A stretch of DNA of 64,000 nucleotides from Gammaproteobacteria bacterium (GTDB taxonomy: Bacteria > Pseudomonadota > Gammaproteobacteria > S012-40). Within the stretch, counting starts at the first letter, position 1; the number at the start of each line of letters is the position of its first letter. The translations under genes were made by a program, and so were the position numbers. Of this stretch, positions 1-64,000 are shown one piece after another. The notes under the pieces were generated by a model, which was not told the DNA's origin, made no database searches, and saw only the letters and a program-made list of their open reading frames with translations. The stretch lies in the NCBI GenBank assembly GCA_919902765.1, contig CAKKRP010000023.1:1-64000 (forward strand), in the 5' to 3' direction.

Positions 1-62
1 CACCCGATCGGGCTTGTATCGCACAGTGAACCAAGGTAGCGTCATAAGCGTTTCAAAAAAAA

Positions 63-84
63 GGGGGCGTTCGCGCCCCTTAAA
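63..84. terminator. Hairpin ggggcgttcgcgcccc, possible terminator
   Basis: GGGGCG-ttcg-CGCCCC type stem, A/T-rich flanks. Confidence 0.45.
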
Positions 85-193
85 AATACGACTATTTTGG
101 CTGTCGCGTATTAGCGCAGGCTAAGCACCCATTTTTTCACTGAGTGTGCCTCTTCAGCGCGAAGGTGCGTGATTATTGTATTGACGCGCAGCG

Positions 194-1018
194 TCATTTT
201 GTCACCCCGTTTGTTTTCACCTGCTGCTTGAGCAAGGCCTCATGCGAGCGCCAGTGCGGTTGCACCAAGGCCGCGTTGACATGCGCTACCATGCACAGGC
301 GTTGATGGTCGAGGCTGGCGGCGATCAAGCTGGCATAACACAGATTGCGACACAGTCTTAGATTGCCTTGTACCGCTCGTAGGATGACCTGGATGGCGGC
401 CTCGTCAAAGGTGTTGGCACCTAAGCCGACCGCAGCCAATTCGGTGATGATGAATTGGGTCAACTCGTCATCATTGAGCGGTAATAACTGTTTCGAGTAA
501 CTAATCCGGCTCTTGATGTCCTCGTTGCACATCATCGACAGACGATACAACAATTCGGGATGCCCCAGCAACACCAGATTGTGTTTTTTCGGGAAGCGCT
601 CGAATAACAAGCGCAATTTACGCAGGATCGCGATGTCCAGCAAATGCGCCTCGTCGATCACCACATACAGCGTTTTTTGCGCCTGCACATGGCGGTACGC
701 GGCCAGAATTAATTCCTTTTCCACGTCTTTCATCGCCACGCTCAGTTGCATGGATTCCGCGAGCTGTTTGAGAATGTGCAAATACGTGTGTAAGGTTTGA
801 GTAAACGAAATCACCACCGTATCGCGTTCTTTACCGCGTTGTTCCAAATGCTCGCGCAGCACGGACTTGCCCAGGCCGGGATGGCCGACGATGACGGAGA
901 AGCCGCCATGTTGCGCGTGAATTTTAATCATCTCCATGGCCTCGGACTGCTGCGGCAGCAACGCGCAATCGTGGCGATAAAAAGGTTCTTTGGTTAAACC
1001 CCAGGTGGATTTGATCAT
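194..1018 (-). CDS. ExeA/TniB-like AAA+ ATPase, transposition helper
   Basis: Walker A-like VGHPGLGKS, Walker B VVIDEAHLL, ExeA-like start 'WGLTKEPF'; adjacent transposase fragment. Confidence 0.8.
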   Translation of the reverse strand: MIKSTWGLTKEPFYRHDCALLPQQSEAMEMIKIHAQHGGFSVIVGHPGLGKSVLREHLEQRGKERDTVVISFTQTLHTYLHILKQLAESMQLSVAMKDVEKELILAAYRHVQAQKTLYVVIDEAHLLDIAILRKLRLLFERFPKKHNLVLLGHPELLYRLSMMCNEDIKSRISYSKQLLPLNDDELTQFIITELAAVGLGANTFDEAAIQVILRAVQGNLRLCRNLCYASLIAASLDHQRLCMVAHVNAALVQPHWRSHEALLKQQVKTNGVTK

Positions 1019-1257
1019 GGCAGCACCTCGTCAGACGCAGCCATGGGAAGACGTAGTTGCGCATTGGCATACAAATCCAACGCGGTGGCCTCGCCCATGC
1101 GGAGCCCATCGAAAAACACCACAAAGCGGTCGTGGCGCATCCGGTCATAACGCACTTGAACCGTTTTTTCGCGCAGATCGACGGGGCATTCAAAACGCTG
1201 CGAGTTGTGTAGCGCACCCCACTCCAATCGTAATCTCAGCCAAGTACCGCATCGCAC
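1015..1257 (-). pseudogene. C-terminal remnant of DDE transposase/integrase (Mu-type C-terminal beta-barrel)
   Basis: 80 aa; 'VQVRYDRMRHDRFVVFFDGLRMGEATALDLYANAQ' resembles a transposase C-terminus; no catalytic domain upstream; overlaps the ATPase start. Confidence 0.6.
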
Positions 1258-1583
1258 AATTTAGTAAAAATAGAGCATTCTTTCCACTTTGCCGTCATCA
1301 CATTTAAGGAACCTAGTCACGCTGGCGGAATATGTCAACCTATTTTAGACACCTAAATTACAGATAAACTATATTTCGCTGCGCAGCAGCGGGGCACCCC
1401 CGGCGTACCCCTTGCGGGTGCAACATCGTCAGCCGCAGCAACACGATCCCGGCCCTCGACGGCCTCTTAGGTGGGTTACGAGCACAATAGGCTTGCGTAA
1501 ACCCGGCCGCCTCGACTAGCATACCACCCATCTGTAGAGTTCCACGTGGGGGCGGTTGCGCTCTGCGTAATGAGGGGGGGGAT

Positions 1584-2456
1584 ATGCAAGCGAAATGGTT
1601 GGGAATTGCCCTTGCGGCCGGTTCCGTGATCGGTATGGTGGTGGGCGCGCTCGCTGTCCGTCCCGCCTTGGCCGGCATCGCGCAATCGGTGCATAATTTG
1701 GGTACGACAGGGGTAGGGTCCAACCCGAATGGCGGTGCCCGCAATCAGTTTTCCGGCACGGCGGAAATCTGTGTGTTTTGTCATACGCCGCACGGTGGCG
1801 ATGCGAACGCCGCAGTACCGTTGTGGAATCGGCGTTTGAGCAATCCCGCGATTTACCAAACTTACGATCAGCTCGGCACCAGCACCCTAGATGCCAAGGT
1901 CGCGGCAGTGGGGTCGGTGTCCTTAGGTTGTCTGTCGTGCCACGATGGCACTCAGGCGATAGACGCCGTGATTAACGAACCGGGGTCAGGTGCGGATAAC
2001 CCTGGTTTTAGAGCGGGGACATGGACAGGCACCGACAATAATTTGGGTAAACTCGCCCCAAGCGTCGTGCAAATGTTGGGTATAGATCTCACCAATGACC
2101 ATCCGATAGGCATGCAGTACGCTGGCGGCGGGCTTTCAGCCGCGCGACCCATACTCCCCCAAGGCGAAACCACCGATCCGGATTTCGCTCCTGTGCGCTA
2201 TAAAGTCGAAAACGGTCGTTACTTTTGGTGGGTGGACAAAGATTGGCGTATCGGCGGCGATGGCGAGCGCACCAAGAACGATGCCGTGTTATATACACGA
2301 GACGCCAACAATGGCTATGCCGGTCAATCGGGGCCAGAGCCGTTTGTCGAATGCGCCAGTTGCCATGACCCGCATACGACCGATAATCCCACGTTTTTGC
2401 GTGTTAGCAACACCGAAACGCCGAGCGGTTTGTGTCTGACGTGTCACGTCAAATAA
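1584..2456 (+). CDS. Tetraheme c-type cytochrome (OmcE/ECN-like candidate)
   Basis: Signal peptide; four CXXCH (CVFCH, CLSCH, CASCH, CLTCH); exactly four other His. Confidence 0.85.
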   Translation: MQAKWLGIALAAGSVIGMVVGALAVRPALAGIAQSVHNLGTTGVGSNPNGGARNQFSGTAEICVFCHTPHGGDANAAVPLWNRRLSNPAIYQTYDQLGTSTLDAKVAAVGSVSLGCLSCHDGTQAIDAVINEPGSGADNPGFRAGTWTGTDNNLGKLAPSVVQMLGIDLTNDHPIGMQYAGGGLSAARPILPQGETTDPDFAPVRYKVENGRYFWWVDKDWRIGGDGERTKNDAVLYTRDANNGYAGQSGPEPFVECASCHDPHTTDNPTFLRVSNTETPSGLCLTCHVK

Positions 2457-3403
2457 ATTGGCGGCGTAGCGTTTACGTCATCGTCATGTGTGCGCTGGCG
2501 GGGCACGCCTGGGCCGCGAACGATGAATTTGCGACCGTTGACGGTGAGCGCATCACCGCGCAAGAATATCGTTTAGCGGTGCAATCGGGGATCAAAAAGC
2601 GGTTTTATCACGGCACGATTCCCGAGGATAAATTGCGTCAGTTTCGTGAGGAAGTCGGGCAGCAATTGGTCGATCGCGTGTTGTTAGTAAAAGAGGCCGC
2701 GCGGCGTAATGTGCGTGCCGATGCGCGTGTAGTCGAAGCACAACTACACGAATATCAATCGCGTCTTAAAAAAAACGATAAACATATAGTCACAACCGAA
2801 ATGCAAGCGGGGTTGCGCCATTTCCTGGAAGAAGAAAATCAGATGCAGCAACTCGAACGCATAATCAAAACCGTGACCGCACCGGAAGAACCGGTCGTGA
2901 TGGCCTATTACCGCCAACACCCGGAATTGTTCACCACGCCGGAACGTATCCATGCCTCGATAATTTTATTAAAAGTAGATCCGGCGGCAGGCGCGGCGGC
3001 GTGGAATGCCGCACAACAAGAGGCGCAACAAATTGTCACGCGATTGCGCAAAGGCGCCGGTTTCGCGGAATTAGCCCGTATCCATTCGGGGGATGAATCG
3101 GCGTCTAAAGGCGGTGATTTAGGCTTTATCCATGCCGGGATGTTGGCCGAACCGGCGCAGCAAGCCTTATCCAAATTGCAGTCGGCACAAATAAGCGAAC
3201 CGGTGATGTTGTTGCAAGGGGTGGCGGTGTTGCGATTAGAAGAGCGTGAAGCGCCTAAGCTTAATGAATTTAAAACCGTTGCGGCGCGCGCCCGAGAGTT
3301 ATGGCAACGCAATCGCGCGCAGACGGCGTGGCGTGAGTTTATCGAAGGCTTGCGTAAACGCGCGGACATACACATCAATACGACGCTCTATCGGGAGACG
3401 TGA
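2432..3403 (+). CDS. Periplasmic parvulin-type peptidyl-prolyl cis-trans isomerase (PpiC/SurA-like)
   Basis: Signal peptide; parvulin signature 'ERIHASIILLKV...FAELARIHSGDESASKGGDLGFIHAGML'; GTG start overlaps upstream cytochrome. Confidence 0.85.
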   Translation: MSDVSRQINWRRSVYVIVMCALAGHAWAANDEFATVDGERITAQEYRLAVQSGIKKRFYHGTIPEDKLRQFREEVGQQLVDRVLLVKEAARRNVRADARVVEAQLHEYQSRLKKNDKHIVTTEMQAGLRHFLEEENQMQQLERIIKTVTAPEEPVVMAYYRQHPELFTTPERIHASIILLKVDPAAGAAAWNAAQQEAQQIVTRLRKGAGFAELARIHSGDESASKGGDLGFIHAGMLAEPAQQALSKLQSAQISEPVMLLQGVAVLRLEEREAPKLNEFKTVAARARELWQRNRAQTAWREFIEGLRKRADIHINTTLYRET

Positions 3404-3526
3404 GGGCGGTTTACAGGGCATTGTACGATGACGTACACTGCGGGGCTCGCGGTGCGGGGAAGGCGCTAAGCGAGAGGGGTAAATGGGTGGTAACACCCTT
3501 GTTGAACGTGGATAGTAAGGCATTCC

Positions 3527-5452
3527 GTGAAGATGCGTGGGGGGGGTAGACCAGTCGCGTGGGCCGTGTTGTGGCTGTTGCCGTTATTGATAACGGTAAA
3601 CGCCTATGCGGGTGTTAGCCCGTGGCGTATGGGCGGTAATCTCGAATACAACTACCGCCAAACCGATACCCAGCCTGGCAACACGTCATCCTATGACCAC
3701 CGTTTTTTGGGTGCATTGGATATCAACGGCTATTTAGGTCAGCCGTGGGTGGCAACCACCGATGCGGGTGGGACGGTCAGTGTGGGCCAAATACGCTCTA
3801 GCAGTGGGCAGCGTAGCGATGCCGATCTATTGACCGGGCGTTTCAATTTTAATTTATTCCCCAGCAGCCATTTTCCAGCGTCGTTTACCTATCAGGCGAG
3901 TAACAATGTCATCGATTGGGTCAATACTCAACAATCTTCCGCACTGACGCTGAACGATCGTTATCGTTCCAGTTATATGAGTTTGCGCCAAGGATTGATT
4001 GCGCCCCAAGGGGATCGTGCGGATGTATTTTACCAAGTGAATGATCGCAGCACCGATAAGAAGGATTTCGGGCGCTACACAGATAAAACCCTAGGATTGA
4101 AGACCCAGTTGCGTGGCGAAGGCGTTAATTTTTATGCCACCGGGACCCAATTGATGGGCTCGCAGTCGGCGACCGGCGATACCCAAACCAGCACCAACGG
4201 GGTGGCCAACCTCGGCATTTTCCCGGGCAGCGATTTCTACTTAAACACCTTGGGTACGTTGGTGAGCACGTCACGCAAAGATGGCGCGGCGCGGCCCAGC
4301 GGCACAGTTGCGCCTAGTAATGGTAGTTTTGCCTCTAACGCCGACACGTCGATACAGCAAGTGGCCAGTTATTTTTATTGGCGACCGGAATACAAGGCCT
4401 ACGCTATGACCGGCGGGGCGCGTTTGCATAGACGCAATGCCGTGTTCGCCGAACAATTAACGGAGTTGACCCAGCTCAATTCAACTGCGTCTGTAGAGCA
4501 ACAATTAATTAAGGCGGATATTGTTAACGAACAATATGATGTCGCCGCCAATCTCGCTGCGGATTATCAATTTACGATGCGTACACGCATGTATGTTGCC
4601 GCCGATTTTTCCAGCGCCAATACCTTGACGACGTGCAATTATCAGCCTTCGCCCTATCAAATTTCAGTGTTAGGGTGTACAGACTCCGCCAATAACAGTT
4701 GGGGCGGCACCGGGTCTGGCGCGGTGATACATCAATCCGATAAATATGTTTACAACGGCATAGGGTGGTATTGGTACGCCGACGGCAACACCTCCGCGAA
4801 ATTGCTGACTCAATATGAGGCGCGCGATTGGTCAGGCGCCACGAGTGGCGGTATAACGCACACCGGATACTATAATTGGGTGACCGGTAATCGCGGCACA
4901 TTGCGCGTCACCGCGACGCAAGGCGCACGCCAATTTCTCACCTACTCCAGTGCCGATTCCAACCGGATGAATGTGGCGCATACGCTATCGATGACTTGGA
5001 ATAATAATGACGAGGGGGTCAATTCCTTCTTGCAGGCCTTGGTGACGGACAATCACGAGCTCGGCTTAGATCGAAATTCCCAATTGATAAACTTGCAGTA
5101 TTCAAGTACCTACGCCATTTCCCGGGTCAGCAATTTTGGCGGCCATGTCTCGGCGCAGAGCGCGCGACGTTATGACACCTTGGGCAGCACCGGGTTTTTG
5201 ACCACCGCGAGCGGACGATTGAGCTACCAACATGCGCGGGTTTTTGGTATATATCGGTTGCGATTCAATGCGCGCGGGGACTTGTCTTTAGTCGAAGTTC
5301 AATATGGCGGGGCACGCCGTCAATTTGACTGGCAGAACGATTTGGATTACAACATCGGAAGGCTGAGTACGGCGCTTATGTATCGAATGTTGTACAATGA
5401 AGGGGCTCAGAATACGCAAATGCTGTTACTGAAGGTGAGCCGGAATTTTTGA
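3527..5452 (+). CDS. Outer-membrane beta-barrel protein, putative porin-like conduit/secretion component
   Basis: Signal peptide ending AYA; repeating amphipathic beta-strand pattern; C-terminal Phe (VSRNF). Confidence 0.75.
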   Translation: MKMRGGGRPVAWAVLWLLPLLITVNAYAGVSPWRMGGNLEYNYRQTDTQPGNTSSYDHRFLGALDINGYLGQPWVATTDAGGTVSVGQIRSSSGQRSDADLLTGRFNFNLFPSSHFPASFTYQASNNVIDWVNTQQSSALTLNDRYRSSYMSLRQGLIAPQGDRADVFYQVNDRSTDKKDFGRYTDKTLGLKTQLRGEGVNFYATGTQLMGSQSATGDTQTSTNGVANLGIFPGSDFYLNTLGTLVSTSRKDGAARPSGTVAPSNGSFASNADTSIQQVASYFYWRPEYKAYAMTGGARLHRRNAVFAEQLTELTQLNSTASVEQQLIKADIVNEQYDVAANLAADYQFTMRTRMYVAADFSSANTLTTCNYQPSPYQISVLGCTDSANNSWGGTGSGAVIHQSDKYVYNGIGWYWYADGNTSAKLLTQYEARDWSGATSGGITHTGYYNWVTGNRGTLRVTATQGARQFLTYSSADSNRMNVAHTLSMTWNNNDEGVNSFLQALVTDNHELGLDRNSQLINLQYSSTYAISRVSNFGGHVSAQSARRYDTLGSTGFLTTASGRLSYQHARVFGIYRLRFNARGDLSLVEVQYGGARRQFDWQNDLDYNIGRLSTALMYRMLYNEGAQNTQMLLLKVSRNF

Positions 5453-5609
5453 TCTGCCCGTAGCCTGACGATACCGGAGTTACCGTATAGGTAGATTCGG
5501 GGGGGTAGGGCTGTTGCAGGCAGAGAGAGTTGCGGCCAGGTAAAGTCAGCATAGTATAATAAACTGGGGAGATTTTTTTATTAACACCATCATATGGGAG
5601 CGACTAGCA

Positions 5610-6023
5610 ATGTGGAGATATGCCATATTTGGATTGGTGGGATGGGTTTCGGCGTTGCTGATATCCATTCCGGCGCAGGCGGAATATGCCGACGTGGTCA
5701 TTAACAATTATGCCGATGCGGCAGGTATGCGTCCGGTGGTATTTCCGCACTGGTACCACCGTGTGCGCTTCCGTTGTAAGGTGTGCCACGCCGATCTTGG
5801 ATTCCAGTTCAAGGCCGGTGGTAACAAGATCACCATGGCCAAAATCGTAGACGGTCAGTTCTGTGGCGCTTGCCACAACGGTGAAATTTCGTGGTCGGTA
5901 GAAAATTGCGGCATGTGTCACTCGGGCGTGCCCGGCACGGCGACGCAAATCCACGGCAGCACCGTACAACGTCTCGTCGCGCCTACTTATGAGGCGCTAT
6001 CTGACAAAAAGAAAGCGCAGTAA
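5610..6023 (+). CDS. Triheme c7-type cytochrome
   Basis: Signal peptide; CKVCH, CGACH, CGMCH; 'VVFPHWYHRVRFRCKVCH'. Confidence 0.85.
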   Translation: MWRYAIFGLVGWVSALLISIPAQAEYADVVINNYADAAGMRPVVFPHWYHRVRFRCKVCHADLGFQFKAGGNKITMAKIVDGQFCGACHNGEISWSVENCGMCHSGVPGTATQIHGSTVQRLVAPTYEALSDKKKAQ

Positions 6024-6035
6024 GGAGGCATAGCT

Positions 6036-6722
6036 ATGAGAATGATCGCGACGATAGCAACACTCGCATTGTCCCTAGGGACGGCCGCAGCGACGTGGGC
6101 GGCGGATAAGGCGGACAATAACAGCAAGCCTGTTACCTCCGCTGAAATCACCGGCTCGGTACCTGCGCAAATTAACGTTTCTAATGCCAATGTCTTCAAC
6201 CGTTTGTTGAAGAAAGACAAAGAACGCAACTCTGCGCCGCCGACTGACGGTATACACGATGCCGATAACGAGGGCACCCACCAGTTACAACCGCCTAAGG
6301 TCGCCTACGAAGGTTTCCCGACGACGGAGTTCGGCAACTACATCGATTGGGTAAAGTCCTTGAATGGCGGTAATATTAATCCGCGTTATGATCGTGAAGA
6401 TCCTAGTGTCGAGCCCATCGTGATGGACTTAGACATACTGCGTGAGGTCAAGGCCTCCATGCCGGACGTGATCTTCCCGCACAAACCGCATACACAGTGG
6501 CTGCATTGCTCCAACTGCCATCCCAAAATCTTTAAGCCGCAACGTGGCTCTAACCAGATCAATATGTCGCAGATTTTGCTCGGCCAGAAGTGCGGCGTAT
6601 GCCACGGCAAGGTGTCTTTCCCGATCACCACCAAGTCTTGCACAAAGTGCCATTCCAAGCCCAAACCGGCGGAATGGAAGCCACCATTGAGCGACGCGAG
6701 TGTGAAAAATCCGTGGCGCTAA
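6036..6722 (+). CDS. Triheme c7-type cytochrome with N-terminal extension
   Basis: CSNCH, CGVCH, CTKCH; 'IFPHKPHTQWLHCSNCHPKIFKPQRG'. Confidence 0.85.
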   Translation: MRMIATIATLALSLGTAAATWAADKADNNSKPVTSAEITGSVPAQINVSNANVFNRLLKKDKERNSAPPTDGIHDADNEGTHQLQPPKVAYEGFPTTEFGNYIDWVKSLNGGNINPRYDREDPSVEPIVMDLDILREVKASMPDVIFPHKPHTQWLHCSNCHPKIFKPQRGSNQINMSQILLGQKCGVCHGKVSFPITTKSCTKCHSKPKPAEWKPPLSDASVKNPWR

Positions 6723-6836
6723 GCTGCGGTTTTTAAAGGAATAATTACACGGCGGGGTGTGGTGTGGCCGCACCCCAAACGGTTGGCTGGTGGGCGCGGG
6801 TGGCTCACTCGCCAACGCTTATGTGCGCGGGCGAAT

Positions 6837-8396
6837 ATGAAAGACGGGGGCGGATCATCTTGGTGGTATAGGCTAGCGGCCATAGGCCTGCTAGCGGTCT
6901 TCGTCTGCGGGTGTAGTTGGGGCCGTGGTAAGGGCGTTAAAACGCCTTCCGTCCCCAGCCCTAAGGCGATACCAGCCGATAACACTGTACGGCCGGAATT
7001 GGCTCCACCCGTGGAAGATGTTGCCGTTGAAGTGATTGCCTTACCCGCAGACGCCGTGCCCGGCAAGGCGCAGCCTATGCCCGAAACGCCTACGGCGATA
7101 CCGATAGCGCCAGCGACGTTGTCAGCCCCGGTAAGCGCGCCCGCGCCGCCATTGCCAGCGGTAAATCCTGCGGGGGCCACGCCACAGAGCGCGTTACCGC
7201 CTAACACTTATCGCGTGACGGTGGGCATAAAAGACACCTCGCATCCAAACTACGGCGTGGGCAACACCATGGGTTTTGTTGTGAATGGCGAACCCGGTAA
7301 AACATTGGTGGTTAAACGCGGTACCGAATCCACGTTTGAAGTGGTAACCGATATTAAACACGATTTTTATTTGTCTACGAGCCCGATCGGTTGGGGCAGC
7401 GGGGCCTTTGGCACGGGCGTACGTGGCAACTTTACCTACCGGGGGGAAGTCACGCTGACCCCGACGGCGGATACGCCGGATACGCTGTATTATCAATGCC
7501 GTAATCATAAAGCGATGGGCGGTAAGATCTTGGTGGTGAATCCCAACGCCGACCTCGCCGCAGTGCAAAAACAAATCGCCGCCGAGCGTACCCAAAATGG
7601 CGGGGCGATAGTTGCTGAAGCCGCCACAACGGCCGCTCAGGGCAGCGCCACCAAACAAAAAATGGACTATGCGAATATGCTGTTTAAGGCTAAGAGCGCC
7701 AAACTCACGCCGGAGCTCGCCAAGCAATTTGAAAAAGAATTGGCGCAAGGCAACACCTTGGTGCATGGCAAAGACGAAGCGCGCACGCTTGCGTATGCCG
7801 ATGATTACATCAAACGATTAAACGCCGCGACGGCAGGTAAACGTAGCGATGAGGCGATGGCGGAAGCGCGCAAGTCTTATCATGAATTGTTAGAGGCCGT
7901 ACACAGTTTTGAAAAATCTCACGCCGATAACAGCAAACGCGCGCGGGCGGCGGGCGGCAAACGGGTCGATTATGATAAAAAACAAGTTGATCAATTGATT
8001 GCCGAGGCCGCGCAATTGGCGGCTAAAAATCAATACGATACTGCGAATGCCAAATTGCAACAGGCGCAGCGCCTCGTTACGTTGGCGATTAATGAAATGT
8101 TGCATCAACAGACCTTGGTCTACGATAAAAATTTTGCGACGCCCAGAGACGAATATGAATTTGAATTGGGGCGTCTAGACAGTTATGTCGAATTGATCCC
8201 AGTGGCAAAAGAACAGCGTGTACCTACGCCGGCGATGGAAAAGTTGATGGAACCGTTCAACGCCAAGGCCGAAAATTTACGCGCCATGGCGGTCAAGTCG
8301 GCAAGCGAAGGCGATCATAAAAATGCGATCTTAATGCTGCAAGCAGGCACCGAAAACGTGCAACGTGTGTTGCGGCTATTAGGCGTGAGCATGTAA
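6837..8396 (+). CDS. Cupredoxin-domain putative lipoprotein with C-terminal helical region
   Basis: Start chosen at 6837 (provided ORF begins 6759); hydrophobic segment then CGC; 'KHDFYLSTSPIGWG...TLYYQCRNHKAMGGKILVVN' resembles a type-1 Cu site. Confidence 0.7.
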   Translation: MKDGGGSSWWYRLAAIGLLAVFVCGCSWGRGKGVKTPSVPSPKAIPADNTVRPELAPPVEDVAVEVIALPADAVPGKAQPMPETPTAIPIAPATLSAPVSAPAPPLPAVNPAGATPQSALPPNTYRVTVGIKDTSHPNYGVGNTMGFVVNGEPGKTLVVKRGTESTFEVVTDIKHDFYLSTSPIGWGSGAFGTGVRGNFTYRGEVTLTPTADTPDTLYYQCRNHKAMGGKILVVNPNADLAAVQKQIAAERTQNGGAIVAEAATTAAQGSATKQKMDYANMLFKAKSAKLTPELAKQFEKELAQGNTLVHGKDEARTLAYADDYIKRLNAATAGKRSDEAMAEARKSYHELLEAVHSFEKSHADNSKRARAAGGKRVDYDKKQVDQLIAEAAQLAAKNQYDTANAKLQQAQRLVTLAINEMLHQQTLVYDKNFATPRDEYEFELGRLDSYVELIPVAKEQRVPTPAMEKLMEPFNAKAENLRAMAVKSASEGDHKNAILMLQAGTENVQRVLRLLGVSM

Positions 8397-8422
8397 GTAT
8401 ACAACATGGCTAAACAGGCACG

Positions 8423-8980
8423 GTGAAGATAATGGGCAAGTTACACATAGTCTTGGTGGCGATGGCGGCGTTGGCGGCGGGGCCGCTATTTGCCGAGGAT
8501 AATTCCGGACATTTTCAATTAAACGGCGACGTGGTGCCCCTGGCGCATGATGGCATCCATGATCCTGAAAATGAGGCCGTGCGCATTTTACAGCCGCCCG
8601 CCGAGGCGATGTTGAATTTTCCGCGCGATGAACGCGGCATCATCAACTGGGTGGAGACGCTCAACAAGGGGTTAGTCAATCCGCGCGCAGGCGTCACCGG
8701 TGACGAAAAAATGCATTCGGTGGATTTCGATGTCATTTTTCGTAACACCGCATCCATGCCCTATGTGCGATTCCCGCACCTGCCGCATACCCAGTGGTTG
8801 ACTTGTAAAAACTGTCATCCAGGGATTTTCATTCCGCAGCGCGGCGCCAATCCTGTCACCATGGCCGCCATCATCTCCGGCGAATATTGCGGTGTATGTC
8901 ACGGCAAGGTCGCGTTTCCGCCTTATGAGTGTAATCGATGCCACAAAGTGCCCAAAGAAAGCGTAGGTTTGCGTTACTAA
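8423..8980 (+). CDS. Triheme c7-type cytochrome, paralogue of 6036..6722
   Basis: CKNCH, CGVCH, CNRCH; shared 'DGIHD..NE...LQPP' and 'FPH.PHTQWL.C.NCHP.IF.PQRG.N'. Confidence 0.85.
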   Translation: MKIMGKLHIVLVAMAALAAGPLFAEDNSGHFQLNGDVVPLAHDGIHDPENEAVRILQPPAEAMLNFPRDERGIINWVETLNKGLVNPRAGVTGDEKMHSVDFDVIFRNTASMPYVRFPHLPHTQWLTCKNCHPGIFIPQRGANPVTMAAIISGEYCGVCHGKVAFPPYECNRCHKVPKESVGLRY

Positions 8981-9954
8981 TCACGGTTGCGCTGGCGCAT
9001 ACGGCATGCGCGCTCAAACCGGTGGCGCAAGCGCCCGATGCGCCAGTCGCGCCGTTTGCGGCCAAGAGCCTGACCTATGTGGCGACGCTGGATAATGTAC
9101 GCCTCGGTTACGCGGATAAATTTTTGCGCGTATTGTTCGGGCGCAATGAATATCGGTTGGAACGTCCGGTCGCCATAGCCGCGCGCGATAAAAATCTATA
9201 TATCGCGGACGCAGGCGCGCATATCATTTTTCGTTATGACATAGCCAGGAAAATATTAACCAAAATCGGTAGTGCCGGTGACAAATTGGCGGGCGAGGCG
9301 GGCGGAATTTACGTCGCCGCCAACGGCGATTTTTATGTCGCCGATCCAGTAGGTCAACAAGTTCTCAAATTCTCTCGCAATGGCGATTTATTACAGACAT
9401 TTCGCGACGCGCCCAATATTTCGCGACCCATTGCCGTGGCCGTCGATGAAAACAGCGGGCGTCTATTTGTGGCCGATGAGGTCTATAGTCATGTCGTGGT
9501 ATTTAACGCCGAGGGTGAGGCCATACAAGGCATAGGCGCGCGCGGTTTAAATGCCGGACCGGGAAATTTTCGCGTCATCACCGATATGGCCATGGCCCCC
9601 GCAGGGCTGTACGTGACGGATCGCGTTGAATTGCGTGTGCAATTGCTCGATTTGCAGGGCAAATTCGTGCGCAGCTTTGGACAACAAGAGTTGATTTTCC
9701 CCTTGGCGATTGCCCGCGACGCGCATGGGCGTGTCTACGTCACCGATCGTAGTGACAACCGTTTACGCATTTTCGATGCGCAAGGGCAGTTGATCGAGGC
9801 TGTAGGTCACAATGGCAGCGGCCCCGGCGAATTTCGTTTGGCCAATGACATGGCTATCGCCGACGATAGTTTATATATCGCGGATAGCTTGAATGGGCGT
9901 ATACAAGTGTTCAAAATAGAGCCGCCCAAAACAGAGATGTCTGCGATCAAATAG
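8938..9954 (+). CDS. NHL-repeat six-bladed beta-propeller protein, exported
   Basis: Repeated 'LYIADAGAHIIFRYD', 'FYVADPVGQQVLKFS', 'LYIADSLNGRIQVF' NHL blades; N-terminal hydrophobic segment. Confidence 0.85.
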   Translation: MPQSAQRKRRFALLITVALAHTACALKPVAQAPDAPVAPFAAKSLTYVATLDNVRLGYADKFLRVLFGRNEYRLERPVAIAARDKNLYIADAGAHIIFRYDIARKILTKIGSAGDKLAGEAGGIYVAANGDFYVADPVGQQVLKFSRNGDLLQTFRDAPNISRPIAVAVDENSGRLFVADEVYSHVVVFNAEGEAIQGIGARGLNAGPGNFRVITDMAMAPAGLYVTDRVELRVQLLDLQGKFVRSFGQQELIFPLAIARDAHGRVYVTDRSDNRLRIFDAQGQLIEAVGHNGSGPGEFRLANDMAIADDSLYIADSLNGRIQVFKIEPPKTEMSAIK

Positions 9955-9976
9955 TGCCGTGTGATAAGCGACGAAA

Positions 9977-11110
9977 GTGGCCCAGCGCAACAATGACAAC
10001 GCGAAACTTTTTATGAATGTAGCGCGTATTTGCTGTGCTTCGTTTGCCTTATCGCTTAGCGCCTGCGCTACGACGCCAGGAATATATCGCCTTACACCCC
10101 CTGCAGAAGTCGTTGTTTTTCCCAAACCGCCTGACATTGCGCGTTATCAATATCTAGGCGCGCTCGTCGGCGAGTCGAATTTTGTGCGCCCGGACAATGC
10201 GCAACAACAACGCGGCCTGCGTTTGTGGTATTGGTTGGTGGGTTTGGTATTTGGCGAGGAAGGCCCTTACACCTTGGCGCGACCGCAAACCGGTATCGTA
10301 GATGATCACAGTGGGCGCATCTATGTGTGCGATTCGGCGCGCGGCGCGGTAGTCGTGTTTGATCGCGCCGCAGGCGCCTTATATCACTGGGACGATGCCA
10401 CACCGCGTCAACGTTTCAAAACCCCGGTCGGCATTGCGCTGGGGCCGCGCAATGAAATCTGGGTTGCCGATGCTGAACTTGGCTACGTCGTACGTCTGAA
10501 CATACAGGGCGAGCCGCAAGGCGAACTCGGTAAAGGCGTGTTGCAACGTCCGGTCGGTATAGTCTGGGACGCGCAAGGTCAACGTCTCTACGTCGCCGAT
10601 GCGGCGGTACACGCAATTTTCGTTTTCGACGCGCAAGGTCGTGAGGTATCGCGCGTTGGCAAACGCGGAGAGCAAGCGGGTGAATTCAATGCGCCTACGC
10701 ATTTGGCCTTTGCGCGCGGCGAATTATATGTCAGTGACAGCCTGAATTCGCGTATCCAACGCTTTAACACTCAGGGTGTATGGTTGTCTACCTTGGGGCG
10801 GCGCGGGCTTAACATCGGCGATTTGCCGCGTCCCAAAGGTGTGGCCGTTGACGCGGCGGGCCGGGTCTATGTGGTGGAATCCTATTATGACTATCTGTTA
10901 GTATACGATCACGAAAATCGCTTGCTGCTCGCCATAGGTGGCAGCGGTACGGGGGGCGGCCAGTTCAACTTACCGGCAGGCGTGTGGTTAGACGCCACCG
11001 GCAAGGTCTACGTGGCCGATATGTACAACGGGCGGGTCGAGGTTTTTCAATTTTTGGATGATGCCCCAGTGGCACCCCAGTCACCGCCCACACCCAGCAA
11101 GGTCCCATGA
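9977..11110 (+). CDS. NHL-repeat six-bladed beta-propeller lipoprotein
   Basis: Lipobox LSAC; 'FPKPPDIARYQYLGALVGESNF' then NHL repeats. Confidence 0.87.
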   Translation: MAQRNNDNAKLFMNVARICCASFALSLSACATTPGIYRLTPPAEVVVFPKPPDIARYQYLGALVGESNFVRPDNAQQQRGLRLWYWLVGLVFGEEGPYTLARPQTGIVDDHSGRIYVCDSARGAVVVFDRAAGALYHWDDATPRQRFKTPVGIALGPRNEIWVADAELGYVVRLNIQGEPQGELGKGVLQRPVGIVWDAQGQRLYVADAAVHAIFVFDAQGREVSRVGKRGEQAGEFNAPTHLAFARGELYVSDSLNSRIQRFNTQGVWLSTLGRRGLNIGDLPRPKGVAVDAAGRVYVVESYYDYLLVYDHENRLLLAIGGSGTGGGQFNLPAGVWLDATGKVYVADMYNGRVEVFQFLDDAPVAPQSPPTPSKVP

Positions 11111-13338
11111 TAGCGAAACGCATCTTATCTACGATTTTGGTAGTCGCGGCCCTGGGCGGCGGCGCGCACTTGGTGTTGGCTGCGCAACAAACCTTAGCGC
11201 CGGATCGCATCGCCGATGTGTTGAATACCAAACACAATTTTGCGGCGTTTTTTACGCCCAAATTGCCTACCGGCGCGATACGCGCAGTGGAAGCAAGCAC
11301 GCAAAACGAGACCTGCGTGTTTTGTCATACCCCGCACGCGGCGACCATTTCCGCGCCAGCGCAACTGTGGAATCGCGGTTTTAGCGCCGCAACTTACACG
11401 CTATATTCTTCCGGGACTATGGAAGCCGTGCTCAGCGCGACCGACCTCGGTGTAGGTTCTAAGATGTGTTTGTCTTGTCACGACGGCACGATCGCGCTCG
11501 GCAAGGTGAATGCGGTTAATGGCGTCGCCGCGACGAGTGATATCACCTTTAAAAGCGGGGTGACGACCATGCCTGATGGCAGTGGAGCTAATAGCGGCGA
11601 TACACGGAATATCGGTAGTGATCTGCGCAATGATCATCCGATAGCGGTGGAATACAGCGCCACGGTAGCGGGCAATGACGGGGAATTGCATGCGCCTGGC
11701 GCCATGTTTTATCAAGCCTTGGGCACACCTGTCGTCGGCGCGCGCAATAAGACCGTGCATACCTATCCCGCAGCGCCGTTGGAAACGGTCAATGCTAAAG
11801 ATACCCTGCAATGTACCACCTGCCACGACCCGCATATACGCGGCACAGGTGCCGACGAAAATGTAAATATCAAATTTCTGCGTTTGAATCGGTTTCAAAA
11901 AGCCGACCCTGTCGATGGCATTTTTTCCGTCTCCAGCGACCAACAATGTTTGGCCTGTCATAATAAAACAGGGTGGGCGAATTCCGCGCATGCCAAGTCA
12001 ACCGCTACGCCATACACTTATATCGATAGCGCGGCAGATAAGCGCGAATTTCCGCATAATACGAACATGTGGGAAGCGGGTTGTTTAAATTGCCACGATA
12101 CGCATACTGTCGCAGGTGCGCCCTATTTATTGCGTGAAGGGGCAAGTGGCGGAAATAGCGCGACGGAGAATACTTGCTACCAATGTCATGGAGCGCAAGG
12201 GGCGAGCGCGTTGAATGTCGCATCGTTGACGAATATAGAATCCGCATTTTTGGCCGGTACTGCGACCAGCATCAGCTTGAGTACGCATGGAGATAAAATT
12301 ATAGCGACAAGCAGCGCGTATGGAGATGGCCACGCGCCCGCCAAGAAAAATGTAGACCTCGGCAACGGAACCACTGTCGCAACGGGCGGAAACCTCGCAG
12401 AGACACAGAGCAACCTTAAAACTAACCGCCATGTCGAATGTGCAGATTGCCACCATCCACATCGCGTGCAGGCGGGCACCCACAGCCACGTCGCGGGTAC
12501 CGCACACACCAACGCAGTGGCAGGCGTGTTGATCGGGAACTACGGCGTCGAACCGCTGGCGAATTATGCCGGTACGTTCACGCCCTATGACACCACAGTA
12601 CCGATGACGTATACAGTGAAGCAAGGCAACACGGGTTCCGGTACCGAGATCACCAAAGAATACCAGGTTTGCGTAAAGTGTCATTCGAGTTATAGTTTGG
12701 ACAATACCCAAATCGGTGCGACCAATAAAGTGACCAATGTTGCCGCAGAATTCCTCAGCGGCACAAGCAAACACCCCGTCATGGCGGGGACTGGCGGCAG
12801 CGGCGCGGCGGCCGGGGCGTTTGTTGCGCCATTTAATCAAGCGCTGGGCACGCAGACCATGTATTGTTCCGATTGCCACGAACCGCACAGCGGCAAAATG
12901 AAAATGGCGGGAGATGCCCTTTGTTATGATTGTCACTCAGTCAATAGCTATGGCAATACGGGTGCCTCGGTTAGCAGCAGTGGTTTTAGTTGTAGCGTAG
13001 CCCCCTGTGTATCGAATGCCGGGGCTACCGCACCCTCCAACAACGCAACGACATTTTCAAACCTGCATGTGCGCCATGCGCAACTCGTGACCGGGTATCG
13101 CTGCAACGATTGCCACACCAAGCAGATGCATGGTTGGAAATTAAAGGCCTTCCTTGTCGATATAAATGCGGTGAGTAGTGAAGTTGCAGATGTGCCGGGT
13201 GCTAAAGCCCCTGGTTATACTTACTTACCCTATTATGATGCGGCCCGTTTACAAATTTCGGGGGGGGTGGCGGCGAACGCAGGTAGCTGGACTAAAGCCA
13301 GTTGTGGCGCAAGTGGATGCCATGTACTTCCGAATTGA
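11107..13338 (+). CDS. Multiheme c-type cytochrome (11 CXXCH + one CX4CH)
   Basis: CVFCH, CLSCH, CTTCH, CLACH, CLNCH, CYQCH, CADCH, CVKCH, CSDCH, CYDCH, CNDCH, plus C-terminal CGASGCH; ATGA overlap with upstream gene. Confidence 0.87.
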   Translation: MIAKRILSTILVVAALGGGAHLVLAAQQTLAPDRIADVLNTKHNFAAFFTPKLPTGAIRAVEASTQNETCVFCHTPHAATISAPAQLWNRGFSAATYTLYSSGTMEAVLSATDLGVGSKMCLSCHDGTIALGKVNAVNGVAATSDITFKSGVTTMPDGSGANSGDTRNIGSDLRNDHPIAVEYSATVAGNDGELHAPGAMFYQALGTPVVGARNKTVHTYPAAPLETVNAKDTLQCTTCHDPHIRGTGADENVNIKFLRLNRFQKADPVDGIFSVSSDQQCLACHNKTGWANSAHAKSTATPYTYIDSAADKREFPHNTNMWEAGCLNCHDTHTVAGAPYLLREGASGGNSATENTCYQCHGAQGASALNVASLTNIESAFLAGTATSISLSTHGDKIIATSSAYGDGHAPAKKNVDLGNGTTVATGGNLAETQSNLKTNRHVECADCHHPHRVQAGTHSHVAGTAHTNAVAGVLIGNYGVEPLANYAGTFTPYDTTVPMTYTVKQGNTGSGTEITKEYQVCVKCHSSYSLDNTQIGATNKVTNVAAEFLSGTSKHPVMAGTGGSGAAAGAFVAPFNQALGTQTMYCSDCHEPHSGKMKMAGDALCYDCHSVNSYGNTGASVSSSGFSCSVAPCVSNAGATAPSNNATTFSNLHVRHAQLVTGYRCNDCHTKQMHGWKLKAFLVDINAVSSEVADVPGAKAPGYTYLPYYDAARLQISGGVAANAGSWTKASCGASGCHVLPN

Positions 13339-13779
13339 TGTGTTGAGATTTGCTTAGGCTACGTAGCTCATTGTGCGTAGCGTAAGTTATGGCTGCCGAT
13401 ATAAAAATGCCGGGAACGTAGAAATTGGCGGCATTGCGCCGCCCGCACCATTAACAATACCAATTTCCCACAATAAATCAATTTAAGCCTAGTTTCATTC
13501 TAATCCGTTGTAGTAGCGGCAGGCGATGGGCTGGCAACGCCAAACATTTATATCAAAATTATAAAGCGCCACTTATTGAGTGGTATTCTGTGTTGTTGGG
13601 CAATTCTTCTAAAGCCCAGCTAAATAATAAACTTGTCGAAGAAAAAAATCATCAGCAACCCCATTGTTTTTTTGGAGTGGGGGTGGCGTGTGTCACTGCG
13701 CCGACATCAGAGCGATGTTGTGTGGATACAGCGATAGTAGTATGCGCGTGGGCAGTAATTCAACGAGGGGTTGTGATAG

Positions 13780-15510
13780 ATGAGTACCATATTGGGTGGC
13801 GGACCTAGCGTTCCGCGCAATATTTTCGGCGCACTGCTAGTCGTTGCGTTGATCGGCATATTTACCGCCCATGAGGCCTTGGCGGATGCCGCCGGGCGCT
13901 CTGGGCGTTCAGGCGCAACTGCAAGCCGGTGTACTAGCTGCCATACCGCAGGCGCCGTAGTGCCTACGGTCGCCTTTGGCGGTAGCGCCTCCCTAGCCGC
14001 AGGGACGACCGGCACCTACACCTTTACTATCACCGGTGGACCCGCAGTGAACGCGGGTTTTGACGTGGCTGCGTCGGGTGGCGTGTTAGCGGTACCGACC
14101 GGTGTAACGGGGATCAAAATTTTAACGCGTGAAGTGGTGCAAAGCTCCGCCACTGCATTTACCGCAAGCGGCGTGACCTATACCTTTGATTGGACCGCCC
14201 CAGCGATAGCCGGGACGTACACCTTGTACGGCGCAGGGCTTTCCGGAAATGGCGATGGAAAAGACGGTGCAGGCGATGGCACCGCTATGACCACTTTTTC
14301 AGTCACCGTTACTGCTGGCGGTGTGACTCCAGTGACAAATCCGGTGGCACGTATCACTGCGCCGACGGCCGGTGTTGCCGGGACGGCCGTGACCTTCAGT
14401 GCGATGAGTTCTACCGCGCCCGCTGGACGTACGCTCAGCTCTTATGCGTGGAATTTCGGTGACAATAGTTTTGGCGCGGGCGTTTCAACGACGCATAGTT
14501 TTTTGGCGGGTTCCTATACGGTGACGCTGACTGTCACTGACAGCTCTGGCGCGACAGGTTCCGCGACCGCACCGCTAGTCGTTGCGCCGACAGGCACCAG
14601 TGTATTGACCGCCAACGCGGGTGGCCCCTATGCCGGTGCGCTCAATGTCCCCGTGCAGTTTGATGGCTCGGGTTCGAGTGCGCCAGGCGGCTCCATTGCG
14701 ACGTACGCGTGGGATTTTGGCGATAGTTCCACGGCCGGAACGGGGGTGAATCCCACACATACCTATACCACCGTGGGGCGCTACACCGTCACCGTGACCG
14801 TAACGGACAATACCAACACCACGGCCACCGCAACCACGATGGCGAATATCGCGCCAACGACGCGGCCACCTGGCAGCGGAGGCATCTCTGCGGCGACGGG
14901 TTTGCCACGCATCGGTGAGCGTCGCTACGACAGATATTGCGCGGATTGTCATGGCGTTGGTGGCTTGGGTGTTGCTATAGACGGAACAGCCACAAGCGGA
15001 CCTGCGATCACTGGTGTCACTGCCGATACGATTGCATTCGAAATCACCGAGGTGCCGGAAATGAACACGCCAGAGCTTAATGCCCTCAGTAGCGATGACA
15101 TTCGCCTGATCTCAGCCTTTTTACAAGGCGCGCAGTTATATATCGATAATTGCGAGTCCTGTCACGGCGTAGGAGGCGTGGGCATCGCTGGTACCGGGTC
15201 GAACATCCTCGGTGCCTCGGCGCGCGAGATCGCCTCTGCCATTGAAGACATTACCGAAATGCAAACCCCCGAGTTGCAGGCCTTGACGAGGAGGGAGCGT
15301 TCATTAATTGCCTTCTTCTTACCGCGCAAGTCGCGTACAGACTCATTATCGGCGGATAGTTTGGCGGACTCCGGGGCAGATTATCCGGATATCCTAGCGA
15401 ACGATGGCGGTACATCGACCTTACCCAAAGCGACGCAAAGCGGTGCTTTTGATGGCCTAGCATTGAGTGCGCTTGGGATTTGGGCCTTGAGACGCCGCCG
15501 CAAGCAGTAA
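13780..15510 (+). CDS. Choice-of-anchor-V/reelin-like + 2 PKD domains + monoheme cytochrome domains, C-terminal sorting-like tail
   Basis: CTSCH, CADCH, CESCH; two 'YAWNFGD/YAWDFGD' PKD domains; C-terminal 'GLALSALGIWALRRRRKQ'. Confidence 0.78.
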   Translation: MSTILGGGPSVPRNIFGALLVVALIGIFTAHEALADAAGRSGRSGATASRCTSCHTAGAVVPTVAFGGSASLAAGTTGTYTFTITGGPAVNAGFDVAASGGVLAVPTGVTGIKILTREVVQSSATAFTASGVTYTFDWTAPAIAGTYTLYGAGLSGNGDGKDGAGDGTAMTTFSVTVTAGGVTPVTNPVARITAPTAGVAGTAVTFSAMSSTAPAGRTLSSYAWNFGDNSFGAGVSTTHSFLAGSYTVTLTVTDSSGATGSATAPLVVAPTGTSVLTANAGGPYAGALNVPVQFDGSGSSAPGGSIATYAWDFGDSSTAGTGVNPTHTYTTVGRYTVTVTVTDNTNTTATATTMANIAPTTRPPGSGGISAATGLPRIGERRYDRYCADCHGVGGLGVAIDGTATSGPAITGVTADTIAFEITEVPEMNTPELNALSSDDIRLISAFLQGAQLYIDNCESCHGVGGVGIAGTGSNILGASAREIASAIEDITEMQTPELQALTRRERSLIAFFLPRKSRTDSLSADSLADSGADYPDILANDGGTSTLPKATQSGAFDGLALSALGIWALRRRRKQ

Positions 15511-15521
15511 CTCTAGCAAAT

Positions 15522-15549
15522 AAAAAAGGCCGGGAAACCGGCCTTTTTT
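15522..15549. terminator. Bidirectional Rho-independent terminator
   Basis: AAAAAAGGCCGG-GAAA-CCGGCCTTTTTT perfect stem between convergent genes. Confidence 0.93.
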
Positions 15550-15566
15550 ATTTGATTGCTACAATA

Positions 15567-16346
15567 TCAAAGCTGTTGCTGTATCGCCTGGAGCATCGCC
15601 GAGTGTATTTTCGCGCCCCCGCAGACGACGTTGCCGGACTCTAAATAGTGATGGTTGCCAGCAAAATCGGTCAGAAACCCACCCGCTTCCTGCACCAACA
15701 CCACCCCGGCCGCCATGTCCCATGCGTTCAATCCAAACTCCCAAAAGCCGTCTAAGCGATTGGCTGCGACATAGGCGAGGTCAAGCGCAGCGGAACCGGC
15801 GCGACGCACACCCGCACTGCCAGGCAATAACGCCCGTAGCGTCTTGAGATAAAGTTCTAAGTCTTGATCCCGTCGATAGGGGATACCGGTGCCCAACAGC
15901 GCACCTTGCAAGGTGGTGCGTTGGCCGACACGTATGCGCTTGCCATTCAATTGTGCGCCGTCGCCCCGGCTGGCGGTGAACAGTTCATCTTTGATTGGAT
16001 CGAACACGACGCCATGTTCTAAGCGCCCGCGTACTTGTATGCCGATAGACACCGCATATTGGGGAAAACCGTGGAGAAAATTGGTGGTGCCATCGAGGGG
16101 ATCGATAATCCATACCGTATCGCTGACGCCGGTGCGGCCGGATTCTTCGGCCAGTATGGCGTGTTCTGGATAGGCCTTGCGGATGGTTTTGATAATCTCT
16201 TGCTCGGCGCGGTGGTCAACCTCGCTGACGAAATCATTGGCCCCCTTTTCGGTGATCGTTAAGGTATCTATGTGGTTGATAGATCGCGTAATGATAGTGC
16301 CCGCGCTGCGCGCTGCGCGCACCGCGATATTAATCAGGGGATGCAT
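15567..16346 (-). CDS. suhB: Inositol-1-monophosphatase family protein
   Basis: 'DFVSEVDHRAEQEI', 'ILAEESG', 'WIIDPLDGTTNFLHGFP', 'NAWDMAAGVVLVQEAGG'. Confidence 0.93.
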   Translation of the reverse strand: MHPLINIAVRAARSAGTIITRSINHIDTLTITEKGANDFVSEVDHRAEQEIIKTIRKAYPEHAILAEESGRTGVSDTVWIIDPLDGTTNFLHGFPQYAVSIGIQVRGRLEHGVVFDPIKDELFTASRGDGAQLNGKRIRVGQRTTLQGALLGTGIPYRRDQDLELYLKTLRALLPGSAGVRRAGSAALDLAYVAANRLDGFWEFGLNAWDMAAGVVLVQEAGGFLTDFAGNHHYLESGNVVCGGAKIHSAMLQAIQQQL

Positions 16347-16516
16347 GAACGTCTCCGGGTGCCGACGAAATTAAAGAGCGTAGAAGTCGTGGTATTTTAG
16401 CCGGAGTGGGCCAACGGCGCAATCGACTTATTAGTTGGTCGCTCCCGCTAAGGGTGCTGTGCGATTCTAAGAATAGTCGTTACACTGGTGGGGTGTTCCA
16501 AGCGTGGTTTGTGCTT

Positions 16517-17275
16517 ATGGCGTTAGAGCGTGTACGCATTGTATTGGTCGAACCCTCGCATCCCGGCAATATCGGGGGCGCGGCGCGGGCAATGAAAAAT
16601 ATGTGTCTGTCGCGTTTGTATTTGGTGCGTCCGGAGGCCTTCCCGGCACCAGAGGCCACGGCGCGCGCGGCAGGGGCCGACGATATTTTAGATACCGCAG
16701 TGGTGTGCGCCGACCTGGCGACGGCGTTGCACGGGTGTCAGCGCGTGTTTGCTACTAGCGCACGTCCACGTCAACTTGCTGTGCCGGTGATCACACCACG
16801 CGCGTGCGGGGCGGCTGTCGCACAAGCCAGTGCCGTGGGTGGTGTGGCCGTGGTGTTCGGGCGCGAAGACGCAGGGCTCACCAATGCCGAACTCAGCTTG
16901 GCCGGGCAATTGGTGCAGATCCCAACCGCAACGCACTTTTCATCGCTCAATTTGGCAGCGGCGGTACAGGTGTTGGCCTATGAAATCTTAGTCGCCTGGA
17001 ATGCTCAGATAGTAGCGATAGCGGAGGAAGCGCCGGAACCCATCGCCAGCCACGAAGCGCTTGAGGCTTTTTATGTCCAAATGGAACATACCCTTGTCGA
17101 ATTAAATATGTTGGACCCGCAAAATCCCCGTCGCTTAATGCTGCGTATGCGGCGTCTGTTCAATCGCGCCCACCTTGAAAACACCGAGGTTAATCTGTTG
17201 CGCGGCATCCTCAGCGCGGCCTTAGGGCGCAAATATCGATGGTTAGAGAAGGTGCGTAAGCCTGACCACTTGTGA
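16517..17275 (+). CDS. trmJ: tRNA (cytidine/uridine-2'-O-)-methyltransferase TrmJ
   Basis: SPOUT motifs 'VEPSHPGNIGGAARAMKNM', 'VFGREDAGLTNAEL', 'SSLNLAAAVQVLAYE'; internal start preferred over 16406. Confidence 0.9.
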   Translation: MALERVRIVLVEPSHPGNIGGAARAMKNMCLSRLYLVRPEAFPAPEATARAAGADDILDTAVVCADLATALHGCQRVFATSARPRQLAVPVITPRACGAAVAQASAVGGVAVVFGREDAGLTNAELSLAGQLVQIPTATHFSSLNLAAAVQVLAYEILVAWNAQIVAIAEEAPEPIASHEALEAFYVQMEHTLVELNMLDPQNPRRLMLRMRRLFNRAHLENTEVNLLRGILSAALGRKYRWLEKVRKPDHL

Positions 17276-17326
17276 TTCCGACTATAAAGCTCAATAATGA
17301 TGTTTGGCTCCTAGCAAAAACAACCT

Positions 17327-18148
17327 ATGTTTAATCGATTGCGGGAAGATATTAATTGTGTGCTGGAGCGCGACCCCGCCGCGCGAACCTGGTTTGAAGT
17401 ATTGACCACCTACCCTGGCATACACGCCGTGCGTGCGCATAGGGTTGCGCATTGGCTGTGGCGGATTAGGTTTAAATGGATAGCGCGTATAGTATCGATG
17501 GGCGCGCGTTGGTTTACCGGTATAGAAATCCATCCTGGCGCCATTATTGGACGCCGTTTTTTTATCGATCATGGCATGGGTGTGGTCATCGGTGAAACCG
17601 CCGAGATCGGCGACGATTGCACGCTCTATCACGGCGTTACCCTGGGCGGTACCTCGTGGAAGGCGGGTAAACGCCATCCGACGCTAGGCAATGACGTGGT
17701 CGTGGGCGCAGGGGCCAAGGTGTTAGGACCTATCCGCTTGGGGAATGGCGCACGTGTCGGGTCGAACGCGGTGGTGGTGAAAGATGTGCCGGATAATGCG
17801 ACGGTGGTCGGCATCCCAGGGCGTTTGGTCGCCAAATCCGCAGCCGCTACCGAGGCCCAGCGGCGGCGTCAGAACATGGCCAAAAAGATCGGATTCGATG
17901 CCTATGGCACCAGTCAGGATATGCCAGACCCGGTGGCGCATGCCGTCAATTGCCTGCTTGATCACATGCAAGTAGTGGATCAACGTTTGGTTTTAATGTG
18001 TAATAAAATGAAAGAGATGGGTGTTGATGTCGGCGATCCCGCATTGCCCGGAATAGATCCTTTTGAAATAGGAGGTAGCGGCGAGCGTTTGGACGAGGGT
18101 GAGCAAAATAATAAAGCGCGAAAAGACTTACAAAACGCGAGTGAATAA
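17327..18148 (+). CDS. cysE: Serine O-acetyltransferase
   Basis: Hexapeptide repeats; '[44 protein letters not shown]'; directly upstream of iscR. Confidence 0.93.
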
Positions 18149-18180
18149 TAGTTGACAAAATTGCTAAGTCATGTAATATT
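18148..18180 (+). promoter_or_regulatory. iscR promoter with candidate IscR type-1 site
   Basis: TTGACA (18152-18157), 16-bp spacer, TAATAT (18174-18179); ATAGTTGACAAAATTGCTAAGTCATG resembles the IscR operator. Confidence 0.65.
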
Positions 18181-18283
18181 AACTATGTGGCGTCGTGACG
18201 CTCTTGTCATTAGAGGCCGCTACGGGATTTTACCGTAGTTCCTAGGGTTTAGACAAAGATTTCTTTAATAAAGGCGAGAGACC

Positions 18284-18781
18284 ATGAGACTGACTACGAA
18301 AGGTCGTTATGCGGTAACCGCGATGTTGGATTTAGCCTTGCACTTTAACGAAGGCCCGATCACCTTGTCGGATATCTCCCGTAGACAAGGCATATCTTTG
18401 TCTTATCTCGAACAGTTATTTGCCAAGCTGCGTAAAAACGGCTTGGTGGACAGCGCGCGTGGCCCAGGCGGAGGTTATCGCTTGAGTCGTGAAGCCACCC
18501 AGATTTCGGTGGCGAGCGTTATTTCGGCAGTGGACGAATCTGTAGACGTGACCCGCTGCGAAGGCAAGGGGACTTGCCACAATGGCGAAACTTGCCTGAC
18601 GCATGAGTTGTGGTGCGATTTGAGTGCGCAAATTGTCAATTTTTTGGATAATATCAGCCTCGCGAACTTAGTGGCCCGCAAGGGTGTGCAAGATACAGCG
18701 GCGCGCTTGGAGCGTGAATCTACGCGTGGTGGGGTCACGGCCCCAATGCCGGTGTCGTTATCCTCGGTAGAGGTGGGTTAG
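18284..18781 (+). CDS. iscR: Fe-S cluster assembly regulator IscR
   Basis: Rrf2 family; '[20 protein letters not shown]', three Cys in [13 protein letters not shown]. Confidence 0.95.
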
Positions 18782-18848
18782 GCGGTGATATTCCGCACAC
18801 AGCAGTGCAGGTAAGTTGTGTGAGGGAGACAAGTATGTGTAGATCGCT

Positions 18849-19994
18849 GTGGTGTATTTAGACCACAATGCCAGCACTCCGTTGGACGCGCGGGTGCTGG
18901 AGGCGATGCAACCATTTTTGGTCGCCAACCATGCCAATGCCTCGGCCTTATATCGACAAGGGCGGGCGGCGCGAGCGGCGATAGAACTCGCGCGCGAACA
19001 AATCGCAGCCTTGGTGGGTGCCCATCCTACGCAGGTGATCTTCACCAGCGGGGGGACCGAGGCCAATAACCTTGCCCTCAAGGGCGCGGTGCTGGGCATG
19101 GGCCTTAACAGTATCGTTGTATCGGGCATCGAGCACTCATCGATATTACAGGCCGCCAACGCGTTACGGCGCCAAGGGCGGCGAGTGTTGGAAATGCCGG
19201 TCGATGGCGCAGGACGAGTCGATATCGCTGGCGCGCGCACCCGGCTTGCCGCAGGGCAATGGGTGACGCTGATGTGGGTCAACAATGAGACTGGCGTGAT
19301 CCAAGATGTCTCAACGATGGCCGCAGCGGTGCGCGAGGCGGGGGCGTTTTTACATTGCGATGCCGTGCAGGCGGCGGGCAAGTTGAAGTTAGATTTCGAG
19401 GCCAGCGGCGCGCATGTTATAACGCTGTCGGCACATAAAATATATGGCCCCAAAGGGGTGGGCGCGATGGTGTTGGATCGCGCTTTAGATATAGAACCGT
19501 TGATCCACGGGGGGGGGCACGAACACGGTCTGCGCGCAGGCACTGAAAATGTCGCAGGCATCGTGGGTTTTGGGTGTGCCGCGATGTTGGCTGCAGCGGA
19601 AATGGTCGCACAAGTAGCGCATGTGCGTGCATTGCGCGACATGTTCGAGGCTCAGTTGGCGGCGGCATTGCCGGAGATTACGCTATTCGGGCAGCACGCT
19701 CTGCGTGTGAGTAACACGAGTTTTATAGGCGTGCCCGGCATGCATGGCGAAACCTTGTTGACCGCCTTGGATGCGGAAGGTTATGCCGTAGGTAGTGGCT
19801 CGGCGTGCGAGAGCAAGACCGGCCAGCCCAGCCATGTGTTGCTGGCCATGGGGGTTGCGCCAAGCTTGGCGGATGGCGCGCTACGGGTGAGTTTGGGCCA
19901 CCACAACACGGCCGGCGAAGTGGCAGGATTGGTAACGGTTTTGGCGAATGTCGTCGCGCGATTTCGCAATATGGCGGCGATGCGTTTGGCCTGA
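18849..19994 (+). CDS. NifS-like cysteine desulfurase (additional copy)
   Basis: 'MVYLDHNASTPLD', PLP Lys in '[10 protein letters not shown]', active-site Cys in 'GSACESKTGQPSHVL'; GTG start. Confidence 0.9.
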   Translation: MVYLDHNASTPLDARVLEAMQPFLVANHANASALYRQGRAARAAIELAREQIAALVGAHPTQVIFTSGGTEANNLALKGAVLGMGLNSIVVSGIEHSSILQAANALRRQGRRVLEMPVDGAGRVDIAGARTRLAAGQWVTLMWVNNETGVIQDVSTMAAAVREAGAFLHCDAVQAAGKLKLDFEASGAHVITLSAHKIYGPKGVGAMVLDRALDIEPLIHGGGHEHGLRAGTENVAGIVGFGCAAMLAAAEMVAQVAHVRALRDMFEAQLAAALPEITLFGQHALRVSNTSFIGVPGMHGETLLTALDAEGYAVGSGSACESKTGQPSHVLLAMGVAPSLADGALRVSLGHHNTAGEVAGLVTVLANVVARFRNMAAMRLA

Positions 19995-20039
19995 TGGCAG
20001 GTACAGTAACATTGAGTGTTGAGCGTACGGAGTATTAAC

Positions 20040-21257
20040 ATGCGTTTGCCTATTTATCTTGATTATTCGGCAACCACCCCCGTGGACGTACGGGTCGCGG
20101 AAAAAATGGCGAAATGCCTGACGATGGAGGGTGCGTTTGGTAATCCTGCGTCGCGTTCGCATGCCTTCGGTTGGGCCGCTGAAGAGGCGATAGACGAGGC
20201 GCGCGGACATGTCGCGGCGCTCATTAATGCCGATCCCAAAGAAATCGTTTGGACCTCAGGCGCAACGGAGTCGAACAATTTAGCCATCAAGGGTGTGGCC
20301 CATTTTTACCAAAAAAAGGGCAAACACATCGTCACTTGCAAGACTGAACACAAGGCGGTCTTGGATACGTGTCGCCAATTGGAGCGCGAAGGGTTTGAAG
20401 TGACTTATCTCGATCCTGAGCATAATGGATTGGTGGATTTAAACAAATTGGAAGCGGCCTTGCGGCCGGACACGGTGCTCGTGTCGTTGATGCATGTGAA
20501 TAATGAAATCGGCGTCATCCAAGACATCGGCGCCATCGGCGCGATGACGCGTGCGCGCGGTATCTTATTGCATGTCGATGCGGCGCAAAGCGCGGGCAAA
20601 GTGCCTATCGACTTGGACGCCATGGCGGTCGATTTGATGTCGTTTTCCGCGCATAAGATCTACGGCCCGAAGGGGATGGGCGCATTATACGTGCGCCGCA
20701 AACCGCGCGTGCGTATTGAACCGCAAATGCATGGCGGTGGGCATGAACGCGGTATGCGTTCCGGCACCTTAGCGACCCACCAAATCGTCGGCATGGGCGA
20801 GGCCTTCCGGATCGCGGGTTTAGAAATGGCGGCTGAAAATGAACGCATCTTAGGTCTACGTAACCGTCTGTGGGCAGGCCTGCAAGGCATGGAAGAAATT
20901 CATTTGAACGGCGATATGCATGCGCGCGTGGCAGGCAATTTGAACGTCAGTTTTAATTATGTCGAGGGTGAATCCTTAATCATGGCGCTGAAAGATATCG
21001 CAGTGTCATCCGGTTCGGCCTGTACCTCGGCCAGCTTGGAGCCCTCTTACGTGTTACGCGCCATCGGGCGTAGCGACGAGTTGGCGCATAGCTCCATACG
21101 GTTTACCTTGGGTCGTTATACAACGACTGAAGATGTGGACTACACGATCAAGTTAGTGCGCGATAAAGTCGCCAAATTACGTGAGCTATCGCCGCTGTGG
21201 GATATGTATAAAGAAGGTGTGGATATCTCCAAGATCCAATGGGCTGCCCACCACTAA
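20040..21257 (+). CDS. iscS: Cysteine desulfurase IscS
   Basis: '[16 protein letters not shown]', '[21 protein letters not shown]', C-terminal '[11 protein letters not shown]'. Confidence 0.96.
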
Positions 21258-21392
21258 GATAGTGTTAGTGGCTAGGTAACGGGTGGTAAAAGTTGGGTTA
21301 TTGATTTATATTGCGCGGTGCCCCTGGCCGAAGGGGATATAGCGCCGCTTATGGACGGCCGATATAGTAGTGTGAGCGAGGAGTAAAACATT

Positions 21393-21794
21393 ATGGCTTA
21401 CAGCGATAAAGTATTAGATCATTATGAAAATCCGCGTAACGTGGGTTCGTTTACCAAAGACGATCCTAGCGTAGGAACTGGGATGGTAGGGGCACCTGCC
21501 TGTGGCGACGTGATGCGCCTGCAAATTAAGGTCAATGAGCTAGGCGTCATTGAAGATGCGCGTTTCAAGACCTATGGTTGCGGTTCCGCCATCGCGTCCA
21601 GTTCGTTGTTGACGGAATGGGTCAAGGGCAAAACCTTAGACCAGGCCCGCCAGATTAAAAACACCGATATCGCCACCGAATTGGCCCTGCCGCCGGTGAA
21701 GATCCATTGTTCGGTGCTCGCCGAAGACGCCATTAAGGCCGCCATCGACGATTTCAAATCCAAGCAACATGCCGATGCGCAGAAATCCGCGTGA
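21393..21794 (+). CDS. iscU: Fe-S scaffold IscU
   Basis: '[15 protein letters not shown]', 'GAPACGDVM', '[13 protein letters not shown]', '[16 protein letters not shown]'. Confidence 0.97.
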
Positions 21795-22120
21795 ATATGA
21801 GCATCAGTCTTACCGAAGCGGCGGCAAACCGAGTTAGAACCTTCCTGCAAAAGCGTGGACGTGGCGCGGGTTTGCGTCTGGGCGTGCGCACCAGCGGGTG
21901 TTCCGGGTTGGCCTATGTGATGGAATACGCCGATCAGATCGAGCCTACCGACGAGGTCTTTGAAGAGCACGGCGTCAAGCTCATCGTGGACAAAAAAAGT
22001 CTGGTTTACCTCGATGGTACGCAAGTCGATTTCACCAAAGAAGGATTGAACGAGGGGTTTAAATTTAATAATCCCAACGTCAAGGGCGAATGTGGTTGCG
22101 GCGAGAGCTTTACCGTATAG
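21791..22120 (+). CDS. iscA: A-type Fe-S carrier IscA
   Basis: '[18 protein letters not shown]' and C-terminal 'GECGCGESF'. Confidence 0.96.
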
Positions 22121-22233
22121 TCGTAGCAGCTTTTTTTGCGCCTTTCAATATTAGTATTTAATAAAATAATGTTGTCTGTGCGGGAGACATTGCAGCGCGG
22201 TAAAATATCGCGTTGCCGGTTCGAGGATGGCCA

Positions 22234-22749
22234 ATGTACGACAATGACTTCGCCTTGTTTGGCCTGCCAGTGGCGTTTGCGCTTGACACAGCGGTGTTGA
22301 CGGCACGCTATCGTGACCTGCAACGCGCCGTACACCCCGATAAATTCATCCAGGCCAGCGAGGCAGAGCGCGTGCTGGCCGTGCGCCAAGCGGCGCGTAT
22401 CAATGACGCCTACCAACATTTAAAAACTCCCTTGGCGCGTGCGCAATATCTACTGACGCTGCATGGACACGGTTTAGTGGCAGAGCACGCGACGCTTAAA
22501 GACCCCGAGTTTTTGCTAGAGCAAATGGAATTGCGTGAGGCGTTGAGCGAGGCGGATAGTGCGGCATTGGCACGCCTGCAGATGCAAATTGAGCAGCGTT
22601 TGCAAACCTTAATTCAGGCATTGGAGAGCGGTTTCGCCGCCGCGCAGCCGGATTGGGCGCAGTTACAAGTGGTGGTGTTAAAAACGCAGTTTATGCACAA
22701 ATTACGCAACGAGGCTGAGCTACGCGCTGAGCGCTTGTTGGGGATGTAA
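22234..22749 (+). CDS. hscB: Co-chaperone HscB
   Basis: J-domain with HPDK; gene context. Confidence 0.94.
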
Positions 22750-22769
22750 CCAGAGGTTTTAGACGTAGC

Positions 22770-24647
22770 ATGGCCTTATTACAAATTTCCGAACCGGGCG
22801 AATCCACCGCGCCGCATCAACATCGCTTAGCGGCGGGCATAGACCTGGGCACCACGCATTCGTTGATCGCGACGGTGCGCAGTGGCGTGGCGGAGACCTT
22901 GCCCGATACGCAGGGCCGCCATCTATTGCCTTCAGTGGTCCGTTACATCGCGTCCGGCGCTGCCCCCGTCGTGGGCTGGGAGGCCATTGCGCAGGCGACG
23001 GAAGACCCGCATAACACGATTGCCTCCATTAAGCGTTTGATGGGGCGCGGTAGCGACGATGTGCGCGCGCTGCATGCGCGTTTGCCCTATGAATTCAATT
23101 TGAACGATGCCCGCGTGCCGCGTTTGCGCACCGCAGGGGGCGAGTTCAGCGCCATAGAAATCTCGGCCGAGATATTAAAAAATTTGCGCGTGCGCGGCGA
23201 ACAAACGCTGGGAGGCGAACTGACTGGCGTGGTGATCACGGTGCCCGCATATTTTGACGACGCCCAACGTCAGGCCACTAAAGACGCCGCAAAATTGGCG
23301 GGCCTCAATGTCTATCGTTTGCTTAATGAACCGACGGCGGCGGCGGTCGCGTATGGTCTGGATAGCGGCACCGAGGGCGTAGTGGCGGTGTACGATTTAG
23401 GCGGGGGCACGTTTGATATCTCATTGTTACGCCTCAATCGCGGTATATTTGAGGTCTTGGCCACTGCCGGGGATACGGCGTTGGGTGGTGACGATATGGA
23501 TCACGTCATCGCGGAATATTTATTACAACAGGCGGGCGTCACGCGTTCCGATATGGACGCCAAAGACTGGCGACGTTTGTTGCGCGATGCGCGGACCTAT
23601 AAAGAGCGCTTGACGGATGCTCCGGCCGTCGCCGTGGAAGTACGTACCGGCGAGCGTGTCGCGTACCAAGGTGAATTGTCGCGTACGCAATTTGAGGCCT
23701 TGATAGAAAATTTATTGCAGCGCACGCTAACGCCGTGTCGGCGTGTACTCCGCGATGCCGGTGTTGCCACCGCTGAAATCGTCCAAGTGGTGATGGTCGG
23801 CGGCGCCACGCGTACGCCACGCGTACGTGCGGCGGTAGAACAGTTTTTTGCGCGACCGCCGTTGGTCGATATCGATCCCGATAAGGTCGTCGCCATCGGT
23901 GCCGCGATACAGGCTAACACCTTGGCCGGGAATAAATCGGGCGACGAATTATTATTGTTGGACGTGTTGCCCCTGAGTTTAGGCTTAGAGACCATGGGTG
24001 GCTTGGTCGAACAAATTATTCCGCGCAATACCACCTTGCCGGTGACGCGTGGGCAGGAATTCACGACCTTCAAAGACGGTCAAACCGCGATGGCCTTGCA
24101 TATCGTGCAAGGTGAGCGCGATTTAGTCGCCGATTGCCGATCTTTAGCACGCTTTGAATTGCGCGGCATCATGCCGATGGTGGCGGGCATGGCGCGTGTT
24201 TTAGTCACCTTTCAAGTGGATGCCGATGGTTTGTTGAATGTCAGTGCGCGTGAACAATTCAGTGGTGTGGCGACCGATATTGTCGTTAAACCGTCTTACG
24301 GTTTGAAAGACGGCGAAATCGAACGCATGTTGCGCGATTCGTTTGAATACGCGCAAGTCGATGTGGTGCAGCGCCGTTTGCGTGAGCAGCAAGTCGAGAC
24401 GGATCGCGAAATCGCCGCCGTCGCAACGGCCCTGGCGGTGGATGGCGATCAACTGTTGTCGGCGTCCGAGCGTGTTGTCATTGAGGCCGCGCTGGCGGCG
24501 TTGAAACAAGCGCGCGCAGGCGACGACCCCATCGCCATGCAAGATGCGGTCAAGGCGATGGAAAAAGCCGCGACAGACTACGTTGGACGGCGCATGAACA
24601 GCAATATACGCAAGGCCATGGCCGGTCATAAGATAGACGAATTTTAG
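22770..24647 (+). CDS. hscA: Fe-S assembly chaperone HscA (Hsp70)
   Basis: '[16 protein letters not shown]', Hsp70 signatures. Confidence 0.96.
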
Positions 24648-24657
24648 TGAGTAGCCT

Positions 24658-24996
24658 ATGACCCAAATTATTGTATTACCGCATGTGGAGCTGTGTCCCG
24701 AGGGCGCAGTAATAGAGGTCAAACCCGGTGTTAGCGTGTGTGACGCCTTATTGGACAATGGCATAGAGATCGAGCATGCGTGTGAAAAATCTTGCGCCTG
24801 TACGACCTGTCATATCTATGTGCGTGAAGGTGGGGACTCCTTGGCGGCGGCGACCGACGATGAAGAAGACATGTTAGACAAGGCATGGGGTTTAGACACG
24901 GATTCGCGCCTGAGTTGTCAGGCCTTGGTCGGCAAGGACAATCTTGTCGTAGAGATTCCCAGATATACGATCAATATGGTCTCCGAACATCACTGA
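24658..24996 (+). CDS. fdx: ISC-system 2Fe-2S ferredoxin
   Basis: '[14 protein letters not shown]...LSCQA' plant-type 2Fe-2S ligands. Confidence 0.95.
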
Positions 24997-25007
24997 GAGG
25001 TAGCGTT

Positions 25008-25208
25008 ATGAGCATCAAATGGACGGATACGCGCGACATCGCCATCGCCTTGGATGAGGCGCATCCGGATATCGATCCGCAATTTGTGCGCTTCACCGAT
25101 TTGCATCAATGGGTGGTCGGGTTAGAAGATTTTAGCGACGACCCCCAGCGTTCTAATGAAAAAATATTGGAAGCGATACAAATGACCTGGTTGGAAGAGC
25201 GCGGTTAA
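25008..25208 (+). CDS. iscX: IscX
   Basis: 66 aa '[42 protein letters not shown]'. Confidence 0.94.
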
Positions 25209-25217
25209 ATAATTTAT

Positions 25218-25736
25218 TTACCAACTGATGTACGCGTATCCCTTGTGTTGCAATTCCATCAATGCCGCCGCGCCTACGTCGATGATTTCTGCAAACGGGA
25301 CTAAATCTTCCGCTGTCAATTTTAAAGACCGCATCGTATTACCGCAGGCGACAAATTTAACCCCATATTGATGCAAACTCGAAACGCGTTCCTGCGTTTC
25401 CTTGGCGACCGGGCGCGTGGGTTTTTTGGCCAGAATTTGCAGGCCGGGACCTATGCAGACCACTACAATGGCGATATCGTCGGTATATTTGCGCAACATC
25501 GCGCCGATGGAAAACAACACACTGTTGTGATAATCCGCCTCGCTTTTATTAAATTGATAGACGACCTTGTTGGGTGGTTCTTCGCCGGGAAACCGCAAGG
25601 TGTTTTCTTCCGCTTTGACACTTGTGTGCAACGCGACGGCCAGACCGCCGCCTGCGACTAACTGGCCAAGCAAGCGCCGTCGCACCTTATTGTAGGGCTG
25701 GGTGATCAAGCGATTTAGGTAGGTGGATTTAGCCAT
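25218..25736 (-). CDS. DsrE/DsrF-like family protein with Tat-like signal peptide
   Basis: 'VRRRLLGQLVAGGGLAVALH'; 'GPGLQILAKK...LHQYGVKFVACGNTM' DsrE-like. Confidence 0.75.
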   Translation of the reverse strand: MAKSTYLNRLITQPYNKVRRRLLGQLVAGGGLAVALHTSVKAEENTLRFPGEEPPNKVVYQFNKSEADYHNSVLFSIGAMLRKYTDDIAIVVVCIGPGLQILAKKPTRPVAKETQERVSSLHQYGVKFVACGNTMRSLKLTAEDLVPFAEIIDVGAAALMELQHKGYAYISW

Positions 25737-26034
25737 AGCAGCGCCCTCGTCAGGTGGTTCCCTAAAGTGATATGCAACTAAAGTAGCATGAAAGCGCGAG
25801 CCTTCCTACGAGCGACGTGAAATAACCGGGTTACACTCCACTTGTAATATTATAACTAATTGATTATAAAAGGTAAAAAGTAATTAGTGTAGGCGGGCTC
25901 GCGCGGTGTACATTAATTGATTGTTACAAACTGAAACACTCTGTTACCTGAGCGCAAAGAATGTGACGGCGGCTTGCTTTATTCTAAACGGGTCATCATG
26001 TGATGATATTGAATTACGACACAAGGAGATGAAT

Positions 26035-26493
26035 ATGCAACGTCCTTATCGCGCAATTATTGTGGTCACTCTGTTGGCGGCCGGTGCGGCGCTGGCGGCC
26101 GGGTGTACGCATTGGAGGCACAAAAATCCGGAAGAGCATGCGGCGTACATGGTGGAGAAGACCACTAAAAAGCTTGATTTGAATGCGCCGCAGATCGCCA
26201 AACTAAATGTGTTGCGCGATCAAATACTGGCGGTGGCGAAGGAACATAAGCAAGTGCATGCGACTATGCACAAAGATGTGTTGTCATTATTCTCGCAGCC
26301 TACGTTTGATCGCCAGGGCGTCACGAATATGGTAAGCGAACGTACTAAGACGGTCAACGAGAAAGCGCCCGCCATCATCAATGCATTTGGTGATTTCTAT
26401 GATAGCTTGGATGCCAAACAACAGGCCAAATTAAAGGAGTTTTTAGAAGATCGTATGGAACATTTCGGAGCGGGCATGCACGGTACCGACTAA
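26035..26493 (+). CDS. CpxP/Spy-like periplasmic lipoprotein
   Basis: AAGGAG 6 bp before ATG 26035; lipobox LAAGC; LTxxQ-like helical protein; upstream of two-component system. Confidence 0.75.
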   Translation: MQRPYRAIIVVTLLAAGAALAAGCTHWRHKNPEEHAAYMVEKTTKKLDLNAPQIAKLNVLRDQILAVAKEHKQVHATMHKDVLSLFSQPTFDRQGVTNMVSERTKTVNEKAPAIINAFGDFYDSLDAKQQAKLKEFLEDRMEHFGAGMHGTD

Positions 26494-26508
26494 AGTTGGC
26501 GCTGTGAA

Positions 26509-26540
26509 GACATCCCCGTCTTGCGGGGATGTCTTTTTGT
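26509..26540 (+). terminator. Rho-independent terminator
   Basis: GACATCCCCG-tcttg-CGGGGATGTC-TTTTT. Confidence 0.93.
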
Positions 26541-26601
26541 TTGTGCGCAATGGGCGTAGAGGCAGCCTATACTGTAATGCCGAACAGGGAGAAATAGACG
26601 T

Positions 26602-27276
26602 ATGGGGCACCTGCTGCTAATCGATGACGATGAGCGTTTGGCGGCGCTGTTGGCGCGATATTTTGAGCGATTTCAATTGACCATGGACAGTGCCGTAACG
26701 CCTAGCGATGGGCTGCGGAAATTGCGCGGTCACCACTATGATATGGTCATACTCGATGTGATGCTCCCAGAGCAAGATGGGTTTGAAGTCTGCAAAAATA
26801 TACGTAAATTCAGCGCCGTTCCCATCATCATGTTAACCGCGCGTGGCGAGGTGACGGACCGTGTGGTCGGACTGGAGTTGGGCGCGGACGATTACCTGGC
26901 CAAACCTTTTGAGCCGCGCGAATTAGTGGCAAGAATTCAAAATGTGCTGAAACGTATAGTACGCACAGGTACCGGCGGTGCGTTACTAAAATATGAGCGT
27001 TTGACGATAGACACAGACACGCAGTTGGTGAGTGCGGATGGTAAAGACGTGGCATTCAGTGCGCTGGAGTATCAATTTTTAATATTGCTCGCGCAACATC
27101 CGAATAAGGTCTTTAGCCGGGATGAGATATTAAATGAACTAAAAGGGATAGATGCGGATATTTACACAAGATCCGTCGATATATTAGTTAGTCGCGTGCG
27201 CCAAAAAATCGCCCCTCTTGAATTGATTAAAACGGTGCGCGGAGCGGGCTATTGCTTCACGGGTAAGCCGCTATGA
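26602..27276 (+). CDS. OmpR/CpxR-family response regulator
   Basis: 'LLIDDDERLAALL', 'MVILDVMLPEQDGFEVC', 'PIIMLTARGE', C-terminal winged helix. Confidence 0.92.
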   Translation: MGHLLLIDDDERLAALLARYFERFQLTMDSAVTPSDGLRKLRGHHYDMVILDVMLPEQDGFEVCKNIRKFSAVPIIMLTARGEVTDRVVGLELGADDYLAKPFEPRELVARIQNVLKRIVRTGTGGALLKYERLTIDTDTQLVSADGKDVAFSALEYQFLILLAQHPNKVFSRDEILNELKGIDADIYTRSVDILVSRVRQKIAPLELIKTVRGAGYCFTGKPL

Positions 27277-28616
27277 GGGCCATGGCGCGCAATACACTCT
27301 TAGAAAAATACCTGCCTCGCTCGATCAAGGCGCGGGTCTCATTGCTGTTTTTGGCGATGGCGGCGGTGTTCGCTTTAGTGTTGGCCGGCATTATCGCCTG
27401 GGCGATGCGCGATCATTTTAACCAGACGGTTAGGCCGCACTTAGAGCAATATCTGGAATATGTGCGTGCTGATATCGGCAATCCGCCCAACCTTGAGCGC
27501 GCGCGCGAGATTGCACTGCGAGTGCCCGTGGAAATAGCGGTGCAGGGTGCGAACGTGCGGTGGTCGTCGAGTGGGCGTCAGGTAGATATAGACGCGATAA
27601 AAGAGCATCGGCGTTTTATATTAAACGGTGTTCAATATTTTACCGGGGAATATGGAGAGCGTGAATATTTGGTGACGCGTTATCCTGATAGTACGGTCGT
27701 TTTTTCTATTCCGCATCCGCACCACGAATCCGGCTGGCGCAGGGTCGCGCCCTTTGCAGTGTTGCTGATATTATTTTTTGGGTTTTATCACATTATGCGT
27801 TATTTTTTTGCGCCCGTAGCGACATTAAAAGAAGGGATACAAAAAATCGGTAGTGGCGAGCTGACTCACCGCATCGTAGTGCCGCGCCGGGATGAATTGG
27901 GGGAATTGGCGATCAGTATTAATGCGATGGCTGACGACATAGAAAAAATCCTCGATGCAAAGCGCCAGCTCCTGTTGGCGATCAGCCATGAATTGCGCAC
28001 GCCGGTGACGCGCGCCAGGGTGTCCGCAGCGATGGTGGAAGACGCCCGGCAAAGGACTGATTTAGAGCGCGATCTAGTGGAGATAGACCGTTTAATAGAA
28101 GAATTGCTCGAGGCGGAACGCCTCAGCGTTCAACATGCCATACTGCACAAAGCACAGCTAGATCTATGCCGTTTAGTGCATGAGCTTAGTACACCGTACA
28201 TCGAACGCGGCGTGGATGTAGCGTGCGCGGGTCCGGTAGTGTTAATGCTAGACGAGGTGCGTATAAAAATATTGTTAAGAAACTTGCTCGACAATGCCTT
28301 TAGCCATGGACAAAGCGGCTACCGCGCGCCTACGCTACGCGTGAAAGCGACAGGTAACGAGGTTGTTTTGGAAGTGCGTGATTATGGTCGCGGCGTGGAT
28401 AAAACCCAGCTGGCGCAATTGACCCAACCTTTTTACCGCGCCGATGCCGCGCGTCGCCGTGCGACCGGTGGGCATGGTTTGGGCCTGTATTTATGCCGCA
28501 AGATCGTCGAGGCGCACGGCGGTCGTTTGGAAATCTCTAGTGAAATCAACGCGGGCCTGGTCATTAAGGCGATTCTTCCGCGCGCTCAGGGTGAATTATT
28601 GTCACCCGTGGAATAA
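27273..28616 (+). CDS. CpxA-like sensor histidine kinase
   Basis: HAMP, H-box 'LLLAISHELRTPVTRAR', N-box 'LLRNLLDNAFSHG', G-box 'GHGLGLYLCRKIVEAHGG'. Confidence 0.92.
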   Translation: MRAMARNTLLEKYLPRSIKARVSLLFLAMAAVFALVLAGIIAWAMRDHFNQTVRPHLEQYLEYVRADIGNPPNLERAREIALRVPVEIAVQGANVRWSSSGRQVDIDAIKEHRRFILNGVQYFTGEYGEREYLVTRYPDSTVVFSIPHPHHESGWRRVAPFAVLLILFFGFYHIMRYFFAPVATLKEGIQKIGSGELTHRIVVPRRDELGELAISINAMADDIEKILDAKRQLLLAISHELRTPVTRARVSAAMVEDARQRTDLERDLVEIDRLIEELLEAERLSVQHAILHKAQLDLCRLVHELSTPYIERGVDVACAGPVVLMLDEVRIKILLRNLLDNAFSHGQSGYRAPTLRVKATGNEVVLEVRDYGRGVDKTQLAQLTQPFYRADAARRRATGGHGLGLYLCRKIVEAHGGRLEISSEINAGLVIKAILPRAQGELLSPVE

Positions 28617-28676
28617 CTTCGTTGTGTAACCTGTTTATCCTTGTAGAGATATCTCGGACACACCTGCGAAGGACAC

Positions 28677-29177
28677 ATGAGCAAGTTTGAAGAATTAATC
28701 GTTGAGCAGATACCACGTCTACGGCGTTATGCGCGGGCCTTGGTGGGTGAGCGCGCGCGTGCCGACGATCTTGTGCAGGATACGCTGGAACGTGCGTGGA
28801 CGCGCTTTCATTTGTGGCGGCACGGCAGCAATTTGCGCGCCTGGTTGTTTACGGTGATGCATAACGTATTTGTCAACCAGTACCGCAACGGCGATCGCGG
28901 GCGAACTTCTTCATTGGATGAAAATTTTGAAATTCCTATGCGCGATGGTAGCGAAGTATCTATGCAGATGCGTGACCTACACAATTCATTGGCACAATTA
29001 CCGGATGATTTTCGCGAAGTAATATTATTAGTCGGCGTAGAGCAGTTGACTTATGAAGAGGTCTCTGAAGTGTTAAATATCCCATTGGGTACTGTGATGT
29101 CGCGACTTTCGCGTGCCCGCGAAAAATTACATGTCTTGATGTCCGGTCAAGTGAAGCCGTTGCGGAGAATCAAATGA
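28677..29177 (+). CDS. ECF-family RNA polymerase sigma factor
   Basis: 'RARADDLVQDTLERAW', 'YEEVSEVLNIPLGTVMSRLSRAREKL'. Confidence 0.92.
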   Translation: MSKFEELIVEQIPRLRRYARALVGERARADDLVQDTLERAWTRFHLWRHGSNLRAWLFTVMHNVFVNQYRNGDRGRTSSLDENFEIPMRDGSEVSMQMRDLHNSLAQLPDDFREVILLVGVEQLTYEEVSEVLNIPLGTVMSRLSRAREKLHVLMSGQVKPLRRIK

Positions 29178-29932
29178 CGAATGTGCATCCAGTAACAGAA
29201 AATGATTTGCACGCATACGTGGATCAACGTTTAGACCCGGCGCGGCATGCGCAGGTGGAGGCCTATTTGGCGGCGCATCCAGAGGCCGCCACGCAAGTGC
29301 TGATTTATCGCGAGCAAAAAACCTTGTTGCGTAATGCGTTTGATCCCGTACTGGCGGAGCCTATTCCCAAACACATGCTAAAAGCGCGTAGCCGACGCTG
29401 GGGGCGGCCTCAATTATTAGCGGTTGCCGCTTCGTTAACGATGGGCGTGAGCATAGGTTGGTGGGTACACGGCGAGACGGCGTTAAAAAAGAATGCGTTA
29501 TTGGTGTCCTTGCCGATGCAGGCAACGGTAGCGCACGCGGTATATACAACGGAGGTATTGCATCCGGTCGAAGTCGGCGCGGATCAGCAAGACCACCTGG
29601 TAAAATGGCTGTCGAAGCGACTCAATAAACCGCTGCATGCACCGGTGCTGCAGCATGCCGGTTATCAATTGGAAGGCGGGCGTTTACTCCCGGGAAATAG
29701 CGGTCCTGCCGCGCAATTTATGTATCGCGACAGCGCCGGGCAACGTTTGACTTTGTATTTGCGTAAAGCCTTGGCGGAGAATTCCGATACGGCGTTTCGC
29801 TATGCGCGAGAAAGCGGCGTCAGCGTTTTCTATTGGGTCGATGGCGATATGGCCTATGCGCTATCAGGCGACATCGCGCGCGAAAAATTATTGATTGTAG
29901 CGGATGCGGTGTATCGGGATTTGATGAAATAG
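29174..29932 (+). CDS. Anti-sigma factor (membrane)
   Basis: 'VTENDLHAYVDQRLDPARHAQVEAYLAAHPEA'; one TM; coupled to sigma gene. Confidence 0.85.
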   Translation: MTNVHPVTENDLHAYVDQRLDPARHAQVEAYLAAHPEAATQVLIYREQKTLLRNAFDPVLAEPIPKHMLKARSRRWGRPQLLAVAASLTMGVSIGWWVHGETALKKNALLVSLPMQATVAHAVYTTEVLHPVEVGADQQDHLVKWLSKRLNKPLHAPVLQHAGYQLEGGRLLPGNSGPAAQFMYRDSAGQRLTLYLRKALAENSDTAFRYARESGVSVFYWVDGDMAYALSGDIAREKLLIVADAVYRDLMK

Positions 29933-30073
29933 ATACGCCATCGCGGGCTTACGTTGCGTAGGCGATATCTCACGCATGCCGGTGGCGTCCACGTAGGAGT
30001 TTGTCGGGTTGACTATTGAACAGCGTTCAAATATATTTTGCGCACGTTACAATCGTATACAAAAGGGAGGCGT

Positions 30074-30718
30074 ATGGCGCGACGGTCCGATCACTCTAAA
30101 GAAGAATTGAGGTCGATGATACTAGATGCAGCGCAGCGCAATCTGGTGCAAGCGGGATACGCGGGTTTGACTGCGCGCAAGATCGCATCCGACATAGATT
30201 ATACGGTCGGGACGCTATATCATAATTTTCAAAATCTCGATGATATCGTCTTGCACGTCAATGCACGCACTTTAGACGATTTGTATGACGCCCTACGCGC
30301 GGCGTGCGAGCGGCATCGCGAGGCGCAGCAGCGCGTGATGGCGATAGGGCGAACCTATATCGATTTTGCCTTTAAAAACAGGAATCGCTGGAGTGCGGTT
30401 TATGATATTCCGGTGCGCAAAGAGACTCCGGTGCCCGATTGGTATCGAGCGCGCGTGACGCGCAATTTGGAGTATGTGGCCATCCAGTTGGCACCGTTAG
30501 TGCCGGAAATCAATCCGCAACAATTGCGTAAATCCGCTTATATGATTTGGTGTAGCGTGCATGGCATGTGCGTGTTATCGGTAGGGCATAAATTGGAGGT
30601 TCCGCGCGCGGAGCTGGGCGTGCTCGCGGAAAACTTTATTAAAGATTATATCGCCGGTTTAGTGATAAGAGATAGAGAAAAAACGCGTGTCGTAAAACGC
30701 GAGGCCTATGTGCAATAA
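30074..30718 (+). CDS. TetR/AcrR-family transcriptional regulator
   Basis: N-terminal HTH 'GYAGLTARKIASDIDYTVGTLYHNFQNLDDIVLHVN'; GGGAGG SD before ATG 30074. Confidence 0.87.
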   Translation: MARRSDHSKEELRSMILDAAQRNLVQAGYAGLTARKIASDIDYTVGTLYHNFQNLDDIVLHVNARTLDDLYDALRAACERHREAQQRVMAIGRTYIDFAFKNRNRWSAVYDIPVRKETPVPDWYRARVTRNLEYVAIQLAPLVPEINPQQLRKSAYMIWCSVHGMCVLSVGHKLEVPRAELGVLAENFIKDYIAGLVIRDREKTRVVKREAYVQ

Positions 30719-30898
30719 GAATAATGGTTGAGAATAACAAATTATAATAACAACGTGTGACTATAAGCCCTAAAAAGGCGCGCCATCCACGTGTGGCATA
30801 ATAAGCATAAAAAACCGGTAGAGAAGATCGAGACAATAATGAGATAACGACTCGATAATAATCGAATATATAGAATTATAAATTCACTCCATGGCGAG

Positions 30899-30935
30899 AG
30901 CTCCCCGAGCGATATCGGGGAGCGTCTTATTTTTG
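30899..30935 (+). terminator. Rho-independent terminator
   Basis: GCTCCCCG-agcgatat-CGGGGAGC then T-rich tail. Confidence 0.8.
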
Positions 30936-31091
30936 ACGTTGTGCTACCCGCTATGTCCCTACGCTCGTTCCCCTAATCCTTGCAACTATTAGGGTGTGTG
31001 CGCTGGAAGTCGCTATTCCTAAGGCGTAATAATCCACTATAATCCAATACCCCAATGAGGGGCGGGAGGCGCAGTCTGTGCGTCGATTCGT

Positions 31092-31601
31092 TTGCGCATG
31101 GTAGAGGTGAGTGTGATGAATTTGCAGAGTGATATTCGCCCGGTTCCGACACGTGAAAACGGCTATCTAAATGGGCATGCACAGCTATTGGTGGATAGTT
31201 TTAGGCGCTGGACAGGGCGCACGTTGATAGACTGCGCGCCCGCAGAGCTTGGGCGGGAGTTGTTTTATGCGCCGTTTGTCATCGCGTCGCATGACACACA
31301 ATCCGCTCCCGTCTTCAATTACGCGAATTTAGCGGCGCTGCAATTGTGGGAGACGAATTGGGAGATGTTTACAAGCAAGCGTTCTAGCGACAGCGCGGAG
31401 GCCGACGCGCAGGTGGAACGGGAACAATTTATGGCGCGTGTCGCTGCCCAGGGCTGTGTGTCCGGTTATAGCGGGGTGCGTATTTCTATGCAGGGGCGGC
31501 GTTTTCGCATCGACAACGCGACAGTGTGGAATGTATTAGATGCGGCGGGGGGCTACCATGGGCAGGCGGTGTGGTTTGACGCATGGCAATACATCGAGTG
31601 A
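31092..31601 (+). CDS. MEKHLA domain-containing protein
   Basis: PAS-like 'VIASHDTQSAPVFNYANLAALQLWETNWEMF'. Confidence 0.8.
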   Translation: MRMVEVSVMNLQSDIRPVPTRENGYLNGHAQLLVDSFRRWTGRTLIDCAPAELGRELFYAPFVIASHDTQSAPVFNYANLAALQLWETNWEMFTSKRSSDSAEADAQVEREQFMARVAAQGCVSGYSGVRISMQGRRFRIDNATVWNVLDAAGGYHGQAVWFDAWQYIE

Positions 31602-31621
31602 GTTTTGGCGCCGCTAGGCCG

Positions 31622-32875
31622 CTAAAATGCAACGTCTAAACCTACCAAAAAATAGTCTTCTTTATTGTTGTGGCCGTAACGTGTGTTGTCGATGACGAGA
31701 AAATCGGTGGTGATTTCGATGATTCCGCGCACATTGCGCGCGAAATAATGGCTGGCGTTGGCGGTAATGGCGTTTATGGCGATGCCACGATATAGGTTGG
31801 ATGCGCCTGCCAGCGTGCCGGGGTTGACGTAATTGTAGAGCAACGAAAAACTCGATCCTGCGTCAACGATATAGTCTAATCCGGCAATTCCGCCGTACCA
31901 CGTATCCGCGACATTGGTGCGTTGAAAATCATCCCAGCGCACTAATAGCGCCTGCCCATATAGATAAAAGCGCTCAGCGACCGCCAGGCTGCCATCGACG
32001 CCGCTGACGGTGCGCGTTATTTGTGCGGTTCCGGCGGCATTGGCGCCTGCACCGATTTGCATGAACAGACCGCCTTTTAATATCTCGGTGTCTAGCCCCA
32101 CGCGTGCGAAGTAATTTTTTTTGTTGTTATTATCGAAAATTCTATCGCTACGCGCGAGTCCGGGCGAATTCAGCTCATAGCTTGCGCCCACGCCATTGCC
32201 GTTGCTCGCGCCCATCGTCAATGCGCCATAAATGAGATCTAAATTGAGTAGCACACCGCGATCATGTCCTAGTCCGGCGAGATCGTATGGAAGATAGTCT
32301 TGCACGGTCAGGCGACGGCGGCGTGCGTACATCAGATCGGAAATCGGAAATTGTCCTATGGTCACCGTGCCGAGTATACCGGTGTAACGCAGTGTCGCCT
32401 GGTCTATCGGTTGATAGGGTGAGATACTGCGGTCGGCAAAGGTGGCGTTGAATTGAAAGCTGACATTAGACGTGAGGGCCGTGCCGCCGAGCACGTCGAG
32501 GCGATAGGGGGCTTGAATGTCGTAGGCGGTGTTGGCGACTGTGGCGCCGCTTTGGGGGTCTATGTATTCGCCTCGTCGCACGCGTGCATAGGCTTGTGTG
32601 CGTATCGAAATCGGCAACACGCGCGGTAAATGGATTTGGTTGTCCTGGGTATCTATCGTACTCAGGTCTTCCCAATGCGGAAGCACATAGCCACGGCGCA
32701 CAAAGGCGTCGCCGGCATGGTTGAGTTTTGGGCCAGCGCTATGGCATACGGCGCAACTGATTTCATATTGGCGGGTAAAATGCGGGCTGGCGATGCCGAG
32801 ACGCAGCACGCCGCATAGGCAAGCGAGGGCCAGCCCTATCCGAATAGTCAAAAATTTAAACGTCGATGTACTCAT
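31622..32875 (-). CDS. Monoheme cytochrome c-outer membrane porin fusion (Cyc2-like)
   Basis: Signal peptide; 'FTRQYEISCAVCHSAGPKLNHAGDAFVRRGY' then predicted beta-barrel ending in 'GLDVAF'. Confidence 0.72.
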   Translation of the reverse strand: MSTSTFKFLTIRIGLALACLCGVLRLGIASPHFTRQYEISCAVCHSAGPKLNHAGDAFVRRGYVLPHWEDLSTIDTQDNQIHLPRVLPISIRTQAYARVRRGEYIDPQSGATVANTAYDIQAPYRLDVLGGTALTSNVSFQFNATFADRSISPYQPIDQATLRYTGILGTVTIGQFPISDLMYARRRRLTVQDYLPYDLAGLGHDRGVLLNLDLIYGALTMGASNGNGVGASYELNSPGLARSDRIFDNNNKKNYFARVGLDTEILKGGLFMQIGAGANAAGTAQITRTVSGVDGSLAVAERFYLYGQALLVRWDDFQRTNVADTWYGGIAGLDYIVDAGSSFSLLYNYVNPGTLAGASNLYRGIAINAITANASHYFARNVRGIIEITTDFLVIDNTRYGHNNKEDYFLVGLDVAF

Positions 32876-33113
32876 AAGCGCTGCAATGTTTTAACGCAGG
32901 TTTTGCGCCATGTGTACGTGGTAGCGGGGCGATATATTTCCTATGGTACTTGCGCGGATTTAGAATTAAGGTAAAATGACCTAATATCGAACTGGTTTTT
33001 TTGATGCAGGCGTCTTGGACTATACTTAAAGTTTTAGGCGTGCGCGGTTTGTTGGCCATTGTTTCAACAATTACAAAGCACTACACTAGCGCATTTTCAC
33101 AGCGAGGTTTTCC

Positions 33114-33545
33114 ATGGCACTAGAACGTACGATTTCTATCATCAAGCCCGACGGCGTGGCCAAAAATGTCATAGGTGAGATTTATGCGCGGTTTGAGAAG
33201 GCCGGTTTGCGTATCGTCGCGGCCAAGATGATGCACTTGTCTAAGGGCCAGGCGGAAGAGTTTTATGGCGTACATAAGGCGCGTCCGTTTTTTAACGATT
33301 TGGTTAAATTTATGACCTCCGGCCCGGTCATGGTGCAGGTGTTGGAAGGTGAAAACGCCGTCGCCGAGAATCGCGATGTAATGGGCGCCACCAATCCTAA
33401 AGAGGCCAAACCAGGGACGATCCGCGCCGATTTCGCCAAATCTATCGACGAAAATGCCGTCCATGGCTCGGATGCGCTGGAAACCGCGCGTAATGAGATC
33501 GCGTTTTTCTTTAAGGACAGTGAGATTTGTCCGCGTACCCGATAA
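33114..33545 (+). CDS. ndk: Nucleoside diphosphate kinase
   Basis: '[20 protein letters not shown]', '[17 protein letters not shown]'. Confidence 0.97.
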
Positions 33546-34663
33546 TGGCGGATACGCTACGCAATCCGGTCAATTTATTCGATCTTGACCAAGCGGGAAT
33601 GGAAGGGTTTTTCGCGACGTTAGGCGAGAAGCCCTTTCGCGCCACGCAAGTGTTGAAATGGATGCACCAGCAAGGCGTGACGGATGTCGCGCAAATGACC
33701 AATTTATCCAAGGAGTTACGCGCGCGTCTGACGCTGGCGGCGAGTTTCAAATTGCCTGAAATCGCATTCGAACAGGCCTCGGCCGACGGGACGCGCAAGT
33801 GGTTGGTGCGCCTGCACGATGGCAACTGCATCGAGACGGTGTTCATCCCCGAGCATGACCGCGGCACCCTGTGCATCTCCTCGCAAGTGGGCTGCGTGTT
33901 GAATTGCGCGTTCTGTTCGACCGCACAACAAGGTTTTAATCGTAATTTGACCACCAGCGAGATCATCGGCCAATTATTTTTGGCGCGCCGGGCCTTGGGT
34001 GCGGCCAAGGACAATCGCGTGGTCAGCAATGTTGTGATGATGGGCATGGGCGAACCGCTGCTCAATTTCGATCAAGTGGTGCCCGCGCTCAATTTGATGT
34101 TGGATGATAATGCCTATGGCTTGTCTAAACGGCGTGTGACGGTGAGTACTGCCGGTGTAGTGCCCGCTTTGGATCGTTTGCGTGAGGTCACTGACGTGGC
34201 CCTGGCGGTGTCGTTGCACGCGACGCGCGATGAATTGCGCGATGAACTCGTACCGTTGAATAAAAAATATCCGATTGCGGAATTATTGGCGGCCTGTAAG
34301 CGTTATATCGAAGGTAAGGCGCATCGCTCTATCACGGTGGAGTATGTAATGTTGGATGGGGTCAATGACCAGCCGCAACATGCGCGTGAATTGGCGCGTT
34401 TGCTACGCGATCTCCCGGCCAAGGTCAATTTAATCCCGTTTAACCCGTTTCCAAATAGTCGTTATCGCCGTTCGAGTGCTGAGGCGATAGATCGCTTTCA
34501 GTCGCAATTGATCGCACTGGGGATGATCACCGTCGTACGGCGTACGCGCGGCGATGATATTGATGCCGCGTGTGGCCAGTTGGCGGGGCAGGTGCGTGAT
34601 CGTACGCAACGCAGTGCGCGGCTATTGCGCAACGCCGCCGAGGTTGCGAATGCGGCATCTTAG
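33545..34663 (+). CDS. rlmN: 23S rRNA/tRNA adenine-C2 methyltransferase RlmN
   Basis: Radical-SAM '[18 protein letters not shown]'; TAATG overlap with ndk. Confidence 0.96.
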
Positions 34664-35447
34664 CGGGTGGGTACCGGGTTCGCGCATGGCGACCGGGTGG
34701 CTGGCCGCGTGCCTAGGGCTGGTCATGATAGTAGGGTGTACCACGACCACTAAGCGTGCGCCGGATCAAGAAATCGCGCGCGTGAACACCCATTTGGCCA
34801 TGCAATACTTGCAACGCGGGGATTTTGAAACCGCGATAGAAAAGCTTAATAAGGCCTTAGCGGCGGATAGCGCGCTGGTGGAGACGCATGCGACGGCAGC
34901 CTTGATTTACGACCGTGTAGGCAAGTACGACGAGGCCGAGGACCACTACCGGCAGGCCATTGCCTTGACCCGCCCCGACAGCGACGATTCGGCCTCCGCC
35001 TATAACAACTATGGCGTGTTTTTGTGTAAAAGAGGTAAAATTAACGATGCGGCCGACAATTTTAAACGGGCCTTCAGCAATATGTTTTATAACAGTCCTG
35101 AGGTTGCTTATGAGAATGCCGGGGTATGCCTGGCACGCCAGCCGGGCCGCGAGGGTCAGGCCGAGGCCTATTTGCGTAAGGCCTTGGAGTTGAAACCGCA
35201 GTTGGCGATGGCTTTACAGACCTTGGCGCAACTGCAATTCGAGCAAAAGCATTTTTTACAGGCGCGCGCGTTTATTCAGCGTGCCCATGGGGCGGCGGCC
35301 CCTACGGCGGCCAGTTTGTGGCTTGCGTATCGCATTGAACGACAGTTAGGCGATTCCAAAGCGGCTGCCGATTTGGCCCAGCAACTGCGTAACCGCTACG
35401 CAGATACGGAACAAGCGCGGCAGCTTGCAGAGTTACGGGATAGGTAG
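34650..35447 (+). CDS. pilW: Type IV pilus biogenesis/stability lipoprotein PilW/PilF
   Basis: Lipobox IVGC, TPR repeats, synteny rlmN-pilW-rodZ; start 34650 preferred (GAGG SD). Confidence 0.9.
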
Positions 35448-35455
35448 GAGGTTCG

Positions 35456-36127
35456 ATGAGTACGGGTAATGTAGTGATAAAAGACGCAGTTCTTGACGCC
35501 GATACGGATACGGATACGGATACCGATATCGAGATACGCGCGCGCACCTTGGCGCGTGTCGAAGTGCCGGTGTCGCAAGACGCCAAGACGGCGGCGGCCG
35601 AACTGAACGAAGTCATTAAGCAGAATGGCGACCAAGGGCCGGGTTCATTTTTGCGTTTGATGCGTGAACATCTCAGTAAATCGGAAACCGATGTGGCCTT
35701 TGATTTACGCATGAGTGTAAAGCAAGTCGTCGCATTGGAAGAAAACGCCTTCGATAATATGGCCGCGCCTATTTATGTGCGCAGTTCCCTGCGCCGTTAC
35801 GCCGAATATCTCGGCTTGTCGCCGGTGATCGTGTTGGATTGCTATGAGCGTTTAGGCGCGGGTCAGCCGCCCCCGTTGAAGCGGGTGTCGCAGTGGGGCA
35901 ACGTGCGTGCCGCCGCGCCGCAACCGCATGATAATCGTTGGCTGGCCTATATGTTTATCGCCATCTTGTTTGTGCTGGTGTTTTTCTGGTGGTCTACGGC
36001 CTTGTTAAATGGCAAATCGGATCGCACCTCAATGACCGAGGCGGATGCCGTACGTTCTTCGCAACAAACCACCATCATCACCCCCTTGGCACCTTCGTCG
36101 TCGCCGGATCGAACCGCCGGGCGGTAG
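35456..36127 (+). CDS. rodZ: RodZ-like HTH cytoskeletal protein
   Basis: 'GSFLRLMREHLSKSETDVAFDLRMSVKQVVALE' HTH, single TM, synteny. Confidence 0.85.
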   Translation: MSTGNVVIKDAVLDADTDTDTDTDIEIRARTLARVEVPVSQDAKTAAAELNEVIKQNGDQGPGSFLRLMREHLSKSETDVAFDLRMSVKQVVALEENAFDNMAAPIYVRSSLRRYAEYLGLSPVIVLDCYERLGAGQPPPLKRVSQWGNVRAAAPQPHDNRWLAYMFIAILFVLVFFWWSTALLNGKSDRTSMTEADAVRSSQQTTIITPLAPSSSPDRTAGR

Positions 36128-36314
36128 AACATCATTAACGGGCAAGGGGTAGAGGGGTAGCAATGAGCCTACGCCTCGCCGTTAGGGGGTTGGTAGTGAC
36201 ACTACGACCCTGGGTGCAGCAAGTCCACCCCTCCACCTAGACATTTTGCGCGCGAACCCGCACAATGCGCCGAATTACCCCTGATAGGCCTCTCCACTGA
36301 CACGAGGATTAGTC

Positions 36315-37610
36315 TTGTCCACCTTGCAAGCGGTGCGTGGGATGCACGACATCCTGCCTGAACACATGCCTTATTGGTCTAAATTAGAACGCGCGCTATG
36401 CGACTTGTTTGCGGCCTACGGCTATTCTGAAATGCGTCTGCCCATTGTCGAAAAAACGGAGTTGTTTAAGCGCTCCATCGGCGAAGTGACCGACATCGTT
36501 GAAAAAGAGATGTACAGTTTCGACGACCGCAATGGCGAATCCTTGACCTTGCGTCCCGAGGGCACGGCCGGTTGTGTGCGCGCGGGAATTGAACACGGTT
36601 TAATTCAGCCGCAACAAGCGCATAAATGGTGGTATAGCGGGGCGATGTTTCGTCACGAGCGCCCGCAAAAAGGGCGTTATCGTCAGTTTCATCAAGTCGG
36701 GATAGAGGCGTTTGGACTGGAAGGCCCCGATGTTGATGTTGAGTTGATATTGCTGACGCGCCGTTTATGGCAGGTGCTGGGACTGTCGGCGGTCGTACAA
36801 CTGGAAATAAACACCCTGGGCAGCAGCGAGTCGCGCCACGCCTATCGCGCCTTATTGGTGGAATATTTTAACGCCCACCGCGACCGCTTGGATGAAGATA
36901 GTGTGCGGCGTTTAGAGCGCAATCCGTTGCGTATACTGGATAGCAAGAATCCCGATCTCAAGCCCGTCATTGAGGCCGCGCCGCGTTTGTACGACAGTTT
37001 AGACGAGGCCTCGCGGACGCATTTTTCGCAACTGCAAGAGTTATTGCAAGCGGTGGGCGTGTCGTTTACGGTGAATCCGCATTTGGTGCGCGGACTGGAT
37101 TATTACAATCGCACCGTCTTCGAATGGAAAACGGATCGCTTAGGCGCGCAGGCCGCAGTGGCGGCGGGTGGGCGTTACGACGGATTAGTAGCCCAGTTGG
37201 GTGGCAAACCAGTGCCCGCGATAGGCTGCGCTTTGGGTATGGAGCGCGTGGTCGCGCTGTTGCAGGAGATCGGAGCGGCCCCGCTGGCTGAGCGCGTAGA
37301 TGTTTATATGGTGATGGCGGGCGATGCGGCATTGCGTGCCGGGCTAGGCTTGGCCGAGCAGTGGCGCGATGACATCCCGGGGCTGCGCATGCTGGTCAAT
37401 ACCGGGGGCGGGAGTTTCAAGGCGCAATTCCGGCGCGCGGATCGCAGTGCGGCGCGCTGGGCGGTCATCCTCGGCGATGATGAGGTACGCGAGCAGGTGG
37501 TCACCCTCAAGCCGTTGCGTGAGCAGGGCGAACAACTGCGCGTGGCGTGGGCGGATGCCAGCGGGACGTTAAAATCCTTGCTAGGCCTGACCACATCGTC
37601 AATGACATAG
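36315..37610 (+). CDS. hisS: Histidyl-tRNA synthetase
   Basis: '[11 protein letters not shown]', '[12 protein letters not shown]', '[15 protein letters not shown]'. Confidence 0.97.
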
Positions 37611-37666
37611 GATACAATAACGCCGCCGCGATTCGGGCGGGTGTAGATTCTCACAAGGGGTATGCC

Positions 37667-38326
37667 GTGGACGTGTTACAAACGGAAGACGAGCAAGTCG
37701 ACCAGTTCAAGCAGTGGTGGGCAAAAAACGGCAAGCAAGTATTGTTGGGTATCGCCATCGCGGCGGCGTTGGCGACCGGCATACGCCTATGGGTGCAGTA
37801 TCAAGAAGGTCGGCGCATGGCGGCGGCGGTGCTCTATGAGCAAGTATTGCAGGCCATGGAGAAGAAAGACAACGCGACGGCCATGCAGCAGGGTGCGGCG
37901 GTCATAGAGCAATATTCCGGTACCGCGTATGCCGCGTTAAGCGGCTTGGTGATGGCGCGTTTGGAATGGGAAAAAGGCGAAAAAGACGCGGCGCGCAAGC
38001 GTCTGATGTGGGTGATCGAACATACCGGTAACGCCGAATTGCAACATGTGGCGCGTTTGCGTTTGGCGCGTCTCTGGATGGCCGATAACAAATTGGAAGA
38101 GGCCGTCAAATTAGTCAATCAGCAAGATGCGGGCGCATTTACCGCCGCGTATCAATTTATTAAAGGCGACATTTTACTCCAGCAGGGCAAGCCTCAAGAG
38201 GCCCAAGCGGCCTTTTACGCCGTGGTCAACGATGCAACCGCCGTGGGCGAATTACATAATCAGGCCCAGCAACGCCTGGATGACCTGGGCGCGCCGCCGC
38301 CGCCGCAACCAGAGGCCAAGTCCTAA
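37667..38326 (+). CDS. yfgM: YfgM-like TPR ancillary translocon protein
   Basis: 'DEQVDQFKQWWAKNGKQVLLGIAIAAAL'; GTG start 37667 preferred. Confidence 0.88.
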   Translation: MDVLQTEDEQVDQFKQWWAKNGKQVLLGIAIAAALATGIRLWVQYQEGRRMAAAVLYEQVLQAMEKKDNATAMQQGAAVIEQYSGTAYAALSGLVMARLEWEKGEKDAARKRLMWVIEHTGNAELQHVARLRLARLWMADNKLEEAVKLVNQQDAGAFTAAYQFIKGDILLQQGKPQEAQAAFYAVVNDATAVGELHNQAQQRLDDLGAPPPPQPEAKS

Positions 38327-39588
38327 TGGTGTATCGTCAATTATGCGCGGCCATCGTGCTGGTCGCGGTGGCGGGTTGTGGCATCCAACGTAAGGTCGAA
38401 CTCGAAGGCTTCGCGTTGTGGGACAAGCCCGTCGCGGAAGTCGAACACGCCAATATAGCGTTAGCATGGGTGCGTAAAATGGGGCGCGGCGGTGCCGAGC
38501 GCTATGCCAAATTGCGACCTGAATTGAGCGGCCAGCAACTCTTTTTGGCCGACCGCGATGGCTGGGTGACAAGCTACGACACGGCGAGCGGTAAGACGCG
38601 CTGGGTGCATCACTATGATGTGTCTTTTAGCAGCGGTCCGCATGTCGTCAACGAGATGGTGTTGTTAGGTACGCGGGCCGCCGAAGTCGTGGTGTTAGCG
38701 CGTGACGATGGACATTTATTATGGCGCAGCCGGGTGTCCAGCGAGGTCTTATCCGTGCCGCAAGCCAATCGTGACTGGGTGGTGGTGCAGACGGTCGATG
38801 GTCGCGTCTATTGTTTGCGCAGCCGCGATGGTCAGCGCGTATGGACCTACGATCGTAGCGTGCCGGTGCTGTCACTGCGTGGCACCTCCGGCCCCGTCGT
38901 TTTGGAAGACAAGGTAATTGTCGGTTTTGACAACGGCAAGCTCGTCGCGTTGGCGCTGGCCGATGGAAAATTATTGTGGGAGCAGGCCGTCGCCTCACCT
39001 CAAGGCCGCACTGAATTAGAGCGCATGGTCGATATCGACGGTGACCTGGCCAGCGATAGTCAATATGTGTACGCCGTCAGTTACCAGGGCAAGATCGCTG
39101 CGCTGACCTTGGATAACGGGCGTGTCGCATGGTCGCGCGATATGTCGGCGTTTATTGGGCCGGTGTTGGTCGAGTCGCGGCTCTATATCGTGGATGATAA
39201 AGGCGTGTTATGGGCACTGGATCGCGATAGCGGGGCCGCCGTTTGGCGTCAAGATATCCTTAAAGGACAGGCGAGCACTGCGCCGGTGTGGCAAGACGGC
39301 ACCGTGGCCGTGGGCACGCGCGCCGGGGCCATTTATTGGTTTAATGCCGCTGACGGCGCGGCGTTAGGGCAATTTGGCTATCGCGATCTGGTCAGCAAAA
39401 TAGAAGATGACGCCAATGTCACCACCTCGGTTGACCCATTCACCCCAGAAGACCTAACGCATGTCTTTGAAGAATATGATGTAGTGGCGTCTCCGGTGGC
39501 ACAGGGGCGGCGTTTATATGTGTCTTATCGTAACGGTGTGGTCGCTGCCGTGGGATGGCCCATCGACAAGAAGGTTGCGCGGCCTTAG
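38326..39588 (+). CDS. bamB: Outer membrane assembly lipoprotein BamB
   Basis: Lipobox VAGC, PQQ-like propeller repeats, synteny. Confidence 0.94.
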   Translation: MVYRQLCAAIVLVAVAGCGIQRKVELEGFALWDKPVAEVEHANIALAWVRKMGRGGAERYAKLRPELSGQQLFLADRDGWVTSYDTASGKTRWVHHYDVSFSSGPHVVNEMVLLGTRAAEVVVLARDDGHLLWRSRVSSEVLSVPQANRDWVVVQTVDGRVYCLRSRDGQRVWTYDRSVPVLSLRGTSGPVVLEDKVIVGFDNGKLVALALADGKLLWEQAVASPQGRTELERMVDIDGDLASDSQYVYAVSYQGKIAALTLDNGRVAWSRDMSAFIGPVLVESRLYIVDDKGVLWALDRDSGAAVWRQDILKGQASTAPVWQDGTVAVGTRAGAIYWFNAADGAALGQFGYRDLVSKIEDDANVTTSVDPFTPEDLTHVFEEYDVVASPVAQGRRLYVSYRNGVVAAVGWPIDKKVARP

Positions 39589-39642
39589 CAGGCTTGTGCA
39601 AAACCTGTTAAAATGTGTTTTTTATGTGGCGTCTAGCATCTC

Positions 39643-41034
39643 ATGAACCCCGTATTGGCCCTAGTGGGCCGTCCCAATGTTGGTAAATCGACCCTTTTTA
39701 ACCGCCTGACCCAGACGCGCGATGCCTTGGTGGCGGATGAACCGGGGTTGACGCGCGATCGCAAATACGGGCGGGGCCGCATCGGGGAACGCCCATACAT
39801 CGTCATTGATACCGGTGGGTTGACCGGGGACACCAATGTCTTAGATGAACAGATACTCAAACAGGCCTTGTACGCGATAGACGAGGCCGATGCGGTGATA
39901 TTTTTGGTCGATGGCCGCGCGGGCCTGACCACCGCCGACGAGGTGCTCGCGCAGCGCTTACGTGCCCTTAACCGCCCCATACATCTTGTCATTAATAAAT
40001 GTGAACGCCTGCAAAAGAACATGATCGAGGCCGAATTTTACGCCTTGGGTTTTGCGCATGTGCATGCAGTGTCGGCGTCGCACGGCGAAGGTATTCCGGA
40101 TTTAATGGACGCAGTCTTGGCACCGTTCCCGCCCGCGACCGGCGACAGCGCGGCCGGGGCGGATGGTTGCCGGGTCGCCATTATCGGGCGTCCCAACGTC
40201 GGCAAATCGACCTTGGTGAATCGCCTATTGGGCGAAGAGCGCATGGTGACTTATGACATGCCAGGCACCACCCGCGACAGCGTTGAAGTCCCTTTTGTGT
40301 GGCAGAACCAACCCTATGTATTGATCGACACGGCCGGCGTGCGGCGTCGCGGGCGGGTCGATGAAAAGATCGAAAAATTTAGTGCTATCAAATCGTTGCA
40401 GTCGGTCGAGCAGGCCAATGTGGTGATCATGGTGATGGATGCGCGCGACGGCGTGACGGAGCAAGATGCGCATTTGTTGGGCTATGTGTTGGAAGCGGGT
40501 AAATCGTTTATTCTGGCCGTCAATAAATGGGATGGGTTGGATAATTATCAACGTGAACGCGTGCGCACCGAGGTCGATAGGCGTTTAGATTTCATAGACT
40601 ACGTGCCGGTATATTACATCTCGGCCTTGCACGGCAGCGGCGTGGGCCTATTGATGCATGATGTCGCCGAGGCCTATGCCAGCGCCATGCGCGAATTGTC
40701 TACGCCGGAACTCACGCGTATGCTGGAAGCGGCCCTGCAAGCCCATCAACCTCCCTTGGTGCAAGGGCGGCGCATCAAATTGCGCTACGCACACCAAGGC
40801 GGGCGCAATCCCCCGGTGATTATTGTGCATGGCAATCAAACGGAGCGGGTGCCGGAGGCCTATCGGCGTTATCTTTCCAATATGTACCGCGAGGCCTTGA
40901 AACTCGTCGCCACGCCGTTGCGAATCGAATTTCGTTCCAGCGACAACCCTTACGCCGGGCGTCGCAATGTCCTCACTCCCCGCCAGGTCGAAAAGCGGCG
41001 GCGCTTAATGAAGCATTTGAAAAAAGGGCGCTAA
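39643..41034 (+). CDS. der: Ribosome-associated GTPase Der
   Basis: Two G domains 'GRPNVGKSTLFNRL' and 'GRPNVGKSTLVNRL'. Confidence 0.97.
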   Translation: MNPVLALVGRPNVGKSTLFNRLTQTRDALVADEPGLTRDRKYGRGRIGERPYIVIDTGGLTGDTNVLDEQILKQALYAIDEADAVIFLVDGRAGLTTADEVLAQRLRALNRPIHLVINKCERLQKNMIEAEFYALGFAHVHAVSASHGEGIPDLMDAVLAPFPPATGDSAAGADGCRVAIIGRPNVGKSTLVNRLLGEERMVTYDMPGTTRDSVEVPFVWQNQPYVLIDTAGVRRRGRVDEKIEKFSAIKSLQSVEQANVVIMVMDARDGVTEQDAHLLGYVLEAGKSFILAVNKWDGLDNYQRERVRTEVDRRLDFIDYVPVYYISALHGSGVGLLMHDVAEAYASAMRELSTPELTRMLEAALQAHQPPLVQGRRIKLRYAHQGGRNPPVIIVHGNQTERVPEAYRRYLSNMYREALKLVATPLRIEFRSSDNPYAGRRNVLTPRQVEKRRRLMKHLKKGR

Positions 41035-41249
41035 GCTGTTCCAGCGCGATTTTAGAATAAGTCTTATATGTGCCTGCTTCACTAAAAAGTAAGAAAATCG
41101 CCGGATAATACACCCGTACCTTTAAGGTATGGCGGGTAGATCGTATAATTTTTTTTACCGCAGACAGGCCCGGTTTTGGATAGTTTTTTGCATTATCCCA
41201 GATTTTCTATCGCTATGTTCGACTCCGTGGTTAGCGTGAGGCGACGCCC

Positions 41250-42947
41250 ATGCTGAGGAATAATTATATGACTTCATTTCTAGCAGCAGACCAAAGATTA
41301 TCGGCAATGACTACGGCGCTCAACGCGGTAACAGACGCCGTGTTAATTGTGTCGCGTGGCGGCAGTGTGTTGTGGCTAAACCGCCAGGCCGAACATTTGA
41401 CCGGGTGGCACACGCAAGACGTGACGGGTTTGATGTTGCGCGATATTTTTCATGCCTTATATCCGCATACCGGCGAGCCTATTGCGCAAATATTAACGTA
41501 TGCCGCGCAACAGACGCGCGAGTGTTTGATTTTGTCGCGCGACGGCGCGCAATACATGGTGGAGTTGAGCGCGGCGAATTGGTTGGATGACGCGCAACAA
41601 CACATCGGTCATGTCGTAGTGTTTCGTGATATCACCGGTTCGCATATGGTGCATCGTCAAGTGGAATTCTTGACGCATCATGATCCACTTACCGGCTTGA
41701 TTAACCGCCACGCATTTGAACAACAGTTTACGCAATTATTGCGTGCGCCGCGCGGCTTGCGCGCCGCGCTGTTATACATTGATTTAGATCAGTTTAAATG
41801 GGTCAACGAAACGCTGGGTCACGCCGTCGGCGACGAAATGTTGGTGCAGGTCGCGCGCATGTTGGAACGGCGCGTGCGCGGCACCGATGTATTGGCCAAT
41901 TTCGGCGGCGATATATTTTCGATATTGGCGGTCCAGGTCAATCCATATCAAGCGGAACAGTTGGCGCGTTCGGTGTTGGAGTCGATGCGTAGCATTACGG
42001 TGGGTGAAAATGATCAGCGTTTCACCGTTACGGCAAGCATCGGGGTGGTGATGGCCGAGAGCGACGCCGCACTCGCGCCCGCAGAGTTTATGCGGCGCGC
42101 CGATGTTGCGTGTAGCATCGCCAAACGTGAAGGCGGAAATCATTTATATTTTTATGCCGGTGAAGATGACGACCGGCGCGCGATGGGCGATATGCCGGTC
42201 GTGGAGGCGTTAAAAACGGCGCTGACCGGCGATGCATTGATCGCGCAATTTCAGCCCATCTATGCCGTGCCCGGCGCTGATTTAATGGCCTATGAGGCCT
42301 TATTGCGTCTGCCGTCGTCTACGGGCGAATTGCAAGCGCCAGCGCAATTTTTATCCACTGCGACGCGCTACGGGTTAATGCCTGCGTTAGATAAATGGAT
42401 GATCAAACACGTCATCGCCCAGTTAGTCAAAACACCTGACGAGCAAGCGCGCGTACATCTCAATATCGCAGGGAAATCCTTAGATGAAGGGGGCTTGCTG
42501 ACATTTATTACCGAGCAACTGCGTATCGCGCAAGTCGATGCCCGGCGTCTTGCATTTGAAGTCTCGGAACAAGATATTGCGGGGCGGCGCGATGTAGTGC
42601 GGGAGTTTGCGCAGGGGGTGCGTCAATTGGGGTGCGCGTTTGTGCTCGACGATTTTGGCACCGGCTTCGGTTCTTTTGCGCATTTACGCTATTTGCCGAT
42701 TGATTATCTCAAATTGAGCGATAGTTTGGTCGCGACCGTGGCCACCGATCCGCTGGCGCAGGCCTTGGTGCAATCCGCCGTTCAGATCGCGCGCGCGATG
42801 GGGCGTCATACGATTGCAGGTTACGTGGAAAACGCGGGATTACTGCAACGCCTGGCTGAATTGGGTGTGGATTGGGTGCAGGGTTTCGCGCTCGGCAAGC
42901 CGGGGGCTTATCAAGCGCGGCGCGCCGAAAAATTGAAAACGGCGTAA
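41250..42947 (+). CDS. PAS-GGDEF(degenerate)-EAL protein, likely c-di-GMP phosphodiesterase
   Basis: PAS N-terminus; 'NFGGDIFSI' in place of GGDEF; 'YEALLRL', 'LDDFGTGFGSF' EAL motifs. Confidence 0.9.
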   Translation: MLRNNYMTSFLAADQRLSAMTTALNAVTDAVLIVSRGGSVLWLNRQAEHLTGWHTQDVTGLMLRDIFHALYPHTGEPIAQILTYAAQQTRECLILSRDGAQYMVELSAANWLDDAQQHIGHVVVFRDITGSHMVHRQVEFLTHHDPLTGLINRHAFEQQFTQLLRAPRGLRAALLYIDLDQFKWVNETLGHAVGDEMLVQVARMLERRVRGTDVLANFGGDIFSILAVQVNPYQAEQLARSVLESMRSITVGENDQRFTVTASIGVVMAESDAALAPAEFMRRADVACSIAKREGGNHLYFYAGEDDDRRAMGDMPVVEALKTALTGDALIAQFQPIYAVPGADLMAYEALLRLPSSTGELQAPAQFLSTATRYGLMPALDKWMIKHVIAQLVKTPDEQARVHLNIAGKSLDEGGLLTFITEQLRIAQVDARRLAFEVSEQDIAGRRDVVREFAQGVRQLGCAFVLDDFGTGFGSFAHLRYLPIDYLKLSDSLVATVATDPLAQALVQSAVQIARAMGRHTIAGYVENAGLLQRLAELGVDWVQGFALGKPGAYQARRAEKLKTA

Positions 42948-42954
42948 TTCGCGA

Positions 42955-44340
42955 TCAATCTTCCAAATCGTGCGCGTGGGTCACACACGCCAGATATTCG
43001 CGCGTTAAGGTCTTGCTTTCTTCCACGGCGGGTTGATCGAAGGGGTCTACGCCCATCAACTCCGCCACCACCACTGTTTCCATTTCCAGCAATACGATCA
43101 ATTCACCTATCGCATAGGCATCGTGGTCCAACAAGGTGAGCGTGCGATTGGGCCGGCCACGGCGCGTCAAGGTGGTGCGCGTGGCCTTGAGTTCGGAGAC
43201 GAATAACTCGCCGATAGTGTGACCGGCCAGCGCTTTGATCGCGGGGATGTCCTGAAAACGCATAGGGATACGCAATCCCAAATAGCGGAAACTGGGATTA
43301 GATAAAAACGTCACCAATTTATCGTCCGGGCCTTCCAGCAATAATTGCAGTTGCGAATGTTGGTCGGTGACGCCGTGCGCTTCGGTGGGGGTGAGCCCGC
43401 GATGACGGCCTTGGGCATCGATTTTGCCCAGGCTTTCCGCCCACAATTGACGAAACCAATTGACGATAAAACGCATATTGTCGGCGTACGGCATCACCAC
43501 GCTGATAGTGCGTCCGTGTTCGGCATGCAGATATTGCGCGGCACCGTTATAAAACGCCGGATTTTGCAAGATATCCGGGTCGGCACAGCGCCGCGCCATG
43601 GCGCGCGCGCCTTCCATTACACCGTCGATATCCACACCGGCGATATACGCAGGCAACAAGCCCACCACGGATAACACGGAATAACGCCCGCCTATAGGAG
43701 GATGCACGATGGTGGGGACGGCCAGACGTTGCGCCAACTCGTACAGCGCACCTTGTTTGTTTTCGGTGATAAATAAACTGTGTTGGCCGACCGCATCGTC
43801 GCCCAAGGCATGTTCCATACGCGGCAGCATAGTCAAAAATTGCGCAAGGGTTTCAGCGGTGTTACCGGATTTTGAAATGACTAGAAACAAGGTTTCTTTA
43901 ATGTCCAGGCGGTTTAATTCATCCAACGTAGACGGGTCTACATTATCGTAAAAACGTACCGCTACTGTTTTGGGATCGCGATCACCCAAAGTGCGCACTA
44001 ACATCTCGCCGCCCAGTGATGAACCGCCGATGCCGAACACCACCACGCGTTTAAACGTGCGGGCAATGCGTTGGCCTTGGCGTTTAATCTCGTTGAGATC
44101 GGTGATGGCGGGGAGATTTAAAAAACTGCATTGGGTGGCTTGCTGCCATGTTTTAATCTTGGCGCGCAGGCCTTCCAGGCGCGGCGATAGCGCCGCTACA
44201 TCCGCAGCGCTGACGGCGTTGCCGTCGGGATGGTGGATAAATAAATTGCGGTCATCAATGGCGAGGCGCGAGATGGCGTGCGCGGTCATGGAATCCTCTG
44301 TAGCATTGTGAGGTGTTAGGGTGTCCGTGTCGATGCCCAT
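42955..44340 (-). CDS. pgi: Glucose-6-phosphate isomerase
   Basis: 'VVFGIGGSSLGGEMLVRTLGD', 'LFLVISKSGNTAETLAQ', 'PPIGGRYSVLSVVGLLP'; start may be 44289. Confidence 0.93.
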   Translation of the reverse strand: MGIDTDTLTPHNATEDSMTAHAISRLAIDDRNLFIHHPDGNAVSAADVAALSPRLEGLRAKIKTWQQATQCSFLNLPAITDLNEIKRQGQRIARTFKRVVVFGIGGSSLGGEMLVRTLGDRDPKTVAVRFYDNVDPSTLDELNRLDIKETLFLVISKSGNTAETLAQFLTMLPRMEHALGDDAVGQHSLFITENKQGALYELAQRLAVPTIVHPPIGGRYSVLSVVGLLPAYIAGVDIDGVMEGARAMARRCADPDILQNPAFYNGAAQYLHAEHGRTISVVMPYADNMRFIVNWFRQLWAESLGKIDAQGRHRGLTPTEAHGVTDQHSQLQLLLEGPDDKLVTFLSNPSFRYLGLRIPMRFQDIPAIKALAGHTIGELFVSELKATRTTLTRRGRPNRTLTLLDHDAYAIGELIVLLEMETVVVAELMGVDPFDQPAVEESKTLTREYLACVTHAHDLED

Positions 44341-44421
44341 TGTAGCGCTATGTGCGACAGATGCGAAGGGTGTACCAGAGACAACTATTAAAAAGCGTGG
44401 CCGCTAATAACACGTAAGGAG

Positions 44422-44508
44422 TGGTGCCGGGAGGGAGAATCGAACTCCCACGATGTTACCATCACCAGATTTTGAGTCTGGCGCGTCTACCAATTCCGCC
44501 ATCCCGGC
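44422..44508 (-). tRNA. tRNA-Leu (anticodon CAA)
   Basis: Reverse complement GCCGGGATGGCGGAATTGGTAGACGCG...CCAGA CTCAAAA TCTGG...TTCGATTCTCCCTCCCGGCACCA; long variable arm, CCA encoded. Confidence 0.96.
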
Positions 44509-44711
44509 AGCGGGAGGCGGTAGTATATAGCATTTTATAAAAACGGCAAGTGATCGCCGCCGTTAGCTGCCCAAAGCGTTTGCGCCAGCTTGCTAGACAT
44601 GTTTTTAAGTATATGATAATTATGTGAATATTGTTATTGTAACAAGCCTGCCCGCAATGGCGCGTATTATGCTAATTTTTGTGTAGTCGACTTGTGGATC
44701 TGACAATCACA

Positions 44712-44838
44712 ACAGGGAGACAGGGACGCCACACACGGAGGCCTTGGGATATGTTGGGGTTGTAGGGACGCAACGCGGGCAGGGGACGCCTGGGGAGTGT
44801 AATACTTAATGGCGGGGCTTGCCCCGCCTTTTCTTTTT
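44712..44838 (+). ncRNA. Candidate CsrA/RsmA-sequestering sRNA (RsmY/RsmZ/CsrB-like)
   Basis: 7 GGA motifs (4 ANGGA) in about 85 nt; hairpins GTTGT-AGGGAC-GCAAC and CAGG-GGACG-CCTG; terminator; candidate promoter TTGTGT-N17-GACAAT at 44679-44707; no ORF. Confidence 0.65.
44811..44838 (+). terminator. Rho-independent terminator
   Basis: GGCGGGGC-tt-GCCCCGCC-TTTTCTTTTT. Confidence 0.92.
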
Positions 44839-45059
44839 GAACGATAGACAAGGTATTTGTAAAAAAGAATGAAATACGCGATGATTTCGTTAGGTGTTTT
44901 GGCGCTTCCGGCTTGCCGGACTGCCCGTCATTTAGGCGGTAAATCGTCTTAAGCCGACATCCGTATTATGCACAATTCCCGCAAGGCATTCGAGATAAAC
45001 TATGCCATTATTCTCCATCTGAGTATAATCGGTTTTTGGATTTACTAAAGAGTCACCAC

Positions 45060-45170
45060 ATGGCCAAGCATTTTGTAACAGACACGCAAACGCTGGCGAT
45101 AGGCGCACAGAAGGATTTACGCACTTTTCCGGTGCGTGTGGAAGGCGATAAGATATTTGTAGAGATCTAA
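45060..45170 (+). other. 36-aa ORF resembling the C-terminus of a Rieske/NirD-like protein; possible remnant or small protein
   Basis: MAKHFVTDTQTLAIGAQKDLRTFPVRVEGDKIFVEI; 'TFPVRVEGDKIFVE' resembles Rieske-protein C-terminus. Confidence 0.35.
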
Positions 45171-45197
45171 ACTTCAGCACGTCACGAGGAAACCGTC

Positions 45198-47849
45198 ATG
45201 ACCGCCCATCCATCCGTGCAAACCCATTATTTGGCCGACTATCGCGCACCCGATTATAAGGTACACAGTGTAACACTCGATTTTGATCTGGGCGAAGCGC
45301 ATACGCTGGTCACATCAGAGTTGGAAATCAGCGCAAATTTTCCCGTGACGGACGCGCGTCCGTTGATGTTGTTCGGCGCTGAGCTCGAACTGATCTCGGT
45401 GGCATTGGACGGCCGGGTGTTGAGCGCTGCGGATTATGTGTGTAATGATGTCAGCCTCGTCTTCGCCAAGGCGCCGCGTCAGTTTCGTTTACGCATCGTC
45501 ACAAAAATTTATCCGCAACAAAATACCACGTTGAACGGTTTATATCGTTCCAGCGGGAATTTTTGCACCCAGTGCGAGCCGGAAGGGTTTAGGCGCATCA
45601 CCTATTATCTCGATAGGCCGGATGTGATGAGCGTGTTTACCGTCACCTTGCATGCCGATAAAAAACACTATCCGCATTTGCTGTGCAATGGCAATCCGGT
45701 GGCGGCGGGCGGCGGGGCCGATGGAAAACATTGGGTGCGTTGGCATGATCCCTACCCTAAACCCAGTTATTTATTCGCCTTGGTAGCGGGCGATCTCGCG
45801 TGTATCGAAGATGAATTTGTCACCATGTCGGGCCGGCGTGCGGCCTTGCGCGTGTATGTGCAGCACCACAATGCCGATCAATGCGCTCACGCGATGCGTT
45901 CGCTGAAAAATTCCATGCGTTGGGATGAAGAAGTTTACGGCCGTGAATACGATCTCGATATCTATATGATCGTCGCGGTGGACGATTTTAATATGGGCGC
46001 GATGGAGAACAAGGGCCTCAATATTTTTAATTCGAAGTATGTGCTGGCGAAACAAGAAACCGCCACCGATGCCGATTTTCAACACATCGAAGGCGTGATC
46101 GGGCACGAATACTTTCACAACTGGTCCGGCAATCGCGTGACCTGCCGCGACTGGTTTCAGTTGAGTTTAAAAGAAGGCTTCACCGTTTATCGCGATCAAG
46201 AATTCAGCGCCGACATGGGCTCGCGCGGTGTCAAACGCATCGCCGATGTGAATGTGTTGCGTACCCACCAATTCCGCGAGGATGCAGGTCCGATGGCGCA
46301 TCCGGTGCGCCCGGAATCTTATGTCGAGATCAATAATTTTTACACCATGACGGTGTATAACAAGGGTGCCGAAGTGGTGCGCATGCTGGCTTACATACTC
46401 GGCCCCGCCGGATTTCGCGGTGGCACGGATTTATATTTCAGCCGCCATGACGGTCAGGCGGTGACCACGGACGATTTCGTGCGCGCGTTAGAAGACGCCA
46501 ATCAGATGGATTTGTCGCAATTCAAATTTTGGTATAAACAAGCGGGCACTCCGGTGTTGAACGTGTCACGCCGCTATGACGCACAGGCGCGTACCTATGC
46601 GCTGACGATAGAACAATCGTGCGCGCCCTCGTCCGGTCAAGCATCAAAACAGCCTTTTCATATCCCCATTGCAATGGCCTTATTGGATCGCGAGGGTCGA
46701 GAACTGCCGTTGCGCCTGCGCGGCGAGGCGGAGTCCGCAGGTACGTCGCGCGTGTTGCAGTTGCGCGAAGCGGTGCAGACCTTTGTATTTGACGAGGTGG
46801 AGCACCCACCGCTGCCGTCGTTGTTACGCGGGTTTTCCGCGCCGGTAAAATTGAATATCGATTTTGACGATGCTGAGCGCATGTTTTTGTTGGCCCATGA
46901 TAGCGATGAGTTTAATCGCTGGGAATCCGGGCAACGACTGGCGCTGAAATTAATCTTGGATGTGATGGAAAATGTAAAATCGGGTACGCCATTGACGATG
47001 AATAACGCCTATGTGTCGGCGATGCGTCGCGTGTTGAGTGATCGCGACTTGGATCGCGCGATGATGGCGCAGATTTTGACGTTGCCTGCCGAGGGTTATA
47101 TCGCCGAATTTACCGATAGCATAGATCCCGGCGCCATCCATCACGCCTGTCGTTTTGTCCGTACCGCGCTGGCCCGCGAGCTCGCGGATTTATGCGCGGC
47201 GTGGTATGAAGAGTTGACAGATGCCGGCCCCTATAAAATAGACGCCGACGCGGTGGGCCGTCGCGCGCTACGCAATGTGTGTCTGGGTTATATGATGGAA
47301 TTAGACGATCCGGCAATACGCACGCGCTGCGTGGCGCAGTATCGTGACGCCAATAATATGACAGACATGCTGAACGCCTTGTATTTTTTATGCAATACTG
47401 CGGGCGCGGAACGCGATCAAGTGTTGGCCGATTTCTATCAGCGTTGGCAAGGCGAGGCCTTGGTGGTGGACAAATGGTTGAGCCTGCAAGCGGGTTCGCG
47501 CCTGGAGGACACCGTGCAGCGCGTGCATACGCTGACCTCGCATCCCGCGTTTAACATCAAAAATCCCAATAAAGTACGCGCATTGGTAGGCGCGTTTAGC
47601 GGCAATACCGTGCGTTTTCACGACCAAAGCGGCGCGGGCTATGCGCTGGTGGCGGATTATGTGCTGCAATTAAATACGCTGAACCCGCAAATCGCCGCGC
47701 GCCTGGTGTCCGCATTCACCTTGTGGAGAAAATACGAACCTACGCGTAGCCGATTAATGGAGGCGCAATTGAAACGCATCGCCGCAGTCGAAGCGTTATC
47801 GAAAGATGTCTACGAAATTGTCAATAAAAGTTTAACGGCGGAATATTAA
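45198..47849 (+). CDS. pepN: Aminopeptidase N
   Basis: 'GAMENKGLNIFN', 'VIGHEYFHNWSGNRVTCRDWFQLSLKEGFTVYRDQEF'. Confidence 0.97.
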   Translation: MTAHPSVQTHYLADYRAPDYKVHSVTLDFDLGEAHTLVTSELEISANFPVTDARPLMLFGAELELISVALDGRVLSAADYVCNDVSLVFAKAPRQFRLRIVTKIYPQQNTTLNGLYRSSGNFCTQCEPEGFRRITYYLDRPDVMSVFTVTLHADKKHYPHLLCNGNPVAAGGGADGKHWVRWHDPYPKPSYLFALVAGDLACIEDEFVTMSGRRAALRVYVQHHNADQCAHAMRSLKNSMRWDEEVYGREYDLDIYMIVAVDDFNMGAMENKGLNIFNSKYVLAKQETATDADFQHIEGVIGHEYFHNWSGNRVTCRDWFQLSLKEGFTVYRDQEFSADMGSRGVKRIADVNVLRTHQFREDAGPMAHPVRPESYVEINNFYTMTVYNKGAEVVRMLAYILGPAGFRGGTDLYFSRHDGQAVTTDDFVRALEDANQMDLSQFKFWYKQAGTPVLNVSRRYDAQARTYALTIEQSCAPSSGQASKQPFHIPIAMALLDREGRELPLRLRGEAESAGTSRVLQLREAVQTFVFDEVEHPPLPSLLRGFSAPVKLNIDFDDAERMFLLAHDSDEFNRWESGQRLALKLILDVMENVKSGTPLTMNNAYVSAMRRVLSDRDLDRAMMAQILTLPAEGYIAEFTDSIDPGAIHHACRFVRTALARELADLCAAWYEELTDAGPYKIDADAVGRRALRNVCLGYMMELDDPAIRTRCVAQYRDANNMTDMLNALYFLCNTAGAERDQVLADFYQRWQGEALVVDKWLSLQAGSRLEDTVQRVHTLTSHPAFNIKNPNKVRALVGAFSGNTVRFHDQSGAGYALVADYVLQLNTLNPQIAARLVSAFTLWRKYEPTRSRLMEAQLKRIAAVEALSKDVYEIVNKSLTAEY

Positions 47850-47852
47850 ATA

Positions 47853-48200
47853 TCAAACCGGCCCGCGATGATAAATTAGCTCTTCCACCGGTTTTCCGCC
47901 TACCAGATGTTCGTTGATAATACGATCCAGGTTGGCGGGGGTGACGTTGTAATACCAAATCCCATCTGGTTGGATGCACAAAATCGGCCCTGATTTGCAT
48001 GTCGCAAAGCAGTGCGTGCGCGTGCGTTTCACGCGTTGATCGCCTTGATCTACGCCTGCCGCTTTAAATTTATCGGCCAGGCTTTGGAATAATTGTTCGG
48101 ATTCGCCTTCTTGCGTGCAGCGCGGGCCGACGCATACCAGCATATGGCGTTTATAGACGCCCATTTTGGGCTTTTCAAGCACAACTACACTCATGGACAA
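47853..48200 (-). CDS. (2Fe-2S) thioredoxin-like ferredoxin
   Basis: 'HMLVCVGPRCTQEGESEQLF' and 'THCFATCKSGPILCIQPDGIWY'. Confidence 0.85.
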   Translation of the reverse strand: MSMSVVVLEKPKMGVYKRHMLVCVGPRCTQEGESEQLFQSLADKFKAAGVDQGDQRVKRTRTHCFATCKSGPILCIQPDGIWYYNVTPANLDRIINEHLVGGKPVEELIYHRGPV

Positions 48201-48230
48201 CGCTCGCAGTACGTGTTTGTGGATATGGCT

Positions 48231-49463
48231 CTAACCGGTACCGTGTCGCTCGCGGTAGCGCGCAAGAAAATCGCCGATACGGGTCAACGCCTCTTGTAAA
48301 TCGTCTTGATGCGGTAAAAATACCACGCGGAAGTGATCCGGGTGCGGCCAATTGAAACCCGTGCCTTGGACGACCAGGACTTTTTCTTCCAGCAGTAATT
48401 CCAAAATAAATTGACGGTCGTCTTCTATCGGATATATTTTGGAATCCAGGCGCGGGAATAGATATAACGCCCCCAAAGGCTTGACGCAGCTCACGCCGGG
48501 AATGTCGTTCAACATGCGCCACCCGACTTCACGTTGACGAAATAACCGGCCGCCGGGCGCGATTAAATCATTAATGCTTTGATAACCGTTTAGGGCGGTT
48601 TGTACGGCGTATTGCGTCGGCACATTGGAGCACAAACGCATCGACGAAATCATTTTAAGGCCTTCCATGTAATCTTTGGCGCGGCGTTTGGCGCCCGATA
48701 CCAGCATCCAACCGGTACGAAATCCCGCTATGCGATAGGCCTTGGAAAGGCCGTTAAAGGTGACGAAAAGCACATCGTCCGCCAATGATGCGAGCGTAGT
48801 ATGCACGGTGCCGTCATAGACGATCTTGTCGTATATTTCGTCTGCAAAAATAATTAAATTGTGTTTACGCGCCAGTTCGACGACCGCCTTCAGTGTGCTT
48901 GCGCTATATACCGCACCCGTCGGATTGTTGGGATTGATGATCACGATGCCTTTGGTATGCGCGGTAATTTTATTGGCGATATCGTCGAGGTCGGGTTGCC
49001 AACCGGCGGATTCGTCGCATAGATAATGTACGGCGCGTCCGCCGCCCATGTTGACTGCGGCCGTCCACAATGGATAGTCCGGCGACGGGATTAATATTTC
49101 GTCGCCATCGTCGAGCAAGGCGTGCATGGCCATCACGATGAGTTCGCTGACGCCGTTGCCGATGAAGATGTCATCGACGGTGACGCCGCTGACTTGTTTT
49201 TCTTGGTAATACTGCATCACCGCCTTGCGCGCCGGGAACAGTCCCTGCGAGGCGCAGTAACCCGTCGCGTTGTGCAGATTGCGTATTACGTCCTCGATAA
49301 TCTCTTGCGGGGCCTCGAAGCCGAACGGTGCGGGATTGCCGATATTGAGTTTGATAATCTTGTGCCCGGCCTCTTCCATCTTATTGGCTTGGTCGAGCAC
49401 AGGGCCACGAATGTCGTAACAGACATTTTTAAGCTTGTTGGATTTGGTAAACATAGGTTCCAT
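48231..49463 (-). CDS. alaA: Alanine aminotransferase-like PLP enzyme (AlaA)
   Basis: 'IKLNIGNPAPFGFEAP', 'INPNNPTGAVYS', 'NGLSKAYRIAGFRTGW'. Confidence 0.92.
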   Translation of the reverse strand: MEPMFTKSNKLKNVCYDIRGPVLDQANKMEEAGHKIIKLNIGNPAPFGFEAPQEIIEDVIRNLHNATGYCASQGLFPARKAVMQYYQEKQVSGVTVDDIFIGNGVSELIVMAMHALLDDGDEILIPSPDYPLWTAAVNMGGGRAVHYLCDESAGWQPDLDDIANKITAHTKGIVIINPNNPTGAVYSASTLKAVVELARKHNLIIFADEIYDKIVYDGTVHTTLASLADDVLFVTFNGLSKAYRIAGFRTGWMLVSGAKRRAKDYMEGLKMISSMRLCSNVPTQYAVQTALNGYQSINDLIAPGGRLFRQREVGWRMLNDIPGVSCVKPLGALYLFPRLDSKIYPIEDDRQFILELLLEEKVLVVQGTGFNWPHPDHFRVVFLPHQDDLQEALTRIGDFLARYRERHGTG

Positions 49464-49497
49464 AATACAAATTCTGGGTTATAACCGTAAAGCTTGA

Positions 49498-50907
49498 TTA
49501 TAAGGCCTCAGAGGCATAGTCCGCCAGTCTGGAACGTTCGCCGCGCTGTAAGGTGATATGCGCGCCATGTGGCCAAGATTTAAAGCGATCCACCACATAG
49601 GTAAGCCCGGAGGTCGTTTCGGTCAGGTATGGGGTGTCGATTTGGGCGACATTGCCCAGGCACACCACTTTGGTGCCGGGACCGGCGCGCGTGATTAGGG
49701 TTTTCATTTGTTTCGAGGTCAGATTTTGCGCCTCGTCGATGATCAGGAATTTATTCAGAAATGTGCGCCCGCGCATGAAATTCAGCGAGCGGATCTTGAT
49801 GCGATTTTTGAGCAAATCGTGCGTCGCGGCGCGTTCCCAATCGCCGGCACCGCCGGAGTTGGTGAGCACATCTAGATTGTCCATCAAGGCACCCATCCAA
49901 GGGGTCATTTTTTCTTCTTCCGTGCCCGGCAAAAAGCCGATGTCTTCACCGACCGGGATGGTGACGCGCGTGACGATGATTTCGCTGAAACGCTTTTGTT
50001 CCAGGGTCATATTCATCGCCGCCGCGAGCGTCAGCAAGGTCTTGCCGGAACCCGCTTGGCCCAGTAAGGTGACGAAATCGATGTCGGGATCCATTAACAC
50101 ATTGAGCGCGAAATTTTGCTCGCGATTACGTGCATTGACGCCCCATACGTTGTGCCGCGTATTGCGTGCGTTACGGAAATCCTGCAATAATTCCAAGCGC
50201 GCGGTGGTGCCGTTCTTCTCGCGCACAATTGCGTCAAAACTGTCGTCCGTGCTGTAAATGAATTGGTTGGGATACCAGTGTGCGACGTGCTCATGCGTGA
50301 TTTCGTAAAACGTGCGCCCGTTTTCGTGCCAGGTTTTGATATCTTTACGCTGTTTTTCCCAAAAATCATCGGCCAACGCCGTAGCGCCGGTGTAGAGCAA
50401 GTTGACATCGTCAAGGACTTGATCATTGTAATAATCTTCAGCGGGTATGCCCAGCGCGGCGGCCTTGATCCGCATATTAATGTCTTTACTGACCAGCACC
50501 ACGTCCGTCTTGGACGAGGTTTTGCGCAACGCCAAGGCGGTACCGAGTATCGAGTTGTCGGATTTGTTGCCGGGCAGTATGTTCGGAATATCGGTCGCGA
50601 GTTGTTCGGTTTGGACGAACAATTTACCGACTTTGAAATTGCCGGTGATAGGCGCAGGCAAGGGCAGACCGTGTTTAATTTGCTCTTGTGTCGCGCCTTT
50701 GATGACATCTTCGATAAACCGGCTGGCCTGCCGCGTATTGCGCGCGATTTCCGAATTGCCGCGTTTATGTCCGTCGAGTTCTTCCAACACCATCATGGGC
50801 ACATACACATCGTGTTCATGAAAGCGGAACAAACAGGCGGGATCGTGCATTAAAACGTTGGAATCGAGAACAAAAAGCCGCTTACCGGTGTGTTTAGATG
50901 TAACCAC
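49498..50907 (-). CDS. PhoH family protein with N-terminal PIN domain
   Basis: PIN 'KRLFVLDSNVLMHDP'; PhoH Walker A 'LGQAGSGKTLL', 'FLIIDEAQNLTSKQMKTLITR'. Confidence 0.94.
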   Translation of the reverse strand: MVTSKHTGKRLFVLDSNVLMHDPACLFRFHEHDVYVPMMVLEELDGHKRGNSEIARNTRQASRFIEDVIKGATQEQIKHGLPLPAPITGNFKVGKLFVQTEQLATDIPNILPGNKSDNSILGTALALRKTSSKTDVVLVSKDINMRIKAAALGIPAEDYYNDQVLDDVNLLYTGATALADDFWEKQRKDIKTWHENGRTFYEITHEHVAHWYPNQFIYSTDDSFDAIVREKNGTTARLELLQDFRNARNTRHNVWGVNARNREQNFALNVLMDPDIDFVTLLGQAGSGKTLLTLAAAMNMTLEQKRFSEIIVTRVTIPVGEDIGFLPGTEEEKMTPWMGALMDNLDVLTNSGGAGDWERAATHDLLKNRIKIRSLNFMRGRTFLNKFLIIDEAQNLTSKQMKTLITRAGPGTKVVCLGNVAQIDTPYLTETTSGLTYVVDRFKSWPHGAHITLQRGERSRLADYASEAL

Positions 50908-51072
50908 TCAAGAATCCTACCTAGCTGCCTGTGGTTTACACCATACCGCAAAACGTATGCCGGTATCTAGTGCTATGCGCCACGTCCTCCGTCGCGCGTT
51001 ACCAAGGGGTATCGCGTCATTAAGTGATCGGGCAGGCCTCGGAACCTGCCCAAGTTACCGCGAATTTTCCGG

Positions 51073-51540
51073 TTAACCCAGCGCACGCGCCGCTGCCAAG
51101 ACCTCTTCGACATGTCCATCCACCTTGACCTTGCGCCATTCCTGGCGTAACACGCCCTGACGGTCGATCAAAAATGTGCTGCGTTCTATGCCCATTACCT
51201 TGCGGCCGTACATGTTTTTTTCTTTAATCACGTCAAATAAATCGCACACCTTGCTATCGACGTCGGCCAGTAGCTCAAAGGTGTAGCCATATTTGGCCTT
51301 GAATTTATTATGTGAAATTAGGTCGTCGCGCGAAATACCCAATATTATGGTATTAGCATTTTGAAACTCGGCCCCGTGTTGCGTAAAGCCTTGGCCTTCG
51401 AGCGTGCAGCCGGGGGTGTCGTCCTTGGGATAAAAATAAAGCACAATATGCTTACCTTGGGCGTCTGACAAACGAAACACATCGCCCGCTGTCGAAGGCA
51501 ATTCAAAGGGCGGTACGGGTTTTCCAATGGCGAGGGTCAT
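51073..51540 (-). CDS. bcp: Thiol peroxidase Bcp/PrxQ
   Basis: 'YFYPKDDTPGCTLEGQGF'; start at 51540 preferred. Confidence 0.93.
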   Translation of the reverse strand: MTLAIGKPVPPFELPSTAGDVFRLSDAQGKHIVLYFYPKDDTPGCTLEGQGFTQHGAEFQNANTIILGISRDDLISHNKFKAKYGYTFELLADVDSKVCDLFDVIKEKNMYGRKVMGIERSTFLIDRQGVLRQEWRKVKVDGHVEEVLAAARALG

Positions 51541-51728
51541 GCGAACTCCTAGGTCAAATGGGTGGCGATAAACACTAATCCTGTATATCGAGGCTGATTC
51601 ACGGCATAATACGCCAATCGGGGCGTTCGATAAACAATGATGCGCTCGGGTATCTATAGTCTGGCCCTTGTCAGCGGGAATATTGCCCTTTACCATGCGC
51701 ACTGCGCGTAGCGACGGAGTTAACGTAT

Positions 51729-52604
51729 ATGTTTCACGGCAGCATGGTGGCCTTGGTCACCCCTATGCACAACGACGGGTCGATAGATTTGGCGGCCTTG
51801 GATCGCCTCCTTGAGTGGCATATCGCTCAGGGCACGCACGCGATAGTTGCGGTAGGCACCACGGGCGAATCCTCGACGCTCGATTTTGACGAACATTGCG
51901 CGATGTTGCGCCATACGGTCGCGAAAGTGGCGGGACGTGTGCCCGTTATCGCCGGTACGGGGGCGAACGCCACGGCCGAGGCCATCGCATTGACGCAATG
52001 CGCCCTAGAGGCAGGTGCCGACGCCTGTTTGCTGGTCACGCCTTATTACAATAAACCGACCCAAGAAGGTTTGTACCGCCATTACAAGGCCATTGCCGAA
52101 GCGGTACCGATTCCGCAAATTTTATATAATGTGCCGGGGCGTACGGCCTGTGATATGTTGCCTGCGACCGTCGAACGCCTGGCGGGCATTGCCAATATTG
52201 TAGGGATTAAAGAGGCCTCGGGGCATATCGAGCGGGTCAAGGAATTGGTGGCGCGTTGTGGCAGTCAGTTAGATGTGTTGAGCGGCGAAGACGCGATCAA
52301 TTTAGACGTGATCGCCGCCGGTGGTAAGGGGACGATCTCGGTGACGGCCAATGTGGCCCCGCGTGCGATGTCGATGGCGTTGGCGGCGGCGTTAAAAGGC
52401 GATATGGCGACGGCGCGTGAAATCAACCGGCCGTTGGAAGAACTGCATAAAGTATTATTTTTGGAAGCGAATCCGATACCGGTCAAATGGGCCTTGGCCG
52501 AGATGGGGATGATAGGGCGCGCTTTGCGTTTGCCGCTGACCGAACTTTCGGCGCAATATCATGAGCGTGTGCGTAATGCCTTGCAACAGGCCGGTTGTCT
52601 TTAA
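51729..52604 (+). CDS. dapA: 4-hydroxy-tetrahydrodipicolinate synthase
   Basis: 'GTTGESSTL', 'VTPYYNKPTQEGLYRHY', 'YNVPGRTACD'. Confidence 0.97.
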   Translation: MFHGSMVALVTPMHNDGSIDLAALDRLLEWHIAQGTHAIVAVGTTGESSTLDFDEHCAMLRHTVAKVAGRVPVIAGTGANATAEAIALTQCALEAGADACLLVTPYYNKPTQEGLYRHYKAIAEAVPIPQILYNVPGRTACDMLPATVERLAGIANIVGIKEASGHIERVKELVARCGSQLDVLSGEDAINLDVIAAGGKGTISVTANVAPRAMSMALAAALKGDMATAREINRPLEELHKVLFLEANPIPVKWALAEMGMIGRALRLPLTELSAQYHERVRNALQQAGCL

Positions 52605-52627
52605 AAATTTTCGTGAGCATATAAAAC

Positions 52628-53617
52628 ATGATTAAAATTTTCAGTGTGGGCATGCGTTTGACGCTGGTATTCAGCGTTGTATTGATAGGCGCATGCGCGA
52701 CCAAGGGCGGCGGTTTGTATCAACGCGCCAAGACGATATCCGATCTGGAAATTCCGCCCGATTTAACCAAACCGGTGGAAGACACCACCTATGAAATTCC
52801 AGGGTTCGGCGCCTTGTTGGCGCGCGAAGTGAGCTTGAGCGATGGCGATAGTGTGCGCTTGGTGCGCGAGGGCGCGGTGCAATATCTGGAATTCCGCGCC
52901 GATGCGCAACGCTTATGGCAGCGCGTGCGCCAATTCTGGTTGGATCGCGATGTCGCCATTCAATGGGAGTCGCCCGGATTGGGTGTCATGGAAACCGACT
53001 GGGTAAAAAATAAAAACAGTCGTTTTGCATTGGATAAATTCCGCGTGCGCGTGGAAGCGGGTCAAACGTCGGGTACGACGAAATTATATCTGACGCATCG
53101 CGGCATCCAACAAGTTTTTGTGCAGGGAGAAATGACCGATGCCTGGGGGCCGAGGATCAATGATCCCGAGTTAGAGGCCGAAATCATCGGCTATTTGCTT
53201 GAATATTTGAGCCTCGATAAATCGCGCGCCAGACAAATCGCCGAACAAGCGGCGGCGCTGGCGGCGGCGGCCAATGTGAAACTTGATCGCGAGGCCGTCG
53301 TATTGGCGATCAATGAGCCGCTCAGTCGCGCGTGGACACGCGTCGGCTTGGCGATGGAGCGTGAAGGCTATGTCATCGTCGATAGCCTGCGCGATCAAGG
53401 CATTTATCGCATACGCAATCGCACCGAAGAAATGAAAGATAAACGTGAAGAACAGGCGCTCAAAGACCCACGTCCTGCGCGCCAGCAACAATTCGGCGTT
53501 AAAGTGGCGGCGGATGGCGAAAAATCGCGCGTGATGATACTGGATAGTCGCGATAAGCCGGATACGTCATCGTTTGCGCGCGATGTATTGGCGCGGTTAC
53601 AGTCGCAGTTATTGTGA
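52628..53617 (+). CDS. bamC: Outer membrane assembly lipoprotein BamC
   Basis: Lipobox IGAC; 'YLEFRADAQRLWQRVRQFWLDRDVAIQWESPGLGVMETDW'; after dapA. Confidence 0.92.
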   Translation: MIKIFSVGMRLTLVFSVVLIGACATKGGGLYQRAKTISDLEIPPDLTKPVEDTTYEIPGFGALLAREVSLSDGDSVRLVREGAVQYLEFRADAQRLWQRVRQFWLDRDVAIQWESPGLGVMETDWVKNKNSRFALDKFRVRVEAGQTSGTTKLYLTHRGIQQVFVQGEMTDAWGPRINDPELEAEIIGYLLEYLSLDKSRARQIAEQAAALAAAANVKLDREAVVLAINEPLSRAWTRVGLAMEREGYVIVDSLRDQGIYRIRNRTEEMKDKREEQALKDPRPARQQQFGVKVAADGEKSRVMILDSRDKPDTSSFARDVLARLQSQLL

Positions 53618-53658
53618 GCGTAATTTTACGTTTTTGGTTAAGAGTAGAGGGTGGTTGA

Positions 53659-54372
53659 ATGACGACCAAGGGCAAGCAACTATATGCGGGCAAGGCTAAA
53701 TCGGTGTATGAAACCGAGCATCCTGGGCAAATGATCATGTTATTTCGCAATGATACCTCCGCCTTCGACGGTGAGCGGGTTGAGCAACTGGCGCGCAAGG
53801 GCATGGTCAATAATAAATTCAACGCCTTCATTATGCAGAAACTCGAACAAGGCGGGGTGCCGACGCATTTTATACGCCTGTTATCGGATCAAGAATCCTT
53901 GGTGAAACGCTTGGACATGATCCCGATAGAATGCGTGGTGCGCAACATCGCTGCAGGCAGTATTTGCCGACGTTTAGGCATTACCGAAGGCCTAGCGCTG
54001 AATCCGCCGACCTTTGAATTTTTTATGAAAAATGATGCTTTGCACGACCCGATGATCAATGATTCGCACATCCGCGCCTTCGGTTGGGCGAGCGAGGCCG
54101 AGGTCGCGCGTATGCGTGAGTTGACCTTTAAGGTCAACATGTTATTGAAAAAGATGTTCTTGGATGCCGGATTATTGCTGGTCGATTACAAGCTGGAATT
54201 CGGGCGCTATCAAGGGCAGGTCGTGCTGGGCGACGAATTTTCGCCCGATGGTTGCCGCCTGTGGGACGCGCAGACGCGCAAAAAACTCGATAAAGACCGC
54301 TTCCGTCAGAATTTGGGCGGTGTAATAGAGGGGTATGAAGAAGTCGCGCGACGTATCGGTATGGAAATCTAA
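53659..54372 (+). CDS. purC: SAICAR synthase
   Basis: '[28 protein letters not shown]', '[10 protein letters not shown]', '[14 protein letters not shown]'. Confidence 0.97.
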
Positions 54373-54555
54373 CCTCGTTGTCTATCACCTCTATTGGCAC
54401 GAAAAATATACGGATTATCTAAGGTAATCCGCCGCACTGCCGTTAATACCCCGGTAAACCTGAAAAAAGCCAGCGATGGGCTTGTGCCCAACATGAGTGG
54501 CACACATTTTTCAGTTATGTCGGGGTGGTTAGCGTCTGGCATGTGTGAGTAGGCA

Positions 54556-56598
54556 ATGAAAATTTTATATAACATACGGAATTACTTGCGTGGCCTATCT
54601 ATTCGCTACAAGATATGGGCGGCGTTTGGTGTTATTCAGCTCTTTTTCGTCGCCATCGTGGGCGATACCCTTTTTAATTTGACAAACAGCCGCAATTCGG
54701 TCGCTACCGTGGTTGAAAACGTTCAACCTGCCGCCATGGCGACCTTGGAGTTGAGCGCCCAGATCCAGGGTGCCGCAAGTTCGTTGGGTTTTTATTTGCT
54801 CAGCAATGACGGCGTGCATAAGACGGCCTATCAACAACGTATCGCCAGCGCCGAAGTTGAGTTGGCGCAACTTAAAAAATTGGCCGACAAACATTTGCAA
54901 AGCGATTTCGGCGCGGCGGTCGAAAAAGTCGATAAAGATTTTTCCGCCTTCAAAAAAGAAAGTCAGGGTTTGCTGCCGCTCGCCGAAAGTTTGATCGAAA
55001 ATTCCCCGCCCTTAAAATACGCCTCTGGTTCGCTCAATCCCCTGACGTCGGAAATTTTGGGTGCAGCGGGTGAGATGGTGCGTTCTGAAAGTGGGGAGCC
55101 CGCGAATGCACAACGCAAAAAATTTCTGTTGGATATCGAGGCCATGCGGTATGGATGGGCGATGGTCGCCTCCAATATGCGGATTTACATCTCTTTTGGC
55201 GGCGAGGATAATCTAAAAAATGTCAGACTCTTCACCGATCAATTTGCCGAACAAATGAAAAAAGTTGATGCTCAAAAAAGTAAATATACATTTGAGCAAG
55301 AAGACGCGATGAAAACGATCAAAGAAAATTATCAAAAATTTATGACTAATTTGGGGGTGATGGTGGAGTTACATCGCGGTGATCACGCGCGTGAAGATGC
55401 GTTTCGTATCCGCAATGCGCTCACGCCCATCATGCAGACCTTGGAGAAATCGTTAAAAAATCTATCTGAAAGTCAGGCCAGTATCATCCAAAACTCCGGT
55501 CGTGGCATGGTCGAAGGCCTGGTCGGTAGCATCATGTTTCAGTTGGGCCTGTTGATTGTTGGAATGATCGTGGGAGGTGTGGTGGCCATATTATTGGGTC
55601 GTGCGATTGTAGGGCGCGTCACGCTGACCGCTCAGACCATGCACGATATCGCAACCGGCGAAGGCGATTTGACGCGTCGCTTGCCCGCAGGGCGCGATGA
55701 AATCGGTCGCTTGGCGAAGGGGTTCAACGAATTTGCGGCAAAAATCCAAGAAGTCATTATGCGCGCTATCGAAGCGTTGGATCAAGTGAACGGTAAAGTA
55801 CAGCGCTTAAAGGTGTTGTCGGAGCAAACCAGCCGAGGGGCGGATCAACAACAAAACGATACGCAACAAGCGGCCTCTGCGGTGACCGAAATCACCGCCT
55901 CCGTGCAAGAAGTCGCGCGGAATACCGCAGCGGCCGCCAAAAAGGCGGAAGATGTCAACACCGAGGCGAGTAATGGGCGTCGCGTGGTGGCGCAAACCAT
56001 AGACGCAATGGACAATTTGGCCAACGAGGTGGAATCCGCCACGCAAGTGATACATCGCTTACAAGAACATTCGCATGAGATAGGCGAAATCGTAGACATC
56101 ATCAAGCAAATCGCCGAACAAACCAATTTGCTGGCCTTGAATGCGGCGATTGAGGCGGCGCGCGCGGGTGAGCAGGGCAGGGGTTTCGCGGTGGTGGCCG
56201 ATGAGGTGCGCACCTTGGCGGCGCGTACGCAAGAATCGACAAAACGAATTGAGGTCATGATAGGTACCTTGCAAGGCGGCACGCAAGAGGCGGTGGCAGC
56301 GATGGATCGCGGTCGCGCGCTGGCCAAAGGGGGCGTCGAACAAGCGGCGGGCGCGGGCGCGTCGTTGGAGCAAGTGACCCAGGCGGTGGGCGCGATGAGC
56401 GACATGAATACTCAAATCGCCAGTGCCGCAGAAGAACAGTCCGCGACAGTCGAACAAATCAATAAAACCATCAGCGCAATCCATCATATCGCCGAAGAAA
56501 ACGCCGCCGGGGCGCAACAGACGCATTCCGCAATCAACGAATTAGTGGCGCTAAATAAGGAATTACAAGGATTGATGCGACAATTTAAAATCGAATAA
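54556..56598 (+). CDS. Methyl-accepting chemotaxis protein
   Basis: Two TM segments, HAMP, signalling tip '[37 protein letters not shown]'. Confidence 0.95.
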
Positions 56599-56644
56599 TA
56601 AATCATTGTTTACTAAATCCAACTAAGTTCTCTTGTCACTATTC

Positions 56645-56738
56645 AGCATGCGGGCATCCCCCTTTGGAAAAGGGGATGGAGGGGGATTTTATTCTTAAAA
56701 GTGGCGGCAAATCCCCCCTAGCACCCGTTTTTCATGCT
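56645..56738. repeat. Intergenic imperfect inverted-repeat element
   Basis: Outer AGCATG...CATGCT; internal GGGGGATTTT / AAATCCCCCC and ATCCCCCTTTGGAAAAGGGGAT. Confidence 0.55.
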
Positions 56739-56787
56739 AACGTTTATCGTGTCAGACGTTTTTCAATGTAAGGGGTGGGAGTCGTAA

Positions 56788-57171
56788 ATGAATTTCGAGA
56801 AAGTCATATTCGCCTTTTTTATTTTATTGGCATTTACGTTGAATTTTGGGTTTTTCTATGGGGATATCGACAACCCGGCGCATCACAATGTGTATGAATT
56901 TTTCGCGGTCATTGTGGTTAACTTGATAGCGACGGTGTTGAAACTCGGTGATCGCACGCATTTGGGTGCTGTGTTGCTGGCCACCAGTCTGGTGGCGGTG
57001 CTGCAATTAGTGGTGGCTGCGGTGGTGTGGGGCGTGGTGGTGTATGGTAGCCCTGCGGGCATGACGCCGGAACACATGGCGTCGATTGTGTCGCTGTCAG
57101 CGGGCGCGGTGGCGGCCAATGTAGTGTCGGTGATTTTGTTGGTGTCTGAGACTTTGATGGGGCGTCGGTAG
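56788..57171 (+). CDS. Small four-TM membrane protein (DUF6394-like)
   Basis: Four hydrophobic segments; next to K+ channel gene. Confidence 0.6.
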   Translation: MNFEKVIFAFFILLAFTLNFGFFYGDIDNPAHHNVYEFFAVIVVNLIATVLKLGDRTHLGAVLLATSLVAVLQLVVAAVVWGVVVYGSPAGMTPEHMASIVSLSAGAVAANVVSVILLVSETLMGRR

Positions 57172-57192
57172 TCGCGAAATAGGCGTTATTCT

Positions 57193-58908
57193 ATGTTAAA
57201 CATAGTATTTGTGTTGCTGCGCCGCCTGCAAGTGCCGTTGGTCGTATTGATCGTGGCCTATGCGGCGGCGGTGTTGGGCTTTGTGTTGATACCGGGCAAA
57301 GACGACCACGGTCAACCCTGGGACATGGGATTCTTGCATGCGTTTTATGTGGTAAGTTACACGGCAACCACCATCGGTTTCGGTGAACTGCCTTATTTGT
57401 TCACGGATATGCAACGCCTATGGATGACGTTGGTTGTTTATGTCACCGTCATCGCTTGGATGTATGCCATCGGTATGATTTTGGCGTTGATTCAAGACTC
57501 CGCGATACGCACGCTGATGAAGGAGCAGTTGTTTGTGCGCCATGTGCGCCGTATTGTTGAACCGTTCTATTTGTTGTGCGGTTATGGGAATAGCGGCGGC
57601 AGCTTGGTGCGAGGACTGACCGGCGCGGGCTTGCGTGTGGTCGTGGTGGATTCCGACTCTGCAGCGATCGATGCATTGTCCATTGAAGATCTGCCGTTGC
57701 CAGTTCCGGGGCTGTGCCGGGATGCCGGATTGCCTGACACGCTGGTGATGGCAGGTTTGCAAAGCCGTCATTGCGCGGGTGTGTTGGTGTTGACCAAAGA
57801 CGATGAGGTTAACGTAAAAATCGCGATTGCGACCAAATTGTTGTGTCCGCAACTGCTTACTATCGTGCGTGTGCATACGCAGGCGTTTGCCGACACCCTG
57901 GCGACTTTTGGCGTTGACTATACGCTAAACCAGTATGATCTATTCACACGCATTTTTAAAAATGCGGTGCATGCACCCAGCTTATATGCATTGGACGAGC
58001 GGCTGACCAGTGTGCCAAATGAGGCGTGGTCGCCGCCCTTGGAGGTGCCGCGCGGACACTGGATCGTGTGCGGATATGGGCGCTTTGGTCAGGCCATGCA
58101 CAAGGCCTTGCATGACGAGGGGGTTAGTTGTACGTTTATTGCCACCGAGAAAAATAATGCCGCGCGGGCGCCGCGCCATGTTGTAGTAGGTGAGGCGACC
58201 AGCGTTGATGTCTTGGTCGAGGCCGGTGTACGCGACGCGAGCGCCATCATAGCGGGCACCGGCGACGACATGCGGAATTTAGCCATCGTAATGACCGCGC
58301 GGAGGTTGAACCCAACCATATTTGTCGTGGCGCGCCAACTTCATATCGACAATGACGCACTGTTTCGAGCGGCGGCCATTCCGTTGGTGTTGCAACACGG
58401 TCAAGTGCTGGCGGGTGAGGCGTTTACCATCATCACGTCGCCGTTGGTGGTGGATTTTCTGCGCCTTACCGAACAGCACGATGAAGCCTGGGCGGATGCA
58501 TTGCATCGCCGCATACACGCGTATACGGGTGAGCATAATCCTGACCGTTGGACCGTGGACGTGCGATCCAACAGCGCGCCCGCCATTTGTCTAGTTCTGG
58601 CAAGAGGTCGGCGGATCAGTATCGGCGATCTGTGCCGCGATACAAATGAGCGCGCGCGGTACACCCCCAGCATCGCATTGTTACTCAAGCGCGAATCGGA
58701 ATTTACATTGTTGCCCGTCGCCACGCTGGAAGTGCGGAAAGGCGATAAAATATTGTTTTGCGGTGTTAAAGAAGCGCGTAAACAAATGGAATGGGTGACG
58801 CGCAATCACAATGTTTGTCACTATATTTTAACCGGTGAAGAATCCACGCGAAATATCGCGACACTGATTACGCCCCGTACCGCGCGTGTAAAAAAACGGC
58901 AATCATAA
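57193..58908 (+). CDS. Potassium channel with two RCK/TrkA-N domains
   Basis: Pore 'TATTIGFGELPY'; two NAD-binding 'GYGNSGGSLVRGL' and 'GYGRFGQAMHKAL'. Confidence 0.9.
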   Translation: MLNIVFVLLRRLQVPLVVLIVAYAAAVLGFVLIPGKDDHGQPWDMGFLHAFYVVSYTATTIGFGELPYLFTDMQRLWMTLVVYVTVIAWMYAIGMILALIQDSAIRTLMKEQLFVRHVRRIVEPFYLLCGYGNSGGSLVRGLTGAGLRVVVVDSDSAAIDALSIEDLPLPVPGLCRDAGLPDTLVMAGLQSRHCAGVLVLTKDDEVNVKIAIATKLLCPQLLTIVRVHTQAFADTLATFGVDYTLNQYDLFTRIFKNAVHAPSLYALDERLTSVPNEAWSPPLEVPRGHWIVCGYGRFGQAMHKALHDEGVSCTFIATEKNNAARAPRHVVVGEATSVDVLVEAGVRDASAIIAGTGDDMRNLAIVMTARRLNPTIFVVARQLHIDNDALFRAAAIPLVLQHGQVLAGEAFTIITSPLVVDFLRLTEQHDEAWADALHRRIHAYTGEHNPDRWTVDVRSNSAPAICLVLARGRRISIGDLCRDTNERARYTPSIALLLKRESEFTLLPVATLEVRKGDKILFCGVKEARKQMEWVTRNHNVCHYILTGEESTRNIATLITPRTARVKKRQS

Positions 58909-59075
58909 ATCGAGTGGGTTTACGTTTCGATTCTCCCGCAGGCGGCGGCGCGCGCCGATGAGGCGTTGGTGTTGAAAGCGAAAGTCTTTAGGAATGCGTC
59001 CCCCTGCCCACCCCATCCCTAAAAAATGTTAAACTAACCCGCTTTGATTACAATTCCTACAAATTGGATGAGGGA

Positions 59076-59696
59076 ATGCTGCAAATCGAAAATATTTGTT
59101 GCGAACGCGGCGACCGGCGCTTGTTTCAGGGCCTGAGTTTCGCGGTGGGCGCGGGGGAAAGTATGCACGTGGTCGGTCACAATGGCAGTGGCAAGACCAC
59201 GCTGCTGCGTGCGCTCGCCGGTTTGCTTGCGCCTACCGAGGGGACCATCCGCTGGCGTGAAGAAGATATCCGTGATTTGGGTGAGGAATATCACCAGGAA
59301 CTCGCCTACCTAGGCCATTTGAACGGTAACAAAGGCGACCTCAGCGTGTATGAAAATTTGCGTGTGGCGGCCTGCCTGGCCGGGCGCATGGTGACCCCTG
59401 AAGAGGTGACGGCAGCGTTGCGGCGCATAGGTTTGCACGATTGTGAGGACTTACCCGCGCGGATCCTTTCGCAGGGCCAGCAGCGCCGGGTGGCATTGGC
59501 GCGGTTGTTTTTGACTAAGGCGGCCTTGTGGGTGCTCGACGAACCCTTTGTGGCCTTGGATACTGCTGCCGTGGCCACGTTGCAGCATGAAATCGACGAA
59601 CATTTACGGCGCGGCGGAATTATTGTGCTCACCGCGCATCACGAGGTGCAACTAAATACGGGTGCGCCACGTCTATTGGAACTGGGGAGACACTAA
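59076..59696 (+). CDS. ccmA: Cytochrome c biogenesis ATP-binding protein CcmA
   Basis: 'GHNGSGKTTLLRALAGLLAPTEG', 'LSQGQQRRVALARLFLTKAALWVLDEPF'. Confidence 0.96.
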   Translation: MLQIENICCERGDRRLFQGLSFAVGAGESMHVVGHNGSGKTTLLRALAGLLAPTEGTIRWREEDIRDLGEEYHQELAYLGHLNGNKGDLSVYENLRVAACLAGRMVTPEEVTAALRRIGLHDCEDLPARILSQGQQRRVALARLFLTKAALWVLDEPFVALDTAAVATLQHEIDEHLRRGGIIVLTAHHEVQLNTGAPRLLELGRH

Positions 59697-59699
59697 GCC

Positions 59700-60368
59700 A
59701 TGTGGGCAGCGGCGCGCATCGTCTTGTGGCGGGATGTCTTGTTGGCGGTGCGACGGCAGTCCGAGGTGGTGACCAGCCTGTTTTTCTTTATCTTGGTGGT
59801 CACGCTGTTTCCATTGGGCGTGGGGCCGGATATCGAGATGTTGCGCATCATTGCCCCCGGCGTGGTGTGGGTGGCGGCGTTGCTGGCGTCGATGTTGGCG
59901 CTCAATCGCATGTTTTCCGGCGATTATGTCGATGGCAGCCTGGAGCAAATGGTGCTGGCCGCGCAACCCTTGCCGGTGTTGGTGTTCAGCAAAATCTTGG
60001 CCCATTGGCTGGTGTCGGGCCTGCCCTTGGTGGTGATGGCACCGGTGCTGGGCCTGCAATTGGGTATGGATAGCGACAGTTTGCGTGTGCTCGTGATATC
60101 GTTATTGATCGGCACGCCGGTGTTGAGTTTGATCGGCGCGGTGGGCGCGGCGCTGACCTTGGGTCTGCGCGGGGGCGGGGTGTTGATTTCATTATTAGTG
60201 TTGCCTTTATATATCCCAGTGCTGATCTTTGGCGCGGGGGCGGTGGAGGCCACACAGGCGGGGTTGGGGGGCGACTCCCATTTGTATCTTTTGGGGGCGA
60301 TTTGCGTGTTTTCGCTGTTATTGGGCCCGTGGGCCAGTAGCGCCGCCTTACGCATAGCGATGGAATAG
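59700..60368 (+). CDS. ccmB: Heme exporter CcmB
   Basis: Polytopic; position in ccm operon. Confidence 0.95.
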   Translation: MWAAARIVLWRDVLLAVRRQSEVVTSLFFFILVVTLFPLGVGPDIEMLRIIAPGVVWVAALLASMLALNRMFSGDYVDGSLEQMVLAAQPLPVLVFSKILAHWLVSGLPLVVMAPVLGLQLGMDSDSLRVLVISLLIGTPVLSLIGAVGAALTLGLRGGGVLISLLVLPLYIPVLIFGAGAVEATQAGLGGDSHLYLLGAICVFSLLLGPWASSAALRIAME

Positions 60369-60374
60369 GCGGCG

Positions 60375-61127
60375 ATGTCGATATTGAGTAAAGAATTTTG
60401 GTTGCAATTCTCGTCACCCAAGACATTTTATCCGGTGGCGGGCAGGATGATCCCGTGGTTTGCCGGTGGGGCGATCCTACTAACGTTAGTCGGCCTGTAT
60501 ATCGGCCTCTTAGCCGCGCCGACCGATTTTCAGCAAGGCGACGCCTATCGCATCATCTATATTCATGTCCCGGCGGCGTGGATGTCGATGTTTATCTATA
60601 TCGTGATGAGCGTTTATGCCGGCATGGGCCTGGTATTAAACGCGCGCTTGTCGAATATGATGGCCACGGCATTGGCGCCTACCGGTGCGATGTTCGCGTT
60701 TTTGGCCTTGTGGACGGGGGCCTTGTGGGGGCGCCCGACCTGGGGGGCTTACTGGGTGTGGGATGCGCGCCTGACCTCGCAATTGATTTTATTGTTTTTG
60801 TATCTTGGTTATATCGCCTTGCAGGCCGCGATTGACGATCCGCGTCGCGCCTATCGCGCCAGCGCGGTGTTGGCCTTGGTCGGGGTCATCAACGTGCCCA
60901 TCATTTATTTTTCGGTGCAGTGGTGGAATACCTTGCACCAGGGTTCATCCATTAATATCAGCCAAGCGCCTAAAATGGCCAGCATCATGTTGACCACGAT
61001 GTTGATCATGTCGTTGGCGGCGTGGTTATATGCGATTGCGATTGCGCTGTTCCGCGTGCGCGTGATTATCTTGGAGCGCGAACGCCACAGCGATTGGGTG
61101 CGCGATCTCGTAGGGGCGCGGCCATGA
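60375..61127 (+). CDS. ccmC: Heme exporter CcmC
   Basis: WWD-type 'LWTGALWGRPTWGAYWVWDARLTS'. Confidence 0.96.
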   Translation: MSILSKEFWLQFSSPKTFYPVAGRMIPWFAGGAILLTLVGLYIGLLAAPTDFQQGDAYRIIYIHVPAAWMSMFIYIVMSVYAGMGLVLNARLSNMMATALAPTGAMFAFLALWTGALWGRPTWGAYWVWDARLTSQLILLFLYLGYIALQAAIDDPRRAYRASAVLALVGVINVPIIYFSVQWWNTLHQGSSINISQAPKMASIMLTTMLIMSLAAWLYAIAIALFRVRVIILERERHSDWVRDLVGARP

Positions 61128-61300
61128 ATTGGAATAGTTTCGGCGAGTTCCTGCACATGAGCGGGTACGGCCCCTATGTGTGGGGGTCTTATGGGGTGTT
61201 TGCGTTGTTTATCGTTGTCGAGTGGGTGCAGTTGTCGCGACGACGCAAAGACATAATCGCGCGTATCAAACGTATGGCGCGCATGGAAAGGGGTGATTAA
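61124..61300 (+). CDS. ccmD: Heme exporter protein CcmD
   Basis: 58 aa 'MSGYGPYVWGSYGVFALFIVVEW'; ATGA overlap with ccmC. Confidence 0.93.
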   Translation: MNWNSFGEFLHMSGYGPYVWGSYGVFALFIVVEWVQLSRRRKDIIARIKRMARMERGD

Positions 61301-61302
61301 AC

Positions 61303-61788
61303 ATGAAAACTCGGCATAAACGTTTGGCGTTTGTCGTAGCGGGTCTTGGGGCGTTGAGTTTGATCGCCTACCTCATCTTCAACGCATTTCAGGGCAATTT
61401 ACTGTATTTTTTCAGCCCCAGTGACGTGGTAGCCAAAAAAGCCCCGATTGAAAAGAGTTTTCGTTTAGGTGGCTTGGTCGAGGTGGGGTCATTAAAGCGT
61501 GAAGATGACGGATTGACCGCGCATTTTACGGTGACGGATAATGTGCAGCGTATAAACGTGACCTATAAAGGCATCCTGCCGGATTTATTTAAAGAAGGTA
61601 AAGGAGTGGTCGCGCAAGGTAAATTGGAGCATGACGGCATGTTCCGCGCGAGTGAAGTCTTAGCCAAACACGACGAGAATTACATGCCGCCCGAAGTGGC
61701 TGCGTCTTTGAAGTCCGCGCAAAACGGCGCTAAATCTCCGGCCCCTGCGGCCAACACCGTTAATACCGAAGGGGGACGTAAACTGTGA
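61303..61788 (+). CDS. ccmE: Heme chaperone CcmE
   Basis: Heme-binding 'VLAKHDENYMPPEV'. Confidence 0.96.
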   Translation: MKTRHKRLAFVVAGLGALSLIAYLIFNAFQGNLLYFFSPSDVVAKKAPIEKSFRLGGLVEVGSLKREDDGLTAHFTVTDNVQRINVTYKGILPDLFKEGKGVVAQGKLEHDGMFRASEVLAKHDENYMPPEVAASLKSAQNGAKSPAPAANTVNTEGGRKL

Positions 61789-63764
61789 TACCTGAACTTG
61801 GACATTTTGCCCTAATCATCGCGCTGTTGCTGGCGCTGACGCAATGCGTATTGCCGTTAGTCGGCGCGCAGCGCGGCATTACCTCTTGGATGGCGGTCGC
61901 GCGACCGGCGGCGGTGGGACAATTCGGATTTATTCTGATTGCGTTTAGCTGTTTGGTCTACACCTTTGTCACCAATGACTTCACCGTCGCGTATGCCGCG
62001 CAACAGTCCAATTCAAAATTGCCCGTCATGTATCGCGTCGCCGGGGTGTGGGGCGGTCACGAAGGGTCGATGTTATTGTGGGTGTTTATGCTGAGTGCCT
62101 GGACGCTGGCCGTCACCGCCTTTAGCCGCCATTTACCGAACGATATGGTGTCGCGCGTGATCGGCGTGTTGGGTTTTATCTCGTTTGGTTTTATATTATT
62201 TGTCTTGTTGACCTCCAATCCGTTTGAACGCTTGTTGCCCGGCGCCGAAGACGGGCGCGATTTGAATCCCTTGTTGCAAGACCCGGGTTTGATTATTCAT
62301 CCGCCGATGTTGTACATGGGTTATGTCGGATTCTCTGTTGCGTTCGCGTTCGCGATCGCGGCCTTGATCGGTGGAAAACTCGATGCCACGTGGGCGCGTT
62401 GGTCGCGCCCGTGGACGACCGTGGCGTGGGTATTTTTGACTGGCGGTGTTGCGCTGGGTAGCTGGTGGGCGTATTACGAACTCGGGTGGGGCGGATGGTG
62501 GTTCTGGGACCCGGTGGAAAACGCGTCTTTCATGCCTTGGTTGGTCGGCACCGCACTCATACATTCATTGGCGGTGACCGAAAAACGCGGCACGTTTAAA
62601 AATTGGACCGTGTTATTGGCCTTGTGTACATTTTCCTTGAGTTTGCTTGGTACATTCTTAGTACGCTCCGGTGTATTAACCTCGGTGCATGCCTTCGCAA
62701 CCGATCCTGAGCGTGGCGGATTTATCCTGATGTTCCTCGCCATCGTGGTTGGCAGTTCCTTGCTGTTATACGCCTGGCGCGCGCCCACAGTGGGCTTGGG
62801 CGGTCGTTTCGGTATGATCTCGCGCGAATCGTTATTGCTGACCAATAATGTGTTGTTATTAGTGGCCGCAGGCGCGGTGTTGTTGGGCACACTATATCCT
62901 TTATTGATGGATGCGCTGGGTCAAGGCAAGATATCTGTCGGACCACCGTATTTTAACGCGATATTCGTGCCCTTGATGACCCCCTTGGTATTCCTGATGG
63001 CAATAGGCCCCATCGCGCGTTGGAAAAATGCCGATGTGCCGGAAATCATCGACCGCTTGAAATGGGCCTTTGGCGTCAGTGTGGTCACGGCGCTGGTGCT
63101 GCCGTTTGTGATGGGGCATTGGTCTTGGTTGGTAAGCCTCGGGCTGTTTATGGCGACCTGGATATTTTCCAGTATCATCGCTAGCATTTGGCGTCGCGCT
63201 AAAACACGCGCAGTGGCCGGCGTGGAGAGTGGCTCTGCGTCATTGAGTTATTACGGCATGCAATTGGCGCATACCGGTGTTGCCGTGTTCATCGTCGGTG
63301 TGACCTTGGTTCTAGGTTACGAAGAACAAAAAGACGTGCGCATGGACATCGGCGATACCGTACAGTTAGGTGAATATTCCTTCCGTTTCGATGGCGTGCA
63401 AACGGTGCCGGGTCCCAATTACGAGGCCACGCGTGGCCGTTTGACGGTGTTCAAAAATAATAAACCGTTTGCGCTGATGGAGCCGGAAAAACGCATTTAT
63501 ATCGTACAACAAATGCCGATGACCGAAGCCGCGATCAGGCCCAGTTTGTTCGGCGATTTATACGCATCCCTGGGTGAGCCCGTGAGCGGCGGCGCGTGGA
63601 GCGTGCGCGTGTATCATAAACCCTTTGTCGATTGGATATGGGGCGGCTGTTTTATCATGCTGATGGGCGGTGTGTTGGCGATTTCAGATAGACGTTATCG
63701 TTTATCCAAGGTGCGGGCTGCGGCGCGTGTAGACATTCAAATGCCGGCGGGGGTAAAAGGCTAA
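61785..63764 (+). CDS. ccmF: Heme lyase CcmF
   Basis: WWD 'GWGGWWFWDPVENASFMPWLVGTALIHSL'. Confidence 0.97.
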   Translation: MIPELGHFALIIALLLALTQCVLPLVGAQRGITSWMAVARPAAVGQFGFILIAFSCLVYTFVTNDFTVAYAAQQSNSKLPVMYRVAGVWGGHEGSMLLWVFMLSAWTLAVTAFSRHLPNDMVSRVIGVLGFISFGFILFVLLTSNPFERLLPGAEDGRDLNPLLQDPGLIIHPPMLYMGYVGFSVAFAFAIAALIGGKLDATWARWSRPWTTVAWVFLTGGVALGSWWAYYELGWGGWWFWDPVENASFMPWLVGTALIHSLAVTEKRGTFKNWTVLLALCTFSLSLLGTFLVRSGVLTSVHAFATDPERGGFILMFLAIVVGSSLLLYAWRAPTVGLGGRFGMISRESLLLTNNVLLLVAAGAVLLGTLYPLLMDALGQGKISVGPPYFNAIFVPLMTPLVFLMAIGPIARWKNADVPEIIDRLKWAFGVSVVTALVLPFVMGHWSWLVSLGLFMATWIFSSIIASIWRRAKTRAVAGVESGSASLSYYGMQLAHTGVAVFIVGVTLVLGYEEQKDVRMDIGDTVQLGEYSFRFDGVQTVPGPNYEATRGRLTVFKNNKPFALMEPEKRIYIVQQMPMTEAAIRPSLFGDLYASLGEPVSGGAWSVRVYHKPFVDWIWGGCFIMLMGGVLAISDRRYRLSKVRAAARVDIQMPAGVKG

Positions 63765-64000
63765 TGTTGCGTTATGCATTTCCTATCGTCGCATTTTTTA
63801 TTTTGGTGTTTTTTTTATATCGTGGATTGTCGCTGAAACCCAGCGAGATTCCTTCGCCGCTGATAGATAAACCCGCCCCGGCGTTTACACTGCCGCAGGT
63901 GTTGAACGAGCAACAGACATTTACACCTGCACAGATGAAGGGCAAGGTGTGGATGTTAAACGTGTGGGCCTCGTGGTGTCCGTCGTGTCGCGACGAACAT
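63764..64000 (+). CDS. ccmG: CcmG/DsbE thioredoxin-like protein (truncated by window end)
   Basis: 'LPQVLNEQQTFTPAQMKGKVWMLNVWASWCPSCRDEH'. Confidence 0.93.
   Translation, partial: MLRYAFPIVAFFILVFFLYRGLSLKPSEIPSPLIDKPAPAFTLPQVLNEQQTFTPAQMKGKVWMLNVWASWCPSCRDEH

Follow-up and report, generated by a model that had tools for sequence, protein, structure and literature searches.

The window, the 64,000-nucleotide stretch of DNA analysed here, carries near its start a block of ten genes, all on the + strand, which fill positions 1584-13338 (Table 1). An ORF check of the window recovered all ten co-directional genes as originally predicted, and the three gene overlaps listed with them (2432/2456, 8938/8980 and 11107/11110) are real. 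The uetA/uetB overlap depends on a GTG start and the uetG/uetH overlap was found again in relatives; uetF probably starts at ATG 6837 rather than at GTG 6759. The predicted inventory (a tetraheme cytochrome, a PPIase, three trihemes, two NHL proteins and an 11-heme cytochrome) agrees with CXXCH counts and family matches: in the family search, TIGR04257 ('nanowire_3heme', c7-type triheme) was above cut-off for UetD, UetE and UetG, and doubled-CXXCH families matched UetA and UetJ.

Table 1. Genes of the locus, and the module within uetJ, in window coordinates.
Feature	Position	Strand	CXXCH motifs	Predicted product and matches
uetA	1584..2456	+	4	Exported tetraheme cytochrome, candidate OmcE-type wire subunit
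uetB	2432..3403	+	0	Periplasmic PPIC-type peptidyl-prolyl isomerase, SurA-like N-domain; PF00639 8.5e-17, PF13624
uetC	3527..5452	+	0	Outer-membrane beta-barrel (porin); terminal Phe; without Pfam/NCBIfam match
uetD	5610..6023	+	3	Periplasmic triheme c7-type cytochrome; TIGR04257 5e-18
uetE	6036..6722	+	3	Periplasmic triheme c7-type cytochrome, N-terminal extension; TIGR04257 1e-17
uetF	6837..8396	+	0	Cupredoxin-domain protein, probably a lipoprotein; ORF reaches back to GTG 6759
uetG	8423..8980	+	3	Periplasmic triheme c7-type cytochrome; TIGR04257 6.5e-18; PDB 3ov0 1.8e-26, PpcA entries
uetH	8938..9954	+	0	NHL beta-propeller, probably a lipoprotein; PF01436 5.9e-20; lipobox in several relatives
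uetI	9977..11110	+	0	NHL beta-propeller lipoprotein; PF01436 9.9e-28; LSAC lipobox
uetJ	11107..13338	+	11	Undecaheme cytochrome: predicted OmcE/UetA-type tetraheme module and seven-heme part
OmcE-type module within UetJ	11206..11970	+		Approximately residues 34-288, hemes 1-4; eight ligand His align with UetA/OmcE

UetC matches no Pfam or NCBIfam family, including TIGR03509. Its assignment as an outer-membrane beta-barrel holds on a signal peptide and a terminal Phe, both shared with most relatives; such a terminal Phe is typical of outer-membrane barrels. The cupredoxin assignment of UetF also stands: the type-1 copper ligand pattern (HDFY...CRNHxxM) is conserved in relatives, which carry a lipobox, while the Pfam cupredoxin match is sub-threshold only and the PDB gave no match. 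In Ca. Tenderia, the gene at the uetF position is annotated as TPR (PMC5371394). Beyond the block, the gene at 13780-15510 encodes a choice-of-anchor V domain, two PKD and two class I cytochrome c domains and a C-terminal sorting-like tail; it is unmatched in the uet loci of relatives and was rejected as a cluster member.

By gene content, order and heme counts, the locus is almost certainly the Uet cluster, uetABCDEFGHIJ. Uet (undecaheme electron transfer) was reportedly defined in the Tenderiales by Eddie et al. 2022 in mSphere. The published system consists of UetA (tetraheme), UetB (PPIase), UetC (porin), UetDEG (trihemes), UetHI (NHL) and UetJ (undecaheme) (Hoover et al., 2023, PMC10734462), and the name uetABCDEFGHIJ is used for the Tenderiales cluster (PMC12575090). 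The window has the same order (tetraheme A, PPIase B, porin C, trihemes D and E, then F, triheme G, NHL H and I, 11-heme J); since content and order equal those published, the system is one already described in electron-uptake bacteria, and the locus is a new member of it. In Ca. Tenderia, Tel_16515, 16520 and 16530 are trihemes, 16525 lies between trihemes and 16545 is the undecaheme (PMC5371394), and comparison with that paper shows that the tags Tel_16515-16545 fit the window's gene order. The original prediction of an extracellular electron-transfer locus is thus confirmed under a published name that it had not given; its description as a nanowire 'production locus' was too narrow, as the cluster also encodes an outer-membrane conduit and periplasmic carriers.

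When 369 genomes of the class were searched with a UetA profile (E<=1e-10), 51 matched, ~39 of them with strong, full-length matches. Among 20 loci taken from other families of the class, most have the ten genes in identical order, and the distance between uetA and uetJ, which share a strand, was 8.2-10.5 kb in each of the 32 genomes where it was determined; this kept order and constant spacing indicate that the locus is not a chance assembly. UetJ has 11 CXXCH motifs and is conserved in the 28 loci sampled, and a plasmid search found no uetA. The order to which the window belongs is autotrophic, with RuBisCO in 12 of its 13 genomes and UetA in all 13. A second form of the cluster was seen in five of the 20 loci studied in detail (L050, L053, L054, L056 and L057): there, UetE mostly has four hemes, UetF is mostly split or doubled, an extra triheme follows UetG, and UetH is absent or poorly matched.

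Against 177,635 PDB sequences, UetA matched two cytochromes only, 7tfs (the OmcE filament, 5.4e-20) and 9yuq (2.2e-19), and a profile search of the PDB agreed. The other hits at E<=1 were chance aquaporins; OmcS, OmcZ, archaeal wires and other multiheme cytochromes were unmatched at that threshold. UetA is therefore not OmcS-like (the original prediction had compared the locus with OmcS as well as OmcE loci), and we ruled it out as an OmcS wire, which would have six hemes, not four. The window's UetA contains eight His in total, four in CXXCH and four elsewhere, giving four c-hemes with four candidate distal His; all eight are invariant in 14 aligned sequences, and the eight ligand columns are 100% His across 31/31 UetA, 28/28 UetJ, OmcE and 9yuq. 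With the UetA profile, OmcE scored 122 bits (here and in the His comparison, the OmcE and 9yuq sequences were those of the PDB-search alignments). Multiheme cytochromes diverge fast and the gapped alignments reach only 33% (OmcE) to 39% (9yuq) identity, so the match could reflect shared CXXCH and His motifs alone, without common fold or function; but shuffled sequences that kept every CXXCH and His in place scored at most 42 bits, and no other PDB multiheme cytochrome scored at E<=1, which leaves this explanation with very little probability. Judged from its sequence, UetA is homologous to OmcE and of the OmcE type, a conclusion that we hold with great confidence.

The nanowire part of the original prediction is thus supported as far as UetA is a full-length OmcE relative, a firmer basis than an analogy between gene inventories; although such homology is no proof, we consider it likely that UetA itself polymerises. 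Alternatively, Uet could be a porin-cytochrome conduit in which UetJ fills the barrel and UetA is a monomeric surface tetraheme, acting as terminal oxidase or mediator, with no wire. This agrees with the published description of UetA as an extracellular tetraheme (PMC10734462) and with the occurrence of OmcE-type domains outside Uet, for example in five-heme paralogues on contigs C126 and C151 of the same genome, but UetA has no solved relatives other than the OmcE filament and 9yuq, an entry with 16 copies of the chain. Moreover, UetA is highly conserved relative to UetC and UetJ (69-83% identity within the family, against ~27-34% outside the genus for UetC), which fits a packed polymer, and we consider a monomeric UetA unlikely. 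A literature search found no paper on 9YUQ, which we take as a filament because of the number of chains in the entry. Whether cells need cytochrome filaments for their function is a matter of dispute (mBio 2024, PMC11077965). AlphaFold2, run on shallow alignments, gave models of very low confidence, with a pLDDT of 35 for UetA (14 sequences) and 31 for UetJ (10 sequences).

UetJ also matched 9yuq (2.7e-19, residues 24-240) and 7tfs (residues 35-243). With an HMM built from UetA only, hemes 1-4 of UetJ scored 115 bits, whereas shuffles with the heme motifs and His held in place reached 35 at most; the overlapping stretch of hemes 2-5 scored 75 bits and those from heme 3 on at most 28.5. The eight ligand His, aligned with those of UetA and OmcE, are present in 28/28 UetJ. 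By these alignments, hemes 1-4 of UetJ are a complete OmcE/UetA-type module with seven further hemes fused to it. The UetA and UetJ sequences fall into two distinct clades with good support (98/91 and 100/99), and intact loci have one of each, suggesting that the pair probably predates the divergence of the sampled loci. A twelfth UetJ heme, at a CX4CH motif (residue 733), was ruled out: the His of the motif varies while its two Cys are invariant, and the Cys probably form a disulfide. Neither the UetA-OmcE relation nor the UetJ module is stated in the literature searched, whose scope excluded the defining Eddie et al. 2022 paper.

In the family, 11 relatives have contigs long enough to show what precedes uetA, and in all of them its immediate upstream neighbour is an additional NHL gene. 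In the window's genome, its orthologue is on another contig (C18) and is 75% identical to the copy of a same-genus genome, and similarity between the window and the same-genus locus begins at 1475, at the NHL stop; together, these observations place a rearrangement breakpoint there. A CRISPR-like array with the repeat GTCTTAATCCCTTCTTTATCAGGTCAACTTTTTAAAT (about six full repeats; L028:8620-9287) follows directly behind the NHL gene at the end of C18. On the window side, upstream of uetA, the breakpoint is adjoined by a gene (194-1018, - strand) for an AAA ATPase with weak similarity to the ATPase of the XrtA/PEP-CTERM system (ExeA type). At a second locus, an OmcE-type cytochrome gene is followed directly downstream by an NHL gene in 10/10 family genomes searched; similarly, a Geoalkalibacter OmcE homologue has two NHL proteins adjoining (PMC12016550) and NHL genes adjoin predicted surface cytochromes in D. 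ferrophilus (PMC9769857). NHL genes thus recur beside OmcE-type cytochrome genes, a general point that we did not find in the literature searched. Among the nanowire companions originally proposed from Geobacter (a prolyl isomerase, NHL propellers and periplasmic or outer-membrane proteins), it is for the NHL genes that the idea is supported. The window's own genome encodes two further OmcE-type cytochromes, both with five hemes: one on C151 (L026:7502-9345), which is the second locus as found in this genome and has the NHL gene behind it and divergent class I cytochromes upstream, and one on C126 (L027:6384-7493; PDB 7tfs 2e-13), close to genes for an ABC transporter and a large TPR protein.

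In which direction would the cluster carry electrons? Metal reduction by Geobacter is known to involve OmcE-type wires and c7 trihemes, and the nearest PDB entries to UetG are the triheme-repeat entry 3ov0 and PpcA; on this reading Uet would, as in Geobacter, export electrons in anaerobic metal or electrode reduction. Several observations argue against export: uet is universal in an order with RuBisCO in nearly every genome, the triheme genes are highly expressed on the cathode in Ca. Tenderia (PMC5371394), and Uet also occurs in the iron-oxidising Gallionella and Leptothrix (PMC10734462, PMC13386937). Given this autotrophy and published context, we rate export as improbable and a net inward flow as highly likely. 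On C117 (L040:291-3513), the genome carries a second outer-membrane electron conduit, an MtrA/PioA-like decaheme cytochrome paired with a barrel of the MtrB/PioB family, and this pair, with the RuBisCO that the genome also encodes, would be consistent with lithoautotrophy by electron uptake. The window also encodes, at 31622-32875 (- strand), an exported protein of 417 aa that has a single CXXCH close to its N-terminus, a barrel-like remainder and a paralogue on C33; it has no Pfam or NCBIfam match and is possibly a Cyc2-like fused cytochrome-porin.

We infer a model in which the Uet cluster links an extracellular partner with the periplasm, electrons most likely flowing inward. UetA would be exported and polymerise into an OmcE-type heme wire, and the base of this wire would be UetJ, held within the barrel of UetC or on top of it. 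The N-terminal OmcE-type module of UetJ would pair with the first UetA subunit, and the seven remaining hemes of UetJ would lead up to the outer membrane or across it; UetD, UetE and UetG, with the cupredoxin UetF, would then relay electrons across the periplasm, and UetB and the NHL lipoproteins may serve in folding, export or assembly. On balance we favour this model as a whole (UetA wire, UetJ base in the UetC barrel, inward relay); docking of the wire by UetJ, taken singly, is plausible but falls somewhat short of an even chance. More tentatively still, UetJ could be a socket, part wire subunit and part seven-heme outer-membrane relay, through which the UetA polymer would run heme to heme into UetC, with NHL proteins assembling or capping OmcE-type cytochromes.

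The wire-to-cell connection of extracellular cytochromes is described as poorly understood even in Geobacter (PMC10553843). The module in UetJ suggests a testable way for a wire to plug into the cell, and a compact, widespread cluster that combines a wire-type cytochrome with a conduit cytochrome of like module would make this question testable. Under the model, OmcE-type wires would also serve in autotrophic electron uptake and, if the socket is real, Uet would be a widespread filament-plus-socket system, present in ~10% of the sampled gammaproteobacterial genomes.

Among known systems, the Mtr/Mto/Pio porin-decaheme conduits share with Uet the logic of a barrel combined with a multiheme cytochrome, whereas the cluster has no decaheme. 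We ruled out an identity with MtrCAB, MtoAB or PioAB, as UetC lacks a TIGR03509 match and that family is matched in the genome on C117 alone. In the Oet/OmcKL conduits with OmcS/OmcX wires of syntrophic sulfate reducers, wire-type cytochromes are likewise encoded with a porin conduit, but the cytochromes differ, and the accessible part of that report makes no mention of a wire-type module inside a conduit cytochrome (PMC10553843). The entry 9YUQ ('putative multiheme cytochrome c') is, like UetA, a tetraheme protein, homologous to it over the full length. The same holds for the OmcE filament of Geobacter sulfurreducens (7TFS; rise of 34 A, PMC12954529), which shares the four CXXCH and four candidate distal His; UetA is longer and known from its sequence, whereas the OmcE filament is solved. 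The closest counterpart is the Uet cluster of the Tenderiales. The window's genome has at another place the extra NHL gene that family relatives carry immediately 5' of uetA, but at cluster level no difference was found: the two clusters share all ten genes, their order and their heme counts (4; 3, 3, 3; 11).

Follow-up and report, generated by a model that had tools for sequence, protein, structure and literature searches.

The undecaheme cytochrome UetJ, encoded at the end of a uet-type operon, begins with a tetraheme module homologous to the small cytochrome UetA of the same operon and to the nanowire subunit OmcE. The boundary of this module can be placed near residue 288; its hemes and distal-type histidines are conserved, and a fifth distal-type histidine, H295, distinguishes it from free subunits, from which it is also separated in phylogenetic trees. 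In our tentative reading, UetJ may serve OmcE-type filaments as a dedicated end piece or adaptor, its module having been specialized long ago for the filament end.

The Uet-type operon

Ten closely set genes on the plus strand (1584-13338) of the window, that is, the whole 64-kb stretch of DNA analyzed here, encode cytochromes, a peptidylprolyl isomerase, a barrel-sized protein, and NHL propellers (Table 1). This is the gene content reported for the undecaheme electron transfer (Uet) pathway in a pangenome study of Gallionellaceae, which credits the pathway to work on Tenderiales (PMC10734462). The tetraheme UetA, isomerase UetB, trihemes UetDEG, NHL proteins UetHI, and undecaheme UetJ of the published set are all found in the window, and by this content we name the 743-aa protein UetJ and the small tetraheme protein UetA. 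The Uet system itself is already known, and in Tenderiales, as well as in Gallionella and Leptothrix relatives, the undecaheme cytochrome is likewise accompanied by UetA, UetB, UetC, UetDEG, and UetHI.

The order of the operon is kept in relatives from the same family and from three other families of the class, where uetJ is again the last gene. NHL genes are present in 92 of 105 loci, a set that includes free-tetraheme loci, and the uetC-like and uetF-like genes are each conserved in 30 of them, the former at the same place. The 641-aa uetC-like reading frame has no Pfam or NCBIfam match and sits where the barrel porin UetC is expected; for the uetF-like protein no Pfam or NCBIfam family scored above cut-off.

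Several neighboring genes deserve mention. The gene adjoining uetA on the minus strand (194-1018) encodes an AAA ATPase similar to transposition helpers (PHROG 296), and relatives such as L016 and L029 have an NHL-like or lipoprotein-like gene in its place. Next to the operon, at 13780-15510 on the plus strand, lies a gene for a protein that combines a PKD domain (PKD_4, 3e-36) with cytochrome-c domains (Cytochrome_CBB3, 1.6e-15) and has three CXXCH motifs. Genes for cytochrome c maturation (CcmB, CcmC, and CcmF, recognized by reading the sequence) lie at 59700-63764, about 46 kb downstream of uet, and CcmA/B-like genes directly follow uetJ in several relatives (e.g., L017 and L018).

Table 1. 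Genes of the uet-type operon and features of UetJ, with positions in the window
Feature	Position	Strand	Description
uetA-like	1584..2456	+	free tetraheme cytochrome of the OmcE-type nanowire subunit family; 4 CXXCH; ends 2 residues past heme 4
uetB-like	2432..3403	+	SurA/PpiC-type peptidylprolyl isomerase; PF00639 8.5e-17, SurA_N
uetC-like	3527..5452	+	predicted outer-membrane beta-barrel, by position alone
uetD-like	5610..6023	+	c7-type triheme cytochrome; TIGR04257 nanowire_3heme 5e-18
uetE-like	6036..6722	+	c7-type triheme cytochrome; TIGR04257 1.3e-17
uetF-like	6759..8396	+	secreted lipoprotein-like protein; start codon uncertain
uetG-like	8423..8980	+	c7-type triheme cytochrome; TIGR04257 6.5e-18
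uetH-like	8938..9954	+	NHL beta-propeller; PF01436 5.9e-20
uetI-like	9977..11110	+	NHL beta-propeller, lipoprotein-like signal; PF01436 9.9e-28
uetJ-like	11107..13338	+	743-aa undecaheme cytochrome; 11 CXXCH and a C-terminal CX4CH
N-terminal OmcE-type tetraheme module of UetJ	11194..11970	+	residues ~30-288
Seven-heme extension of UetJ	11971..13335	+	residues 289-743; homolog of the stand-alone 7-heme protein of Desulfuromonadales
Fifth distal-type histidine H295 of UetJ	11989..11991	+	14 residues downstream of the first heme-4 Cys
C-terminal CX4CH of UetJ	13303..13323	+	Cys733, Cys738, His739

Homology of the UetJ module to UetA and OmcE

The uetA and uetJ reading frames are both intact (1584-2456 and 11107-13338). 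The CXXCH motifs start at residues 63, 116, 257, and 284 in UetA and at residues 70, 121, 236, 281, 326, 357, 445, 522, 587, 606, and 666 in UetJ, and the motif order common to the two proteins is exactly as the original prediction had described it. That prediction also expected UetA to align with roughly the first 290 residues of UetJ beyond the heme motifs themselves. Such an alignment was obtained by BLASTP (E = 1e-19, 29% identity over 289 columns), and it remains highly significant after all heme motifs are masked, with a local score of 125 against 39.7 +/- 5.6 for shuffles of UetJ in which the motifs were fixed in place (z = 15; maximum 68 of 500), so that the similarity reaches beyond CXXCH. 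The unmasked score was 214 against 67 +/- 10 (z = 14). Chance likeness through the heme motifs is thus ruled out by the masking and the motif-keeping shuffles. The similarity is confined to the first ~290 residues of UetJ: in the unmasked comparison, windows from residue 151 on score at the level of shuffles.

In the PDB, UetA (phmmer) has two relatives, the Geobacter sulfurreducens nanowire subunit OmcE (7TFS, 5e-20) and a "putative multiheme cytochrome c" of 16 chains (9YUQ, 2e-19), and a UetA profile matches OmcE with E = 7e-24. The same two structures are the only matches of the UetJ profile (E = 8e-28 and 8e-24, respectively), and both matches are limited to the module. This agrees with the proposal that UetJ is an ECN-like tetraheme module fused to an extension; the profile match ends after the module, leaving the seven-heme extension without a solved relative by sequence. 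AlphaFold2 models of UetA (12 sequences, pLDDT 34) and UetJ (11 sequences, pLDDT 31) were of too low confidence for a comparison of folds.

Both UetA and the UetJ module share with OmcE the four hemes, the motif order, and the four distal-type histidines. In UetJ these are H43, H77, H177, and H243, each of which is present in 100% of 80 UetJ modules; their UetA counterparts, H37, H70, H173, and H264, are found in 93-100% of UetA-type proteins and are kept in OmcE and 9YUQ. The difference lies in what follows heme 4. OmcE stops right there and polymerizes, 9YUQ is likewise a free tetraheme subunit of the same family without an extension, and UetA ends at the same point, whereas the UetJ polypeptide runs on for ~460 residues, adding seven hemes and a fifth histidine. 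Because of this continuation, we do not class UetJ as an OmcE-type nanowire subunit.

The fifth histidine, H295, is part of a W..S.H pattern and occurs in all 82 UetJ proteins compared; it is still present in L106, where the motifs of hemes 4 and 5 are only 12 residues apart. In free subunits the chain extends only two residues past heme 4 (four in two cases), and none of 59 has a histidine after this heme; eight further free subunits from Desulfuromonadales also have none.

The MtrC/OmcA decaheme family TIGR03507 is absent among the matches of UetJ, and UetA scores 23.5 bits against its cut-off of 209. UetJ does pass the cut-off of PF22113 (MtrC/MtrF domains II/IV; 47 versus 30 bits, best stretch 229-335), which is a local multiheme similarity. 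OmcQ of G. sulfurreducens (12 hemes) was considered as a UetJ ortholog and dropped, its neighbors GSU0593-0594 being described as the Cbc5 complex. In the open-access literature searched we found no mention of the OmcE-type module of UetJ, its fifth histidine, or the split form described below.

Distribution and phylogeny

The genome scan together with relatives yielded 94 UetJ-like reading frames, of which 82 encode exactly 11 CXXCH motifs, although the proteins range from ~560 to 1200 aa. Going by record titles, more than ten phyla are represented, mostly by metagenome bins, whose single assignments may be wrong; cultured or complete genomes with a UetJ-like protein include Aromatoleum, Motiliproteus, Desulforhopalus, and a planctomycete chromosome. 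One locus (L038, 9914-15070) has two tandem uetJ copies of 831 and 836 aa with 11 hemes each.

When module sequences are placed on a tree, the UetJ label changes twice and the free-subunit label once, against about 32-33 changes for shuffled labels, and a second tree gave a similar result. By these sequence trees, UetJ modules and free tetrahemes are separate groups across many phyla; the deep branches are weakly supported, and we therefore claim their separation and not a single origin. The suggestion that the N-terminal third of UetJ repeats the tetraheme module holds as a statement of homology, but not in the sense of a copy of the neighboring gene: UetJ modules from different phyla group together apart from the free subunits, which rules out a recent duplication of uetA within the operon and points to an old paralog.

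A reading frame for a 3-5-heme OmcE-type protein occurs in the same locus for 59 of the 94 UetJ proteins, ~9.5 kb upstream in most Proteobacteria, and many of the remaining loci, in which no tetraheme was seen, end at contig or flank limits. All 16 genomes checked among those without a flanking tetraheme gene have tetraheme-type matches, some of which are themselves UetJ-type modules. The genome under study encodes two further OmcE-type cytochromes (C126, L147 7884-8993; C151, L148 7557-8345), each with five hemes and an extra CXXCH between hemes 2 and 3, and an NHL gene lies beside the C151 copy.

The extension and its split form in Desulfuromonadales

The extension was predicted to carry 7-8 hemes. 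It has seven CXXCH motifs, and the eighth would correspond to C-x(3-5)-CH at the C-terminus, which differs from one relative to another. In the UetJ of the window this motif, CX4CH, possibly binds a 12th heme; as a fixed feature of the family a 12th heme was rejected, since the cysteine pair is kept (94-98%) and the histidine is lost in most Proteobacteria. Distant relatives have CX3CH at the C-terminus, and 11 or 12 heme motifs have been reported for UetJ of Gallionellaceae (PMC10734462). Outside the heme motifs, about ten histidines are conserved in the extension, more than its seven hemes. It does not consist of further copies of the module, as no whole-module match was found and the profile alignment covers ~48 columns only.

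The fusion of module and extension is borne out by genomes in which the two parts are separate adjacent genes. The UetJ profile matches adjacent pairs of reading frames in genomes from the order of L107 (Desulfuromonas), which we hence take as Desulfuromonadales. All nine loci examined (L131-L137, L144, and L145) have a 4-heme reading frame of ~250-290 aa followed by a 7-heme one of ~370-430 aa, which together account for the 11 hemes of UetJ. Each half is homologous to one part of UetJ, though they are made as two polypeptides: the profile of the 4-heme half is far closer to the UetJ module (E = 1.4e-52) than to UetA (9.6e-24), and the 7-heme half matches the extension with E = 5.9e-65 over 304 columns (hhalign). 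The pair is again linked to a PpiC gene (8 of 9 loci) and an NHL gene (9 of 9), the order being seen directly in L132. In the examined stretch of these loci we detected no UetA-like gene beside the pair, and no triheme or UetC-like gene either, although a diverged barrel could escape such detection.

Each of the nine 4-heme halves has a tail of 11-27 residues past heme 4 that contains a histidine, which is not alignable residue by residue with H295. At the background frequency of histidine, the probability of a tail histidine in all nine by chance is about 2e-4 if the halves are treated as independent; they are not fully so, and the argument therefore draws mostly on the agreement with the fused form.

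Two other Desulfuromonadales loci have giant reading frames with at least 46 (L142, 5604-12002) and at least 51 (L143, 5059-12003) CXXCH motifs, directly 3' of a free OmcE-type tetraheme gene and still open at the end of the stretch.

Discussion

Each OmcE subunit has one heme, identified in one review as heme 2, for which the neighboring subunit supplies a ligand histidine (PMC12203936), and thus a free subunit gives one ligand and takes one. The UetJ module has one candidate ligand more than a free subunit, and its chain continues where free subunits end. We suggest that H295 and the extension may fill the coordination or stacking site of the neighboring subunit on one face of the module, whereas the other face would stay compatible with a UetA subunit. 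UetJ could then start or cap a filament of polymerized UetA, with H295 as a putative heme ligand, and link the heme chain of the filament to other carriers. Its position would more likely be at the cell-proximal base, a preference that comes only from the barrel-like protein and the periplasmic-type trihemes encoded in the operon. A role as cap, base, or docking subunit, as raised in the original prediction, finds indirect support in the restriction of the fifth histidine to UetJ-type modules and in the tetraheme gene of 59 of 94 loci. The only precedents for filaments are OmcE and, possibly, 9YUQ. H295 might serve no more than the hemes of the extension, ligating heme 5 or another of them, since the conserved histidines there outnumber the hemes, and the partner of the conserved module could be a protein or structure different from UetA.

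An alternative, which we regard as unlikely, is that UetJ is a stand-alone undecaheme cytochrome of the outer surface, active in electron uptake or in delivery to minerals or electrodes, whose tetraheme domain is an ancient shared fold that does not dock to UetA. In the literature on iron oxidizers, Uet indeed figures as a porin-cytochrome complex, and UetJ is counted among its cytochromes (PMC10734462); moreover, the constant count of 11 hemes is what a self-contained wire would have. The split pair without a UetA gene beside it fits as well and implies that in Desulfuromonadales UetJ may act without a filament. Such a role leaves unexplained why the four histidines of nanowire subunits are invariant, why the fifth separates end-type from polymer-type modules so cleanly, and why a tetraheme gene is so frequent in the same locus.

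Still less probable is a conduit across the outer membrane, with UetJ threaded through the UetC barrel like MtrA in MtrB and its module facing outward or inward. Eleven hemes in a row would suffice to cross the membrane, and the operon combines a barrel-sized protein with three triheme cytochromes of periplasmic type. However, the split operons retain PpiC, NHL, and the 4+7 hemes with no UetC-like gene seen, and the range of UetJ lengths fits poorly with a barrel lumen of fixed size. Polymerization of UetJ itself through its OmcE-type module into a nanowire with an 11-heme repeat would be in line with its full set of distal ligands and its surplus of non-motif histidines, but it is very improbable for a protein whose chain, unlike that of every free subunit, does not end at heme 4 and whose operon encodes a dedicated free subunit.

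If UetJ is indeed an end piece, the scheme may be a more general one, though we put this forward with greater reserve: OmcE-type nanowires across many phyla would have a dedicated end piece in which a fifth histidine replaces the ligand of the neighboring subunit and a seven-heme adaptor, either fused or, in Desulfuromonadales, encoded next to it, connects the filament with the remaining electron transfer chain.

Papers on nanowire structure appear to have passed over the piece that begins or ends a wire; in describing the OmcZ filament, the authors say explicitly that they left potential tip proteins out of account (PMC9473688). UetJ is a concrete candidate for an end piece, being widespread and having kept all ligands of the polymer type, with an additional one at a site that the next subunit might occupy. 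Its relatives in cultured Aromatoleum tolulyticum, Aromatoleum evansii, Motiliproteus, and Desulforhopalus make experiments possible. Through this module, the Uet pathway, which belongs to cathode- and iron-oxidizing bacteria, is further linked to OmcE and its family in metal reducers.
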